64,000 nt of DNA from an uncultured bacterium (lineage in GTDB: Bacteria > Bacillota > Clostridia > Lachnospirales > Lachnospiraceae): positions 1 to 64,000 of the forward strand of contig CALZQA010000002.1 of assembly GCA_945828315.1 (NCBI GenBank), given 5' to 3'. Both the position numbers and the translations under genes were made by a program. This document shows positions 1 to 64,000 of this stretch, one piece after another (positions within the stretch are counted from its first letter, which is position 1; each line of letters opens with the position of its first letter). Below the pieces are notes generated by a model. That model worked only from the letters and a program-made list of their open reading frames with translations, made no database searches and was not told the origin of the DNA.

Positions 1-55
1 GTAGAGCACTTGACTTTTAATCAAGTTGTCGGGGGTTCGAATCCCCCGTGTCTCA
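1..55 (+). tRNA. tRNA-Lys (anticodon TTT), 5' end truncated by the window
   Basis: Anticodon arm CTTGA-CTTTTAA-TCAAG (9-25), T arm GGGGG-TTCGAAT-CCCCC (31-47), acceptor 3' strand GTGTCTC plus discriminator A; no encoded CCA. Confidence 0.93.
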
Positions 56-130
56 CGAAGCAGAAAAGGATAAGCGAAAGCTTATCCTTTTTTGTTTCGT
101 GAGACACGGGGAAAATAAAGCCCCGACAAC
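25..130. repeat. Inverted repeat: 3' half of tRNA-Lys copied in reverse downstream of the terminator
   Basis: 44-59 CCCCGTGTCTCACGAA vs 96-111 TTCGTGAGACACGGGG (16/16); 25-34 GTTGTCGGGG vs 121-130 CCCCGACAAC (10/10). Confidence 0.85.
64..93 (+). terminator. Rho-independent terminator after tRNA-Lys
   Basis: AAAAGGATAAGC-GAAA-GCTTATCCTTTTTT. Confidence 0.85.
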
Positions 131-214
131 GTGTATTTTGCATAGTATTTTGCGCAACGGGGCATAATGTGATACAATGAACGGGCAAATTATTTTACGG
201 AAAGGAAACAGAAT

Positions 215-439
215 ATGAACATCGATGAATTAGTGGAAGTGCATGAATGTCCGGTTTGCGGAGGCGCCGGTTTGCTGGAGGAGGAATGTGGCAGTTCCTA
301 TTACGTAATGTGTACGGAGTGCGGCGCCCATTCTGTCAATATTGATTTCAAGACGGAGGAAGAGCGTCTCACTGCTGCACAGAAAACCGCTATGCTGTGG
401 AATACCGGAAAAGTGATCAAAAGCGATCCGGGTGAATGA
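215..439 (+). CDS. Small zinc-ribbon protein resembling the Lar (restriction alleviation) family
   Basis: CPVCGG...CTECGA...TAAQKTAMLWNTGK pattern; RBS ggaaagga upstream. Confidence 0.6.
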   Translation: MNIDELVEVHECPVCGGAGLLEEECGSSYYVMCTECGAHSVNIDFKTEEERLTAAQKTAMLWNTGKVIKSDPGE

Positions 440-511
440 TCCGGTGGGGAAAGCCATTGAAAAAGTGAAAAAATAACCCCCAGCGGGGCTTAAAAATAAA
501 AACCCGGGATG

Positions 512-594
512 ATACAATACCGATATTGAAATCGAGTGGTCGTGATCCATTGATCTGATGAGGTGGGTGGACACGTGAAAGAGAGGTATTGTAT
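512..594 (+). promoter_or_regulatory. Candidate structured mRNA leader occluding the cbiM RBS
   Basis: Perfect 10-bp stem ATACAATACC (512-521)/GGTATTGTAT (585-594) overlapping SD AGAGAGG and abutting ATG 595; inner stem CGTG-a-TCCA (541-549)/TGGA-CACG (568-575). Confidence 0.55.
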
Positions 595-1653
595 ATGCAT
601 ATGGCAGATGCGTTGCTGGCACCGTCGGTTGCCGCTACGATGTACGTTGCTTCGGGAGCGGTGGCAGGCATTTGTGTGAAAGCGTTGAAAAAGGATGAAG
701 ATATGGCAAAGCTGCCGACCATGGCAGTGACGGCTGCGCTTGTTTTTGCCGGTCAGATGATCAACTACACGATTCCCGGTACGGGGTCTTCCGGACATTT
801 GTGCGGAGGCATGCTGCTTTCGGCACTACTCGGCCCGCAGGCGGGCTTTTTGTCGATGGTCGTTATCCTGGCGATCCAATGCCTGTTCTTTGCGGATGGC
901 GGACTGATGGCGCTGGGCGCGAACTGTTGGAATATGGCGTTTTACGGATGTTTTATCGGATATTATCTGATCTGGAAACCGCTCATGCACAGCCGGCTGT
1001 TTGCGGGAAAGAAGAATGCTGCCCGTGTGAAGATCGCGCTGTCATCTGTTCTGGGTTGTATCATCACGCTCCAGATGGGCGCATTTTCGGTCGTTCTGGA
1101 GACGTCCGCATCCGGTGTCACAGAATTGCCCGTTGGTACCTTTGTCGGAATCATGCAGCCGATCCATCTTGCGATCGGTCTTGTGGAGGGATTGATCACT
1201 GCGGCAGTGCTGCTGTTTATCTATGAGGCACGTCCGGAGCTGCTTACAGAGTTGGACGAGGGAACTGAAAAGGCAAAGAGCAGATGCTCGCTCAAAACAA
1301 CGCTTGCGATCCTTACGGCGGTTGTCGTAGTTGTGGGCGGCGGTCTTTCTCTGTTTGCCAGTGGAAATCCCGATGGGCTGGAATGGTCGATGTTTGGAAA
1401 TTCCGAGGCGGGATACAGCGAAAATATGGGTCTGGATGAGGAAGCTTATGGTATTTCCAGCAAGACCGCAGATGCTGCGGAGGCGATCCAGGAAAAGACA
1501 GCGTTTCTCCCGGACTATGCCTTTAGCGGAAGCGACAGCGCGGCAGGCACCAGTGTATCAGGGCTGGTCGGTTCTGCGATCGTGGCGGGCGCTGCGGTTT
1601 TGATCTGTATGCTGGGCGGATTTTTCCGCAGAAAAAAGAGTTGTCATGGATAA
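595..1653 (+). CDS. cbiM: Energy-coupling factor Ni/Co transporter S component, CbiM fused to a C-terminal CbiN/PDGLE domain
   Basis: N-terminal MHMADALLAP (metal-binding start), multiple TM segments, C-terminal SGNPDGLEW; followed by cbiQ and cbiO. Confidence 0.88.
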   Translation: MHMADALLAPSVAATMYVASGAVAGICVKALKKDEDMAKLPTMAVTAALVFAGQMINYTIPGTGSSGHLCGGMLLSALLGPQAGFLSMVVILAIQCLFFADGGLMALGANCWNMAFYGCFIGYYLIWKPLMHSRLFAGKKNAARVKIALSSVLGCIITLQMGAFSVVLETSASGVTELPVGTFVGIMQPIHLAIGLVEGLITAAVLLFIYEARPELLTELDEGTEKAKSRCSLKTTLAILTAVVVVVGGGLSLFASGNPDGLEWSMFGNSEAGYSENMGLDEEAYGISSKTADAAEAIQEKTAFLPDYAFSGSDSAAGTSVSGLVGSAIVAGAAVLICMLGGFFRRKKSCHG

Positions 1654-2449
1654 ATTATCAGGTGCACAGTCGGAACTTCGGGAAATGGATGTGCTGGCGG
1701 CGGGAATATCCGTTGTCCATCGGCTGCATCCGCTGTGCAAATTACTTGTAACAGTTACATATATTTTTATAGTAGTATCATTTCATAAATACGATCTCTC
1801 CGGGCTGATCGTTATGGTCCTGTATCCGGTGCTGATGTTCCAGGCGGCGGAAATACCGGTACGTGTGTTTTTTTACAAGCTGCGAGTTGTATTGCCGTTG
1901 GTATGCGCGGTAGGTCTGGCAAATCCGTTTCTGGATCGCATGCCGCTTACACAGATCGGGAACCTTGTCATTACCGGAGGTGTCGTATCTATGTTGACGC
2001 TGATGTTAAAGGGATGCCTTGCGCTTATGGCATCCTTTTTGCTCGTTGCCACGACACCGATCGACATGCTCTGCGGTGCGTTGCGGAAGCTGCATGTGCC
2101 CAAGGTCCTGACGGCGCTACTGCTTCTGACTTACCGTTATGTCGGAGTTATCATGGGAGAAGCTTCTGCCATGTCACAGGCCTACAGTCTGCGGGCGCCC
2201 GGACAGAAGGGGATACACATTTCTGCATGGGGGTCCTTTCTCGGACAGCTGTTGCTGCGCAGCATGGATCGTGCGCAGGAACTATACAGCAGTATGGAGC
2301 TTCGGGGATTTCAGGGAGAGTTTTTTTACAGTGATATCCCTGCATGTCGCGTGAGCAGCGTGATGTTTGTGCTGGTCAGCTGTAGCTTCTTTGCGTGTGC
2401 GCGGGTGGTAAATATCGCCTGGCTGCTCGGAAATCTTGTTGTCAGATAA
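1646..2449 (+). CDS. cbiQ: ECF transporter T component CbiQ
   Basis: Membrane protein with CbiQ-like C-terminal SLRAPGQKG...RSMDRAQELYSSMELRGF; overlaps the cbiM end. Confidence 0.87.
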   Translation: MDKLSGAQSELREMDVLAAGISVVHRLHPLCKLLVTVTYIFIVVSFHKYDLSGLIVMVLYPVLMFQAAEIPVRVFFYKLRVVLPLVCAVGLANPFLDRMPLTQIGNLVITGGVVSMLTLMLKGCLALMASFLLVATTPIDMLCGALRKLHVPKVLTALLLLTYRYVGVIMGEASAMSQAYSLRAPGQKGIHISAWGSFLGQLLLRSMDRAQELYSSMELRGFQGEFFYSDIPACRVSSVMFVLVSCSFFACARVVNIAWLLGNLVVR

Positions 2450-2538
2450 AGGATGTCGGGTCGTCGTGATTGTGATTCTGCTGAATGGATGGAGAGTAGC
2501 TTGTACGGGACTGATCAGCGGCAGTAAGAGGTGAAAAA

Positions 2539-3264
2539 ATGATCGAATTTCAGAATGTTTCTTTTTCATATGATAAAAAAACACCGGTCGTGCAGGATCT
2601 TGATCTGGTCATAAAAAAAGGCGAGACAGTAGGGTTGATCGGGGCGAACGGTGCAGGAAAGTCTACGATTCTGAAACTGATGCTGGGCCTTTTATATGGA
2701 GAAGGAACGATTATTGTGGACGGTCTGTCGGTGACAAAGGCAAATCTGCCCATGATCCGTAAAAAAACAGGATACGTTTTGCAGGATTCGGACAATCAGA
2801 TGTTTATGCCGACGGTCTATGAGGACATGATGTTTGGTCTGCGCAATTACGGGATGAGCAGGGAAGCGGCGGAAGCACGGGTGGACGCGGTTCTGGAGCA
2901 GCTCGGTCTGCAGGATTTGAAATATCGCCATAATCACAAAATTTCCGGCGGTGAGAAGCGTATGGCAGCCATTGCTACCGTGCTTGTCATGCAGCCGGAG
3001 GTGATCCTGATGGACGAGCCGTCCACGGCGCTGGATCCATTTAACCGGCGGACTGTCATCCGCACGATACAGGTACTACCCCAGACAAAAGTGATCGCAT
3101 CCCATGATCTGGATATGATCCTGGAGACCTGTGATCGTGTGGTTTTGTTGTCTCATGGAAAAGTTGTGGCAGACGGAGATTGCGGAATGATCCTGCGGGA
3201 CCGCGCACTGCTGGAGCAGAACCGGATGGAGCTGCCATTGTGTATGCAGATGCAGGGGGTATGA
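2539..3264 (+). CDS. cbiO: ECF transporter ATPase CbiO
   Basis: Walker [34 protein letters not shown]. Confidence 0.9.
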   Translation: MIEFQNVSFSYDKKTPVVQDLDLVIKKGETVGLIGANGAGKSTILKLMLGLLYGEGTIIVDGLSVTKANLPMIRKKTGYVLQDSDNQMFMPTVYEDMMFGLRNYGMSREAAEARVDAVLEQLGLQDLKYRHNHKISGGEKRMAAIATVLVMQPEVILMDEPSTALDPFNRRTVIRTIQVLPQTKVIASHDLDMILETCDRVVLLSHGKVVADGDCGMILRDRALLEQNRMELPLCMQMQGV

Positions 3265-3442
3265 TCTTTGGTGCACGAAGGGTCTTGCTGGTGCCTTTGT
3301 GTAAAAAGTGTGTTTTTTATGTGAAAATATTGTGAAAACTATACATATCATAATTACATCCTTCATGTTATAATCATTTCAATACACGCACTTTAACGTG
3401 GTGATGTGTAAAAATATAATATGAGGGAAAGGATAAATCCAA

Positions 3443-4459
3443 ATGAAGAACAGATTTAAGAAATTGATTGCTGCAGTAGCTGCATTTGCAGTTGCGTTTA
3501 CTGCAGTGTCAGTAGCGGATGTGACGACGACAGAGGCTGCGACAACTTATGAGACTTTGTATACGTCAGGTGAAACAGCAGAGGTTGGATATGCGGGTGT
3601 TGAGAATAAGGTACCTTTTACCGTAAGCAAGTCAGGTGAAATTTATTTCTTTGTCAGTGTTGCAGAACCGACCGGATACACAGTGACTTTGTACAACAGT
3701 GCCGGAGTGCCGGTAGAGGATGATTATAATCCTTTGTATGTTTCCAGTACAGATGCATATTGGAAGACGGATGAGTCGGGTGCAATGAATGCAGATGTTT
3801 GGTCTACATTACCTGCCGGTGACTATTATTACGGCATCAAATTCGACACCAATAATTACTATTATCTGGATATTTTACAGTATTCGTCCGCTGCAGAGAT
3901 CAGCCAGACAAAGGCAACCATTACGGTCGGCTATACACAGAAGCTGAGTGTAACAGGTGCAAAGGTTACAAAATGGTCTTCCAGCAAGAAAGCTGTTGCA
4001 ACCGTTGATTCCAAAGGTAAGGTGACTGCAAAGAAGGCAGGAAAGGCAACCATCTCTGCAAAACTTGATAATGGGCAGACCGTAAAGTGTACAGTAACTG
4101 TTAAGGCAAACAAATACACGGCAACCAAGCTGACAACCAGTGATGTTTCTTATGGCGAGAGCGCGATGAGCGTTTACAGTGCAAGTTTTGATTCAAAGGG
4201 TAATCTGGTGATCAAGGCGCGCTATGTAAACAATGAGTATTACAAGGTATCCAAACTGGAAAAGATCAAGATCACAGTCAAGGATGCAAACGGTAAGGCA
4301 GTGGGAACTTATTCATTAAGCAAAAAGACAGTATCTGTTCCGTCTTTTTCTACCAAGGACTTGACCTTTACGATCAGCAAATCAAAGTTGAAACAGAAAA
4401 AGGCAGACCTCAGAAACTGTACCTTTAACTGCTCAGGTGTTTCTGTTTACTATTATTAA
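3443..4459 (+). CDS. Secreted protein with a bacterial Ig-like (BIG2) domain
   Basis: Signal peptide; WSSSKKAVATVDSKGKVTAKKAGKATISAKLDNGQTVKCTVTV. Confidence 0.75.
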   Translation: MKNRFKKLIAAVAAFAVAFTAVSVADVTTTEAATTYETLYTSGETAEVGYAGVENKVPFTVSKSGEIYFFVSVAEPTGYTVTLYNSAGVPVEDDYNPLYVSSTDAYWKTDESGAMNADVWSTLPAGDYYYGIKFDTNNYYYLDILQYSSAAEISQTKATITVGYTQKLSVTGAKVTKWSSSKKAVATVDSKGKVTAKKAGKATISAKLDNGQTVKCTVTVKANKYTATKLTTSDVSYGESAMSVYSASFDSKGNLVIKARYVNNEYYKVSKLEKIKITVKDANGKAVGTYSLSKKTVSVPSFSTKDLTFTISKSKLKQKKADLRNCTFNCSGVSVYYY

Positions 4460-4469
4460 ATCGTATCAG

Positions 4470-4498
4470 GCAGGCACTCCATAGGGGTGCCTGCTTTT
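4470..4498 (+). terminator. Rho-independent terminator
   Basis: GCAGGCACTCC-ATAG-GGGTGCCTGCTTTT. Confidence 0.75.
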
Positions 4499-4510
4499 AT
4501 ACGCGAACAA

Positions 4511-4564
4511 TTGTAAACTAAAATCAAAATAGAGGTTGACAATCAAGGGCGTATCGTTTACAAT
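4511..4564 (+). promoter_or_regulatory. BirA-type biotin operator overlapping a sigma-A promoter of bioY
   Basis: TTGTAAACT-N14-GGTTGACAA (4511-4542); -35 TTGACA (4536-4541), 17-nt spacer, -10 TACAAT (4559-4564). Confidence 0.85.
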
Positions 4565-4595
4565 GTCCAAAGAATCAAAACGGAGGACATGTGTT

Positions 4596-5168
4596 ATGAA
4601 TACAAAGACAAAAGAACTTACCCTGACTGCCCTGATGGCAGCGATCATCTGTGTGCTCGGACCGTTGTCGGTGCCGCTGCCTTTCAGCCCGGTGCCGATA
4701 TCGCTGACAATGATCGGAATTTATCTGGCAGTATATGCAGTGGGAATGTGGCGCGGCACCGTAGCATTTATCGTATATCTGCTGCTGGGATTGGTCGGTC
4801 TGCCCGTATTTTCCGGCTTTACCGGTGGACCGTCAAAGCTGCTGGGACCGACCGGAGGATATCTCATCGGCTTTATCTTTACGGCGCTGATCAGTGGATT
4901 TTTCATTGATCGCTGGTGGAAAAATCGTGTGTTGTCAGCAATCGGCATGATCCTTGGCATTGCCGTTGCGTATGTGTTTGGAACGGTCTGGCTGGCGTAT
5001 GTGGCGGGAATGGCCTTCAACGAGGCACTTGCTGCCGGCGTAATCCCGTATGTAGGATTTGACCTGATCAAGATCGTCGTGCTGGTGATCGTTGGACCGG
5101 AACTGAAAAAGGTGCTGATCCGCGCAAATCTGGTATCTGTTCGCGAGGATGATGCGGTTCAGGCGTAA
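4596..5168 (+). CDS. bioY: Biotin ECF transporter substrate-binding component BioY
   Basis: BioY-like sequence (PFSPVPISLTM...GPTGGYLIGF...IPYVGFDLIKI); BirA box upstream. Confidence 0.92.
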   Translation: MNTKTKELTLTALMAAIICVLGPLSVPLPFSPVPISLTMIGIYLAVYAVGMWRGTVAFIVYLLLGLVGLPVFSGFTGGPSKLLGPTGGYLIGFIFTALISGFFIDRWWKNRVLSAIGMILGIAVAYVFGTVWLAYVAGMAFNEALAAGVIPYVGFDLIKIVVLVIVGPELKKVLIRANLVSVREDDAVQA

Positions 5169-5178
5169 ATGAATGGAA

Positions 5179-5211
5179 AGAGAATCCTGTCAGCAGGGTT
5201 CTCTTTTTTTG
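5179..5211 (+). terminator. Rho-independent terminator after bioY
   Basis: AGAGAATCCTG-TCAG-CAGGGTTCTCTTTTTTT. Confidence 0.8.
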
Positions 5212-5334
5212 TAGGAGATGGAGAGAACGTAATCGTTTTCGAAAATGAGAAAAAATCCTAAGTTTATGACGAAATTTGTCGATGAATAGTGTATAATGTG
5301 TTTCAGAATATTTGCAGGGAAAAAAGGATATGTT

Positions 5335-5685
5335 ATGCATGAGCTATCAGTTACAACGAATATACTGAATCTGGCACTTTCCATGCTGGAGGAGCAACAC
5401 CTGAAAAAAATTCATACCATTACACTAAAGATAGGTGTGATGCAGGGCTATGAGGAGAAATGGCTGCAGCACTATTTTAATCGCCTGTCAAAGGGAACGC
5501 CTGCTGAAGATGCGGTTCTGCATATAGAAATGATACCGATCGTGTTCCGTTGCAGGGACTGCGGGCGGGAATTCGCTTTTGATGCGCATGGTACGGATGA
5601 CTGCAGCTGCCCGGATTGTCACGGTTTTTCTTATGATATGATCTCGGGCAAAGAATTTATGATAGAATCTATGGAGGCAAGTTGA
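5335..5685 (+). CDS. hypA: Hydrogenase nickel-insertion protein HypA
   Basis: N-terminal MHELSVT (Ni ligand His2) and CRDC...CPDC zinc site. Confidence 0.88.
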   Translation: MHELSVTTNILNLALSMLEEQHLKKIHTITLKIGVMQGYEEKWLQHYFNRLSKGTPAEDAVLHIEMIPIVFRCRDCGREFAFDAHGTDDCSCPDCHGFSYDMISGKEFMIESMEAS

Positions 5686-5686
5686 G

Positions 5687-7795
5687 ATGTTTGGCAGATC
5701 AAAAGGGACGGAACCTGTCCGTGGACAGCAGTTACAGCCGCTGGATGAGATAGAAGGATTTTTGGTGCGTCCCGGTTTTTATAAAACAAGTGGAGCAACC
5801 CAGGGAAAAGACGGTGTGAGCTTTACCATTAGCTCCCACTACGCTACGGGCTGTACACTTCTGCTGTTTCATCCCAGGGAAAAAGAGCCCTATGCAAAAT
5901 TGCCTTTTCCGGACAACTATCGGATCGGCAGCACCTATTCCATGTTTGTATTTGGACTGAAAATAGAGGATTTCGAGTACGCATATCAGTTTGACGGACC
6001 TTACGATGAGGCGAAGGGACATCGGTTCGATAAAAATGCGATCATTCTGGACCCCTATGCCCGGGCCGTGACAGAGCAGCGGGAGTGGGGCGAGAAATTC
6101 GAAGGCGAGCACGTCTACAAGGCGCGCGTTGTGGAAAACAACTTTGACTGGGGTGCAAAAAAGCAGCTGGAAAACAAGTTGGAGGATCTGATCATTTATG
6201 AGCTGCACGTGCGCGGCTTTACGATGGATCCCTCCTCGGGGGTGACGGCGCGGGGAACGTTTGAGGGCATCCGTGAAAAGATCCCGTACCTGAAGGAACT
6301 GGGTGTCAATGCGGTGGAACTGATGCCGATCTTTGAGTTTGACGAGATGGATTCCGCGCGGGAACATGACGGAAAGAAGCTGTTGGACTACTGGGGTTAT
6401 AATACGGTGTGCTTTTTTGCACCGAATACGAGTTATTCCTATGTGCAGGAACACAACCATGAGGGCGATGAGCTGAAGCGTCTGATCCGTGATCTGCATG
6501 AAAATGGGATCGAGGTCATTCTGGATGTGGTGTTCAATCACACGGCAGAGGGAAATGAGATGGGCCCCACGTTCTCGTTTAAGGGAATAGACAATAAAAT
6601 ATACTACATTCTGACACCGGAGGGTTACTATTATAATTTCAGCGGCTGCGGAAACAGCATGAACTGTAATCATCCCATTGTGCGACAGTTTATCATGGAT
6701 TGTCTGCGTTACTGGGTGGTGGAGTACCGTGTGGACGGTTTCCGGTTTGATCTGGCTTCTATTCTGAGCCGAGACCAGAACGGCGCACCAATGGAAAACC
6801 CGCCGTTGTTGGAGCACATGGCTTTTGACCAGATCCTGTCCGGCGTGAAGCTGATCGCCGAGGCGTGGGATGCGGGCGGTCTGTATCAGGTGGGTACATT
6901 TCCGAGCTGGAACCGCTGGGCGGAGTGGAATGGCAGATATCGCGATGACATGCGCCGTTTCCTGAAGGGGGATGATGGCATGGCACCGGCGGCTGTGGCG
7001 CGTATGACCGGATCCCGTGATATTTATGATCCGCTGGTGCGTGGACAGAGCGCGTCAGTGAACTTCCTGACCTGTCACGACGGTTTTACATTGTATGATC
7101 TTTATTCCTACAATACAAAGCATAATGAGGCGAACGGCTGGAACAATACAGACGGAGATAACAACGGAAACAGCTGGAATTGCGGCTGTGAGGGCGAGAC
7201 GGATGATCCGGAGATCGAAGCGCTGCGGAGGCGCATGATCAAGAATGCCTTTGCGACACTGATGTGCAGCCGGGGACCGGCGATGTTTTTTGCGGGCGAT
7301 GAGTTTTGCAATACACAGAGCGGAAACAACAACGCCTACTGTCAGGATAATGAGATCTCATGGCTGGACTGGACACGAAAGGAAAAATACGAGGATGTGT
7401 TTGAATTTGCGCGTTTCATGATCCACTTCCGCAAGGAGCATCCGGTACTGCGCAAACCGACGCAGCCTGCTTCCTGCGGTTTTGCGGATATTTCCTATCA
7501 TCATGGAAGAGCATGGAATGCGGATTGTGGCAACAACGCACGCCTCATCGGTCTGCTCTATGCAGGAAAGAACGATACCGGTGAGGACGATCTTGTCTAT
7601 GTGGGTGTGAACACTTATTGGGAGAAGCTGAGAGCAGGTTTTCCGGATCCGCCTGCAGGGGAACAGTGGGTACTCATTGCCGATACGGCTCGGGGCGGAA
7701 AGCTGCCGATCGACGAGGTGATCACAACCGGACATTATGATCTGGAACCGCGAAGTGTGATCATTATGGTTGTGAAGAAAAAAGAAGAAGTATAG
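5687..7795 (+). CDS. glgX: Glycogen debranching enzyme / isoamylase-type GH13
   Basis: YELHVRGFT, DVVFNHTAEG, DGFRFDLAS, IAEAWDAGG, NFLTCHDGF, AGDEFCNTQSGNNNAYCQDN. Confidence 0.9.
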   Translation: MFGRSKGTEPVRGQQLQPLDEIEGFLVRPGFYKTSGATQGKDGVSFTISSHYATGCTLLLFHPREKEPYAKLPFPDNYRIGSTYSMFVFGLKIEDFEYAYQFDGPYDEAKGHRFDKNAIILDPYARAVTEQREWGEKFEGEHVYKARVVENNFDWGAKKQLENKLEDLIIYELHVRGFTMDPSSGVTARGTFEGIREKIPYLKELGVNAVELMPIFEFDEMDSAREHDGKKLLDYWGYNTVCFFAPNTSYSYVQEHNHEGDELKRLIRDLHENGIEVILDVVFNHTAEGNEMGPTFSFKGIDNKIYYILTPEGYYYNFSGCGNSMNCNHPIVRQFIMDCLRYWVVEYRVDGFRFDLASILSRDQNGAPMENPPLLEHMAFDQILSGVKLIAEAWDAGGLYQVGTFPSWNRWAEWNGRYRDDMRRFLKGDDGMAPAAVARMTGSRDIYDPLVRGQSASVNFLTCHDGFTLYDLYSYNTKHNEANGWNNTDGDNNGNSWNCGCEGETDDPEIEALRRRMIKNAFATLMCSRGPAMFFAGDEFCNTQSGNNNAYCQDNEISWLDWTRKEKYEDVFEFARFMIHFRKEHPVLRKPTQPASCGFADISYHHGRAWNADCGNNARLIGLLYAGKNDTGEDDLVYVGVNTYWEKLRAGFPDPPAGEQWVLIADTARGGKLPIDEVITTGHYDLEPRSVIIMVVKKKEEV

Positions 7796-7807
7796 AAACT
7801 GGCAAAG

Positions 7808-7833
7808 AAGCCGGGGGTTAATCCCCCGGCTTT
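7808..7833. terminator. Bidirectional terminator between glgX and yhhQ
   Basis: AAGCCGGGGG-TTAAT-CCCCCGGCTTT; overlaps the last yhhQ codons. Confidence 0.75.
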
Positions 7834-8522
7834 CCTTTGTGATCGACCAGATAGCGTGCCAGATACATGACCGGTGTATCGGCAAGACTCGTCACGATAA
7901 ATATGATGTAGCTGGACCAGAAGATCGAGATCAGTGTCGGCAGCTCGTAGGTGCCTGCGAAGGCGCCAAAGGTGAACAGCAGCGAGTTTAACAGCTGTGA
8001 CAGCAGGGTGGAACCGTTGTTGCGCAACCACAGAAAACGCTTGGAGTCACCGTATTTTTTCGTGGTAAATGCCCACCATCCGTGGTATGCCCACACATCA
8101 AAACGCTGGCAGATGGCATATACAACAAAGCTGGTCAGCATCAGTCGCGGTGTGTTTGAGAAGATGGCCTGCATGTGAGGCATTGCCCAGTCGCTCTCGG
8201 CTGGGATATATATCAGCCAGGACTGGGAGATGAGGATGAAGGCAAGGGAACAGGCGATCCCGATGTTGACTGCCTTCTGGGAAGCCTTTTTGCCGTAAAA
8301 CTCGCTGAGCAGGTCTGTCACCAGAAAGGTGGAGGCAAAGAGGATGTTTCCCAACGTCTGTTCCATGCCGAAGGCATTGACGACGATCAGAACTTCAATA
8401 TTTGCCGTGATGGTGGCAAAGACTGTCCAACAGTAGAGACCGGTTTTTCCAAATAAATGAAAAAACAGTAAAACCAGTGCAAAGATCACAACCAGTGATC
8501 CGAGGAGTAATAATTCATTCAT
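7818..8522 (-). CDS. yhhQ: Queuosine precursor transporter, YhhQ/VUT family
   Basis: TANIEVLIVVNAFGMEQTLGNILFASTFLVTDLLSEFYGKK; start overlaps the upstream gene (ATGAATGA). Confidence 0.88.
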   Translation of the reverse strand: MNELLLLGSLVVIFALVLLFFHLFGKTGLYCWTVFATITANIEVLIVVNAFGMEQTLGNILFASTFLVTDLLSEFYGKKASQKAVNIGIACSLAFILISQSWLIYIPAESDWAMPHMQAIFSNTPRLMLTSFVVYAICQRFDVWAYHGWWAFTTKKYGDSKRFLWLRNNGSTLLSQLLNSLLFTFGAFAGTYELPTLISIFWSSYIIFIVTSLADTPVMYLARYLVDHKGKPGD

Positions 8523-9249
8523 GTGTTTTGTCCTTTCCAACGCCGAAGTCGGTGTTATTCAGTAAGATATCTACGCGGGGATCATCGCGGTAGAAAGGGT
8601 AGATCTGTTCCATAAAATCTGCCAGTACGGCTGTATCCGGTTTGACGGCGGTGCTGTTTTCGACCATGAGGTTGACACAGACACGCTCAAAATATGCAAG
8701 GCCGGTCTCAATATCAGTTCTCATGGAAGCGACCGTCTGTCCGCTCAGACCAAAGAGCAGGCATACTTCGTCAAAGCCGTCGGCGATGACGGAGGGATCT
8801 GTCTCATCAATGCCTTTGTCCAGAACGCTCTCGCGAAAGTCAGCGTCGAAAGTCTCGACACCGATCTTGATCTTGACGGCAATACCGGCATCCGTAAAAA
8901 ATGCGCGGTAGTCGGGCAGCTCTTTCCGGTGCATCCAGTGGCACTCAAAGTGCAGCTCATGAATGTTTTTTTGCAGGCAGATGTCGCGGATCAGAGACAG
9001 TGTTGTCTCATCCAGATCCATCAGGCTGCCGGAGTTGATGACTTCCAGCTTGCCGTAAAGTCCGCGCACCTGGCTGAGTGCAGCTTTATTGATGGCATAA
9101 TTGGCGGCGGTATCTCTGGAAAAATCCAGATGATAGTCGCAGAATCTGCAGCGCCTCCATTTGCAGCCGCTTCCGCGCAGCATGACGATCTCGCGCGGAT
9201 TTTTTTCGGTGATCACGCTGTAGCGCACCGGATCAAAGGTTTCAGCCAT
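8515..9249 (-). CDS. Radical SAM protein, candidate queuine-salvage lyase (QueL-like)
   Basis: CKWRRCRFC (CX4CX2C) cluster motif; co-transcribed with yhhQ under a preQ1-I-like riboswitch. Confidence 0.65.
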   Translation of the reverse strand: MAETFDPVRYSVITEKNPREIVMLRGSGCKWRRCRFCDYHLDFSRDTAANYAINKAALSQVRGLYGKLEVINSGSLMDLDETTLSLIRDICLQKNIHELHFECHWMHRKELPDYRAFFTDAGIAVKIKIGVETFDADFRESVLDKGIDETDPSVIADGFDEVCLLFGLSGQTVASMRTDIETGLAYFERVCVNLMVENSTAVKPDTAVLADFMEQIYPFYRDDPRVDILLNNTDFGVGKDKTHE

Positions 9250-9280
9250 AGCAGTTTTCCTTTCTTTTCTTTATAGCAAC

Positions 9281-9305
9281 AAAAAAGGACACAAAATTTG
9301 TGTCC
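9281..9305 (-). terminator. Intrinsic terminator downstream of the preQ1 aptamer
   Basis: GGACACAAATTTTGTGTCC followed by T6 on the minus strand. Confidence 0.85.
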
Positions 9306-9346
9306 ATCGCAATGCAAATAAGAGAAGCCTGAAAACAGGCTCCAAT

Positions 9347-9386
9347 CCCTAGTTTTGTTTATAGACAGGATGGTCACGAACTGTCT
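9347..9386 (-). ncRNA. preQ1-I riboswitch aptamer
   Basis: Minus strand AGACAG-TTCGTGACCATC-CTGTCT-ATAAACAAAACTAGG; P1 hairpin plus A-rich tail as in class I preQ1 aptamers (cf. CCCAG-UUAACAAAACAAGG). Confidence 0.88.
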
Positions 9387-9536
9387 CGCCCGTGCGGGCG
9401 TATGAAATTTTTGATGCATCGCAGATATCTTAGCAGACGGCACTTAAAAATGCAAGGAAAATTTTTTTTTGTGTTGACGCTGTGGCGCGTGAATCGTTAC
9501 AATATAAATCATCAATAGATAAAAAGGGAGATATGC

Positions 9537-10118
9537 ATGAGAATACCGGTAGTGGTAGACTGCCGTTCGCGCGGAATACTTCGCTATCACTTCCGGCTGC
9601 GTCGTTTCGGGCTGGACCGGGGCGAAGGGAAAAAGTACAGGGGCCTGGTCACGGAGCGCAAGTTGGAGCGGCTGAAGGAATACTGCAGGGAAAAGCATTT
9701 GAAATTTTATATCGACAACCGTTACGGCACGCGGGGATCCAGTTACCGGGCGCGTTTTTTGCGAAACAACGACCCGGTTCTGGGGCTGTTTTACTTTTGT
9801 GCATATTGTGGGAAGCCGGTGTCGAAAAAGCATGTAACGGTGGATCATCTCTATCCGGTGGCAAAGGTGTCACGTGATCCGGCGCTGCAAAAGAAGCTGA
9901 GACGGCAGGGAATCGATGATCTTAACAGTGAGAAAAATCTTGTGCCCGCTTGTTATCGCTGCAATCAGGCGAAGGCGGCGCAGATGGGACAGTGGATCCG
10001 AAAGGGTAAGATCGGACGGCATGCATGGGTGTGGGCCCTGCGCTGGCTGTTCCGGATCGCTGTTCTGGTGATGATCATTCTGATAATCGCTTATTTATAT
10101 TCAATATTACATACATAA
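9537..10118 (+). CDS. HNH endonuclease-like protein with C-terminal transmembrane anchor
   Basis: FCAYCGKPV...VTVDHLYPVAK...LNSEKNLVPACYRCNQAKA; C-terminal LFRIAVLVMIILIIAYLYSIL. Confidence 0.8.
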   Translation: MRIPVVVDCRSRGILRYHFRLRRFGLDRGEGKKYRGLVTERKLERLKEYCREKHLKFYIDNRYGTRGSSYRARFLRNNDPVLGLFYFCAYCGKPVSKKHVTVDHLYPVAKVSRDPALQKKLRRQGIDDLNSEKNLVPACYRCNQAKAAQMGQWIRKGKIGRHAWVWALRWLFRIAVLVMIILIIAYLYSILHT

Positions 10119-10131
10119 AGGAGGACACAAT

Positions 10132-11352
10132 ATGAGTATGAATGAGGTCGTGAGCGCGGAGCGCGTTCATATCGGTTTTTTCGGATGCCGAAATGCAGGT
10201 AAATCCAGTCTGGTCAATGCGATCACAGCGCAGGAATTGTCCGTTGTGAGTGATACCGCGGGAACGACGACGGATCCCGTGAAAAAATCCATGGAGCTTC
10301 TGCCCATCGGACCGGTGGTGATCGTGGACACACCGGGATTTGATGATCTGGGAGAACTTGGGGAAAAACGTGTGGCGCGCACCCGCGCGGTCCTGCGGAC
10401 GATCGATGTGGCAGTGCTCGTCATCGATGTGGCAGCAGGTGTGCAGGACACGGATCGGAAGCTTTTGACACTGATCGAAGAACGAAAGCTGCCGTATCTG
10501 ATCGCGTGGAACAAGTCTGACGAACATGCACCGGCGGTGGAAATGGCCGGCGTGGCGATTGAACAGCAGCTTTGGGTGAGTGCCAAAACAGGCCATGGCA
10601 TCAAAGAATTAAAGGATGCCATCGGTGCTCTGGCGAAGGGACAGAAAGAGCCGTTGCCGCTGGTGGCGGACCTGATCCGTCCGGGCGATCTGCTCGTACT
10701 GGTTGTTCCCATTGATTCGGCAGCTCCGAAGGGCAGACTGATCCTTCCGCAGCAGCAGACGATCCGGGATATTCTGGATGCGGATGCGCGGGCACTGGTT
10801 GTCAAGGAAAATGAATTGAATCATACGCTGGAAGAAATTGTAAATCCGCCTGCCATGGTGATCACGGATTCACAGGCATTTGAGAAGGTGGCAGCAGAGG
10901 TACCGGAAGATGTGCCGCTCACTTCTTTTTCCATTTTGATGGCGCGGCATAAGGGATTCTTAGATCTGGCGGTATCCGGCGCGGCAAAGCTGGACGCGTT
11001 GCAGGATGGCGATAAAGTGCTGATCTGTGAGGGTTGCACCCATCACAGACAGTGCGGCGATATTGGTACGGAAAAACTGCCGAAATGGCTGCGGAATTAT
11101 ACAGGAAAAGATCTGATACTGGAATTTACCTCCGGCAAGGGATTCCCGGAGGATGTCTCTGAATACGCACTGGTTCTGCACTGCGGAGGCTGCATGCTGA
11201 CGGAGCGGGAGGTGCTTGCGCGCATGGAGCAGGCGACAGAGCAGGGGACACCGGTAACAAATTACGGCACGGCGATCGCGCAGATGAATGGTATCCTGAA
11301 GCGTTCGTTATCGATCTTTCCGGATCTGGCAGTACAGGTAAAAGCCCACTGA
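10132..11352 (+). CDS. hydF: [FeFe]-hydrogenase maturation GTPase HydF
   Basis: GTPase motifs GCRNAGKSSL, DTPGFDD, NKSD; C-terminal CTHHRQ...LHCGGCM cluster ligands. Confidence 0.95.
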   Translation: MSMNEVVSAERVHIGFFGCRNAGKSSLVNAITAQELSVVSDTAGTTTDPVKKSMELLPIGPVVIVDTPGFDDLGELGEKRVARTRAVLRTIDVAVLVIDVAAGVQDTDRKLLTLIEERKLPYLIAWNKSDEHAPAVEMAGVAIEQQLWVSAKTGHGIKELKDAIGALAKGQKEPLPLVADLIRPGDLLVLVVPIDSAAPKGRLILPQQQTIRDILDADARALVVKENELNHTLEEIVNPPAMVITDSQAFEKVAAEVPEDVPLTSFSILMARHKGFLDLAVSGAAKLDALQDGDKVLICEGCTHHRQCGDIGTEKLPKWLRNYTGKDLILEFTSGKGFPEDVSEYALVLHCGGCMLTEREVLARMEQATEQGTPVTNYGTAIAQMNGILKRSLSIFPDLAVQVKAH

Positions 11353-11501
11353 ACGTCATCTTCGGAGGCAAACTGGTAAAATAAAGAATAGAATAATTGT
11401 CTCATTTGTGCTATACTGAGCGCAAGTGAGTCAACATGCTTGACGAAAAACTCTAACAACAAAGCATGGCATCAGCCATCCTGCGTGGGAAGTGAGCGAA
11501 C

Positions 11502-13832
11502 ATGAAGCAGTTAAAAATACGAGTCTATGGCATCGTGCAGGGCGTGGGTTTCCGCCCCTTTGTCAGCCGTCTTGCGGCGGCAAACAGTCTGCGCGGCAGC
11601 GTCTGTAACAAGGGCTCTTATGTGGAGATCATTGTACAGGGAGAGACGCCTGCACTGATGCGATTTCAAAAAAATCTGAAGACCATGGCCCCGGAGCGGT
11701 CTGTCATATTAAAAACAGATGTGACAGAGCAACAGCCGGGGAAATTTACAGATTTTCGGATCATCGAGAGCAAAAAAAGATCCGGTGACATTTTCGTGTC
11801 TCCGGATATCGCTATCTGTCCCACTTGTAAAACTGAATTATTTGATAAGAACAATCGCCGTTATCTGCATCCGTTCATCAACTGTACGGCCTGCGGACCG
11901 CGGCTGACGATCTTAAAACAGATGCCCTACGACCGTGCGCGGACAACAATGTCGGAGTTTGACATGTGTCCGAAGTGCGCGGCGGAATATGAGACCATGG
12001 GCGACCGCCGTTACGATGCGCAGCCGGTATGCTGTCCGGACTGCGGGCCGCAGGTGTATCTCATGGATGAACCGCAGATCCGCGGCACAGAAGCGATCCG
12101 GCGCACCAGAGAGGTGATCCGGGCGGGTGGTATTGCAGCAATTAAGGGCATCGGAGGCTTTCATCTGTGTTGTGATGCCGGGAATGAAGCAGCGGTGGTG
12201 CTGCTCCGAACCCGAAAAAGCCGTCCGGCAAAACCTTTTGCGGTGATGGCGAGGGATCCGGAGACGGCAAAACGTATCTGTGAGATCGATAACGCGCAGG
12301 CGGCGCTTCTGGACAGTCCGCAAAAGCCCATCGTGATCTGCCGGAAACGGGGTGAGGAAGTCGCGCCGTCAGTGGCGCCGGACAATCCGACGCTGGGCGT
12401 GATGCTGCCCTATGCGCCACTGCAATTACTGTTGTTTGATGACCCGGAGGATGTGTCTGCTGCGGATTTCCCGGATGTCCTTGTCATGACAAGCGGAAAT
12501 CGTGGTGGTGCGCCAATCTGTCGAAATGATGCGGAGGTATCGGAACAACTGGCAGAGCTGTGCGATATCATCCTGTCGAACGATCGGGATATACTCATTC
12601 GTGCGGATGATTCCGTGATAGAGACATCTGACGGAGAACCGTACATGCTGCGTCGCTCCCGTGGATATGCGCCGCTGCCGACGGCGGTATCTCAGGAATG
12701 GCAGGGACAGGTGCTGGCGGTGGGAGGAGAACTGAAGAATACGTTTTGTATCGGAAAGGACAGCTTTTTCTACCCGTCGCCCTATGTGGGAGACTTGTCG
12801 GATCTGCGCTCGGAGCGGGCGTTGACAGAGACGGTCACGCGCATGCTGGAACTGTTTGAGGCAAAACCGGCAGCAGTGGCATGCGATCTTCATCCGGATT
12901 ACCGGGCATCGGCGTATGCAAAAACGTTAGGGCTGCCAGTTTTTGAGGTACAGCACCACTATGCCCATATCTTATCATGCATGGCAGAGAACGATGTGCT
13001 GGACGAGCGGGTGATCGGTGTTGCCTTTGACGGAACCGGCTACGGCATGGACGGCAGTGTGTGGGGCGGCGAATTTCTCGTCGCGGGCATTGACGGCTTT
13101 GAACGGACGGGCACTCTGGCACCCTTCATGCAGATGGGCGGTGACGCGGCGGCGAGAGAGGGTTGGCGCATTGCGGTGTCCATGCTGCTCAAGCAGTACG
13201 GGAAAAGTGAGGCGGCAGCTTTGGCATCACAGCTGGGTCTGTGTGACACCAATACGGTGGAACTACTGGCAGCAGCACAGGCAGCAGGCCTGGGCTGTGT
13301 GACATCCACGAGCGCGGGACGGTTGTTTGACGCAGTGAGTTCACTGCTGGGCATCCGGCGCGAGTCTACGTTTGAGGGTGAGGCGGCAACTGCGCTACAG
13401 TACACCGCATGTCGAAGGGACGTTCCTTTTGCCGCGGTCTGGCGGGGGGATGCTTCTTCTGTCATGCCCTGTCTGGAGGATGCTACGCGTGATGTAATTG
13501 TCACGTTGGACCATGCGCCGCTTGTTGACCGGTTGATTCAGGGGCGGATCGCAGGCGAACCGGTGGAGAAGCTGGCGTATCTGTTCCACGAGGCGCTGGC
13601 AGAGGGGATCAAAACCACCTGCGAAACGATCCGAAAGCGCACAGGTCTGACCACCGTTGTGCTTTCCGGCGGCTGCTTCTGTAACCGTCTGCTATTGCAT
13701 CTGGCACAGGAACGACTGAAGAACGCAGGCTTCCGGGTGCTGACACATCACCGGATCCCGGCAAATGACGGAGGGATCGCGCTTGGACAGGCAATCTACG
13801 CGATGCGGCGGCTACAGGACGCAGGGCATTGA
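11502..13832 (+). CDS. hypF: Carbamoyltransferase HypF
   Basis: Acylphosphatase start GIVQGVGFRPFV, zinc fingers CPTC/CTACGPR/CPKC/CCPDCGP, YrdC-like GIGGFHLCCDA, Kae1-like HHYAHILSC, VLSGGCFCNRLLL. Confidence 0.96.
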   Translation: MKQLKIRVYGIVQGVGFRPFVSRLAAANSLRGSVCNKGSYVEIIVQGETPALMRFQKNLKTMAPERSVILKTDVTEQQPGKFTDFRIIESKKRSGDIFVSPDIAICPTCKTELFDKNNRRYLHPFINCTACGPRLTILKQMPYDRARTTMSEFDMCPKCAAEYETMGDRRYDAQPVCCPDCGPQVYLMDEPQIRGTEAIRRTREVIRAGGIAAIKGIGGFHLCCDAGNEAAVVLLRTRKSRPAKPFAVMARDPETAKRICEIDNAQAALLDSPQKPIVICRKRGEEVAPSVAPDNPTLGVMLPYAPLQLLLFDDPEDVSAADFPDVLVMTSGNRGGAPICRNDAEVSEQLAELCDIILSNDRDILIRADDSVIETSDGEPYMLRRSRGYAPLPTAVSQEWQGQVLAVGGELKNTFCIGKDSFFYPSPYVGDLSDLRSERALTETVTRMLELFEAKPAAVACDLHPDYRASAYAKTLGLPVFEVQHHYAHILSCMAENDVLDERVIGVAFDGTGYGMDGSVWGGEFLVAGIDGFERTGTLAPFMQMGGDAAAREGWRIAVSMLLKQYGKSEAAALASQLGLCDTNTVELLAAAQAAGLGCVTSTSAGRLFDAVSSLLGIRRESTFEGEAATALQYTACRRDVPFAAVWRGDASSVMPCLEDATRDVIVTLDHAPLVDRLIQGRIAGEPVEKLAYLFHEALAEGIKTTCETIRKRTGLTTVVLSGGCFCNRLLLHLAQERLKNAGFRVLTHHRIPANDGGIALGQAIYAMRRLQDAGH

Positions 13833-13950
13833 GGACGCATTTTTTCGCGCGTGCCCGGTCACACGGGACAGAAGACGCATGTTTTAAATGAGGATCTGTT
13901 TGGTGCGTTGAAGTGCACCGTCAAAATGCGATGACAGAAAAGGAGAATAC

Positions 13951-14289
13951 ATGACTATGACATCAGAAAATGCAACAACCGGGGCGGAAGAGATACAGCC
14001 GACCCGTGTCGCCCTCATCGGTATCGTGGTGGAAAATCCTCAGGCAGTGCCGCGGATGAATGAACTTCTGCACGAGTATGCCCATTATGTGATCGGGCGT
14101 ATGGGGATTCCCTATGAGAAACGGGGCGTATCGATCATCAGTGTGGCAGTAGATGCACCGTCAGACGTGATCAGCGCGCTGTCCGGAAAGATCGGACGAC
14201 TGGAGGGCATTTCCACAAAAACAATTTATTCCAAGCTGCCCGACAACGGTGTAGCCCTGAGGCAAAAACAACCGGAGACAGAAACATGA
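13951..14289 (+). CDS. TM1266-family iron-only hydrogenase system regulator
   Basis: Short ACT-like protein RVALIGIVVENP...IIGRMGIPY-type motif immediately before hydE. Confidence 0.85.
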   Translation: MTMTSENATTGAEEIQPTRVALIGIVVENPQAVPRMNELLHEYAHYVIGRMGIPYEKRGVSIISVAVDAPSDVISALSGKIGRLEGISTKTIYSKLPDNGVALRQKQPETET

Positions 14290-15329
14290 TGGATAGAAAA
14301 CAACGGATCGATGCACTTGCAAACGAACAGATATTGCCGGAGGAGGAACTGATCGCGCTGATTACTGACGCCACACCTGAGAGCGACGAATATTTATTCG
14401 AGCAGGCCCGAAAGGCGCGGGAGGCGGTGTATGGAAAAGCAGTCTATATGCGCGGGTTGATCGAGTTCACAAACTATTGCAAAAACGACTGCTACTACTG
14501 CGGGATCCGGCGCAGCGCGATGGGCGCTGAGCGTTACCGGCTGAGTGAGGAGCAGATCTTAGACTGCTGCGAGGCAGGTTACGGGCTGGGATTTCGCACC
14601 TTTGTGTTACAGGGCGGCGAGGATGGCTATTACACGGATGAACGGATTCTGTCGATCGTTTCTGGAATAAAAGAAAAATATCCGGACTGCGCGGTGACAT
14701 TGTCCATTGGAGAGCGGGAGCGGGACAGCTATGAGGCTTTTTTCAAGGCGGGGGCAGACCGTTATCTCCTGCGCCACGAGACTGCGGACGAAGCTCATTA
14801 CAGAACCCTCCATCCGCCGGAATTATCCCTCACGCACCGCAAACAGTGCCTGCGGGATCTAAAGGAGATCGGCTATCAGGTGGGCTGTGGCTTTATGGTG
14901 GGTTCGCCGGGACAAAAAGCCGAACATCTGGTAAAGGATCTGCAGTTTATTCATGAATTGCAACCTCATATGGTCGGCATCGGTCCCTTTGTGCCGCACC
15001 ACGATACGCCCTTTGCAGAGGAGGCGCAGGGCGGATTGGAATTGACGCTGCGGCTCCTGGCGATCATCCGGCTCATGGAGCCCCATGTGCTGCTTCCCGC
15101 GACGACTGCACTTGGCACAATCGATCCGCGTGGCAGGGAGAAGGGCATTCTGGCAGGTGCCAATGTGGTCATGCCGAACCTGTCCCCACAGGATGTCCGA
15201 AAGAAATATATGCTTTACGACAACAAGATCTGTACCGGAGATGAGGCTGCAGAATGTGTCAAATGTTTAGAACGGCGGATCGCGTCCACAGGCTATGAAC
15301 TGGTCTGTGACCGGGGCGATTACCGGTAA
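14286..15329 (+). CDS. hydE: [FeFe]-hydrogenase H-cluster radical SAM maturase HydE
   Basis: EFTNYCKNDCYYCGIR (CX3CX2C), LQGGEDGYYTDERI. Confidence 0.94.
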   Translation: MMDRKQRIDALANEQILPEEELIALITDATPESDEYLFEQARKAREAVYGKAVYMRGLIEFTNYCKNDCYYCGIRRSAMGAERYRLSEEQILDCCEAGYGLGFRTFVLQGGEDGYYTDERILSIVSGIKEKYPDCAVTLSIGERERDSYEAFFKAGADRYLLRHETADEAHYRTLHPPELSLTHRKQCLRDLKEIGYQVGCGFMVGSPGQKAEHLVKDLQFIHELQPHMVGIGPFVPHHDTPFAEEAQGGLELTLRLLAIIRLMEPHVLLPATTALGTIDPRGREKGILAGANVVMPNLSPQDVRKKYMLYDNKICTGDEAAECVKCLERRIASTGYELVCDRGDYR

Positions 15330-15367
15330 AGATCAATAGAATAACAAAACACAGGAGGAATAAATAA

Positions 15368-16786
15368 ATGTACAATCCCAAATCAAACAAGGCAGAGGAA
15401 TTTATTGATGACGGCGAGATCCTGGAGACACTGGAATACGCCGAGAAAAACAAGCGCAACGGGGAACTGATCGATCAGATCCTTGAGAAAGCAAAGCTGC
15501 GCAAGGGGCTTTCCCACCGCGAGGCAGCCGTTCTTCTGGACTGCGAGCTGGAAGACCGTAATGAGCAGATCTATGCGCTGGCAAAGCAGATCAAGAAAGA
15601 CTTTTACGGCAACCGTATCGTGATGTTTGCGCCATTGTATCTGTCAAACTACTGCATCAACAGCTGTGTGTACTGTCCCTATCATATCAAAAATAAACAC
15701 ATTGCCCGCAAAAAGTTAACGCAGGACGAGATCCGTGCGGAGGTCATTGCGCTGCAGGATATGGGACATAAGCGACTGGCTCTGGAGACCGGTGAAGACC
15801 CGGTGAACAATCCGATCGAGTATATTTTGGAAAGTATTGAGACGATCTATGGTATCAAGCACAAAAACGGTGCCATTCGCCGGGTGAATGTCAACATTGC
15901 AGCAACGACGGTGGAAAATTACAGACGTTTGAAAAACGCAGGTATCGGAACATACATTTTATTCCAGGAGACCTACCACAAAAAAAGTTACGAAAAACTG
16001 CATCCGGCAGGACCCAAACACGACTACGCATATCATACCGAGGCGATGGACCGCGCGATGGAGGGCGGCATTGACGATGTAGGCTTAGGTGTACTGTTCG
16101 GTCTGGAGATGTACCGTTACGAGTTCGCAGGACTTCTTATGCACGCAGAACATCTGGAGGCAGTTCATGGCGTTGGCCCCCATACGATCAGCGTGCCCCG
16201 TATCCGGCATGCGGACGATATCGATCCGGAGGCATTTGACAATAGTATCGATGATGACATTTTTGCAAAGATCGTAGCCTGCATCCGCATCGCCGTGCCT
16301 TATACCGGCATGATCGTGTCCACAAGAGAGAGCAAAAAGACGAGAGAGCGCGTGCTGCAACTGGGCATCTCGCAGATCAGCGGCGGTTCCCGCACCAGTG
16401 TCGGCGGCTATGTAGAGGAAGAACCGGAGGAGGAAAACAGCGCACAGTTTGATGTCATCGATAACCGGCCGTTGGATGAAGTGGTCAAGTGGCTGATGGA
16501 GCAGGAATATATTCCCAGTTTCTGTACCGCATGCTATCGCGAGGGACGTACCGGAGACCGCTTTATGTCGCTGTGCAAGAGCGGCCAGATCCAGAACTGC
16601 TGTCACCCTAACGCACTCATGACCTTAAAAGAGTACCTGTGTGACTACGCAAAGCCCGAGACGCGAGCCATCGGCGATGCACTGATCCAGAAGGAGCTTG
16701 CAAATATCCCCAACGAAAAGGTGCGCGGTATTGTTGTCGATAACCTTGCAAAGATTGCACAGGGCAGCAGGGATTTCAGATTCTAA
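15368..16786 (+). CDS. hydG: [FeFe]-hydrogenase H-cluster radical SAM maturase HydG
   Basis: CINSCVYCPYH (CX3CX2C), RLALETGEDP, C-terminal CTACYREGRTGDRFMSLCKSGQIQNCC. Confidence 0.95.
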   Translation: MYNPKSNKAEEFIDDGEILETLEYAEKNKRNGELIDQILEKAKLRKGLSHREAAVLLDCELEDRNEQIYALAKQIKKDFYGNRIVMFAPLYLSNYCINSCVYCPYHIKNKHIARKKLTQDEIRAEVIALQDMGHKRLALETGEDPVNNPIEYILESIETIYGIKHKNGAIRRVNVNIAATTVENYRRLKNAGIGTYILFQETYHKKSYEKLHPAGPKHDYAYHTEAMDRAMEGGIDDVGLGVLFGLEMYRYEFAGLLMHAEHLEAVHGVGPHTISVPRIRHADDIDPEAFDNSIDDDIFAKIVACIRIAVPYTGMIVSTRESKKTRERVLQLGISQISGGSRTSVGGYVEEEPEEENSAQFDVIDNRPLDEVVKWLMEQEYIPSFCTACYREGRTGDRFMSLCKSGQIQNCCHPNALMTLKEYLCDYAKPETRAIGDALIQKELANIPNEKVRGIVVDNLAKIAQGSRDFRF

Positions 16787-16805
16787 AGAGACCTTTATGC
16801 CAGAA

Positions 16806-16853
16806 TTCGTCATTCTGACGAAGCCCGATCGGCATTTCGTCAATCCGACGGAA
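16806..16853. repeat. Two related palindromes downstream of hydG
   Basis: TTCGTCATTCTGACGAA (16806-16822) and TTCGTCAATCCGACGGAA (16836-16853), starts 30 bp apart. Confidence 0.7.
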
Positions 16854-16967
16854 AATTTTTCAAATCTTTAGGTAATCCGTGCATAGCAATTTCTTCCGGA
16901 ATTTTGTATAGTTAGTACAGTTAAAAAACCGTGAACAACAAATCAAAATTTTTAGGAGGACACACCA

Positions 16968-18077
16968 ATGTCAAGTTTATCATGTAAGAACATTTGTAAA
17001 GTATACCCTAACGGCTTTGAGGCTGTTAAGAATTTCAACCTCGAGGTAGAGGACAAGGAATTCATCATCTTCGTAGGACCTTCCGGATGTGGTAAGTCAA
17101 CAACTCTCCGTATGATCGCTGGTCTGGAGGAGATCTCTTCCGGTGAGCTGTATATCGACGGCAAGTTAGAGAATGATGTAGAGCCCAAGGATCGTGATAT
17201 TGCGATGGTATTCCAGAACTACGCTCTGTATCCTCATATGACTGTATACCAGAACATGGCATTCGGTCTGAAGATGCGTAAGGTTCCCAAGGATGTCATT
17301 GACCAGAAGGTACGTGAGGCAGCTAAGATCCTTGATCTGGAGAAATTATTAGACCGTAAGCCGAAGGCTCTTTCCGGTGGACAGAGACAGCGTGTTGCTA
17401 TGGGTCGTGCGATCGTTCGTAATCCTAAGGTATTCCTGATGGATGAGCCTTTATCAAACCTGGATGCAAAGTTAAGAGTACAGATGCGTTCCGAGATTTC
17501 TGCATTACATCAGAAACTGGGCGCAACCATCATCTACGTTACACATGATCAGACCGAGGCTATGACCTTAGGTACCAGAATCGTTGTATTAAAGGATGGT
17601 ATCATCCAGCAGGTAGATTCTCCTCAGAGATTATATGCTGAGCCTGACAACCTCTTTGTTGCAGGATTCATCGGATCTCCTCAGATGAACTTTGTTGATG
17701 CTGTCTGCAAGATCAACGGTTCAGAGGTTACATTAACCTTCGATAAGTTCTCTGTAGTACTTCCTCCGGCAAAGGCTCAGAAGCTCATCGACGGCAACTA
17801 TGACGGAAAGACCGTTGTATTAGGTATTAGACCTGAGAACATCTCAGATGATAAGGAAGATGTTGCAAAGGCAGCATGCAAGGTTACCACAGAGGTTACC
17901 GGATACGAGCTGCTCGGTGCAGAGGTTCTGTTATACTTCTCTGTTGCAGGCGCTAAGATGACTGCAAGCGTTTCTTCCAACACACCTGCTCGTTACGGCG
18001 ATACTGTAGAGCTGGCATTCGACGCAAACGCAATGCATGTATTTGACAAAGAGACTGAGCTGACCATTACCAACTAG
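16968..18077 (+). CDS. msmX: Carbohydrate ABC transporter ATPase, MsmX/UgpC family (solitary)
   Basis: [50 protein letters not shown]-terminal TOBE-like region. Confidence 0.9.
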
Positions 18078-18107
18078 TCAGGGTATCGGTTTTTACAGAT
18101 CAAATTC

Positions 18108-18143
18108 AAAGGCTGACATGTGAAATGCATGTCGGCCTTTTTT
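18108..18143 (+). terminator. Rho-independent terminator
   Basis: AAAGGCTGACATG-TGAAATG-CATGTCGGCCTTTTTT. Confidence 0.85.
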
Positions 18144-18216
18144 ATACGGCTATTGGCATTTTTATGGAAATGTGTTATAGTTAACAATATATGTAATGCA
18201 ATATGGAGGAAAAGTG

Positions 18217-19890
18217 ATGTTTGACTATAAGCAATATAAGAGAAACTATTTTATGCCCCCTGAGACTTGCATGGACTGGGCAAAAAAAGAATATGTAGAT
18301 AAAGCACCGATCTGGTGCAGCGTGGATCTGCGAGATGGTAATCAGGCGCTGATCGAGCCAATGAGTCTGGACGAGAAGCTGGAGTTCTTCCAGATGCTGG
18401 TGGATATCGGGTTCAAGGAGATCGAGGTCGGATTCCCGGCAGCATCCGAGACGGAGTACGAACTGGTGCGCACACTGATCGAGAAAAACATGATCCCGGA
18501 GGACGTGACGATCCAGGTGCTGACACAGGCACGTGAGCACATTATCCGCAAGACGTTCGATGCGGTAAAGGGTGCACCGGGTAAAGTGATCGTGCATGTG
18601 TATAATTCCACTTCGCTGGCACAGCGCGAGCAGGTATTTGCGAAATCAAAAGAGGAGATCGAGCAGATCGCGATCGAAGGCGCGAAGCTGTTAAAGGAAC
18701 TTGCAGAAGAAACAGAAGGTAATTTCATTTTTGAGTACAGCCCGGAGAGTTTTACGGGAACAGAGGTAGATTATGCGGTGGATGTGTGCAACGCGGTACT
18801 GGACATCTGGGAGCCGCGTCCGGATTTTAAGCCGATCATCAATATCCCTGCGACCGTGGAGATGTCTATGCCGCATGTATTCGCACAGCAGGTGGAGTAT
18901 GTGAGCAAGCATCTGCACAACCGTGAAAATGTAATCCTCTCTCTGCATCCGCACAATGACAGAGGCTGCGGCATCTCTGATGCGGAGCTGGGTATTCTGG
19001 CGGGCGCAGACCGTATCGAGGGAACAATGTTCGGAAACGGAGAGCGTACCGGAAACGTGGATATCATGGTTCTTGCAATGAATATGTATGCACAGGGTGT
19101 GGATCCTGAACTGGATCTGTCTGATATGCCTCATCTTGTGGAGGTGTACGAACGCCTGACACAGATGCGTATTGATATGCGCCATCCGTACTGTGGAAAG
19201 CTTGTATTCGCAGCATTTTCCGGTTCTCATCAGGATGCGATCGCGAAGGGAATGAAATATCGCGAGTCAAAGGATCCGGCACATTGGACAGTTCCTTATC
19301 TGCCGATCAATCCGGAGGATGTGGGACGCACTTACGACAGCGATGTTATTCGTATCAACAGCCAGTCCGGCAAGGGCGGCGTTGCTTATATCATGGAGCA
19401 GACCTACGGTATCAAGATCCCGTACAAGATGCGTGCGGACTTTGGCTATGCGGTCAAGGATGTGTCCGATCACAGCCATGCGGAGCTGTCACCGGCACAG
19501 ATTTACGATATTTTTATCAAGCGGTATAAAAATTACACGCCGATCTTTGATGTAAAAGGATGCCATTTCCGTCAGGAGAATGGTATTACAGCTACGGTCA
19601 ATATCATTGCAGATAATCGCAAGGATATCGTGGAGGCGACCGGTAACGGCCGTCTGAACGCGGTCAGCAACGCATTTGCAGAAAAATTTGAGACGCCCTG
19701 TGAGGTGATCTGTTATGAAGAGCATGCGCTGACCGATGGCTCTGATTCCAGCGCCATCGCCTATGTGGGTATTCAGGGCGCGGACGGCAAGCAGTACTTT
19801 GGTATCGGCATTGATCCGGATATCATCCGGGCGTCCATTGACGCACTGATCGCTGCGATGAACCGTAGTCTGGAGGCGGTGAAGAAATAA
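18217..19890 (+). CDS. leuA: 2-isopropylmalate synthase
   Basis: APIWCSVDLRDGNQALIEPMSLDEKLEFFQ; SLHPHNDRGCG; C-terminal regulatory region. Confidence 0.95.
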   Translation: MFDYKQYKRNYFMPPETCMDWAKKEYVDKAPIWCSVDLRDGNQALIEPMSLDEKLEFFQMLVDIGFKEIEVGFPAASETEYELVRTLIEKNMIPEDVTIQVLTQAREHIIRKTFDAVKGAPGKVIVHVYNSTSLAQREQVFAKSKEEIEQIAIEGAKLLKELAEETEGNFIFEYSPESFTGTEVDYAVDVCNAVLDIWEPRPDFKPIINIPATVEMSMPHVFAQQVEYVSKHLHNRENVILSLHPHNDRGCGISDAELGILAGADRIEGTMFGNGERTGNVDIMVLAMNMYAQGVDPELDLSDMPHLVEVYERLTQMRIDMRHPYCGKLVFAAFSGSHQDAIAKGMKYRESKDPAHWTVPYLPINPEDVGRTYDSDVIRINSQSGKGGVAYIMEQTYGIKIPYKMRADFGYAVKDVSDHSHAELSPAQIYDIFIKRYKNYTPIFDVKGCHFRQENGITATVNIIADNRKDIVEATGNGRLNAVSNAFAEKFETPCEVICYEEHALTDGSDSSAIAYVGIQGADGKQYFGIGIDPDIIRASIDALIAAMNRSLEAVKK

Positions 19891-19925
19891 TTGTATCCGA
19901 AAGGAAACAAGGGGTAAGCATAAAT

Positions 19926-21659
19926 ATGAGTAATATGAAAAAGAAAACGTGTAAATATATTTTGACGGTATTGCTGTTTACACTGCTTGTGACGGTCGCG
20001 GATATTCAGCCGGCGCAGGCGGCCGTGAAATTGAACGCATCTTCCGTCAACCTGTGTGTGGGGGATAAGTATCAGCTGCAGCTGACAGGTACTACAAAGA
20101 AGGTTACCTGGAAGTCCAGCAAGACGTCAGTTGCAAAGGTATCTTCAAAGGGACTTGTGACCGCGCGCGCAAAAGGCACTGTGACCATCACGGCTACAGT
20201 CAGCAAGAAGAACTACAGCTGTAAAGTAAAGGTTAATAAAACCTTCAAGGTGGATCAGACAACTGTTTCCATCAAGAAGAATACGGACGTGACAGCGTTT
20301 TTGTCTGTGTCCGGAGGGGTGAATGCGACGGTTGCCGATAAAAAGATCTGTTCTGTGGCATTCGGAAAATGGGACGGCGATTATATTTCCGCCACGATCA
20401 CACCCAAGAAGGTGGGCAGTACGACGATCAAGTTTAAGAATACGGCAAACGGGGAGTTTTGCACGATGACTGTCAAAGTGACGGCACTTCCCTCTATAGC
20501 GACGTTCCAAAGTGCTTCTATCAGTACCGGGGCAGACACGCTCATTGTCGGTGAGAGCAAGCTCAGTGTACCATTCAGCCTGAATCGTGCTTCAACCAAA
20601 ACGTATTTCAGGGTGTATGATGAGAATGGGGCAACGGTGCGCAGCATCAGCCTGGGCTCAGTGAAGGCAAACACAAAGAAGACGGTTGCATGGGATGGAA
20701 AGGACACTGATGGAAATCCCCTGAGCGGCACATTTACCTATGCGATTGTGGCGGACGGAAACCGTACAGACGCGAAAAAAGAGGTAAAGGTATTGGCAGC
20801 ATCTCCTTTTGGAAAGGGAGACGGAACTGAGAAAAATCCTTATCTTGTTTCAGATCTGAATGAACTGTATCTGATCAAAAATTATAACGGTGCTTTCTTC
20901 GCGCAGGATGCGGATATTGATTTCAATTACGGAATGAATACGCAGCTGTTTGATGACAGCACTCCTTTTACCGGAACCTATGACGGAAGCTATGACGGGA
21001 AGAAATATCGGATGACCAACCTTTGCGGTTATAATTCCGTATTCGGATCCATCGGTGAAACCGGAACCGTCAAAAATGTAAGTCTGAGCAACTGTGTGTT
21101 GAACACGATAGGAAGTCTTTTCGCGTATACGAACAAGGGGACCATCGACAGCTGCTCGGTTGATGGCAAGATCCTCTGCAATGCAGGCAATCAGGCGGCA
21201 ATGCTTGTCATGTACAATAAAGGTGTGATCCGTGACTGTACGGTTTCAGGAACATTAAATGTAGAAGCGACCAATGTGATCGGCATGACAACACTCCGCG
21301 CCGGAGGCATTGTTTTCCAGAATAGCGGAACGATCGCTAAGTGTACGTCATCAGTTCAGATCACGCAGAAGATAACGGTTGGCACGTATGTGGCCGGTAC
21401 GATGCATGAGATCTACGCCGGAGGCATCGTGTCAGAGAACGCATCCGAGGCTATCGTGACGCAATGTGTATTTACCGGAACGATCCATACATCGGTCATA
21501 CTGCCGGAGACAGTCAAGGATGTGACACCGGATCAGACGTGTAAGACATATCTCGGATTCGTTGCGGGAACAAACAACGGAAATATCGTAAGCTGTGTCA
21601 ATGCATCTTCGGGCGGTACTTTGGGTGCACAGGGCACCGGAAGCGGAACGGTACAGTAG
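19926..21659 (+). CDS. Secreted protein with Ig-like (BIG2), FlgD-Ig-like and GLUG-like repeats
   Basis: Signal peptide; VTWKSSKTSVAKVSSKGLVTARAKGTVTITATV; DGNPLSGTFTYAI; repeated GxIxxC segments. Confidence 0.7.
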   Translation: MSNMKKKTCKYILTVLLFTLLVTVADIQPAQAAVKLNASSVNLCVGDKYQLQLTGTTKKVTWKSSKTSVAKVSSKGLVTARAKGTVTITATVSKKNYSCKVKVNKTFKVDQTTVSIKKNTDVTAFLSVSGGVNATVADKKICSVAFGKWDGDYISATITPKKVGSTTIKFKNTANGEFCTMTVKVTALPSIATFQSASISTGADTLIVGESKLSVPFSLNRASTKTYFRVYDENGATVRSISLGSVKANTKKTVAWDGKDTDGNPLSGTFTYAIVADGNRTDAKKEVKVLAASPFGKGDGTEKNPYLVSDLNELYLIKNYNGAFFAQDADIDFNYGMNTQLFDDSTPFTGTYDGSYDGKKYRMTNLCGYNSVFGSIGETGTVKNVSLSNCVLNTIGSLFAYTNKGTIDSCSVDGKILCNAGNQAAMLVMYNKGVIRDCTVSGTLNVEATNVIGMTTLRAGGIVFQNSGTIAKCTSSVQITQKITVGTYVAGTMHEIYAGGIVSENASEAIVTQCVFTGTIHTSVILPETVKDVTPDQTCKTYLGFVAGTNNGNIVSCVNASSGGTLGAQGTGSGTVQ

Positions 21660-21668
21660 GAGGACAGT

Positions 21669-22325
21669 ATGAATTACTTAGCACCATCGCTGCTGGCAGC
21701 GGATTTTACAAGACTTGGAGAGCAGATGCGGATCATTGATCAGGCAGGGGCACAGTATTTTCATTTTGATGTGATGGATGGATCCTTTGTGCCGAACATT
21801 TCGATGGGACTTCCGGTATTACAATCGATCCGCAAGGTGACGAAAAAAAAGCTGGATGTACATCTGATGATCACGCATCCGGAACAATATATCAGTGATT
21901 TTTCCGATGCTGGAGCGGATATCCTTACCGTTCATGCGGAGACCTGTACACATCTGGATCAGGTCGTGAGAGATATTAAGCGTGAAGGCTTGCTGGCAGG
22001 CGTGGCATTAAATCCGTCAACGCCCCTGAGTGTGTTGGATTATATTTTACCTGAGGTGGATATGGTGCTTGTCATGACGGTCAACCCCGGTTACGGCGGG
22101 CAGAAGATGATCCCGTATACGCTGGATAAGATCCGTGAACTGCGTGGGATCGTGCAGCGGAGAGGTCTGACCACGGATATTGAGGTGGACGGCGGCGTCA
22201 AGATCGACAATGTAGACCGGTTTCTGGCTGCCGGTGCCAACGTGATCGTGGCGGGAAGCGGTATCTTTAAAGGAGATCTCGCCGGCAACGTGGAAGCCTT
22301 TCTGGAAAAGATGGGTGAAGCTTAA
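21669..22325 (+). CDS. rpe: Ribulose-phosphate 3-epimerase
   Basis: LAPSLLAADF, HFDVMDGSFVPN, VMTVNPGYGGQ, VDGGV. Confidence 0.96.
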   Translation: MNYLAPSLLAADFTRLGEQMRIIDQAGAQYFHFDVMDGSFVPNISMGLPVLQSIRKVTKKKLDVHLMITHPEQYISDFSDAGADILTVHAETCTHLDQVVRDIKREGLLAGVALNPSTPLSVLDYILPEVDMVLVMTVNPGYGGQKMIPYTLDKIRELRGIVQRRGLTTDIEVDGGVKIDNVDRFLAAGANVIVAGSGIFKGDLAGNVEAFLEKMGEA

Positions 22326-22501
22326 ATAAACTGATTTCGATCGCTGTCATAGGTGTATCCTATGGCGGCGATTTTTTGCGTAAGTACTGCTTCATCCTGT
22401 TCCAGATCATCGCAGAGCGCAGACAGGCTGCTATAGTGGTCGCGCAGCTTTGTGTTCAAAAAACTCAGCAAAATGACCGGATCATTGGGGACTGCTGGCA
22501 T
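22322..22501 (-). CDS. 59-aa DUF4250-like protein, absent from the supplied ORF track
   Basis: Minus strand aaggaggaatcatATG-like RBS/start; MPAVPNDPVILLSFLNTKLRDHYSSLSALCDDLEQDEAVLTQKIAAIGYTYDSDRNQFI*; stop overlaps the rpe stop. Confidence 0.85.
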   Translation of the reverse strand: MPAVPNDPVILLSFLNTKLRDHYSSLSALCDDLEQDEAVLTQKIAAIGYTYDSDRNQFI

Positions 22502-22654
22502 ATGATTCCCTCCTTGTTTCGTGATATTTGTGAAGATTCGTTCCTTATCATAAAACGCTTCAGGTAAAATGTCAATTCCGGTTAAAGTGAATCAATCTGT
22601 TCAATTTCACGAAAATTTTATAAAATTTATGAAATTTTGTGTTTATTTTTGACG

Positions 22655-22683
22655 TTGACGTGAGAAATTGTAATGCCTATAAT
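22655..22683 (+). promoter_or_regulatory. Sigma-A promoter of the amt-PII gene
   Basis: TTGACG-N17-TATAAT. Confidence 0.85.
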
Positions 22684-22703
22684 AGGGGTCAAGATAAGCA
22701 AAG

Positions 22704-22735
22704 GCGCTTAGGGAAATTCCCTGAGCGCTTTTTTT
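22704..22735 (+). terminator. Leader terminator/attenuator between promoter and amt start codon
   Basis: GCGCTTAGGG-AAATT-CCCTGAGCGC followed by T7; about 30 nt before ATG 22765. Confidence 0.8.
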
Positions 22736-22764
22736 GCGTTATAAAACTAAAGGAGGACATAGTT

Positions 22765-24534
22765 ATGACAGAAGAAATTTTACAGGCGATCAATGACAAC
22801 ATCTTTGCAGTCTGGTTACTGATAGGTACCGTGTTGATCTTCTGGATGCAGGCAGGATTCGCGATGGTGGAGGCAGGTTTTACCCGGGCGAAGAATGCAG
22901 GTAACATCATCATGAAAAACCTGATGGATTTTTGTATCGGTACTGTAATGTGGTTTATCATCGGTGCATCACTCATGCTTCCCGCAGCGGAAGGAAGCAG
23001 TGATATCATGGGAATTATGGGAACACCCGGATTTGGAGTATTTACAGATTATGCAAACTTCAGCTTCTCCGGTTTCGTGTTCAACCTGGTATTCTGTGCG
23101 ACCACAGCAACGATCGTATCAGGAGCTATGGCAGAACGTACCAAGTTTCTTACCTACTGTATTTATTCAGCAGTGATCTCAGGTATCATTTACCCGATCG
23201 AGGCACACTGGACATGGGGCGGCGGATTCCTTGCAAACATGGGCTTCCATGATTATGCAGGTTCTACCTGTATCCATATGGTTGGTGGTATCTGCGCATT
23301 GATCGGTGCAGCGTTCCTTGGACCCCGTATCGGAAAATTCTCAAAGGATAAGAACGGCAAGATCGTAAAGGTCAACGCTTTCCCCGGACATAACTTAGTA
23401 ATTGGTGCACTTGGTGTATTCATCCTGTGGTTTGGCTGGTATGGATTTAACGGTGCCGCAGCGACAGATGTTCCGACACTTGGTTCAATTTTCTTAACAA
23501 CAACTGTAGCACCTGCGGTAGCAACCGTTGTATGTATGATCTTTACTTGGATCAAATATGGTAAACCCGATGTTTCCATGTGTTTGAATGCATCTCTGGC
23601 AGGTCTGGTAGCCATCACCGCTCCCTGTGATGTTACCGATTGTGCAGGCGCAGCGATCATTGGTGCTGTATCCGGTGTGCTGGTTGTATTTGGTGTATGG
23701 TTATTGGATAATGTACTTCGTGTGGATGACCCTGTTGGCGCAGTAGCCGTACATATGATGAACGGTATCTGGGGTACGATCGCAGTTGGTTTATTTGCAA
23801 CATCTTCTGCTCCCGGATTTGCAGTGGCAGGTATTAAAGAAGGATTGTTTTATGGCGGTGGTTTTGAGCAGCTTGGTCTTCAGCTTATCGGTATCTTTGC
23901 AACCGCAGCATGGACCGTTGTTACGATCACTATCACATTCCTTGCTCTGAAACATACGATCGGTCTTCGTGTCAGCGAGGAAGAGGAAATTGTCGGTCTG
24001 GATGCATGCGAGCATGGTCTTCCGTCTGCATATGCAGGATTTGGTATCAGTGATATGTCTATGACCATGGATGTCAACGAGAATACAGATCTTGGTGTTG
24101 CTGAGTATGAGAAAGCTTCTCAGGCAAAGATCGATGCAGCAGTGCCGGTTGTAAATTCCACAAGCCCTGTCACAAGCTCCGGTATTCACAACATTGTTAT
24201 CATCGCAAAGCTGACCAAGTTCGACAAGCTGAAAAAAGCACTCAACGAGCTGGGCGTAACCGGTATGACTGTTGTTCAGGTTATGGGCTGTGGTGTTCAG
24301 AAGGGCGCCGGCGAGTTCTATCGTGGAGTTGAGATGGATGCAACACTGCTTCCGAAGATCAAGATCGAAGTCGTTGTAGCAAAGATCCCGGTAGAGAAAG
24401 TCATCGAGACGATCAAGAAGACACTTTACACCGGACATATCGGAGACGGAAAGATCTTCGTATACGATGTGGCAAAGGTTGTCAAGGTTCGTACCGGCGA
24501 AGAAGACGTGGCTGCATTGCAGGATGTAGAGTAA
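22765..24534 (+). CDS. amt: Ammonium transporter fused to a C-terminal PII (GlnK-like) domain
   Basis: Amt core (GFAMVEAGF...HMVGGICALIGA...HMMNGIWGTIAVG) then PII-like NIVIIAKLTKFDKLKKALNELGVTGMTVVQVMGCG...KIKIEVVVAKIPVEKVIETIKKTLYTGHIGDGKIFVYDVAKVVKVRTGE. Confidence 0.93.
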   Translation: MTEEILQAINDNIFAVWLLIGTVLIFWMQAGFAMVEAGFTRAKNAGNIIMKNLMDFCIGTVMWFIIGASLMLPAAEGSSDIMGIMGTPGFGVFTDYANFSFSGFVFNLVFCATTATIVSGAMAERTKFLTYCIYSAVISGIIYPIEAHWTWGGGFLANMGFHDYAGSTCIHMVGGICALIGAAFLGPRIGKFSKDKNGKIVKVNAFPGHNLVIGALGVFILWFGWYGFNGAAATDVPTLGSIFLTTTVAPAVATVVCMIFTWIKYGKPDVSMCLNASLAGLVAITAPCDVTDCAGAAIIGAVSGVLVVFGVWLLDNVLRVDDPVGAVAVHMMNGIWGTIAVGLFATSSAPGFAVAGIKEGLFYGGGFEQLGLQLIGIFATAAWTVVTITITFLALKHTIGLRVSEEEEIVGLDACEHGLPSAYAGFGISDMSMTMDVNENTDLGVAEYEKASQAKIDAAVPVVNSTSPVTSSGIHNIVIIAKLTKFDKLKKALNELGVTGMTVVQVMGCGVQKGAGEFYRGVEMDATLLPKIKIEVVVAKIPVEKVIETIKKTLYTGHIGDGKIFVYDVAKVVKVRTGEEDVAALQDVE

Positions 24535-24633
24535 TACTTATGGAATAAAATAGAACTTGTATTTTCCGGGCAGACATACTATACTTCTTTTATATATAAG
24601 AAACACACTATAAATCTTCCTCGGAGGTGGCGT

Positions 24634-25416
24634 ATGGTTGACTATACAGAAGGTTCCGGAAAACAATATCATACACAGGTGGGCGTCGGTGACGTGGGCA
24701 GATATGTGATCCTGCCGGGAGATCCGAAGCGCTGTGAAAAGATTGCAAAACATTTTGACAATGCGCGTCTCATTGCAGACAGCAGAGAATATGTAACTTA
24801 CACAGGCACCCTCGAGGGGGTGCCTGTAAGTGTGACATCGACCGGTATCGGTGGACCGTCCGCAGCGATCGCAATTGAGGAGTTATCCAAGGTCGGTGCG
24901 GACACTTTTATTCGTGTCGGTACCTGTGGCGGCATGCAGACAGATGTCTGCGGCGGTGATATCGTCATTGCAAATGGCGCGATCCGTATGGAGGGGACGA
25001 GCCGTGAATATGCGCCGATCGAGTACCCAGCAGTGCCGGATGTAACCGTCCTTAACGCACTGATCACAGCGGCAAAGAAGCAAAATATCACTTATCACGC
25101 AGGCGTCGTGCAGTGCAAAGACTCCTTTTTCGGTCAGCATGAACCGGAGGTAATGCCGGTCAGCTACGAGCTGCAGAATAAATGGGAGGCATGGCTGCGC
25201 ATGGGATGTCTGGCATCCGAGATGGAGTCGGCGGCATTGTTTATTGCAGGCAGCTTTCTGCGCGTGCGTGTCGGTTCATGTTTTCTGGTGGTGGCAAATC
25301 AGGAGCGCGCAAAACTGGGTCTTCCCAATGAACAGGTTCACGATACAGAACTGGCGATCGTCACTGCCGTGGAGGCAATTCGCGAACTAATTTCACAGGA
25401 CACTGGAAAATTGTAA
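24634..25416 (+). CDS. udp: Uridine phosphorylase
   Basis: [41 protein letters not shown]. Confidence 0.9.
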
Positions 25417-25526
25417 AGATATTTGATATAATATACAAACCTTCATAAAATAAGGTGTCAATCCCACATGGGTTACACATAGAAAGAATCCAATAGGAAT
25501 TCAAAAAGAGGAAAGGAAGAGAAAAA

Positions 25527-26723
25527 ATGAAGAAGAAAGTATTGGCAACATTCATGGCAACAGCTATGGCATTTTCTCTGACTGCATGCGGAAGCTCCAC
25601 AGAGGCACCTGCAGATGACGCAGCAGAGCAGCCCGCAGATGATGCGGCAGGTGATGCATCAGAGACACCCGCAGATGATACAGAGGCAGCTGCAGATGAT
25701 TCTGCAATTGATAAGTCTACACAGAAAATTGCAATGATCACTGACTCCGGAGATATCACTGACGAGTCCTTCAATCAGATCACATGGGAGACCGTTTGTG
25801 CATATGGAGACGAGAACGGCGTAGAATACGAGTATTATAAGCCTGCAGAGGATACCGATGAGGAGCGTATCAATGCGATCGATCTGGCGATCAATGAGGG
25901 CGCAACCGTTGTTGTAATGCCCGGATATTTATTCGGACCCGCAATCGCAGAGGAGCAGGATCTCTATCCTGACACCACTTTTATCGCAGTAGACGTTACT
26001 GAGGGTGACCTTGTAAATCTTGCAGGCGATCCTGTAGCAATTGGCAAGAACGTATATATCTGTTCTTTCCAGGAGGAGCAGGCAGGTTATCTTGCAGGCT
26101 ATGGTGCAGTGAAGGATGGTTACACCAAGCTTGGTTTCCTTGGCGGTATCGCTGTTCCCGCAGTTATCCGTTACGGCTTCGGTTATATTCAGGGTATCAA
26201 CGCGGCAGCAGAGGAGATGGGTGTTGACGTCAGCGTGAAGTATTTCTACGGCGGACAGTTCTACGGAGATGAGAATATCACCGCTCGTATGGAAGGCTGG
26301 TATGCAGACGGCACAGAGATCGTATTCGCTTGCGGCGGCGGTATCTATACTTCAGCAGTTGAGGCTGCAAACAACCATGGCGGTAAGGTCATTGGTGTAG
26401 ACGTAGACCAGAAGTCAGTCATTGGTGACTGCTGTGTAACTTCTGCTATGAAGGGATTACATGCAGCAGTTTATGATGCACTGGATGCATACTTTAACGG
26501 AAACTGGTCATCTTTATCAGGAAAGTCTGAGCAGTTAGGTCTGACTCAGGGCGATTACATCGGACTTCCTACCGACGACGCTTCCTGGGGCTTTACAACC
26601 TTCACAAAGGACGAGTACAATACTGTATTAGAGGGCATTAAGGACGGTTCTATCGCAGTATCTAACGATATCGAGAACAATCCTGAGGTAGGCTCACACG
26701 TATCCGTTGACTACGTTCAGTAA
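25527..26723 (+). CDS. BMP-family nucleoside-binding lipoprotein
   Basis: Lipobox LTACGSS; DSGDITDESFNQITWE; GGGIYTSAVEAA. Confidence 0.9.
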   Translation: MKKKVLATFMATAMAFSLTACGSSTEAPADDAAEQPADDAAGDASETPADDTEAAADDSAIDKSTQKIAMITDSGDITDESFNQITWETVCAYGDENGVEYEYYKPAEDTDEERINAIDLAINEGATVVVMPGYLFGPAIAEEQDLYPDTTFIAVDVTEGDLVNLAGDPVAIGKNVYICSFQEEQAGYLAGYGAVKDGYTKLGFLGGIAVPAVIRYGFGYIQGINAAAEEMGVDVSVKYFYGGQFYGDENITARMEGWYADGTEIVFACGGGIYTSAVEAANNHGGKVIGVDVDQKSVIGDCCVTSAMKGLHAAVYDALDAYFNGNWSSLSGKSEQLGLTQGDYIGLPTDDASWGFTTFTKDEYNTVLEGIKDGSIAVSNDIENNPEVGSHVSVDYVQ

Positions 26724-26742
26724 TTAAGCAGTTTTTAAAAGT

Positions 26743-26783
26743 AAAGAGGGAAGGGCTTTTCGTTTTGCGCCCTTCCCTTTTTT
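26743..26783 (+). terminator. Intra-operon terminator after the BMP-binding protein gene
   Basis: GGGAAGGGC-N12-GCCCTTCCCTTTTTT. Confidence 0.85.
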
Positions 26784-26816
26784 CCATAAAAGGAAATAGG
26801 AAAAGGAATGAAGACT

Positions 26817-28358
26817 ATGGCGAATGATTACATTATTGAGATGTTGAACATCACGAAAGAATTTCCGGGGATCAAGGCTAATGACAATGTTACCTTACAG
26901 CTCAGAAGAGGAGAGATCCATGCGCTGCTGGGAGAAAACGGTGCAGGCAAATCGACACTGATGAGTATTCTGTTCGGACTGTACCAGCCCACAAGCGGCA
27001 TGATCAAGATGAATGGACAGGAGGTTCACATCAATAATCCGAATGATGCGAACGATCTGAACATTGGTATGGTGCACCAGCACTTCAAGCTGGTGGAATG
27101 TTTTTCCGTATTAGATAACATTGTCCTTGGTGTTGAGCCTACAAAGGGGCTTTTTCTCGAGAAGAAGGGTGCAAGAGAAAGAGTGATGGCTCTGAGTGAC
27201 AAGTATGGGCTGAAGGTGGATCCGGATGCTCTGATCTCAGACATTACCGTAGGTATGCAGCAGCGAACGGAAATCTTAAAGATGCTTTACCGTGACAATG
27301 ATGTGCTGATCTTCGACGAGCCGACGGCAGTGCTGACTCCGCAGGAGATCGAGGAACTGATGAAGATCATGAAAAACCTTGCAAAGGAGGGCAAATCGAT
27401 CCTGTTCATCACGCACAAGCTGAACGAGATCATGGAGGTGGCTGATCGTTGCACGATCCTTCGCAAAGGTAAATATATTGGCACAGTGGATATCAAGGAT
27501 ACGACAAAAGAAGAATTGTCTCGTATGATGGTGGGCAGAGATGTCAGCTTTTCCGTGGACAAAAAGCCCGCACAGCCGGGTGAGACTGTATTGAAAGTAG
27601 AACACATGACAGTGCCAAGTAAGGTACACAGTAATAATGCGGTCAAGGACATCTCTTTCAATGTGCGCCGTGGTGAGATCGTCTGCATCGCAGGTATCGA
27701 TGGTAACGGTCAGAGCGAGTTTGTGCAGGCGCTGACTGGCCTGGAAAAAATGAGTTCCGGGAAGCTGATCTTTGAGGGAAAGGATATTACAAATGCAACG
27801 ATCCGGGAGAAATCCAAGGCGGGCATGAGCCATATCCCGGAGGACCGTCATAAGCACGGACTGGTGCTGGACTATACGCTGGAGCAGAACATGGTACTGC
27901 AGCGCTACTGGGAACCGGAGTTTCAGAAGGCGGGATTCATAAAAAATAAGGCAGTGCGTGCATACTCTGACAGGCTGATCGAGCAGTACGATGTGCGCAG
28001 CGGACAGGGATCATCGACGGTTGTGCGGAGCATGTCCGGCGGTAATCAGCAGAAAGCGATCATCGCCAGAGAGATCGATAAAGATCCGGAGCTTCTTGTG
28101 GCCGTACAGCCCACGCGGGGACTGGACGTGGGAGCAATCGAGTATATTCACAAGCAGCTGGTGGCTCAGCGCGACAGCGGAAAAGCTGTTTTGCTGGTAT
28201 CGCTGGAACTGGATGAGGTAATGGATGTATCGGATCGAATCCTTGTCATGTATGAGGGCGAGCTGGTGGGACAGCTGGATCCGAAACAGATCACAGTGGA
28301 AGAACTCGGACTTTATATGGCGGGCGCAAAGCGCGACGAAGTTCCGGCGGAAGTATAG
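26817..28358 (+). CDS. Nucleoside ABC transporter ATPase (two ABC domains)
   Basis: [43 protein letters not shown]. Confidence 0.92.
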   Translation: MANDYIIEMLNITKEFPGIKANDNVTLQLRRGEIHALLGENGAGKSTLMSILFGLYQPTSGMIKMNGQEVHINNPNDANDLNIGMVHQHFKLVECFSVLDNIVLGVEPTKGLFLEKKGARERVMALSDKYGLKVDPDALISDITVGMQQRTEILKMLYRDNDVLIFDEPTAVLTPQEIEELMKIMKNLAKEGKSILFITHKLNEIMEVADRCTILRKGKYIGTVDIKDTTKEELSRMMVGRDVSFSVDKKPAQPGETVLKVEHMTVPSKVHSNNAVKDISFNVRRGEIVCIAGIDGNGQSEFVQALTGLEKMSSGKLIFEGKDITNATIREKSKAGMSHIPEDRHKHGLVLDYTLEQNMVLQRYWEPEFQKAGFIKNKAVRAYSDRLIEQYDVRSGQGSSTVVRSMSGGNQQKAIIAREIDKDPELLVAVQPTRGLDVGAIEYIHKQLVAQRDSGKAVLLVSLELDEVMDVSDRILVMYEGELVGQLDPKQITVEELGLYMAGAKRDEVPAEV

Positions 28359-28370
28359 GAGGAAGAAAAG

Positions 28371-29465
28371 ATGAACGAAAAGGGAAAAGATGTGCTCCTG
28401 TCCATTGGCGCTTCGCTGGTGTGCATCGTCATTGGACTGGTTGTAGGCTTGCTCATTCTCTGCTGTATCAATGGAGAGAATGCGGTAGATGGTTTTTCAA
28501 GGATCCTGCAGGGTGGATTTTACTTGAAACCAAAGGGGATCGGCAGTGAGATCACACAGGCAGCGCCGCTCATCATGACAGGTCTGTCCGTGGCGTTTGC
28601 ATTTAAAACAGGACTGTTCAATATCGGAGCAGCCGGACAGTACACAGTGGGCATTTTCGGTGCGCTTTACAGTGCGATCATTCTGGGACTGCCCTGGTAT
28701 TTATGCCTTCTGGTGGCAATGATCTGTGGTGCGGTCTGGGGCGCGGTACCCGGCATTTTTAAAGCATATTTTAATGTGAATGAGGTCATAACCTCGATCA
28801 TGTTTAACTGGATCGGACTGTATCTGGTCAACGAATTGCTTTACACCGGCTTTGGCGGCGCGATGTACGATCAGAAGACAACACGTACCTATAAGCTCAG
28901 TGCAAAGGCGCCACAGGCGCTCATCCCGGATGCGGGACTGAACTCCATTTTCAAGACAAGTTCAACGACGATCGCCATTTTCATAGCCATCATCATAGCA
29001 ATCATCATGTATATCATCCTGAATAAGACTATGTTCGGCTATGAGCTGAAGGCGTGTGGATTTAACAAGGATGCGGCAAAATATGCCGGTATTAACGAAA
29101 AGAGGAACATCATTCTGTCCATGACCATCGCCGGTGCCCTGGCAGGTATCGGTGCCGGACTTTATTTCCTCTCCGGCGCCTCCGAGTGGAATCCCCAGGT
29201 GGCAACAGCACTGCCGGCCATTGGCTTTAACGGTATTCCGGTGGCCTTGCTTGCAATGAGCAACCCGATCGGTGTGGTGTTTGCTGCTATCTTTGTGGCG
29301 CATATTTCCGTGGGCGGTGCATATCTTCCTACAAAGTATTTTCAGCCGGAGATCGCGGACCTGATCGTGGCGGTCATCATTTACCTGTGCGCATTCGTGA
29401 TGCTGTTTAAGGGTGTGGTGATCAACCTGTTAAAAAAGAAACATGCAGATAAGGAGGGCAAATAA
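28371..29465 (+). CDS. Nucleoside ABC transporter permease
   Basis: FKTGLFNIGAAGQYTVG; FNVNEVITSIMFNWI; gene order. Confidence 0.9.
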   Translation: MNEKGKDVLLSIGASLVCIVIGLVVGLLILCCINGENAVDGFSRILQGGFYLKPKGIGSEITQAAPLIMTGLSVAFAFKTGLFNIGAAGQYTVGIFGALYSAIILGLPWYLCLLVAMICGAVWGAVPGIFKAYFNVNEVITSIMFNWIGLYLVNELLYTGFGGAMYDQKTTRTYKLSAKAPQALIPDAGLNSIFKTSSTTIAIFIAIIIAIIMYIILNKTMFGYELKACGFNKDAAKYAGINEKRNIILSMTIAGALAGIGAGLYFLSGASEWNPQVATALPAIGFNGIPVALLAMSNPIGVVFAAIFVAHISVGGAYLPTKYFQPEIADLIVAVIIYLCAFVMLFKGVVINLLKKKHADKEGK

Positions 29466-29467
29466 GT

Positions 29468-30406
29468 ATGGTTTTACTCATTAAGTACACATTATTATAT
29501 GCAGTTGTTTTATTGCTGGTTGCCCTCGGTGGTATGTTTTCTGAGCGAAGCGGTGTGATCAATATCGCTCTGGAGGGTATTATGACGATCGGCGGACTCG
29601 CCGGCGTGTTTGTACTGGCGCTTCTGGGCGGAAAACTGCCGACACCTGTGTTGGTGGCACTCTCTATCGTGACAAGTATTGTGACCGGTATGATCTACTC
29701 GCTGCTGTTGGCATTTTCTGCCATCACTTTGAAGGCGGACCAGACCATCGGTGGAACTGCGCTGAACATGCTGGCGACAGCGATCGCCATCGTGTCGGTG
29801 AAGGCGTTTAACAACTCATCTGCAGCAGGCAACGGTGCGGCTTCCGCAAAACTGACCTATGACAATTCACCGTTCATTTACAAGATCGGACCGGTGACCA
29901 TCAACATTTTCTTTATTTTAGCGATCATCATTCTTGTATGCAGTTCCATATTCCTGTTCCGTACAAAATGGGGACTCCGTCTGCGGGCCTGCGGTGAGCA
30001 TCCTCAGGCAGCGGATTCTGTCGGTATCAATGTGTATCGCTGGAGATATGCAGGCGTTGTGATTTCCGGCGCGCTGGGCGGACTGGGCGGTCTTGCCTAT
30101 ATCGTACCTTCCGTGTCAACATGGAATTTTGAGGTTGGCGTGGCAGGTGCAGGTTTCCTGGCACTGGCTGTTATGATCTTCGGACAGTGGAAGCCTTACC
30201 GGATCGCAGGCGCAGCGGTATTTTTCGCTGTGTTCAAGTCGCTGGCAAACATAGCGGATTCGACGGCACTGGCAAATCTGGGATGGTCAAAAAACATTTA
30301 CAGCATGATGCCATTTATCGCATCCATGATCATTCTTGCCTTTACCTCAAAGAATTCCCGGGCGCCGAAGGCAGAGGGTATCCCCTATGATAAGGGTGCA
30401 AGATAA
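29468..30406 (+). CDS. Nucleoside ABC transporter permease
   Basis: MFSERSGVINIALEGIMTIGG; WGLRLRACGEHPQAADSVGIN. Confidence 0.9.
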   Translation: MVLLIKYTLLYAVVLLLVALGGMFSERSGVINIALEGIMTIGGLAGVFVLALLGGKLPTPVLVALSIVTSIVTGMIYSLLLAFSAITLKADQTIGGTALNMLATAIAIVSVKAFNNSSAAGNGAASAKLTYDNSPFIYKIGPVTINIFFILAIIILVCSSIFLFRTKWGLRLRACGEHPQAADSVGINVYRWRYAGVVISGALGGLGGLAYIVPSVSTWNFEVGVAGAGFLALAVMIFGQWKPYRIAGAAVFFAVFKSLANIADSTALANLGWSKNIYSMMPFIASMIILAFTSKNSRAPKAEGIPYDKGAR

Positions 30407-30420
30407 AAGGAAGTGGTAAT

Positions 30421-30846
30421 ATGATAGATGAAAATGAATTAGTGATCCGTGCGCTGGAGGCGCGGAAACATGCATATGTGCCTTACTCCCACTGGGCGGT
30501 GGGGGCAGCACTGCTCACAAAAGAAGGAAAGATCTATGAGGGCTGCAATATTGAAAATGCAGCTCACACACCCACAAACTGTGCGGAGCGTACAGCATTC
30601 TTTAAAGCAGTCAGTGAGGGAGAACGTGACTTTGCTGCAATTGCAGTGGTAGGCGCATATGAGGCGGAAGAACCGGAGAAGATCTGCGCACCCTGCGGCG
30701 TTTGCCGTCAGGTCATGATGGAGTTCTGTGATCCTGATACCTTCCGTGTGGTCCTCGGAACAAAGGACGGCGTACAGGTTTCACAGACATTAAAAGAGAT
30801 GCTTCCCTATGGCTTCGGACCGGACGTATTAAATATTAAAAATTAA
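30421..30846 (+). CDS. cdd: Cytidine deaminase
   Basis: YVPYSHWAVGAAL, GCNIENAAHTPTNCAERTAF, CAPCGVCRQVM. Confidence 0.95.
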   Translation: MIDENELVIRALEARKHAYVPYSHWAVGAALLTKEGKIYEGCNIENAAHTPTNCAERTAFFKAVSEGERDFAAIAVVGAYEAEEPEKICAPCGVCRQVMMEFCDPDTFRVVLGTKDGVQVSQTLKEMLPYGFGPDVLNIKN

Positions 30847-30894
30847 ATCAAAAATAAAATTTTGTTCTAAAACGGAAATAATAAGGAGAAAGAA

Positions 30895-31572
30895 ATGAGT
30901 GTAGAAATCAAAGATATATTGGCGATCTGTGATCATACGTTATTGCTGCAGACCAGTACCTGGGAGGAGATCAAGGGGATCTGTGATGATGCTATGAAAT
31001 ATCATACAGCTTCTGTGTGTATTCCGCCCTGTTATGTGAAGCAGGCAAAGGAGTATATGCAGGGGAAGATTCCGGTATGTACGGTCATTGGTTTTCCCAA
31101 CGGAAATCATACAACGGCCTGTAAGGTGTTTGAGACAAAGGATGCAGTCGCCAACGGTGCTGATGAGATCGATATGGTGATCAATGTCGGAATGTTAAAG
31201 GCAAAAGAATATGACTATGTATTAAACGAGATCAAAGAGATCAAGGAAGCATGTCAGGGCAGAGTATTGAAGGTCATTATTGAGACCTGTCTGCTGACGG
31301 ATGAGGAAAAGATCAAGATGTGCGAGATCGTGACGCAGTCCGGAGCGGATTATATCAAGACTTCTACCGGATTTTCTACGGCAGGCGCCACCTTCGCAGA
31401 TGTGGAACTATTCGCGAAGCATGTGGGCGAGGGCGTGAAGATCAAAGCAGCCGGTGGTATCGCCAGCATTGCGGATGCGGAAAAGTTTATGGAGCTGGGT
31501 GCAGATCGTCTCGGAACGAGCCGGATCGTAAAGATCGTCAAAGCAGAGGAGAGCGATCCCGGCAGCTATTGA
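30895..31572 (+). CDS. deoC: Deoxyribose-phosphate aldolase
   Basis: [40 protein letters not shown]. Confidence 0.95.
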
Positions 31573-31609
31573 CCGGATGTTTATCAGAAATATGTAAAAA
31601 GAGGCAGAT

Positions 31610-32818
31610 ATGGGAAAGTATAAATATAATCGTATTTTTACAATTGTAATGGACTCCCTTGGAATCGGCGAGATGGAAGATTCACCGCAATTTGGAGATG
31701 TGGGCGTGGATACGCTGGGGCATATCAGCGAGCAAATGAAAAAGGCGGGGGAAGCCTTTGATATTCCCAATCTTCAGAAGCTCGGTCTTGCGAACCTGAA
31801 GCCGCTGGAGCAGGTGGCACCGCAGGAGAGACCGCGGGGGTATTATATGTCGATGAAGGAGAAAAGTAATGGCAAGGATACAATGACCGGACATTGGGAG
31901 ATGATGGGCATCCATACGACCAAGCCGTTTATCACCTTTACGGATACCGGTTTCCCGAAGGAACTGATCGAGGAACTGGAGAAGCGCTGCGGCAGGAGGA
32001 TCATCGGAAACAAGGCAGCCAGCGGTACAGAGATCCTGGATGAGCTGGCTGAGGAGGAGATCGCAACCGGAGCCATGATCGTTTATACTTCGGCGGATTC
32101 TGTGCTGCAGATCTGTGGAAACGAGGAGACGATGGGTCTGGATAACCTCTATCACTATTGCGAGATCGCCAGAGAACTGACGATGCGCGATGACTGGCGT
32201 GTGGGGCGCGTGATCGCACGACCTTATGTCGGCAAGAAAAAGGGCGAGTTTGTCCGTACCAGCAACCGGCATGATTATGCACTGAAACCCACCGGACCGA
32301 CAGCACTCAACGCGTTGAAGGATGCGGGATTTGACGTGATCTCCGTGGGAAAGATCAATGATATTTTTGTGGGTGAGGGAATCACAGAGAGCAATCATTC
32401 AAACTCTTCCGTTCACGGCATGGAGCAGACCATTGATATCGCAAAGCGCGATTTTACCGGTCTCTGTTTTGTGAATCTGGTAGATTTTGATGCGCTGTGG
32501 GGACACCGACGCAATGCCATTGGTTACGGAAAGGAGATCGTGCGCTTTGACGAGAAGCTGGGAGAACTGCTTCCGCTTCTGCGTGAGGATGATCTGCTCA
32601 TCATCACCGCAGACCACGGGAATGATCCGACATACAGCGGAACGGACCATACAAGAGAAAAAGTGCCGTTCCTTGCATATTCTCCCTCCTTTACAGGAGC
32701 AGGACCGCTGCCGGAGGCAGATACCTTTGCGGTGATCGGCGCGACGATCGCAGACAACTTTGGCGTAAGCATGCCGAAGGATACCATAGGCACATCAATT
32801 TTAAAGGAACTGGTTTAA
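31610..32818 (+). CDS. deoB: Phosphopentomutase
   Basis: [44 protein letters not shown]. Confidence 0.95.
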
Positions 32819-32819
32819 G

Positions 32820-33491
32820 ATGAAGAAGAAATTAAATAAAGAATTAAAAAATGAAGAATTAGTGGACGGAGCGGAGCAGGCAAAGGATACAGAGGAGGAA
32901 AAAACACCTCTGTGGAAGGAGCTGCTCAGTTGGGTAGAGATCATCGTCGTAGCAGTGCTGATCTCATTGTTTCTGACGAAGGTCGTTTTAGTCAATGCGC
33001 TGGTGCCCTCCTCCTCCATGGAGACATTGATCTCGCCCGGGGACCGGTTGTTTGGCAACCGGCTCACCTATAAATTTAAAGATCCGGAGCGTTTTGATGT
33101 GGTGATCTTTAAATATCCGGTGGATGAGGAGGAAAACTATATCAAGCGTATCATCGGACTTCCCGGTGAGACGGTGACGATCGAGAATGCAAAGATCTAT
33201 ATCAACGATTCCGAAACACCACTGGAGGAGAACTATCTGCCGGAAGAATGGGTCATTGAGAACGACGGTTATGTCTTTGAAGTTCCGGAGGACTGTTACC
33301 TAATGCTGGGCGACAACCGCAATGTCTCGGAGGATGCGCGCTATTGGGCCGAGGAAGCTTATGAATATGGACTGGCCGACAGCGTGGAAGATGGGGAATC
33401 TTATACCTACGTGCGCAGAGACAAGATCCTCGGAAAAGCGATGTTTACATATTGGCCGCATTTTCAGCTCCTGTCAGACTATGAAGAATAA
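32820..33491 (+). CDS. lepB: Signal peptidase I
   Basis: N-terminal TM, PSSSMETLISPGDRL, YIKRIIGLPGE, LGDNRNVSEDARYW. Confidence 0.93.
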   Translation: MKKKLNKELKNEELVDGAEQAKDTEEEKTPLWKELLSWVEIIVVAVLISLFLTKVVLVNALVPSSSMETLISPGDRLFGNRLTYKFKDPERFDVVIFKYPVDEEENYIKRIIGLPGETVTIENAKIYINDSETPLEENYLPEEWVIENDGYVFEVPEDCYLMLGDNRNVSEDARYWAEEAYEYGLADSVEDGESYTYVRRDKILGKAMFTYWPHFQLLSDYEE

Positions 33492-33548
33492 GGAAGAAAT
33501 ACAAAAAAATAAATTACGACATAATAAAAATAAAGGAAGTGTAAGAAC

Positions 33549-34895
33549 ATGACAAGGGATCTGACAGAGGGAAGCTGTCTGAAACAGATCTTACTTTTTA
33601 CGGCACCGCTTCTGGTAGGAAATCTGCTGCAGCAGACCTACAATCTGGTGGATGCGGCGATCGTGGGGCGATGCCTTGGCACGGATGCGCTGGCGGCGGT
33701 CGGCGCTTCCAGCAGTGTCCAGTTTTTAGTGCTGGGATTTTGTATCGGATCATGTGCGGGATTTGGCATACCGATCGCCCAGCGCTTCGGGGCAAAGGAT
33801 TACAGTGCGATGCGCAGGTATATTTTTCACAGCATACTGCTCACCGCGCTGTTTGCTGTTGTACTGACAAGTGTGTGTGCACTGCTCTGCCCGAATATAT
33901 TACATATGATGTCCACGCCGGAGGATATTTTTTCCGGTGCATATATTTATCTGCTGATCATTTTTCTGGGTATACCGTTTACCTTGCTATACAATCTGGA
34001 GGCGGCGATGCTGCGGGCAGTGGGTGACAGCAAAACGCCTTTTGTCTTTCTGGCAATATCCACCATGACAAACATCGGGCTTGATCTGCTGTGCATCCTC
34101 GTATTCCGCTGGGGCGTGGCAGGCGCTGCGATCGCAACGATCACGGCACAGGCACTTAGCGGGATCCTCTGCTTTTTCTTTATCCGAAAGCATCAGGAGG
34201 TATTACATATCGGCCCGGCGGACTGCCGGTTTGACCGGAACTGCTGCCTGTCTGCACTCACCATGGGCGCACCCATGGGACTGCAGTTTTCCATCACAGC
34301 CATCGGAAGTATGGTGATGCAGTCTGCAAACAACGGATTGGGAAGTGTCTATGTGTCTGGATTTACGGCAGGGGCAAGACTGAAACAGTTTACACTGTGT
34401 CCCTTTGATGCGCTGGCAACGGCGGTCTGCACCTTCTGCGGACAGAATCTCGGCGCAAAGCGTTTTGACCGCATCAAGCAGGGAATCCGCGTCGGTGTGG
34501 CGGTGGCGCTCACCTACGGAATTGCTATCGGACTTGTGCTGATCTTTGGCGGTCGCGTATTGTCTGTGCTGTTTATGAGCCGTTCACAGGTCGCTGTGCT
34601 GGATGCATCCGCGAAATACCTGCGCTATCTGGGATGCATGTATTGGATGCTGGGACTGCTCAATGTGTTCCGCCTGGCGATACAGGGACTGGGTTATTCC
34701 GGCAGAGCCGTGTTTGCGGGCGTGATCGAGATGGCTGCGCGTACCTTTGTAAGTCTTGTGTTTGTGCCGATTTACGGTTACACAGCGATCTGCTGTGCGG
34801 ATCAGGTGGCGTGGACGGCAGCGGTCATGTACCTGATCCCGATGTGTCTGCACCTGCTCAAAAAGGTGGAGCGGGAAGTAGGAAAGAGAATGTGA
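33549..34895 (+). CDS. MATE family efflux transporter
   Basis: APLLVGNLLQQTYNLVDAAIVGRCLGTDALAAVGAS; 12-TM pattern. Confidence 0.92.
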   Translation: MTRDLTEGSCLKQILLFTAPLLVGNLLQQTYNLVDAAIVGRCLGTDALAAVGASSSVQFLVLGFCIGSCAGFGIPIAQRFGAKDYSAMRRYIFHSILLTALFAVVLTSVCALLCPNILHMMSTPEDIFSGAYIYLLIIFLGIPFTLLYNLEAAMLRAVGDSKTPFVFLAISTMTNIGLDLLCILVFRWGVAGAAIATITAQALSGILCFFFIRKHQEVLHIGPADCRFDRNCCLSALTMGAPMGLQFSITAIGSMVMQSANNGLGSVYVSGFTAGARLKQFTLCPFDALATAVCTFCGQNLGAKRFDRIKQGIRVGVAVALTYGIAIGLVLIFGGRVLSVLFMSRSQVAVLDASAKYLRYLGCMYWMLGLLNVFRLAIQGLGYSGRAVFAGVIEMAARTFVSLVFVPIYGYTAICCADQVAWTAAVMYLIPMCLHLLKKVEREVGKRM

Positions 34896-35004
34896 AGAAT
34901 TGGTATGGCGGGTTTATTGATTTGGCAAAAAAATATCATTTGTCCACATTTATGTGTTATAATACCAAAAGAGATACAAAAGATACGATTCATTGAGGTA
35001 CGAA

Positions 35005-36345
35005 ATGCAAAAGATCTGGGAATTTTTTGAAAATATGAATGAGTTGGTCTATGTGTCTGACATGGACACTTATGAACTGCTGTACATGAATAAAAAGGCC
35101 AGGGAAATGTATGGCTTTAAGTCCATGGAGGACCTGGCCGGAAGAAAATGCCACGAGCTGATCATGGGCTGCAAAGAGCCGTGCGCGCTGTGCAATAATA
35201 AAGAATTGATGCCGGGATACTTTAAGGAATGGAGTTATTACAATCCTCTTGTTGGCAGGCATTTTGAGTTAAAGGATACCATGCTGGAGGAGGGCGGCAG
35301 GCGTCTTCGGATGGAGCTGGCGGTTGACAGCACTGCGCAGAAGCAGCAGAGTCGTATGATCGACAGCTATCAGAAAATGGAGGCGTTGTCCAACGAGGGT
35401 ATGCGCGTTGCATTGCAGGCGGAGACACCAGACCAGACGCTGGAGGTCATACTGGAATATCTCGGAAATGCGTTAAAAGGCGAGCGTACCTATATTTTTG
35501 AGCGGAATGCGAAGGGCAACGATGACAATACCTACGAGTGGGTGGCAAATGGGGTGATGCCTGCAAAGGATATGCTTCAGGATCTGCCGGCTGAAGTCTG
35601 CGCAAACTGGTATCGGAACTTTCGTGAAGACAAAAACATCATGATCCATGATCTGGAGGATATTCGGGAGTCTGACCCGCTCCAGTACGAGAATCTGAAG
35701 CGTCAGGATATCCATTCCCTTGTGGTAGTGCCGCTCTATGACGACAAAAAGATCATCGGATTTTATGGGGTTGATAATCCGCCGAAAGGTGCCCTTGACT
35801 ATACGGAGACGATGCTGCAGATCATGGCACACTTTATTATCGCTTCGATCAAAAGGCGTGAACTGGTAAAACAATTACGGAATATGAGCTATCGGGATCA
35901 GCTGACACAGCTGGGTAACCGCTTTGCGATGGTTGATTATGTGTCAGGCTTATGCCTGGATGAGAGCATTGGCGTGGTGTACTGTGATATCACCGGATTG
36001 AAGCGGGTCAACGATTCACAGGGGCATGAGGCAGGTGACCGGCTGATCCTGCATGCCTGTGACTGTTTGAGACAGGTGTTTGACGGATACGGACTGTTCC
36101 GCATCGGCGGAGATGAGCTGCTGGCACTTTGTCCGGGCATCGCGGAGAATGTGCTGAATGAGAAAGTGGATGAACTGAGACAGGTTATGCCGGCGTATGA
36201 GGTAGTCATGGCAGTCGGTGCCATCTGGCGAAGGGACAGCAAAGCTGGTATTGATCAGCTGCTGTCGGAGGCGGACCGGTTGATGTATGATGACAAGGCG
36301 GCATATTACAGCGCTTCGCGTGATCTGGACCGGAGAAACTCATAA
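35005..36345 (+). CDS. PAS-GAF-GGDEF protein (active-site motif GGDEL)
   Basis: PAS-like N-terminus with CHELIMGCKEPCALC; YRDQLTQLGNRFAM...FRIGGDELLALCPG. Confidence 0.85.
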   Translation: MQKIWEFFENMNELVYVSDMDTYELLYMNKKAREMYGFKSMEDLAGRKCHELIMGCKEPCALCNNKELMPGYFKEWSYYNPLVGRHFELKDTMLEEGGRRLRMELAVDSTAQKQQSRMIDSYQKMEALSNEGMRVALQAETPDQTLEVILEYLGNALKGERTYIFERNAKGNDDNTYEWVANGVMPAKDMLQDLPAEVCANWYRNFREDKNIMIHDLEDIRESDPLQYENLKRQDIHSLVVVPLYDDKKIIGFYGVDNPPKGALDYTETMLQIMAHFIIASIKRRELVKQLRNMSYRDQLTQLGNRFAMVDYVSGLCLDESIGVVYCDITGLKRVNDSQGHEAGDRLILHACDCLRQVFDGYGLFRIGGDELLALCPGIAENVLNEKVDELRQVMPAYEVVMAVGAIWRRDSKAGIDQLLSEADRLMYDDKAAYYSASRDLDRRNS

Positions 36346-36361
36346 AAAATGATAATAAAAG

Positions 36362-36396
36362 AGGATGTACCGAAAATGATCGGTGCATCCTTTTTT
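36362..36396. terminator. Terminator between the GGDEF gene and tRNA-Leu, possibly bidirectional
   Basis: GGATGTACCGA-AAAT-GATCGGTGCATCCTTTTTT. Confidence 0.8.
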
Positions 36397-36398
36397 CG

Positions 36399-36479
36399 TG
36401 CGGATAACAGGACTTGAACCTGCACGTCATGGACACCAGAACCTAAATCTGGCGCGTCTGCCAATTCCGCCATATCCGC
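36399..36479 (-). tRNA. tRNA-Leu (anticodon TAG)
   Basis: Acceptor GCGGATA/TATCCGC, anticodon arm CCAGA-TTTAGGT-TCTGG, T arm CAGG-TTCAAGT-CCTG; no encoded CCA. Confidence 0.92.
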
Positions 36480-36562
36480 CTGTCGCGTCTCTGAGCGCTT
36501 TACTTTTCACAGTATATCGCAGCCCCGGACAAAAATCAATGAAAAATATTTTTAAATTCCTG

Positions 36563-36613
36563 TTGACAAATAAGTTGCATGGTGCTATGGTTAATTACAC
36601 AAGTAATGAACCA
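36563..36613 (+). promoter_or_regulatory. Promoter plus palindromic operator of the GntR-ABC operon
   Basis: TTGACA-N17-TATGGT; TGGTTAATTAC-ACAA-GTAATGAACCA (36588-36613, one mismatch). Confidence 0.75.
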
Positions 36614-36656
36614 CATAACCAACGAGGTAAAAAGGCGAGGACAGGAGGTGTACCAT

Positions 36657-37019
36657 TTGAACGAGCTGTTATCTCAGAATAAATCAATCTATTTGCAGGT
36701 CAGCGAGATGATAGAGACGGATATCCTGCGGGGCATCCTTTTAGAGGAAGAACGTGTGCCCAGCACAAATGAGCTGGCAAAGCTCTATACGATCAACCCG
36801 GCGACTGCGGCGAAAGGGATCAATCTGCTGGTAGACGAGGGAATACTTTATAAAAAGAGAGGAATCGGTATGTTTGTTGCAGAGGGTGCAAAGGAGCACA
36901 TTATAGAAAAGCGCAGGGATGCATTTTATGAGAACTATGTAAAAGGTCTGCTGGAGGAGGCAAAAAGCCTTGGCATCAGCAGCGAGCAACTGGTCGAGAT
37001 GATCAGAGCACATGAATAA
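36657..37019 (+). CDS. GntR-family (YtrA-like) transcriptional regulator
   Basis: TTG start after aggaggtg; IYLQVSEMIETDILRGILLEEERVPSTNELAKLYTINPATAAKGINLLVDEGILYKKRGIGMFV. Confidence 0.87.
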   Translation: MNELLSQNKSIYLQVSEMIETDILRGILLEEERVPSTNELAKLYTINPATAAKGINLLVDEGILYKKRGIGMFVAEGAKEHIIEKRRDAFYENYVKGLLEEAKSLGISSEQLVEMIRAHE

Positions 37020-37036
37020 AGGGGAGGACGAAAAAA

Positions 37037-37909
37037 ATGAGTCAGTTAGTTTGTGAAAATATTTCAAAGCAGTACAAGAAAAAAGTGGTGTTGCACGACA
37101 TCGATCTCACCATCGAGCAGGGAAAGATCTATGGTCTCGTTGGACGTAACGGTGCAGGAAAGACAACGCTTTTGTCCATTCTGACAGCACAGAATCCCGC
37201 GACGAGCGGAACCGTCACATACGACGGCATGCCTGTGTGGGAAAATCAGAAAGCGTTGGATCATCTGTGTTTTTCACGGGAACTGAATACGCTGAGCGTA
37301 CTCGGGCCGAATACGATCAAGGTAAAGGAATATCTGCAGATGGCGCGTACCTATTACCCGAACTGGGACAGAGAAATGGAACAGCGTCTGGTAGCACAGT
37401 TTGACCTGAACCCGAAAAAGAAGATCAGTAAGCTTTCCAAAGGAATGCTCTCCATGGTGACGATCGTTGTTGCACTGGCGAGCAAGGCGGATATCACGAT
37501 CCTGGATGAGCCGGTAGCAGGTCTGGATGTGGTGGCAAGAGATGATTTTTATCATCTGCTTTTAGAGGAGCATGAGGCAACCGGACGCACATTTATCGTT
37601 TCCACGCATATCATTGAGGAAGCGGCCAATGTATTTGAGGAAGTCATTTTTCTGAAAGATGGTGAGATCCTGCTAAAGGAAGATACGCAGGAACTTCTGG
37701 AGCGCGCAGCGCATGTGAGCGGCCTTGCGGAGGAAGTGGATGCGGCATGCGAAGGTCTGGAGATCCATCACGTGGAGCAGATGGGACGCAGTAAGGGTGT
37801 GACGGTATTGCTGGCTCCCGGTGAGCAGATCGCGGATGGCTATGATGTAACGGTACAGCCGGTGTCACTGCAGAATCTGTTTGTGGCACTGTGCGGAAGG
37901 GAGGCATAA
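37037..37909 (+). CDS. ABC transporter ATPase
   Basis: GRNGAGKTTLLSIL, signature LSKGM, ITILDEPVAGLD. Confidence 0.92.
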   Translation: MSQLVCENISKQYKKKVVLHDIDLTIEQGKIYGLVGRNGAGKTTLLSILTAQNPATSGTVTYDGMPVWENQKALDHLCFSRELNTLSVLGPNTIKVKEYLQMARTYYPNWDREMEQRLVAQFDLNPKKKISKLSKGMLSMVTIVVALASKADITILDEPVAGLDVVARDDFYHLLLEEHEATGRTFIVSTHIIEEAANVFEEVIFLKDGEILLKEDTQELLERAAHVSGLAEEVDAACEGLEIHHVEQMGRSKGVTVLLAPGEQIADGYDVTVQPVSLQNLFVALCGREA

Positions 37910-37910
37910 C

Positions 37911-38576
37911 ATGAGCGGATTGACACGTTCGTTAAAATATGCGACATTTCGGGCCGGGCGCGTGATCGGTACCTGCTTTCTGATGGCGGCAGCATTTGTG
38001 CTCTATTTTGCATTGCTTGACGGAGTGCGGTTTACGCCGCAGAATCTTTTGCCGAGATTTCCGTATATGCTGATGCTTGTCGGAAATCTGATGTTCATGA
38101 TCTATGGAATGCTGGATGTGGCGACCTATACGCAGCTTACGCTGACCTACGGCTGTACGCGTAAAAATGCGGCACTCAGCACGGTTTATATGCATTTGCT
38201 GCAGATCCTGGCGATCGAGGTGGTTATGGGCATCTGCTGCGCAGTCATTCCGGCACAGTGGTATGCAATGGACGGCAAGACACTCTGTCTGTTGGCGCTG
38301 ATCGTATTTCTTTTCGGCAGCGGACTGGCGCTGATCGCAGGTATGCTGATCCACCGTTTCGGAAAAACTGCTTATATCGTGGTCGTGATCATTGCATCGC
38401 TGAGCGGCGGTGTTATAGGTGGTCTGGTCGGTTTTCACGGTGGCACAACGATCGTGATGGATATCGTGCTCGGACTGCTGAATCTGCCGGTGCTGATCGC
38501 CGTCGGTGTTCTCTGGTATGCAGTGGCGGCGGTGATCTTCTGGCTTACGATACGAAAAATAGAGGTTCGTGTCTGA
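37911..38576 (+). CDS. ABC transporter-associated membrane protein
   Basis: Multiple hydrophobic segments; operonic position. Confidence 0.6.
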   Translation: MSGLTRSLKYATFRAGRVIGTCFLMAAAFVLYFALLDGVRFTPQNLLPRFPYMLMLVGNLMFMIYGMLDVATYTQLTLTYGCTRKNAALSTVYMHLLQILAIEVVMGICCAVIPAQWYAMDGKTLCLLALIVFLFGSGLALIAGMLIHRFGKTAYIVVVIIASLSGGVIGGLVGFHGGTTIVMDIVLGLLNLPVLIAVGVLWYAVAAVIFWLTIRKIEVRV

Positions 38577-38618
38577 GGCGCAGGCGCTGAGGGCTTCGTT
38601 ATGAAGGAGGAAGTGAAG

Positions 38619-39341
38619 ATGAAAGCATTATGGAATCAGATCAAATTTCAGAAAGATCTCTATCTGACCGGTGTACTGGTCATGCTCGGCATGTATGTGT
38701 TCGGAAATGTCCTGCACGATGTGCTGGCTGTTTCCGATGACGAGGTAACAAGCGTGATCTGCATGGGAAGCATGATGGCAACCATCGCGCTCTATATGAT
38801 GATGTTTTTCTTTGCAGGTATACATATGGTACAGATCTTCAACTATGCGGTGGCAATGGGGCAGACGAGAAAACGCACATTTCCGATGTATACGCTGGCG
38901 ACGCTGCTCACGTTTCTGGTGCTGGGAGCATTCCTGAAGGTATTGAACATACTGGAAAAGCTGCGGTTAAAGCTCATGTTTCCGGGGATAAAGATCGAGA
39001 ATTTTATGGCATTGGTGCTCAGCTGGAAATATATTCTGGCATTTGCGCTGGTAGGCACTGCCTTTGCCATGCTGCTGGGCGCAAGCATCAGTCGATTTGG
39101 AAAAGCGGCCTTCTGGGTATGGTGGGCGCTTTTGATGATCATCTGCATTGGCGGTCCGAGAGGATTTACGTACCTGACGGATTTCTATCCCGACAGTCAG
39201 GCGACATCGTTTGTGGTGCATGTCATTGAAATGACGGTACAGCATGCGCATGCGATCTCTGCAGTTCTGGTGATCGCAGCGACTATCATCTTTACCGGCG
39301 TTGCATACCTGATCGTGCGCAGACAGCAGGTAAACGTGTAG
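38619..39341 (+). CDS. ABC transporter-associated membrane protein
   Basis: Multiple hydrophobic segments; RBS aaggagg before ATG 38619. Confidence 0.6.
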   Translation: MKALWNQIKFQKDLYLTGVLVMLGMYVFGNVLHDVLAVSDDEVTSVICMGSMMATIALYMMMFFFAGIHMVQIFNYAVAMGQTRKRTFPMYTLATLLTFLVLGAFLKVLNILEKLRLKLMFPGIKIENFMALVLSWKYILAFALVGTAFAMLLGASISRFGKAAFWVWWALLMIICIGGPRGFTYLTDFYPDSQATSFVVHVIEMTVQHAHAISAVLVIAATIIFTGVAYLIVRRQQVNV

Positions 39342-39430
39342 AAGCTTCGGGATCGGGGCAGTTTGCGTGAAAGATCGCGGACCCGGTCTGAGGCTCTGAA
39401 CAGAAAATATGATATGGATCGAGGTAAAAT

Positions 39431-40252
39431 ATGAATAAGATACAGGAATTTGCAAAAAAATATACCATCATTTATTGCATTTTGGCAGAGATCATTGTGC
39501 TGGGCGGAATGACACTGGCAGGAATGCTCTTGGGAATGTTGCTTGGCAATACCGGTATGGATGGCTATATTCTGCAGGCACTGCAGGAGATCGCTGGTGT
39601 GTTGCTTGCTTTTGCAGCGATCAGGGTGAGCGGATGCGCAGATATTTTGACAAAGCGCGGCATAGGCTTTGGAAAAGGTTTGATCGTTGGAGGTTATTTC
39701 CTTTTTATCGGTGTTTACTCAGCGATCGTTTACATGGTGATGTATGAAGGTGAGCGCACATTGCGCCCGTGGTATCTGATCGCAGTGTTTGTGATCTGTA
39801 TGGTGTTCGTGGGTATCACAGAGGAATTTTTGTGCCGCGGCGTGCTGGCAGAGCTTCTGCTTCGCCATTACGGGGCAACAAAAGAGGGCGTGTGGAAGGC
39901 AGTCATTATTTCAGGTGTATTGTTTGGCCTGGCACATTTGTCGAACCTGATCGGAGCTGAGCCGGTAGGAGTGCTTGTTCAGTGTGTAATCGCCGGCATG
40001 ATGGGCATGGCGTTTGCGGCGATTTATTTCCGCACCGGCTGCATTTGGGTGACAGTTGCACTTCATGCGTTTGTGGATATTTGTGCACTTATCACAGGCG
40101 GGTTGTATACAGGCGCGATTGCGGAGGTTATCTCCGGTTATCAGCCCATACAGCTCATCGGCGTTGTGCCGTATGCGATCTTACTGCTGGTGCTGCTGCG
40201 CAAAAAGAAAATGGAGCAGATCCTTGCACGTTTCGGTCAAGATCAGGTTTAA
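39431..40252 (+). CDS. CPBP-family intramembrane metalloprotease
   Basis: TEEFLCRGVLAELLLRHYG; GVLFGLAHLSNL; VALHAFVDICALI. Confidence 0.88.
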   Translation: MNKIQEFAKKYTIIYCILAEIIVLGGMTLAGMLLGMLLGNTGMDGYILQALQEIAGVLLAFAAIRVSGCADILTKRGIGFGKGLIVGGYFLFIGVYSAIVYMVMYEGERTLRPWYLIAVFVICMVFVGITEEFLCRGVLAELLLRHYGATKEGVWKAVIISGVLFGLAHLSNLIGAEPVGVLVQCVIAGMMGMAFAAIYFRTGCIWVTVALHAFVDICALITGGLYTGAIAEVISGYQPIQLIGVVPYAILLLVLLRKKKMEQILARFGQDQV

Positions 40253-40366
40253 GCATAGATAGATTGAACCCATAAATTTCCTCTCATATTTCGAAAGTGA
40301 ACGGAAACACTAGCATTGTAGAGTAAAAGATTACTCGAAAAGCAAACTTATATGGAGGAAACAACC

Positions 40367-40579
40367 ATGGCAAGTAACAATGCAACTACCGGAACAAACC
40401 GGATGGAGGTACCTGAGGCAAAGGACGCAATGAAGCGTTTCAAGGAAGAGGTAGCCAGTGAACTGGGCGTACAGTTAAAGGACGGTTACAACGGTGACCT
40501 TTCTTCCCGCGAGGCAGGTTCCATCGGTGGCGAGATGGTCAGAAAAATGATCAAAAAGCAGGAGGAGCAGATGAAGTAG
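40367..40579 (+). CDS. Alpha/beta-type small acid-soluble spore protein
   Basis: AMKRFKEEVASELGVQL...GDLSSREAGSIGGEMVRKMI. Confidence 0.92.
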   Translation: MASNNATTGTNRMEVPEAKDAMKRFKEEVASELGVQLKDGYNGDLSSREAGSIGGEMVRKMIKKQEEQMK

Positions 40580-40839
40580 TTTCATCGTCTGCACAGCCTG
40601 TACACTCGAAAAAAGGTGTATTTGATCCGATTTCACGTGTCCGGAAGTGTCCGGAACCGTGGAAAAGGCATCAGATGCGCCTTTTTTCTGTATCTTTTCA
40701 TAAAAAATTCAAAAAAGATGTGGAAATTCGCTAATTCCTATGTTATAATCCATAAATGACTGCATAGGCGTTGCTATGCCCTTTTGCAGCAACGCTTTTC
40801 ATATATAATATGATTATATTTAAGGAGGAAACAGTTACA

Positions 40840-42165
40840 ATGAATGTACAGGTTGAGGATTTAGGAAAGAATATGGTGAAGCTCACTGTTGAGGTGGAGG
40901 CTGAGACAGTTGATGCAGCAATTAAGTCCGCATACAATAAGCAGAAAAATAAAATTGCGATCCCGGGCTTCCGTAAGGGAAAAGTACCTCAGGCAATGAT
41001 CGAGAAGATGTATGGCCCCGAAGTGTTCTACGAGGATGCTGCAAACACGATGCTGCAGACACAGTATCCGGTTGCTGTAGAACAGAGTGGTGTGGACATC
41101 GTTTCTCGTCCCACCATCGATGTGACACAGATCGAGAAGGGCAAGCCTTTTATCTTTACTGCTGAGGTTGCAAAGAGACCTGAGGTAACATTAGGAAAGT
41201 ACAACGGAGTTACCGTTACAAAGATCGACACCAGCGTGACCGATGAGGAAGTAGACGCTGAGATCGAGCAGCAGAGAAATATCAATGCAAGAACCGTGAC
41301 CATCACCGACCGCCCCGTAAAGGAAGGCGATACCGCAGTCATCGATTTCGAGGGATTTGTGGACGGCGTTGCATTTGAAGGCGGAAAGGGAGAGAATCAT
41401 CCGTTAGAGATCGGCTCTCATTCCTTCATCGATACATTTGAGGATCAGCTGGTTGGAAAGAACACCGGTGATGAGGTAGAGGTTCATGTGACCTTCCCCG
41501 AGCAGTATCAGGCAGAGGAGCTGGCAGGAAAGCCCGCCACCTTCAAGGTAAAGATCAATGAGATCCGTGCAAAGGAGTTGCCGGAGCTGAACGATGAGTT
41601 TGTACAGGACGTTTCTGAGTTCGATACCATGGCAGAGTACCGCGAGGATACAAAAAAGAAACTGCAGGAGCGCAAGGAGAACGCTGCAAAGGGCACCAAG
41701 GAGGACGAGGCGATCCAGAAGATCATTGACAAGTCCAAGATGGAGATCCCTGAGGCAATGATCGATATGCAGGCAGAGAACATGATCGATGAGTTTGCAC
41801 AGCGCATCGCTGCACAGGGCATGTCATTTGATCAGTACATGCAGTTCTCAGGCATGACGATCGATAAGATGAAAGAGCAGGTTCGCCCGGAGGCATTACA
41901 GCGCATTCAAAGCAGCCTTGTATTAGAGCAGATCGCAAAGGAAGAGAATATTGTTGCATCCGATGAGGATGTAGATGCCGAGGTTGAGAAGATGGCTTCC
42001 ATGTACGGCATGAAGGCAGAGGATCTGAAGAACTATATGGGTGATTCCGAGAAGGAATCCATGAAGCGCGACATCGCTGTGAAGAAGGCAGTAGAGTTCG
42101 TGATGGCGAATGTGAAGGAAAGAGCAAAAGCAAAATCCAAGACCGCAGAAGCAGACGCTGAATAA
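40840..42165 (+). CDS. tig: Trigger factor
   Basis: IPGFRKGKVPQAMIEKMYG; FKBP-like domain; long C-terminal domain. Confidence 0.96.
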   Translation: MNVQVEDLGKNMVKLTVEVEAETVDAAIKSAYNKQKNKIAIPGFRKGKVPQAMIEKMYGPEVFYEDAANTMLQTQYPVAVEQSGVDIVSRPTIDVTQIEKGKPFIFTAEVAKRPEVTLGKYNGVTVTKIDTSVTDEEVDAEIEQQRNINARTVTITDRPVKEGDTAVIDFEGFVDGVAFEGGKGENHPLEIGSHSFIDTFEDQLVGKNTGDEVEVHVTFPEQYQAEELAGKPATFKVKINEIRAKELPELNDEFVQDVSEFDTMAEYREDTKKKLQERKENAAKGTKEDEAIQKIIDKSKMEIPEAMIDMQAENMIDEFAQRIAAQGMSFDQYMQFSGMTIDKMKEQVRPEALQRIQSSLVLEQIAKEENIVASDEDVDAEVEKMASMYGMKAEDLKNYMGDSEKESMKRDIAVKKAVEFVMANVKERAKAKSKTAEADAE

Positions 42166-42178
42166 AACGAAAGATGAG

Positions 42179-42212
42179 CAGGCTGACCTTATGCCGGGTC
42201 AGTCTGTTTCTA
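42179..42212 (+). terminator. Terminator after tig
   Basis: CAGGCTGACC-TTATGCC-GGGTCAGTCTGTTTC. Confidence 0.7.
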
Positions 42213-42282
42213 ATTTCATGGGATTTTTTATCAGGTGTTCCGTGAAATTATAATTATGCGAAGATTAAAGGAGGTTTTTTTC

Positions 42283-42864
42283 ATGAGTTTAGTACCTTAT
42301 GTCGTAGAGCAGACAAGCAGAGGCGAGCGTTCCTATGATATTTATTCCAGACTGTTAAAAGAGCGAATCATCTTTTTGGGTGAGGAGGTCAATGAGACTA
42401 CCGCGAGCCTTATCGTTGCACAGATGCTTTTCTTAGAGTCTGAAGACCCAGGAAAAGATATTCATTTATACATCAATTCACCCGGCGGAATGGTGACTGC
42501 AGGTATGGCGATCTATGACACCATGCAGTATATCAAATGCGATGTTTCCACCATCTGTATCGGTATGGCGGCAAGTATGGGTGCTTTTCTTCTGGCAGGC
42601 GGAGCAAAGGGCAAGCGTTTTGCGCTGCCCAATGCGGAGATCATGATCCATCAGCCTTCCGGCGGAGCAAAAGGTCAGGCAACAGAGATCCAGATCGCAG
42701 CCGAGAATATTTTAAAGACAAAGAAAAAATTAAATGAGATCTTAGCGGCAAATACCGGAAAGTCGTATGAGCAGATTGCGGCAGACACCGAGCGTGATAA
42801 CTATATGAGTGCACAGGAGGCTGTTGAGTACGGTCTGATCGACAGTATCATTACAAATCATTGA
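42283..42864 (+). CDS. clpP: ATP-dependent Clp protease proteolytic subunit
   Basis: [54 protein letters not shown]. Confidence 0.97.
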
Positions 42865-42933
42865 TGAAGCGTTTTGAGTATGTCGGAGCACTTGCTGTAT
42901 AGATCATGAAAAAATGATTCAGGAGAGACAACA

Positions 42934-44175
42934 GTGGCAGGTAAAAATATGGAAAAGATCCGCTGCAGCTTCTGCGGAAAATCCCAGGAGCAGGTGCGCA
43001 AGCTGATCGCAGGTCCGGGCGGAGCCTATATCTGTGATGAGTGTGTGGATATCTGTGCGGAGATCATTGAGGAAGAGTTTGAAGATGAGCCGATCCAGCC
43101 GAAGGCAGATTTTGAGATCAATCTTCAAAAACCGAAAAAATTAAAAGAATTTTTGGATGAATATGTGATCGGACAGGACGAGGCCAAAAAGGTGCTGTCC
43201 GTGGCAGTTTACAATCATTATAAGCGTATTATGAGTGAGCAGGAGAACGACGTGGAACTGCAGAAGAGCAATATTCTGATGCTCGGTCCCACCGGTTCCG
43301 GAAAGACACTCCTTGCGCAGACATTGGCGCGTGTCTTGAACGTGCCCTTTGCGATCGCGGATGCGACGACGCTGACGGAGGCCGGTTATGTGGGCGAGGA
43401 TGTGGAAAATATCCTGTTAAAGCTCATTCAGGCGGCTGACTATGATATTGAGCGTGCGCAGTGCGGAATCGTCTACATTGATGAGATCGACAAGATCACA
43501 AAGAAATCAGAGAATGTTTCCATCACCCGTGATGTTTCCGGTGAGGGTGTACAGCAGGCGCTTTTAAAGATCCTGGAGGGAACACAGGCCAGTGTTCCGC
43601 CTCAGGGAGGCAGAAAGCATCCACAGCAGGAACTGATCCAGATCGATACCACCAACATTCTGTTTATTTGTGGTGGTGCGTTCGATGGCCTTGAGAAGAT
43701 CATCGAGAATCGTATGGATCAGAAATCTATTGGTTTTAATGCGGAGATCCGGGAGAAAAATGAGAAGAATACCGGTGAACTGTTCAAGCATGTGATGCCG
43801 CAGGATTTCGTGAAATTCGGACTGATCCCGGAGTTTGTGGGACGTGTGCCGGTGACAGTATCACTTGATTCGCTGGATAAAGATGCATTGATGCGCATTT
43901 TAAGAGAGCCGAAGAATTCCCTGATCAAGCAGTATACGAGACTGTTTGAGCTTGACGGGGTAGAACTTTACTTTAAGGATGATGCGGTAGAGGCTATCGC
44001 AGATAAATCTTTGGAGCAGAAGACCGGTGCCAGAGGACTCCGTTCTATCATGGAGCATACGCTGGAGGATCTGATGTATGAGATCCCTTCAGATGAGGAT
44101 ATCATTGCATGCACGATCACGCGTGATGCCGTGGAATTTACCGGGGCACCGGAGATTGAGCGCAAGGGTGCGTAA
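42934..44175 (+). CDS. clpX: ATP-dependent Clp protease ATP-binding subunit ClpX
   Basis: [44 protein letters not shown]. Confidence 0.97.
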
Positions 44176-44189
44176 CAAATGCGTGAAGC

Positions 44190-44224
44190 CCGCCTGTAGG
44201 GATGCCTTACAGGCGGCTTTTTGT
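44190..44224 (+). terminator. Terminator after clpX
   Basis: GCCCGCCTGTA-GGGATGCCT-TACAGGCGGCTTTTTG. Confidence 0.8.
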
Positions 44225-44782
44225 TATTTTGCAGCCAGGTTACGCGAAGATAGGAATATGCCTATGCGCTATCCTCTGCATGACAGTGCCGACAGTCATT
44301 TGATGCGCCCTTTCTCTGCGTGACAGTTTTTGCAGTCTGTTATGCTCGACGGGTAAATCACACGGTCAGGCTCGGAGTCCAAGCAAGTACAGCTTGGCTC
44401 CGTAGCCTTTTGGTTGGCTTATTAACGTTCATTCCGCGTGAACCCGTCGCATAAACGACTGTCAAAAACTGTCATGCAGGATGCGGTCGCACAAAATACC
44501 TGTCGGAGTTGACATGCAGAGCACAGTCGCATATTTGATATGCTGTCTTGGTCGGGCTGCAGAATCGCAAAAACCTTTAGCAGAGAATTTGTCAGGTCGG
44601 TTATGCGTTTGTATTCTGCGTGCCGGTATTTTGCAGTCATTTATGCGACGGGTACGCGCGGATATAACGTGTCGGAATCTCTCATCAGGCAGCAGAGAAA
44701 AGCCGGTTTTGCTTTTACTCTGTGCCACCTCGCGTGATTTACCCGTTAAGCATAACAGACGGCAAAATACCGGCATGTAGAA
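44225..44782. repeat. Degenerate inverted/tandem repeat array between clpX and lon
   Basis: Copies of GTGATTTACCCGT(T/C)(A/G)AGCATAACAGAC(T/G)G..AAAxAC(T)(G)(T/G)CA(C/T)GCAG in both orientations (44315-44363 minus, 44438-44478 plus, 44615-44655 minus, 44734-44775 plus). Confidence 0.75.
44369..44412 (+). terminator. Strong hairpin inside the repeat array, terminator-like
   Basis: GGCTCGGAG(T)CCAAGC-AAGTACA-GCTTGGCTCCG(T)AGCCTTTT. Confidence 0.55.
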
Positions 44783-44833
44783 GAAAGACGTATAATCGAT
44801 CTGACAAAGAATAAAAGATAGAAAGGCAACAAA

Positions 44834-47158
44834 ATGACAGACATCATCGTACAACTCCCCGCCGTCGCACTGCGTGGCATGGTGATCCTGCCGGGCATGA
44901 TGATCCATTTCGACATCAGCAGACCCCGCTCGATCCATGCAGTAGAGCAGGCGATGATGGAGGACGAAAAGATCTTTCTTGTGGCACAGCGCGATCCCGA
45001 TACGGACGATCCCACACAGGAAGAATTATATAATATCGGGACGATCGCACACATCAAACAGGTCATTAAGATGCAGGGTGGAGTCATCCGCGTACTCGTC
45101 GAGGGAGAGGAGCGCGCAGAGCTGGGAGAACTGCTGGATGAAGAAAAATTCCTGAAGGTACAGGCGATCCGTTTTGATCCGGAGGAGATGGAGGAACTTT
45201 CCGACATCGCAAAGCAGGGTATGCTGCGGGGCGTGCAGGAGACCTTTGCCCGTTATGCGGCAGTAAATGGCAAGATCGGCAAGGAATTTCTGCGTCAGAT
45301 CAGCGAGCGCACGGATCTGGACGGAACGCTGGATGTGATCGCAAACAATCTTGCTGTGGATTTCCGTGGAAAACAGCGCCTGCTGGAGGCGGTGACACTG
45401 ACGGAGCGATACGAGGTGCTCGTGGCAATGCTCCTGCAGGAGATGGAGATCATCGCTGTCAAAAACGAATTTCAGGAAAAAGTGAAGGCGGAAGTGGATA
45501 AAAACCAGAAGGAATATCTGCTCCGTGAACAGATGAAGGTGATCCGTCAGGAGCTGGGCGAGGATAATACGGAGAGCGATGTTGATAATTTCCGTGCAGA
45601 GCTGAAAAAACTTAAGGCAGACGCAGAGATCAAGGAAAAGATCAGCAAGGAGATCGATCGCTTTAAAAACATTCCGTCCAATTCTTCGGAAAGCGCTGTC
45701 CTGCGCGGATATATCGAGACGCTGCTGGAGCTTCCGTGGAAAAAGGTGTCCAAGGACAATAAGGATCTGGCCCATGCAAAGCAGGTGCTGGAGGAGCAGC
45801 ATTTTGGGCTGGAAAAGGTCAAAGAGCGTATGCTGGAATTTCTTGCTGTGCGCAATCTGACCAGCAAGGGTGACAGCCCGATCATCTGTCTGGTGGGCCC
45901 TCCCGGCACCGGAAAGACAAGCATTGCGCGCTCGGTGGCAGAAGCGCTGAATAAAAAATACGTGCGCATCTGTCTGGGCGGTGTGCGTGATGAGGCGGAG
46001 ATCCGGGGACACAGGCGTACATACGTTGGTGCTATGCCGGGGCGTCTGGTGACAGCGCTGCGCACGGCAGGCGTCAGCAATCCGCTGATCTTATTGGATG
46101 AGATCGACAAGGTCAGCAGCGACTACAAGGGAGATACCTCATCTGCGCTGCTGGAGGTGTTGGACGGCGAGCAAAACCAGAAGTTCCGTGATCATTATGT
46201 GGAGCTTCCGGTGGATCTTTCGGAGGTATTGTTTATCTGTACGGCGAATTCCACAGAAACGATCCCGCGGCCGCTCCTTGACCGTATGGAGATCATTGAG
46301 GTGACGAGCTATACGGCAAATGAGAAGTACCATATTGCCACGGATCATCTGCTGCCCAAGCAGATGAAGAAGAACGGTCTGAAGGAAGGGCAGCTGGATA
46401 TCAGCCGGGCTGCGATGGAACAGATCATTTCCGGCTATACGAGAGAGGCGGGCGTCCGCAATCTGGAGCGAAAGCTGGGCGAGATCTGCCGGAAAGCCGC
46501 ACGTCGTATCTACGAGGGTAAAAAAGAGCAGATCAAGATCACCGCAGGAAACCTGGAGCAGTATCTGGGCAAGGCCAAATACAGCGAGGAGAAAGCGGGT
46601 GCAACCAATGAAGTGGGCATCGTGCGCGGTCTGGCATGGACCAGCGTAGGCGGTGTTACACTGGAGGTAGAGGTAAACCTGATGCCGGGTAAAGGCGAGA
46701 TGAAGCTGACCGGTCAGATGGGAGATGTGATGAAGGAGTCTGCACAGACGGCACTCAGCTTTGTGCGTTCTGTCAGCGCGGACTATGGCATTGAAAAGGA
46801 ATTTTTCAGCGAGCATGATATCCATATCCATATACCGGAAGGAGCTGTGCCAAAAGACGGTCCGTCTGCGGGTATCACAATGGCATCTGCGATGCTCTCG
46901 GCAGTGACGGGAACGCCTGCGCGGGCAGATGTTGCAATGACCGGTGAGATCACGCTGCGGGGGCGCGTGCTGCCTATCGGAGGCTTGAAAGAGAAACTGC
47001 TGGCGGCAAAAAATGCCGGAGTGAAGACTGTATGTATCCCGAAGAAGAATGAAAAGGATCTGGAGGAGATCTCTGCGGAGATCACGAGAGGACTTTCCAT
47101 CATTCCGGTGGAGCATATGAATGAAGTATTAGAGGTTATTTTAGCAAAGGAGGCATGA
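44834..47158 (+). CDS. lon: ATP-dependent protease Lon
   Basis: GPPGTGKTSIARSVA; DGPSAGITMASAMLSAVTG. Confidence 0.97.
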   Translation: MTDIIVQLPAVALRGMVILPGMMIHFDISRPRSIHAVEQAMMEDEKIFLVAQRDPDTDDPTQEELYNIGTIAHIKQVIKMQGGVIRVLVEGEERAELGELLDEEKFLKVQAIRFDPEEMEELSDIAKQGMLRGVQETFARYAAVNGKIGKEFLRQISERTDLDGTLDVIANNLAVDFRGKQRLLEAVTLTERYEVLVAMLLQEMEIIAVKNEFQEKVKAEVDKNQKEYLLREQMKVIRQELGEDNTESDVDNFRAELKKLKADAEIKEKISKEIDRFKNIPSNSSESAVLRGYIETLLELPWKKVSKDNKDLAHAKQVLEEQHFGLEKVKERMLEFLAVRNLTSKGDSPIICLVGPPGTGKTSIARSVAEALNKKYVRICLGGVRDEAEIRGHRRTYVGAMPGRLVTALRTAGVSNPLILLDEIDKVSSDYKGDTSSALLEVLDGEQNQKFRDHYVELPVDLSEVLFICTANSTETIPRPLLDRMEIIEVTSYTANEKYHIATDHLLPKQMKKNGLKEGQLDISRAAMEQIISGYTREAGVRNLERKLGEICRKAARRIYEGKKEQIKITAGNLEQYLGKAKYSEEKAGATNEVGIVRGLAWTSVGGVTLEVEVNLMPGKGEMKLTGQMGDVMKESAQTALSFVRSVSADYGIEKEFFSEHDIHIHIPEGAVPKDGPSAGITMASAMLSAVTGTPARADVAMTGEITLRGRVLPIGGLKEKLLAAKNAGVKTVCIPKKNEKDLEEISAEITRGLSIIPVEHMNEVLEVILAKEA

Positions 47159-47159
47159 G

Positions 47160-47753
47160 ATGGTAATTAAAGAAGTGAGTCTGGAGACTGTCTGCGGGAT
47201 CACGAGCAAGATCCCGGACAATCAGCTGCCGGAGATCGCGTTTGCCGGAAAATCAAACGTCGGCAAATCATCGTTGATCAACGGGCTGATGAACCGGAAA
47301 TCGCTGGCTCGCACGTCTTCTCAGCCGGGCAAGACACAGACGATCAATTTTTATAACATCAATCATGCGATGTATCTGGTGGATCTGCCGGGCTATGGTT
47401 ATGCGAAGGTCTCTGAGTCGGAGCGCGCCAAGTGGGGTAAAATGATCGAGAATTATCTGCATACAAGTAAGCAGCTAAAGGCGGTTTTCCTGCTTGTTGA
47501 CATTCGGCACACACCCGGTGCGAATGATAAAACGATGTATGACTGGATCGTTTATCAGGGATACCGGCCGATCATCATCGCAACAAAGCTGGATAAATTA
47601 AAGCGCTCACAGGTGCAGAAGGCTTTGAAGGAGGTGCGCACCGGTCTGGGCTTAAAGCCGGATGATATCGTGATCCCGTTTTCTGCACAGACAAAGCAGG
47701 GCAGGGACGAGATCTGGGCATTGATGGATGAACTGATCGGAGTTGAATCATGA
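47160..47753 (+). CDS. ysxC: Ribosome biogenesis GTPase YsxC/EngB
   Basis: AGKSNVGKSSLINGLMNRK; SQPGKTQTINFY; DLPGYGYAKVS. Confidence 0.96.
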   Translation: MVIKEVSLETVCGITSKIPDNQLPEIAFAGKSNVGKSSLINGLMNRKSLARTSSQPGKTQTINFYNINHAMYLVDLPGYGYAKVSESERAKWGKMIENYLHTSKQLKAVFLLVDIRHTPGANDKTMYDWIVYQGYRPIIIATKLDKLKRSQVQKALKEVRTGLGLKPDDIVIPFSAQTKQGRDEIWALMDELIGVES

Positions 47754-48832
47754 AAAAAACAGGAAAAAGGATAGGTATCATTTTCGCAGTTATTATAGGG
47801 ATTGTACTGGCTGCGGTGCTGGCTCTTCTGACCGTTCTGACAGTGACCGAATATAAACCGGCAGATGTGGAGAAGGTAAGCGGCTTCGGCAGAGCAAAAA
47901 AAGAGATAAAAACAGGCGACAGCATCGATGTCATCTCATGGAACATCGGTTACGGCGCTCTGGGTGATAATGCTGACTTTTTTATGGACGGAGGAACGAA
48001 GGTCAAGCCTTCCACAAAGGAACGGGTGGAGGAGAATATTGGTGCGGTCACGGATTTCCTGTCAGAGGAAGCGGCGGATATCGTGCTGCTGCAGGAGGTG
48101 GACGAGAATTCCACACACTCCTATTATCTGAATGAGCGCAGCATGATCATGCAGGGACTGGAGGATGCAGGCCTTTCCTATGAGAACCGGCTGGCATATA
48201 ATTATAAGACCCTGTTTGTGCCGTATCCCATTCCGCCGATCGGCAGGGAACAGTCGGGAGTGGCGACCTTTAGCGCTTATCCGGCATCGGATGCGGAGCG
48301 CATTTCCTTGCCGTGTCCGTTTTCTTATCCGATCCGTCTGGCAAACTTAAAGCGTTGTCTTCTGGTGAACCGGATTCCTGTGTCAGACAGTAACAAGGAG
48401 CTGGTGGTGATCAATCTTCATTTGGAGGCATATGATGACGGCGAGGGAAAAGAAGCACAGACGCGGATGCTGGCGCAGCTTTTGCATGAGGAGGCGGCCA
48501 AGGGCAACTATGTGATCGCGGGCGGAGATTTCAATCAGACGTTTGATACGGTCGATCTTTCGGATTACCCGATGCAGGGAGAAACTCTGTGGCAGCCCGG
48601 GGTGATCAATACGGATGAATTTGCCGGGATGCAGTGCCTGATGGATGAGCGTGTTCCGTCCTGTCGTTCGCTGGACCGTGCATATCATGCGGATGATCCG
48701 ACATTCCAGTACTATATGCTGGATGGCTATCTGCTGTCTGATAATCTGACGGTAGAAACTTTCGAGACTGTTGATCTGGGGTTTGTAAATTCTGACCACA
48801 ATCCGGTCCGTCTGCGGGTCACTGTCGAATAA
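47750..48832 (+). CDS. Membrane-anchored endonuclease/exonuclease/phosphatase family protein
   Basis: N-terminal TM; SWNIGYGAL, LLQEVDENS, VIAGGDFNQTFD, GFVNSDHNPV. Confidence 0.85.
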   Translation: MKKTGKRIGIIFAVIIGIVLAAVLALLTVLTVTEYKPADVEKVSGFGRAKKEIKTGDSIDVISWNIGYGALGDNADFFMDGGTKVKPSTKERVEENIGAVTDFLSEEAADIVLLQEVDENSTHSYYLNERSMIMQGLEDAGLSYENRLAYNYKTLFVPYPIPPIGREQSGVATFSAYPASDAERISLPCPFSYPIRLANLKRCLLVNRIPVSDSNKELVVINLHLEAYDDGEGKEAQTRMLAQLLHEEAAKGNYVIAGGDFNQTFDTVDLSDYPMQGETLWQPGVINTDEFAGMQCLMDERVPSCRSLDRAYHADDPTFQYYMLDGYLLSDNLTVETFETVDLGFVNSDHNPVRLRVTVE

Positions 48833-48907
48833 TCTGAAAGTGAGTCGACAATTTTTGGAATATGCATTTATAGAATATTTGGTGTTAAATCAAAGAGAAG
48901 GATAAAA

Positions 48908-49633
48908 ATGGCAATGATAGTCAGCATATGTGATGACAATTCGATCGGAAGAGATGTCTTAAGGGAGCTCCTCCTGGAATACAAGAAACAGCGTGAAATA
49001 TCAGACTTAACGATTCTGGAATATGATTCGCCGGTGGCGCTGGGGAAAGACCTTGACCGTGTGGAATCGGATGTGTATCTGTTGGATATCTTCTTCCCGG
49101 ACGGAAACGGGATCGACCTTGCACGGGAGATCCGACTGCGTTATCATCACAACCCGATCATCTTTATTACTTCTTCGCAAAAGGATACCATGAATGCGTT
49201 CAATGTGTTTGCGTTGCGCTATTTTGTAAAACCGGTGAGACCAAAGCCGTTTTTTGAGACGATGGATTATGCAGTGGGACGGCTGCAGGAAGATGCGCCA
49301 AAGTATTTTATGATAAATACCACCGAGGGAAAGCAGAGGCTTCGCTTTTCTTCAATCATGTATGTGGAGAGAAAAAATCAGGTCCTGCACATTACAATGA
49401 ATACCGGAAAAGTATACGAGAGCGTGACGCTGCGGGAGGCTTTTGCCAGCAAGCTACGGCCGCTTTTGGAGGATGACCGGTTTGTGCAGACGCATGTTTC
49501 CTTTGTTGTAAATCTGGATGCGGTGGATGTCTATCGAAAGGATCATATGATCATGCAGGACGGAAGGAGCATCCCCATCAGCCGTAATTTTAATACAAGT
49601 GTTAAGGAGCGATATTTGTCGTATTTTTGTTAA
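48908..49633 (+). CDS. LytTR-family response regulator (no adjacent kinase)
   Basis: Receiver VSICDDN...VYLLDIFFPDGNG...ITSSQ; LytTR domain IMYVERKNQVLHI...FVQTHVSFVVNLDAV. Confidence 0.9.
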   Translation: MAMIVSICDDNSIGRDVLRELLLEYKKQREISDLTILEYDSPVALGKDLDRVESDVYLLDIFFPDGNGIDLAREIRLRYHHNPIIFITSSQKDTMNAFNVFALRYFVKPVRPKPFFETMDYAVGRLQEDAPKYFMINTTEGKQRLRFSSIMYVERKNQVLHITMNTGKVYESVTLREAFASKLRPLLEDDRFVQTHVSFVVNLDAVDVYRKDHMIMQDGRSIPISRNFNTSVKERYLSYFC

Positions 49634-49730
49634 AATTTTGCAAAAATTGACTGGTTTTTTGTAATTTTGCAACAACTATTCACATTTTTTCTCAAATATG
49701 ATAACCTACGACTTGAAAGGAGTGGGGTTT

Positions 49731-50237
49731 ATGAATGGACAAGTATTTGAGACGGAAAAGGGAGAACAGCTTCTGGAGTATTTGCAGGATCAGGGGATGG
49801 TAGTTGTAGTCTGGAATCCGAAAACGGATTATGTCTGCGATGGCTGTCGAACGGCGTCGATCGATTCAAAACATGACTTTTTCGAGACTCTGGAGAAAGC
49901 GAAACGCGCATGTATCGAGCGTGAGCTTGTGCGGATGGGCTTTCGACAGGGGCAGAGCGGCTTTTATAATATTGTGGAAGCGATCATCCTGATCACGCAG
50001 GTGGAGCACGGACAGCCGATCCGTGTGACCAGCGACATTTACCCGAAGGTGGCAGAGTGCCGGGGCAGTACCGTCTGCAATGTGGAGCGCACGATCCGCA
50101 ACGCGATCGAATCGGTGTGGAAACGCAGCAATCTGCGCACACTGCAGGAAATGTACCCTTACCCTTATGATAATTTGAACGGAAGACCGACCAATGCGGA
50201 GTTTTTGATCAATATGGCCGGGAAGTTCAGGGAATAA
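49731..50237 (+). CDS. Receiver-less protein with a Spo0A C-terminal DNA-binding domain
   Basis: IYPKVAECRGSTVCNVERTIRNAIESVWKRSN...RPTNAEFLINMAGKFRE aligns by eye with the Spo0A effector domain. Confidence 0.82.
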   Translation: MNGQVFETEKGEQLLEYLQDQGMVVVVWNPKTDYVCDGCRTASIDSKHDFFETLEKAKRACIERELVRMGFRQGQSGFYNIVEAIILITQVEHGQPIRVTSDIYPKVAECRGSTVCNVERTIRNAIESVWKRSNLRTLQEMYPYPYDNLNGRPTNAEFLINMAGKFRE

Positions 50238-50250
50238 GAAGAAACAAAAA

Positions 50251-50288
50251 AGAGGTCGTACCTTTTGTGGTACGGCCTCTTGATTTTT
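50251..50288. terminator. Convergent terminator
   Basis: AGAGGTCGTACC-TTTTGT-GGTACGGCCTCTTGATTTTT. Confidence 0.8.
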
Positions 50289-50297
50289 GCCTTCCCT

Positions 50298-51551
50298 TCA
50301 GATATTGTGGATGTGATCAGTGGGAAGCCCGAGATCGGAAATCCAGTTGTCGATATATCCGGCAGGCGAGGATGTGCGATAAAAAATGTTCACATTGTTC
50401 ATTTGTACACCCGCGAAGGAATCCGGTGCAATACTTGTGATGCCCGTTCCGGGGATCGTGAGGATCGACAGCCGGATACAGTTGAAAAATGCCATGTTTC
50501 CGATCTTGGTCACACTGGTGGGAATGGTGATGTTGCTGATCGCATAGCAATTATAAAAGCAGCGGTCGGGAATCGCCGTGAGCGTTGCTGAAAGACTGAC
50601 GGATCCAAGTTTTTCACAGCCGGAAAAGCAGCCGGCGCCAAGGGTTGTCAGTTTGTTGCCGAGAGAGGCGTTGCCGAGCTGCGGACAGTCTGCAAAGCAT
50701 TCCGTACCGATGGTCTGCACGTTTTTGCAGCTGCTCACTGACAGGAGCGAATCACATTTTTTGAAAGCGTAGTCTCCGATGGACACAAGCGAATCAGGAC
50801 CGTAAAAGGTGAGCAGCTTGTCACAGTCAAAAAATGCATAATTGCCGACGGTTTTCAGTCCGGTTGGAATAGAGGGGAAGGCAGTCAGCGCATCGCAGTT
50901 GTAAAACGTATATTCACCGATGCTTTCGATCGCGGAAAGATCCGGCAGTGTCTCCAGCACATTGCACTCATAAAATGCATAGGAGCCCAGAGACGTGATC
51001 TTGCTGTCGCACTTGATCTCGCGCAGTGCATGGCAGCCGTAAAAGGTAGAATCACCGATCCTGGTCACTCCGGAGGGCAGAGTAATGCTCTCAAGCCCAT
51101 CGCAGCCTTTGAACAGGCTGTCGGCAAGTTCGGTGACCGGATAGCCTTCGATCTTCTCCGGAATGACCAGATCTGTTTCTGAAATGCGAAGCAGCTTGTT
51201 GATCGTCACTTTTCCGTATTTGACCTGATATTCATAGATCTTTGCATAGTTCACGGACACTGTGACCTTGCATTTTTTTGTGGTCTTTCCGACGGTTGCT
51301 GAGATGACTGCGTTGCCGGGAGCTTTTGCGGTTACTTTTCCCTTTGTGGTTACAGTGGCAACTGTTTTTTTATTGCTCTTCCAGGTGACTTTTTTCGTGG
51401 TACCGGTCACCTTTAGTGTGGCACTCTGGCCTTCCAGAAGTGACAGAGATGTTTTGTTTAGTTTGATTGCTGCCTGCGTATCTGAGGAAAATGCGCAGGT
51501 CAAACATAGTATGAGCGCGAAAAACAGCAATGCTGATCTCCATTTTTTCAT
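50298..51551 (-). CDS. Secreted BIG2 + BspA-type leucine-rich repeat protein
   Basis: Signal peptide; VTWKSNKKTVATVTTKGKVTAKAPGNAVISATV; repeated SITLPSGVTRIGDSTFYGC units. Confidence 0.88.
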   Translation of the reverse strand: MKKWRSALLFFALILCLTCAFSSDTQAAIKLNKTSLSLLEGQSATLKVTGTTKKVTWKSNKKTVATVTTKGKVTAKAPGNAVISATVGKTTKKCKVTVSVNYAKIYEYQVKYGKVTINKLLRISETDLVIPEKIEGYPVTELADSLFKGCDGLESITLPSGVTRIGDSTFYGCHALREIKCDSKITSLGSYAFYECNVLETLPDLSAIESIGEYTFYNCDALTAFPSIPTGLKTVGNYAFFDCDKLLTFYGPDSLVSIGDYAFKKCDSLLSVSSCKNVQTIGTECFADCPQLGNASLGNKLTTLGAGCFSGCEKLGSVSLSATLTAIPDRCFYNCYAISNITIPTSVTKIGNMAFFNCIRLSILTIPGTGITSIAPDSFAGVQMNNVNIFYRTSSPAGYIDNWISDLGLPTDHIHNI

Positions 51552-51624
51552 GTAAAATCCTCCTTCTGATATAGCTTTATCACGATTCGCAGTGGAAACG
51601 GATGCGCGATAATCCCGAATAGTT

Positions 51625-51669
51625 ACAAATATTATAACACAATTCTGGCGGAGTGTGTTATAATATTGT
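51625..51669. promoter_or_regulatory. Palindromic divergent extended -10 promoters
   Basis: ACAAATATTATAACACA (51625-51641) / TGTGTTATAATATTGT (51654-51669); TGTTATAAT on each strand. Confidence 0.75.
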
Positions 51670-51728
51670 GGACTTGAAATTTCAAATAGTATTCTTTGAT
51701 AGTATTTTTTAGAAGTGGGGAAGCGGAC

Positions 51729-53855
51729 ATGAAGAAAAGGCTGATAGCAGGTGCCTTGGTCATAACTCTCGCCCTGGGCATACAGGCGCTGCCACTGCAG
51801 ACGGTAAAGGCGGCCGAGGTCCGCGTAGAGGAGACAACACAGCTGCTTGAGGAAGCTGTGGACGATCTGGAAGAAGGAGCTTATGTGGAGGGAGAGGCAC
51901 TTGTATCTCTGGAGGCGACGCAGGCAGCAGCGCTTGCACGGGAAGGAACCTATCGTTTTGATGCGGACGTGCAGGTGGAATCGGTCAGTGATTTCGGAAC
52001 GGATGAACAAACCGGAAAAGAGAAGTACATTGTGCATTTGACCTCAGACAAATATTCGACAGAAGAGTTAATGGAACTGGCGCTTTCACAGTATTATGTG
52101 GACGGTGTCTGTGCAAATCAGTACCGGCAGCTGTATGCTGCAGACCCCTATCAGGATGCACAGTGGTATCTGAATGGTATCGGAACAGACAGCAAGGGGA
52201 TCTGTCTGGCAGGACAGGATGTGACCAATAAAAAAACTCCTGTGATCGCAGTGCTTGATACCGGTGTCAACTACAATCATCCTGATCTTGCGGGCAGCAT
52301 GTGGAAGAATCCGTATCCCGATGTTCTGCCCGGTACCTGCGGTTATGATTTCGGAGATAATGATGAAGATCCTATGGACAGCTACGGGCATGGCACTCAT
52401 GTGGCCGGTATCGCGGCGGCAAAGAGCGATAACGGTATTGGCATCACAGGCGTATCGAAGGCAAAAATCATGGCGCTCAAGGTATGGAGTGATGAGATTC
52501 AGAACATCACGGATGCCGCCTGTATCGCAGCCTATAACTATGTTTACGATGCGATACAGGCAGGTGTCAATGTAAAGGCAGTCAATTGTTCCTGGGGCGG
52601 CAGTTACGATTCAAACGGCCTGCTTTCAAAGGCGATCGATGCAGTCGGCAAGGCAGGGGCGCTCTCGGTGTTTGCTGCCGGAAATGAGCATGTGAACTGG
52701 GACAACGTAAGCAAGGCAGTGCCGACACCTTACGATCTGAACAGCAATTATGTGGTGATCGTAGGTGCATCCAATGAACAGGATACCATGGCATATTATT
52801 CCGACTACGGCGCAAATTCCGTGGATCTGTTTGCACCCGGCAGCAACATTCTTTCTACTTATGATCAGAATGTTTACCTGCCAGGTATATATGACAACGC
52901 TCAGCGGAAAAAGCTTTCCTCATATTTTAACCGGTTCAGCGACTCGTCGGATAATATCCTGCCGCAGGGTCAGACGTGGGAAACATATTATACGGCTCAG
53001 GATCTGGGGATCCCTACGGATTACACGGTTAAGATCACACAGGTAAAAAGCGGGGGAAGCAGCTATCTGAAGCTGGGGATTACGCGAAATAAAGTGTCCT
53101 TTGGCAGCGAGGTGGCAGGATCCCTTTATGTGGATGTGACGGATCTGAACCTGGATCAGAATGCTACTTATTATGTTTCATTTCTGAATGGTGCCGGTTC
53201 AGGCAGCGAGGTCTGCTGGGAGGGCGAGAATATGGTGAGTAGCCCGGGAAAGTCGCGTTTTGTGAGTAAAGACGGCAGAACTTATATGCGCATTGTCGGT
53301 CTGACCATTCCGGCGCAGTCAGTCGGAAAGGAAACGATCTGGTATCTGGATGATATTGGCATTTCGTCAGCGAATCCGAATCCGGAAGCTTTTGGCGCGT
53401 ATGCGTATATGGAAGGAACATCTATGGCAGCACCGATCGTCAGCGCGGCAGTTGCGACGCTTAGTGCAGCCAATGCGACACTCTCGGCAAAGAGTGTGCG
53501 GAGCCTGCTCTTAAAGTGTGTACGGAAGGTGAGCGGACTTTCCGGTAAATGTGTGACCGGAGGTATCCTTGATACATCAAAAATGGTTTCGCTGGCAACA
53601 AAAGTGACTCTTAATAAAACCAGTGTCACACTTTCCTACGGAAAGACATTGACACTCAAGGCCAAGGTGTCGCCTACCTTTGTGAGCAGTACAAAGGTGA
53701 CCTGGACATCAAGCAATACAAAGTATGCCACCGTGAGCAGCAAAGGCGTGGTCAAGGTGAAAAAGGCAGGTATCGGACATACCGTTACGATCACCGCAAC
53801 TGCAGCGGACGGAAGTAAAAAGAAGGCAACATGTAAGATCAAACTGAAAAAGTAA
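51729..53855 (+). CDS. Secreted S8 subtilisin-like protease with C-terminal BIG2 domain
   Basis: Triad motifs VIAVLDTGVNYNHPDL, YGHGTHVAGIAA, GTSMAAPIVSAAVA; C-terminal VTWTSSNTKYATVSSKGVVKVKKAG. Confidence 0.93.
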   Translation: MKKRLIAGALVITLALGIQALPLQTVKAAEVRVEETTQLLEEAVDDLEEGAYVEGEALVSLEATQAAALAREGTYRFDADVQVESVSDFGTDEQTGKEKYIVHLTSDKYSTEELMELALSQYYVDGVCANQYRQLYAADPYQDAQWYLNGIGTDSKGICLAGQDVTNKKTPVIAVLDTGVNYNHPDLAGSMWKNPYPDVLPGTCGYDFGDNDEDPMDSYGHGTHVAGIAAAKSDNGIGITGVSKAKIMALKVWSDEIQNITDAACIAAYNYVYDAIQAGVNVKAVNCSWGGSYDSNGLLSKAIDAVGKAGALSVFAAGNEHVNWDNVSKAVPTPYDLNSNYVVIVGASNEQDTMAYYSDYGANSVDLFAPGSNILSTYDQNVYLPGIYDNAQRKKLSSYFNRFSDSSDNILPQGQTWETYYTAQDLGIPTDYTVKITQVKSGGSSYLKLGITRNKVSFGSEVAGSLYVDVTDLNLDQNATYYVSFLNGAGSGSEVCWEGENMVSSPGKSRFVSKDGRTYMRIVGLTIPAQSVGKETIWYLDDIGISSANPNPEAFGAYAYMEGTSMAAPIVSAAVATLSAANATLSAKSVRSLLLKCVRKVSGLSGKCVTGGILDTSKMVSLATKVTLNKTSVTLSYGKTLTLKAKVSPTFVSSTKVTWTSSNTKYATVSSKGVVKVKKAGIGHTVTITATAADGSKKKATCKIKLKK

Positions 53856-53870
53856 CAGGGGGATTGCGAT

Positions 53871-55091
53871 ATGAAAAAAGTCATTCGTATGTTGACAAGT
53901 GTAGTATTGATCCTTTGTATGACTGCGGGCCTTTCCATCAGTGTGCCCGACACCGCATATGCAGCGAGCGCTTATGTACAGGAGTATTCCGATATGATCG
54001 GACAGGGCGGGTATATTTATTATATCCGAACTTCTGAAAAAAACGGCAGCGCCGTTATCTGGCGGATGAAGGTTGCTACCGGTGATACCTCAAAGGTCGT
54101 TTCTGAAACAAAGGGGATCGTGCGGTTGATCGCATGCGGACAGCAGTTGTATTATACGACGGCAAATGATGATTCCCAATGGGAGGTACGTACTTGTCGC
54201 TTAAATGGCGATGATGTTCAGACGGTATGTGAGGGAAGCGTCTGCTATGCGGACGGTGAGAATGTTTATTATATCCGGTATGTGAAGGGCACACAGGCAT
54301 CGCTGTGCGCAAAAGCGATTGACACAGGAGAGGTCACTACTATAAAAACTGCGAAGACAGATCAGACGATCGATTATGTATGCAATATCGGCGGTGAGAG
54401 TTATTATTATGTCTATGACAGGAAAACAGATAAGCTCGCGTTATACTGTCTGCACACAGCCACCAATAAGATGATACGTGTTGCTGCGGAAAAACGCGTG
54501 GCAGATGGGACTTCGGGCCTGCTGGTATCAGATATCAGACAGATCAATGGAGAATTGTATTATGATTTTGGCTCTTATGAGGGCAGCGGCGGCTTCTGGA
54601 ACGGTACGATCAAAAAGCTGACGGTAGATGGGAAGAAAAAGACGGTCGCAAAGTCCGTGGGTGACGATCAGATCATAACGGGCAGCAGGGAGTTATATTT
54701 TTCCACTTCGAGAGGGGATAACTATAAATATAATTTAAAGACCGGTAAAAAGACAAAATATTCTCTGAAATTTGAGAAAGATATCAACTATTCGGTGCTT
54801 GGTGACAAGACTTATATGGCAGATACTTCGAACAGTAAAAAGATCGTGATCTCGCGCTTTACATCCGGTACGGATCGCGAGACACTGACAAAAAATTTTA
54901 TTTCCATTTCCTTCAAACAGAAGGCGGGCGTATCCTATGGGGTCAGTATGAAACAGGTTGGTATTTACAATATGATCTGCGTGACAGGGATTGACTACAC
55001 GGATCCGTCATATGGCTGGCGCGGAAAACCGGTCAGCATTAACTGGTATATCACGGATGGAGCAGGAACTCTGCTCGGTTCATTTCAATGA
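53871..55091 (+). CDS. Secreted beta-propeller-like protein (DUF5050-like)
   Basis: Signal peptide; repeats such as GGYIYYIRTSEKNGSAVIWRM and GQQLYYTTANDDSQWEVRTCRLNG. Confidence 0.6.
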   Translation: MKKVIRMLTSVVLILCMTAGLSISVPDTAYAASAYVQEYSDMIGQGGYIYYIRTSEKNGSAVIWRMKVATGDTSKVVSETKGIVRLIACGQQLYYTTANDDSQWEVRTCRLNGDDVQTVCEGSVCYADGENVYYIRYVKGTQASLCAKAIDTGEVTTIKTAKTDQTIDYVCNIGGESYYYVYDRKTDKLALYCLHTATNKMIRVAAEKRVADGTSGLLVSDIRQINGELYYDFGSYEGSGGFWNGTIKKLTVDGKKKTVAKSVGDDQIITGSRELYFSTSRGDNYKYNLKTGKKTKYSLKFEKDINYSVLGDKTYMADTSNSKKIVISRFTSGTDRETLTKNFISISFKQKAGVSYGVSMKQVGIYNMICVTGIDYTDPSYGWRGKPVSINWYITDGAGTLLGSFQ

Positions 55092-55135
55092 GTATGACTG
55101 ACGGGAGAAATCGAAACGGAAAGGAACAAAAGGTT

Positions 55136-56032
55136 ATGACAGAAAATCAGACACGAATGCAGGAGATCGAGGGACTTTTAGAGATTTATAAAAAAGGAAT
55201 AACACCGGAGCAGTCAAATGAACTGGTGAACAAGATGCGCGATGTGCGTTTTATCGTTCCTGTTACATTTCCTCAGGATGAGACATTGGAAGCGATGCAG
55301 GCGGAGCTTGCACGTACCGGACAGCCGGTGCGTCTGCCCAAAGATGCAAAGCCGATCCCTATCCTGATCCAGAATCCCAACAAGGAGCATTTTCTCGCAA
55401 TCTATACCTCACTGGTCCAGCTGCCGAAAGATGCAAAACATAACGGCGTGATCGAGATGACGTTTGATGCCTGTATGAATTATGTGAAAAATGCCAAAAA
55501 TCCGGTGGTCGGCGTGGTGGTAAATCCGTTTTCCGATAATTTTATCATCAAGCCTCGCATGGAGCAGCAGGTTACTCCGGCACAGTTCCACATGCTGGCA
55601 CGTAAAAATGTAGAGTATGTGCTTTTGCCGCATAGTATTTACACGAAGGGAAAAGAATATTTTGACAGTATTAACAGAGAAGTACTGTTTCAATTCTTTA
55701 AGGATCAGTATCAGAACAAGTTGCCGATCCCGTATACGGAGGATGATTTTGAAGTTATGCAGCTGGGTATTCACCCCAAGCTGGATCTGATCCATATGTC
55801 CATGCCCACGAAGAAGCTGGAGCAGGGTGGATGCATCCGGGTGTACGCGACTTGGCATAAGGATGCGAACAGGCCGGGATACTATATGATCGTGCGCGGT
55901 GAGGATAAGTCTGAGCGTAAGTTTTTGTATATGGATGACACCGGAAAGACATCGGATCTGGGTGAGGCGCCGGTAGAGAGCGTGGAAATGCAGCAGATCA
56001 TGGATCTGGAATTGGAACGCTACGCAAATTAG
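55136..56032 (+). CDS. SseB-family protein
   Basis: RFIVPVTFPQ...FLAIYTSLVQLPK...GVVVNPFSDNFIIKP. Confidence 0.75.
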   Translation: MTENQTRMQEIEGLLEIYKKGITPEQSNELVNKMRDVRFIVPVTFPQDETLEAMQAELARTGQPVRLPKDAKPIPILIQNPNKEHFLAIYTSLVQLPKDAKHNGVIEMTFDACMNYVKNAKNPVVGVVVNPFSDNFIIKPRMEQQVTPAQFHMLARKNVEYVLLPHSIYTKGKEYFDSINREVLFQFFKDQYQNKLPIPYTEDDFEVMQLGIHPKLDLIHMSMPTKKLEQGGCIRVYATWHKDANRPGYYMIVRGEDKSERKFLYMDDTGKTSDLGEAPVESVEMQQIMDLELERYAN

Positions 56033-56109
56033 AGGTAATATATTTTAAGAAAGGGAGCAGCTGTCCGGGGCAGAAACTGCCGGGCAGCAGTGAGAGGGAA
56101 AGCAAAACG

Positions 56110-56718
56110 ATGGCAGGAATTATTTGGTTTGTGGTCGTTTTATACATCGTGATCCGGTGTGTGAACAGCGCCAAAAAGGGAAAAGGACAGGCAAAACCGA
56201 ATGTGCCGCGTCAGCCGGTGCAGACAAAGCGTCCAAATAGCACGCAGATGAACCGTACGAGTACGATGCAGACCACTGGCAAGTGGAGCAATCCTGCGCC
56301 ACAGGCACAGCGGAAGGCTGCTCAGCCTGCCCGTACATCTCAGCAGACAGGACGTACACAGCAGCGACCTGCCTCAAAACCTGCACAGGAAAATTCCATT
56401 TTGCAGAAAGCAAAGGCGAATGCGTCACAACAGTTCGATGACGATACGCTGGAGGCACGGGGCAGCGCAGATCTCGGACGGGTGCCGCTGGGCGATGAGA
56501 TCATGAAAGACAAGGCGAAAGCACATCATATCCACAGTGAGCATGAGACAGCTCACAAAGCAGAGCTGAGCAATCAGCCCGGTGTGGATGATTTCGATAC
56601 CTATCATCTGATCGATGAGGTAAATGATCTGATCGTAAAGGGCTACAGCGGAAACCTTGAGTTTGAGCGGGATTTTCTGTCGGAAGCAACGGATATGCTG
56701 AACCGGATCTATGGCTGA
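56110..56718 (+). CDS. Membrane-anchored hypothetical protein
   Basis: N-terminal TM followed by low-complexity Q/P/K-rich linker; RBS-supported ORF. Confidence 0.55.
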   Translation: MAGIIWFVVVLYIVIRCVNSAKKGKGQAKPNVPRQPVQTKRPNSTQMNRTSTMQTTGKWSNPAPQAQRKAAQPARTSQQTGRTQQRPASKPAQENSILQKAKANASQQFDDDTLEARGSADLGRVPLGDEIMKDKAKAHHIHSEHETAHKAELSNQPGVDDFDTYHLIDEVNDLIVKGYSGNLEFERDFLSEATDMLNRIYG

Positions 56719-56776
56719 TCACAGGGAAGACAATATGATCGGAAAAGATTTGATATTGTAAACCGGAGGAAATTTT

Positions 56777-57064
56777 ATGGAACTAAACAGTGAAAAGGCA
56801 GAAGTAAAAGAGGTAAAGGAAGCTGGAACAGAAGAAAAACCGGCACAGTTTGATGAGCTGATGGCGTTTTTGGATGCAGACACTTATGAAGAGAAGATGG
56901 AGATCCTGTACCGGATGCAGCTGGATCTGAATGATTATCTGATCGATACGATGGCAGTCTCTCTGGACGTGGTGATCCCCGAGGGAGACATCGATGAGCG
57001 CTACCGGCAGCTTAAGGGCTGTCTGCAGGCGAAACAGAAATATGAGATCAATCGCTTCCGGTAA
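56777..57064 (+). CDS. Hypothetical small acidic protein
   Basis: ORF with RBS ggagga upstream of ATG. Confidence 0.6.
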   Translation: MELNSEKAEVKEVKEAGTEEKPAQFDELMAFLDADTYEEKMEILYRMQLDLNDYLIDTMAVSLDVVIPEGDIDERYRQLKGCLQAKQKYEINRFR

Positions 57065-57119
57065 AAAGCGGCCGGGATCCGGAAAATCCGGGTCAATGTT
57101 TGTGAGTGGCTTTGAATGA

Positions 57120-57162
57120 AATGAGCAGGTCAGATTACAGTTTGTAATCCGGCCTGCTCATT
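57120..57162. terminator. Convergent terminator overlapping the 3' end of the CYTH gene
   Basis: ATGAGCAGGTCAGATTACAG-TTTGTAATCCGGCCTGCTCAT. Confidence 0.7.
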
Positions 57163-57590
57163 GTGCTGTTGTGGTAATGGGGATCGTAGGTGACATCTTC
57201 ACCCAGCCAAGCGGGGGGCACGAAAGCTTTTGCCTCGTCTTCACTTTCAAATTCCACTTCTGCCAGGATCAACGGTACCAGGTCGCCTTCAAATACGTCC
57301 AGTTCTACGGTAATCTTACTGTCAAGAGGAATCAGATAGCGTCTTTTTTCAATCACGCGTCCGTCTGCTTTCGGCTTTAAGTGTTCGTAACTCTCTGCGT
57401 TCAGCGGCAGATTGTATTCCTCTCTGGCCAGTAGTCCCTTTGACTTGTAAGTCATGTAATAGTCATCGTCCGATCGGCGGATGCGCACGACCGGGTCGGT
57501 GTTGAGATAGCCCTGCTCGATCCGGTGCATCTCGTAATCCTCCAGATGCTCTGGCAATTCCTTCGGTAAAAATTTGCGTTCGATTTCCAT
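57135..57590 (-). CDS. CYTH domain protein (ygiF/ThTPase-like)
   Basis: N-terminal MEIERKFL; RIRRSDDDYYMTYKSKG; KITVELDVFEG. Confidence 0.9.
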   Translation of the reverse strand: MEIERKFLPKELPEHLEDYEMHRIEQGYLNTDPVVRIRRSDDDYYMTYKSKGLLAREEYNLPLNAESYEHLKPKADGRVIEKRRYLIPLDSKITVELDVFEGDLVPLILAEVEFESEDEAKAFVPPAWLGEDVTYDPHYHNSTMSRPDYKL

Positions 57591-57662
57591 GTGTGATCCT
57601 CACTTCCCTGCCTGTTTCTGGCTATTAGTATACCTCATTGCAGAGCACAGATGCAAGTCCGC

Positions 57663-57711
57663 TGTGATTTACCCGTTAAGCATAACAGACTGTTGAATAC
57701 TGTCACGCAAA
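57663..57711 (+). repeat. Dispersed copy of the clpX-lon repeat
   Basis: GTGATTTACCCGTTAAGCATAACAGACTGTTGAATACTGTCACGCA; first 27 nt identical to 44734-44760. Confidence 0.85.
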
Positions 57712-57823
57712 GGAGGGTGCATGGCTGATTGACAAAGTACTGTTGATATTGAAAAACGTGGTGGGATATGTCATACTTAATTTGAATTTTGAAAAAATCT
57801 TGCGGCAAAGGAGCGTGTATATC

Positions 57824-58378
57824 ATGAGTAAAAAAATAGGAATGATGGTAGCAAACGGTTATGAGGAGGTAGAAATGCTGACAGTCGTGGATCTGCTGCG
57901 GCGCGCCGGCATGACCTGCGACATTATTTCCGTGAGCGGAGAAAAAGAACTGACCAGTTCACATAAAGTGACCGTGATCGCGGACCTGCTGTATGAGGAA
58001 GCAGACTTTGACAGCTATGACGCACTGGCGATCCCCGGAGGCATGCCCGGAACGACCAACCTCGGAGCGCATGCGGGCGTATGTGAGCAGCTGAAAAAAG
58101 CATATGCTGACGGCAGGATGATCGCAGCGATCTGCGCAGCACCGACGGTGTTCGGAAAGCTCGGACTGCTGGAGGGAAAAAAAGCGATCTGTTACCCCGG
58201 CATGGAGGATCAGCTGACCGGCGCAGAAGTGACCTATGAGCCGGCCGTGCGCGACGGAAATATCATCACAAGCCGCGGAATGGGAACTGCCATTGATTTC
58301 GGACTTGCGATCATAGCGTATTATGAGGGAGAAGAAGCAGCGGCAGCGCTGGCGGAAAAAATCGTATACGAGGTATAG
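57824..58378 (+). CDS. DJ-1/PfpI family protein
   Basis: VANGYEEVEMLTVVDLLRRAG; LAIPGGMPG; AAICAAPTV. Confidence 0.92.
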   Translation: MSKKIGMMVANGYEEVEMLTVVDLLRRAGMTCDIISVSGEKELTSSHKVTVIADLLYEEADFDSYDALAIPGGMPGTTNLGAHAGVCEQLKKAYADGRMIAAICAAPTVFGKLGLLEGKKAICYPGMEDQLTGAEVTYEPAVRDGNIITSRGMGTAIDFGLAIIAYYEGEEAAAALAEKIVYEV

Positions 58379-58381
58379 ACC

Positions 58382-59107
58382 ATGGAAATAAAGAAAAATA
58401 AAAAGAAAAAACCATATGTGATGCCCCAGGACCAGTTGACACAGACCACCGGTTGGCTGGGAACGATCTTTCTGGCAGCGGTAGCGGTACTGTTTATTCT
58501 GGTGGGCAGTGTCATGCTCTTTGTTGAAGGCATCAAGGAACTGTACCTGATCTATATGATCAGTGCGTTGCTTATCGCGCTGGGCATCGGACTGATCGTG
58601 AAATATTTTGTGACGGAAGCATATCGCAGCATGCACGATTACGGCTTTTCAGGCGGTGCACTGATCGTGATCCTGGGCGGCTGCGCGCTGGCGCGCTCCG
58701 GGCAGCTGACGGCACAGATCGCGGTTTTCGTGGGACTTCTGGTACTCTCGGTGGCAGTGGTTATGCTCCAGCAGGCTATGCAGCTGCATATTATGCGAAA
58801 AAAAGTGTGGATCGTTGTACTGGTCATTTCGCTTGTGACGCTTCTGGCATCTGTACTGCTCCTGTTTGATATCCATGCAGTGACAGGAAAGATTGATGGC
58901 TTTGCGTATTGGGTGTTACTTATCGCAGGTGTGTTGACGCTGCTGTGCATGCTCATCTCCGGCATCGGTGTTAAGGTCTTTCAACATCAGGAACACGAAG
59001 AGATGCTGCGCATGGAGAAGGAGCAGCAACTTGCTTTTGAGCGCGAGGAGGACCGGAAACGTCTGGAAAGTAAAATGAAAAAGATCGAGGACGATGAAAT
59101 TGTATGA
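58382..59107 (+). CDS. Multi-TM hypothetical membrane protein
   Basis: Several hydrophobic segments, charged C-terminal tail. Confidence 0.65.
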   Translation: MEIKKNKKKKPYVMPQDQLTQTTGWLGTIFLAAVAVLFILVGSVMLFVEGIKELYLIYMISALLIALGIGLIVKYFVTEAYRSMHDYGFSGGALIVILGGCALARSGQLTAQIAVFVGLLVLSVAVVMLQQAMQLHIMRKKVWIVVLVISLVTLLASVLLLFDIHAVTGKIDGFAYWVLLIAGVLTLLCMLISGIGVKVFQHQEHEEMLRMEKEQQLAFEREEDRKRLESKMKKIEDDEIV

Positions 59108-59355
59108 GTACAACTTGCGCAAAATGTACATATTTTGGAAAAAAGTCTTGACGAATGATAGATATGTTTATATAATATAAACATGTTGTGGGACAAGAAG
59201 CCACAGCAAAATGTACATAAATATTTGTCGAATCCCGTGTTTTTCGTGCAATATATCAAAGCCGATGTCAAGCAAGATCAGTTTGAACCGGAAAAATGAA
59301 CAAAGAGAACGAAAAGTACAACTTTGGTCGGGAAAGTACAAGTTGCATGTACACA
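59108..59355 (+). promoter_or_regulatory. Sugar-ABC promoter region with six GTAC-core motifs (candidate AraR-like operators)
   Basis: AGTACAACTT (59107, 59315), AGTACAAGTT (59335), ATGTACAT (59124, 59211), ATGTACAC (59347); promoter TTGACG (59148)-N17-TATAAT (59171). Confidence 0.65.
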
Positions 59356-59387
59356 TCAACTAACTATTTTAAGGGAGGAACAAGAAA

Positions 59388-60554
59388 ATGAAAAAGAAAA
59401 TCTTAGGCGCTTTACTCAGCGTAGCTATGGTAGCAACCATGCTTGTTGGATGTGGCACCAATCAGGCATCTGCACCTGCAGATGACGCAGCAGCAACAGA
59501 GGATACTGCAGATGATGCAGCACCCGCAGATGACGCAGCTGATGATGCAGCTCCCGCTGCAGAGGCAAACGGCAAGAAGGTCGGCGTAGCAATGCCTACC
59601 CAGTCTTCTGAGAGATGGATCAACGACGGTGCTAACATGAAAGAGCAGTTAGAGGCTCTTGGTTACGAAGTAGATCTTCAGTATGCTGAGGACGATGTTC
59701 AGATGCAGGTTTCTCAGATCGAGAACATGATCGCTTCAGGCGTTAACTGCTTAGTTATCGCATCTATCGACTCTTCCGCACTTGTAAACGTTGAGGCACA
59801 GGCAAAGGAAGCTGGTATCCCGATCATCGCATATGACCGTCTGTTAATGGATACTGACGCTGTTTCTTACTACGCAACATTCGATAACAAGGGTGTTGGT
59901 ACTGCAATCGGTAAGTACATCGAGGAAAAGAAAGATTTAGCAAACACCTCTGAGACATATACCATCGAGTTCTTCATGGGCTCACCTGATGATAACAATG
60001 CTCATATGTTATACGCAGGTCTGATGGAAGTTCTTCAGCCCTACTTAGACAACGGTACATTAGTATGTAAGTCAGGCAGAACATCATTTGATGATACCTG
60101 TATCTTAAGATGGTCTCAGGAGACTGCTCAGCAGAACTGTGAGAACTACTTAACAGGTTTCTACGCTGATGAGGATCTTGATATCTGTGCAACTGCATTT
60201 GACGGTTTCGCATATGGATGTAAGGCAGCTTTAGAGGGTGCCGGATACACCGAGGAGAACTGGCCCATGATCACAGGACAGGATGCAGAGCTGATGGCAA
60301 CAAAGAACATCATCTCTGGAAAGCAGACAATGTCTATCTACAAAGATACCCGTCTCTTAGCTTCTAAGTGTGTAACCATGGTTCAGGCAGTGCTTGAGGG
60401 CGCAGAGCCTGAGATCAACGATACCGAGCAGTATGACAACGGCAAGATCGTAGTTCCTTCTTACCTGTGTACACCGGTAGCTGTTGATAAGGACAATTAT
60501 CAGGAAATTATCGTAGATGGCGGATATTATACAGAAGAGCAGTTAGCTGAGTAA
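59388..60554 (+). CDS. ChvE-type multiple-monosaccharide ABC substrate-binding lipoprotein
   Basis: Lipobox MLVGCGT; MPTQSSERWINDGANMKEQLEALGYEVDLQYAEDD. Confidence 0.9.
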   Translation: MKKKILGALLSVAMVATMLVGCGTNQASAPADDAAATEDTADDAAPADDAADDAAPAAEANGKKVGVAMPTQSSERWINDGANMKEQLEALGYEVDLQYAEDDVQMQVSQIENMIASGVNCLVIASIDSSALVNVEAQAKEAGIPIIAYDRLLMDTDAVSYYATFDNKGVGTAIGKYIEEKKDLANTSETYTIEFFMGSPDDNNAHMLYAGLMEVLQPYLDNGTLVCKSGRTSFDDTCILRWSQETAQQNCENYLTGFYADEDLDICATAFDGFAYGCKAALEGAGYTEENWPMITGQDAELMATKNIISGKQTMSIYKDTRLLASKCVTMVQAVLEGAEPEINDTEQYDNGKIVVPSYLCTPVAVDKDNYQEIIVDGGYYTEEQLAE

Positions 60555-60569
60555 TCCGGAAAACAAATG

Positions 60570-60605
60570 CAGGGTGGCACAAGCTTGTTGCCACCCTGTT
60601 TTTTC
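60570..60605 (+). terminator. Intra-operon terminator after the binding-protein gene
   Basis: GCAGGGTGGCA-CAAGCTTGT-TGCCACCCTGTTTTTT. Confidence 0.85.
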
Positions 60606-60668
60606 CTAATAGAGAAGGAACAGGACATGCAGAAACGAAGAATTTTTAAGTAAAGGAGTTGGGGAAAA

Positions 60669-62228
60669 ATGTCGGATTACATCTTGGAAATGAACCACAT
60701 TACCAAAGAGTTTTCAGGTGTTAAAGCGCTGGATGATGTAAATCTGAAGGTGAAACGTGGCGAGATCCACGCGCTGTGCGGTGAAAACGGAGCAGGAAAA
60801 TCCACTCTGATGAATGTTTTGTCAGGCGTGTATCCGCACGGTACATACTCCGGTGATGTTGTATACAAAGGAGAGACATGTAAATTCCATAATCTGAGAG
60901 ACAGTGAGGCGAAAGGTATCGTTATCATCCATCAGGAGTTGGCGCTGAGTCCGCTTCTTTCTGTCGCAGAGAATGTATTTCTGGGCAATGAGCAGTTGTC
61001 TATGAAGGGCGTCATTGACTGGACAAAAACGAGAAAGCGTGCGCAGGAGATGCTTGCAAAGGTGGGATTGGAGCACGAGGATGTCAATGTGCCAGTCAAT
61101 TCACTTGGTGTCGGCAAGCAGCAGCTGATCGAGATCGCAAAAGCGATGGCAAAAAAAGTAGAGCTTTTGATTCTGGACGAGCCGACGGCGGCTTTGAATG
61201 ATGAGGAGAGCCGTAAGCTTCTGGATATTATGTTAGAGCTGAAGAAGCAGGGAATCACCTGTATCATCATCTCACATAAGTTGAATGAGATTGAATATGT
61301 ATCTGACGCAGTTACGATCATCCGAGATGGAAAGACGATCGAGACGCTTGTCAAGGGTGAGGATGAATTCACGGAGGACCGCGTGATCAAAGGCATGGTT
61401 GGACGTGAGATGACCAACCGTTATCCTGAGCGTGAAGGCGTTACGATCGGTGATACGATCTTTGAGGTGCAGAACTGGAATGTATATCATCCCGATGATG
61501 CGAACCGCCAGATTTTAAAGAATATTAACATTCATGTCCGTGCGGGCGAGGTAGTCGGACTTGCCGGACTGATGGGCGCAGGACGTACCGAGTTTGCAAT
61601 GAGTGTATTCGGTCACAGCTATGGTCAGAAGATATCCGGTACCGTCAAGATCAACGGGAAAGAAGTTCACATGAGGAATGTGCGAGAGGCGATCGCCAGC
61701 AAGCTGGCATACGTTTCCGAGGACAGAAAGACTTATGGTCTGAACCTGATCGGTGATATCAAGGAAAACATGACTATTGCAGCACGCCCGAAGTTTTTCT
61801 CTAAGCACGGTGTGATCAACGGTAATGATGAGATCGTTGCGGCTGAGGACTACAGAAAGAAGATCAATGTAAAAGCAAATTCCATCGAGCAGGTTGTCGG
61901 TTCCCTGTCAGGTGGTAATCAGCAGAAGGTGGTGCTGGCAAAATGGATGCTGACACAGCCGGATGTACTGATTCTGGATGAGCCCACACGTGGTATTGAC
62001 GTAGGTGCTAAATATGAGATTTATTGTGTTATTAACGAGCTTGCAAAGGCAGGCAAGGCGGTTATCGTTATTTCTTCCGAAATGCCAGAGATCATCGGTA
62101 CGTGTGACAGAACTTATGTCATCAACGAAGGTGAGATCGCAGGCGAACTGAGCAGGGAAGAACTGACACAGGAAAAGATTATGCAGTGTGTTATGGCTCA
62201 TAACAGAAAGGGTGACAGAAATGAATGA
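60669..62228 (+). CDS. Sugar ABC transporter ATPase (GguA/MmsA-like)
   Basis: [43 protein letters not shown]. Confidence 0.93.
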
Positions 62229-63393
62229 GAAGAAAAAAGTAGTAAATCTTGATATGAAACAGTATGGTATGTTTCTTGCACTTATTGCAATTTATGTGAT
62301 CTTTGCGATCATGACAGGCGGAAAGAACTTATCCCCTGCAAACATAAACAACCTGATCATGCAGAACGGATACGTTGTTATCCTGGCAATCGGTATGTTG
62401 CTTTGTGTATTGACCGGTAACGTCGACCTGGGTGTTGGTTCGATCGTAGCGCTGACCGGTGCAGCTGCAGGTATCCTTTTGGTAGACTACAAGGCAAATA
62501 TGTGGGTAGCGATCATCGTTGCTCTTCTGATCGGTCTTGCAGTTGGTATGTTCGCCGGATTCTTTATCGCTTACTTAGGCATCCCGCCTTTCGTAGTAAC
62601 GCTGGCAACCATGTTAATGGGCCGTGGTCTTACATATACCTTATTACAGGCACAGACAAAAGGACCGTTGCCCGATAACTATATTTACATCGGTGCAGGT
62701 TTCCTTCCCGCATATCAGATCGAAGTCGGTGGTGGAAAGCTTGACATCGTATGTATCGTAGTTGCAGTCATTGCTTCTGTAGCATTGATCCTCTCTGAGA
62801 TGAAGAGCATTGCTACTAAGAAGAAGTACAACTTTGCAACCAATCCGTTATGGCAGACAGTATTGAAGCTGGGTGTTATGCTTGTGATCATCTGGTTCTT
62901 CTTCTATAAGCTGGCTCGTTACAACGGACTTCCGTTTATACTCCTGATCATGGTTGTACTCATAGCTCTGTATGCATTTATCACAAGCAAGACCGTTGCA
63001 GGTCGTCAGATCTATGCACTTGGTGGAAACAGAAAGGCAGCAAACCTTTCCGGTATCGATACAAACAAGGTATTCTTCTGGGTATATACCAACATGGGAC
63101 TGCTCAGTGCAGTAGCCGGTATTGTCCTCTCAGCACGTAACGCATCTTCTACACCAAAAGCCGGTGACGGTTTCGAGATGGATGCGATCGCATCCTGCTA
63201 CATTGGTGGTGCAGCCGTAGCCGGTGGTGCCGGTACGATCCTTGGTGCAGTAGTCGGAGCATTTATTATGGGTATCCTGAACAACGGTATGTCACTGTAC
63301 GGATGGTCTACGGATGTTCAGAAGATCGTAAAAGGTGCAGTTCTTCTTGGAGCCGTTACTGTTGATGTAATGTCTAAGAGAAAGAAAGGCTAA
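62221..63393 (+). CDS. Sugar ABC transporter permease (GguB-like)
   Basis: [43 protein letters not shown]. Confidence 0.92.
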
Positions 63394-64000
63394 TGAATAC
63401 TGAAAAATCAGCTCCAAAATATATGGAGCTGGCAAAATGGATTAATGATCAGATCCAGGGAGAGCAGTTGCACACAGGACAAAAACTGTATTCAGAGAAA
63501 CAGCTGCAAGAGATATTCGGAGTAAGCCGGCAAACGGTACGCCGGGCGATCGGACTTCTGGAACAGGAGGGGATCCTGCGCAGTGTGCGCGGAAGCGGTA
63601 CATATATCAATGATAACCGTCAGGCAAATCTCGCAAAGAGAATGCGGGTGTCGGTTGTTACCACCTATGTGGACGGTTATATTTTTCCGCGCATGATACA
63701 GGGAATTGAAAACGTATTGCTGGAAAACGGTTATTCCGTGCAGATCGCATTCACGAACAATCAGCATGGGAGGGAAAGAACCATTCTGCAGGATATTCTG
63801 AACCGGGATGAGGTGTCGGGAATCGTTATGGAAACGACAAAGAGCGCAATCTCGAATCCGAACCTGAATCTTTACCGGGAGATCCTCAAGCGGCGTATTC
63901 CGGTTTTATTTCTCAATAGTTTTTATCCGGCGCTGAACATTCCGCATGTATCGCTCAACGATCATCTGGTGGGATACAAGGTGACAAAATATCTGATCAG
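63393..64000 (+). CDS. AraR-like regulator: GntR HTH plus LacI-type sensor (truncated by window end)
   Basis: ATG overlaps the permease stop; KYMELAKWINDQIQGEQLHTGQKLYSEKQLQEIFGVSRQTVRRAIGLLEQEGILRSVRGSGTYI...VSVVTTYVDGYIFPRMIQGIENVLLENGY. Confidence 0.9.
   Translation, partial: MNTEKSAPKYMELAKWINDQIQGEQLHTGQKLYSEKQLQEIFGVSRQTVRRAIGLLEQEGILRSVRGSGTYINDNRQANLAKRMRVSVVTTYVDGYIFPRMIQGIENVLLENGYSVQIAFTNNQHGRERTILQDILNRDEVSGIVMETTKSAISNPNLNLYREILKRRIPVLFLNSFYPALNIPHVSLNDHLVGYKVTKYLI

Follow-up and report, generated by a model that had tools for sequence, protein, structure and literature searches.

Two copies of a probable new, genus-restricted family of interspersed extragenic palindromes lie between clpX and lon in an uncultured Lachnospiraceae bacterium

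The window analysed here is a stretch of 64,000 nucleotides of a contig from an uncultured bacterium of the Lachnospiraceae. In this window the spacer that separates clpX from lon contains, after the intrinsic terminator of clpX, two long palindromes, both imperfect, which are oppositely oriented and face away from each other (Table 1). A similar clpX terminator was also found in the clpX-lon spacers of two congeners (G001 and G004), both of which are without the element. The initial annotation had described the spacer as noncoding repetitive DNA present in both orientations, and this description was borne out. The repeat matches that it cited are real and far above chance (CM E-values of 5e-30 and 3e-27, from a model that contains the window sequences), and a BLAST search of positions 44225-44830 against the own genome, which is independent of the CM, returned 17 matches, several of them self-matches. 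The proposed array of a 40-bp unit had to be replaced: the four listed units are the 5'/3' arms or half-sites of two long hairpins, 44438-44478 and 44315-44363 belonging to element 1 (minus strand), and 44615-44655 and 44734-44775 to element 2 (plus strand). The bulged hairpin noted at 44369-44412 is present as the apical helix of element 1, and element 2 has an equivalent. A repeat does exist at the tandem step described between 44275 and 44315; it is a partial duplication of the outer arm of element 1 and not the basic unit. L104 and L111 have tandem end repeats of a comparable kind. At these two loci, short tandem arrays including the outer end sequence GCGCGTCCGG lie beside copies of the element. 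The statement that the spacer is not a CRISPR agrees with the two inverted imperfect palindromes and the absence of a constant direct repeat, and no recognisable IS is present either.

Table 1. Positions of the genes, the terminator and the palindromic elements in the window. E-values of the purpose-built model CM R3 are rough, and the model includes the window copies.
Feature	Position	Strand	Basis or remark
clpX	42934-44175		stop at 44175
clpX intrinsic terminator	44190-44222	+	terminator scan; upstream of, and distinct from, both hairpin elements
Extra tandem 40-bp copy of element 1 outer arm (TCTGCATGACAG... / TCTGCGTGACAG...)	44268-44315	-	sequence
Element 1, whole hairpin (arms and core)	44294-44500	-	fold; outer limits approximate
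Element 1 core, 115 nt	44340-44454	-	CM R3, 112.2 bits, E 2.6e-27
Element 2, whole hairpin	44588-44808	+	fold; inverted repeat; ends 25 nt before lon start codon
Element 2 core, 115 nt	44641-44755	+	CM R3, 122.3 bits, E 5.4e-30
Element 2 apical helix P3 (GGCAGCAGAG-AAAAGC...GCTTTT-ACTCTG-TGCC)	44688-44726	+	coordinates approximate
lon	44834-47158		start at 44834
Half copy of the family (3' half-site and arm)	57661-57722	-	BLAST; pattern match, 3 mismatches

The fold of element 1 on the minus strand reached -103.9 kcal/mol, compared with -54.4 +/- 4.3 in 200 shuffles (z -11.4), and that of element 2 reached -121.8 kcal/mol, compared with -58.8 +/- 4.1 in 200 shuffles (z -15.3). In its single-stranded form each copy of the family, termed family A, is predicted to be a rod of about 200 nt, in which a constant core of about 115 nt is carried on long arms. 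The alignment gives the pattern TTATGC-GA-CGGGT...ACCCG-TCGA-GCATAA with the apical helix P3 for the core of element 1, and nearly all full copies of the family have a core of 113-117 nt. From the outside in, the core comprises the helices TTATGC/GCATAA, CGGGT/ACCCG and CGCGG/CCGCG, followed by P3 (GGCA-CAGAG-AAAAGC). A GA-containing internal loop (GA/GNNA) follows the TTATGC helix, a second one (TTC/GATTY) follows the CGGGT helix, and a variable, weakly constrained linker of about 25 nt separates the CGCGG/CCGCG helix from P3. In the alignment of 30 cores, 97.4% of cells were paired. Two-sided changes were found in 17 of the 32 core pairs and in 73 cells, compared with a mean of 15.6 after shuffling and at most 15 for slid structures; the covariation score was 0.277, compared with 0.122 for shuffled alignments and at most 0.069 when the structure was slid. 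Across the family, compensatory double changes affected 12 of the 15 pairs of P3, and subfamilies exchange whole helix segments, e.g. CGGGT/ACCCG for CGGAC/GTCCG at thyA. These comparisons strongly support a conserved and covarying secondary structure of the core. The conservation follows the base pairs; conservation as a protein-coding gene was what the initial annotation had named as evidence against itself. A candidate pseudoknot, in which the linker motif GCCAGTC would pair with the 3' arm, was rejected, as this pairing was seen, by eye, in some copies only.

The genome of the window (G000) was compared with nine congeners. Matches to the core CM numbered 8 in G000, 12 in G001, 10 in G006, 7 in G008, 4 in G002 and 1 in G003, the low scorers including partial copies, and zero in the four other congeners; BLAST of the spacer region likewise found matches in five of the nine. 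Outside the genus, none were found in a family sample of 249 genera or in an order sample of 392 genomes from 174 genera (the latter with a refined model), in searches whose stricter filters miss weak matches. Collections of phages, plasmids and viral contigs gave zero matches. In the GTDB genome collection, exact matches to the half-site were confined to three MAGs, two of them labelled Lachnospiraceae and one only 'bacterium'. An Rfam match, named beforehand in the initial annotation as evidence against it, was not found: positions 44180-44840 gave nothing up to E 10, and across the window only tRNAs reached the gathering score. No description of such an element in Lachnospiraceae was found in the open-access literature. 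Every genome used is a draft assembly, and those that have a public title are MAGs; repeats are places where assemblies break or chimerise. Two further features were observed during these searches. An intergenic repeat, CTCCGCGAAAAGCGTAGCGGATACTAAGGATTTTTCTTCGTG... and its inverse, recurs beside several copies of family A (L025, L024, L104, L113 and L115), and locus L009 of G006 contains, at 644-694, an Rfam match to the DUF3800-XI RNA (61.5 bits) that is unrelated to the element.

All copies examined lie between genes. Where the context of the matches was inspected, a scan of the genus with the half-site pattern had picked up elements and half copies and nothing else. The neighbouring genes, which include uvrA, uvrC, thyA, rpsJ, serS and lon, form no common regulon. 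Orientation relative to transcription is mixed (about 7 plus and 13 minus sites in a hand tally, a difference that is not significant), and the element also sits in a few spacers between divergent genes. Head-to-head pairs, with their 5' ends facing, occur at clpX-lon, uvrB-uvrA and serS. The pair at uvrB-uvrA consists in G000 of a minus copy followed by a plus copy, whereas in G002 the same two copies are present as an inverted block. Mixed orientation and this inversion speak against a leader or small RNA that depends on one strand. A structured RNA of this kind, acting on lon and other genes either as a cis-regulatory leader or attenuator or as an array of small RNAs, would agree with the conserved internal loops, the strong covariation and the position of the plus core of element 2, 79 nt upstream of lon. 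It would also agree with the strand preference of the fold: in 24 of 31 copies the plus strand forms the more stable structure of the two (Wilcoxon p 0.0009, the copies not being independent). A scan of the window for promoters gave none beyond chance expectation, and the orientation tally, the lack of a common regulon or an Rfam match and the restriction to one genus speak against this explanation, which we consider improbable. The array of small RNAs suggested by the initial annotation is thus not upheld, since neither a conserved promoter nor an Rfam match accompanies copies whose orientation to the genes is mixed.

The arms outside the core are copy-specific in sequence, yet complementary. 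Matching two-sided arm changes between orthologs were seen by eye at uvrB-uvrA (G000 and G006) and thyA-folA (G001 and G006). Either selection on pairing or template switching during replication can produce such in-step changes, so covariation in the arms is possible through template switching without selection. Presence of the element varies among species: at uvrB-uvrA the operon is compact and without an element in G004 and G009, and the element is also absent in G003 and G005; the thyA-folA gap in G000 is about 10 nt without an element, and the mnmG-rsmG gap in G008 is short. Half copies, each keeping a half-site, were found in the window (Table 1) and at L016 and L017, the one in the window being apparently orthologous, judged by eye from flank similarity, to the full copy L023 in G008. 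Empty sites and half copies indicate that many copies are dispensable. Several loci have long inverted arms with an outer signature ACAGCG.../...GCGCGTCCGG, and the outer ends repeatedly contain GCGTCC, where it forms part of arms that are paired or variable. No clean target-site duplication was found at the thyA, mnmG, rpsJ, fmt or polC sites; at polC, TGTG repeats flank the missing part and fit a slippage deletion as well as an insertion with a possible 4-bp duplication. Tandem copies occur in L106.

Some of these observations would also suit a site acting at the level of DNA, in which a dimeric or nucleoid protein (gyrase, HU/IHF-like or SMC-like) would recognise the inverted half-sites TTATGC-N-CGGGT-N-CRCGCGG independently of orientation, either in a cruciform or as a pair of half-sites in duplex DNA. 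Mixed gene orientation, the block inversion, the half-sites retained in half copies and the few occupied spacers between divergent genes fit such a function. Helix P3 and its compensatory changes are unneeded for half-site binding, however, and duplex DNA does not predict the better folding of the plus strand, so that we regard this explanation as quite unlikely.

By gene context, copies occupy the same place across species at uvrB-uvrA (four species), thyA-folA, uvrC-hprK and clpX-lon (three species each), as well as at iorB, cheR and others; ortholog assignment from context was partly by eye. Core identity in ten ortholog pairs was 0.74-0.90 and mostly 0.78-0.90, with 0.90 for G000/G006 and 0.83 for G000/G001 at uvrB-uvrA, and 0.88 at thyA, cheR and iorB. 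Most flanks of the orthologs were 0.06-0.4 identical, compared with 0.30 for random sequence; exceptions were a small number of 3' flanks extending into coding sequence (0.86 at iorB). Four-fold sites of the adjacent genes were 0.41-0.56 identical, and third positions of uvrA 0.57-0.65. Within the core, ortholog identity was 0.93 at paired sites, 0.75 in internal loops, 0.83 in the P3 loop and 0.60 in the linker, which is an internal near-neutral control. Copies at uvrBA, thyA, cheR and iorB are each closest to their own orthologs, and these ortholog-specific signatures make homogenisation among paralogs by gene conversion unlikely there; at loci where the nearest relative is not the ortholog, conversion or separate insertion is possible. 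Core conservation far above that of four-fold sites, next to flanks that are almost random, suggests purifying selection on the core in those copies that have been retained. Template switching could restore pairing, yet the sequence would then drift, as in the arms, and conservation of the core is not accounted for. A separate observation concerns the clpX-lon spacers L093 (G008) and L094 (G003), which differ by one mismatch over 590 bp of intergenic sequence, from within the clpX terminator to the start of lon, while their flanking genes are about 80-85% identical between the two species; this spacer reflects either horizontal exchange or an assembly chimera.

The constraint bears on the explanation of family A as a purely selfish MITE, that is, a non-autonomous IS derivative moved in trans, without host function, whose similarity reflects recent spread. 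Interspersed, palindromic, intergenic copies with variable presence at orthologous sites, half copies, the tandem copies in L106 and the possible duplication at polC are what such an element would leave. Neither an autonomous partner nor shared IS ends nor a consistent duplication was seen, though, and cores conserved to this degree beside near-random flanks, with locus signatures retained, are unlike neutral decay after insertion. We therefore hold a purely selfish element to be unlikely.

Hairpins of this family also contain other modules. At four loci of G006 the apex of P3 is replaced by a conserved hairpin, family B (GATTTTGCCCGACCGAGC...CGACGAGGGTAGGGGAATCGA). Family B also occurs alone, often in terminator-like stems with an A-tract and a T-tract (bidirectional), with short versions in G000, and was not found outside the genus among 298 genera sampled. 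Its apical motif is GATTTTGCCCGACCGAGC...GACGAGGG...GGGGAATCGA, in a form of 113 nt or a short form, and copies were recorded at G000:C34:25492-25605 (L150/L158), on contigs C7, C74, C92 and C37 of G000 (L159-L162), at L151 and at L153-L155. Nested within B, at L098 and L162, is a third module (GGGAACGAGGTCTGGGATGACCTCG...); it has the form GGGGGAACGAGGTCTGGGATGACCTCG...TTTGACCCGACCGAAGCG, at about 1039-1315 (minus) in L098 and about 1522-1640 in L162. At two A sites (L100/L028 and L099/L004), a B-containing apex in G006 corresponds to a plain apex in G001 on related arms, which indicates that the apex is exchangeable while the arms stay. Tentatively, modules nested in the order A, B and third might thus insert into or replace hairpin apices, the core being exapted and kept by host selection irrespective of orientation on self-repairing arms, which would make it a nucleic-acid motif of a new kind; as a complete account this seems rather unlikely. 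At one intergenic site upstream of rpsJ, an A hairpin is present in G000 (L014) and a B hairpin in G002 (L151), and neither in G008 or G001. Finally, positions 13777-13866 of the window (minus) gave a weak model match of 18.5 bits with ATGCGTC...CGTGTGACCGGGCACGCGCG, possibly a remnant; in G006 the gene beside it apparently lies next to a decayed A/B copy as well (L152).

The explanation we prefer, and think probable, is that the clpX-lon spacer carries two copies of a new, genus-restricted family of interspersed extragenic palindromes that spread as a mobile element and whose core is constrained. To judge from sequence comparison, family A seems to be a previously uncatalogued, REP/ERIC-like family of about 200 bases, belonging to a genus of gut Lachnospiraceae, that has acquired a use. 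It would have spread as a non-autonomous mobile palindrome, after which replication template switching, selection on pairing, or both, may have kept the arms complementary and inverted segments. The core would most likely have been retained for the use of the hairpin at gene borders, as a transcript-end or intercistronic stem-loop; a cruciform or protein-binding DNA site is the next candidate use. Palindromic repeats of bacteria have mostly been regarded as selfish or as generic hairpins, and the orthologous copies described here permit a direct test, since little has changed in the core whereas four-fold sites and flanks are nearly saturated. Within one element, sequence constraint (core) is separable from maintenance of pairing (arms), and motifs A and B, each of about 115 nt, can be tested for a binding partner. 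Moreover, the family shows nested hairpin modules accumulating at gene borders.

REP units are palindromes of 20-40 bp with short stems and an unpaired terminal GTAG/CGTC tag (Di Nocera et al. 2013, PMC3733652). They are interspersed and extragenic, often downstream of genes, and paired in opposite orientation; REP dimers have been found inserted inside other palindromes, and CGTC REPs lack a dedicated transposase (PMC3733652). The REP/BIME- or MITE-like character proposed in the initial annotation stands in so far as family A, like REP/BIME/REPIN, consists of interspersed extragenic palindromes with oppositely oriented, head-to-head pairs at three sites. Strict membership does not follow: family A lacks a GTAG/CGTC-tagged 20-40-bp unit and a clean target-site duplication, and differs from REP/BIME in its length of about 200 bp, its internal conserved 115-nt core and its copy-specific arms. 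An ordinary REP/REPIN family dispersed by a RAYT would agree with extragenic head-to-head palindromes near gene ends and nested in palindromes, as for REPs (PMC3733652). Besides the size of the unit and the missing tag, it is opposed by the absence of a match to the Y1/RAYT transposase (PF01797) in G000, G006 and G003, all of them copy-bearing and MAGs that are 93-98% complete. This contradicts RAYT dependence in the genome of the window and makes the explanation highly improbable. Insertion into palindromes is not without precedent, as some IS elements use REPs as their target (PMC1525189).

Structured RNAs share with family A a covarying structure; their fixed orientation to a promoter or target gene was not found in it. 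The mitochondrial double-hairpin or repetitive hairpin-forming elements (e.g. PMC2800124) may be likened, by analogy, to family A as mobile-looking intergenic hairpins defined by structure, although family A would differ in being bacterial, larger and equipped with a defined conserved core. Template switching homogenises hairpin arms (PMC8794818) and inverts spacers (PMC8604942), and the arms, block inversion and orientation flips of family A may share this reverse-complement, multi-base compensatory mechanism. It is a mutational mechanism and not an element family, and leaves the conservation of the core sequence unexplained; family A may provide a natural example, in a bacterium, of hairpins maintained by template switching. 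Other structured intergenic repeats are ERIC, NEMIS/Correia, RUP and YPAL (listed in PMC2267715) and EFAR (PMC3733652). Family A resembles them as a long intergenic stem-loop of the class of about 100-200 bp that is spread at the species or genus level, and is set apart from them by description, the sequence comparison having been made through Rfam, which is possibly incomplete for these families. ERIC-type families have a consensus over their whole length, whereas in family A the core alone is conserved, the arms differ yet pair, and modules are nested. Its place and shape, like those of REP/BIME, ERIC, NEMIS and RUP, nevertheless put the proposed new family among the extragenic palindromes.
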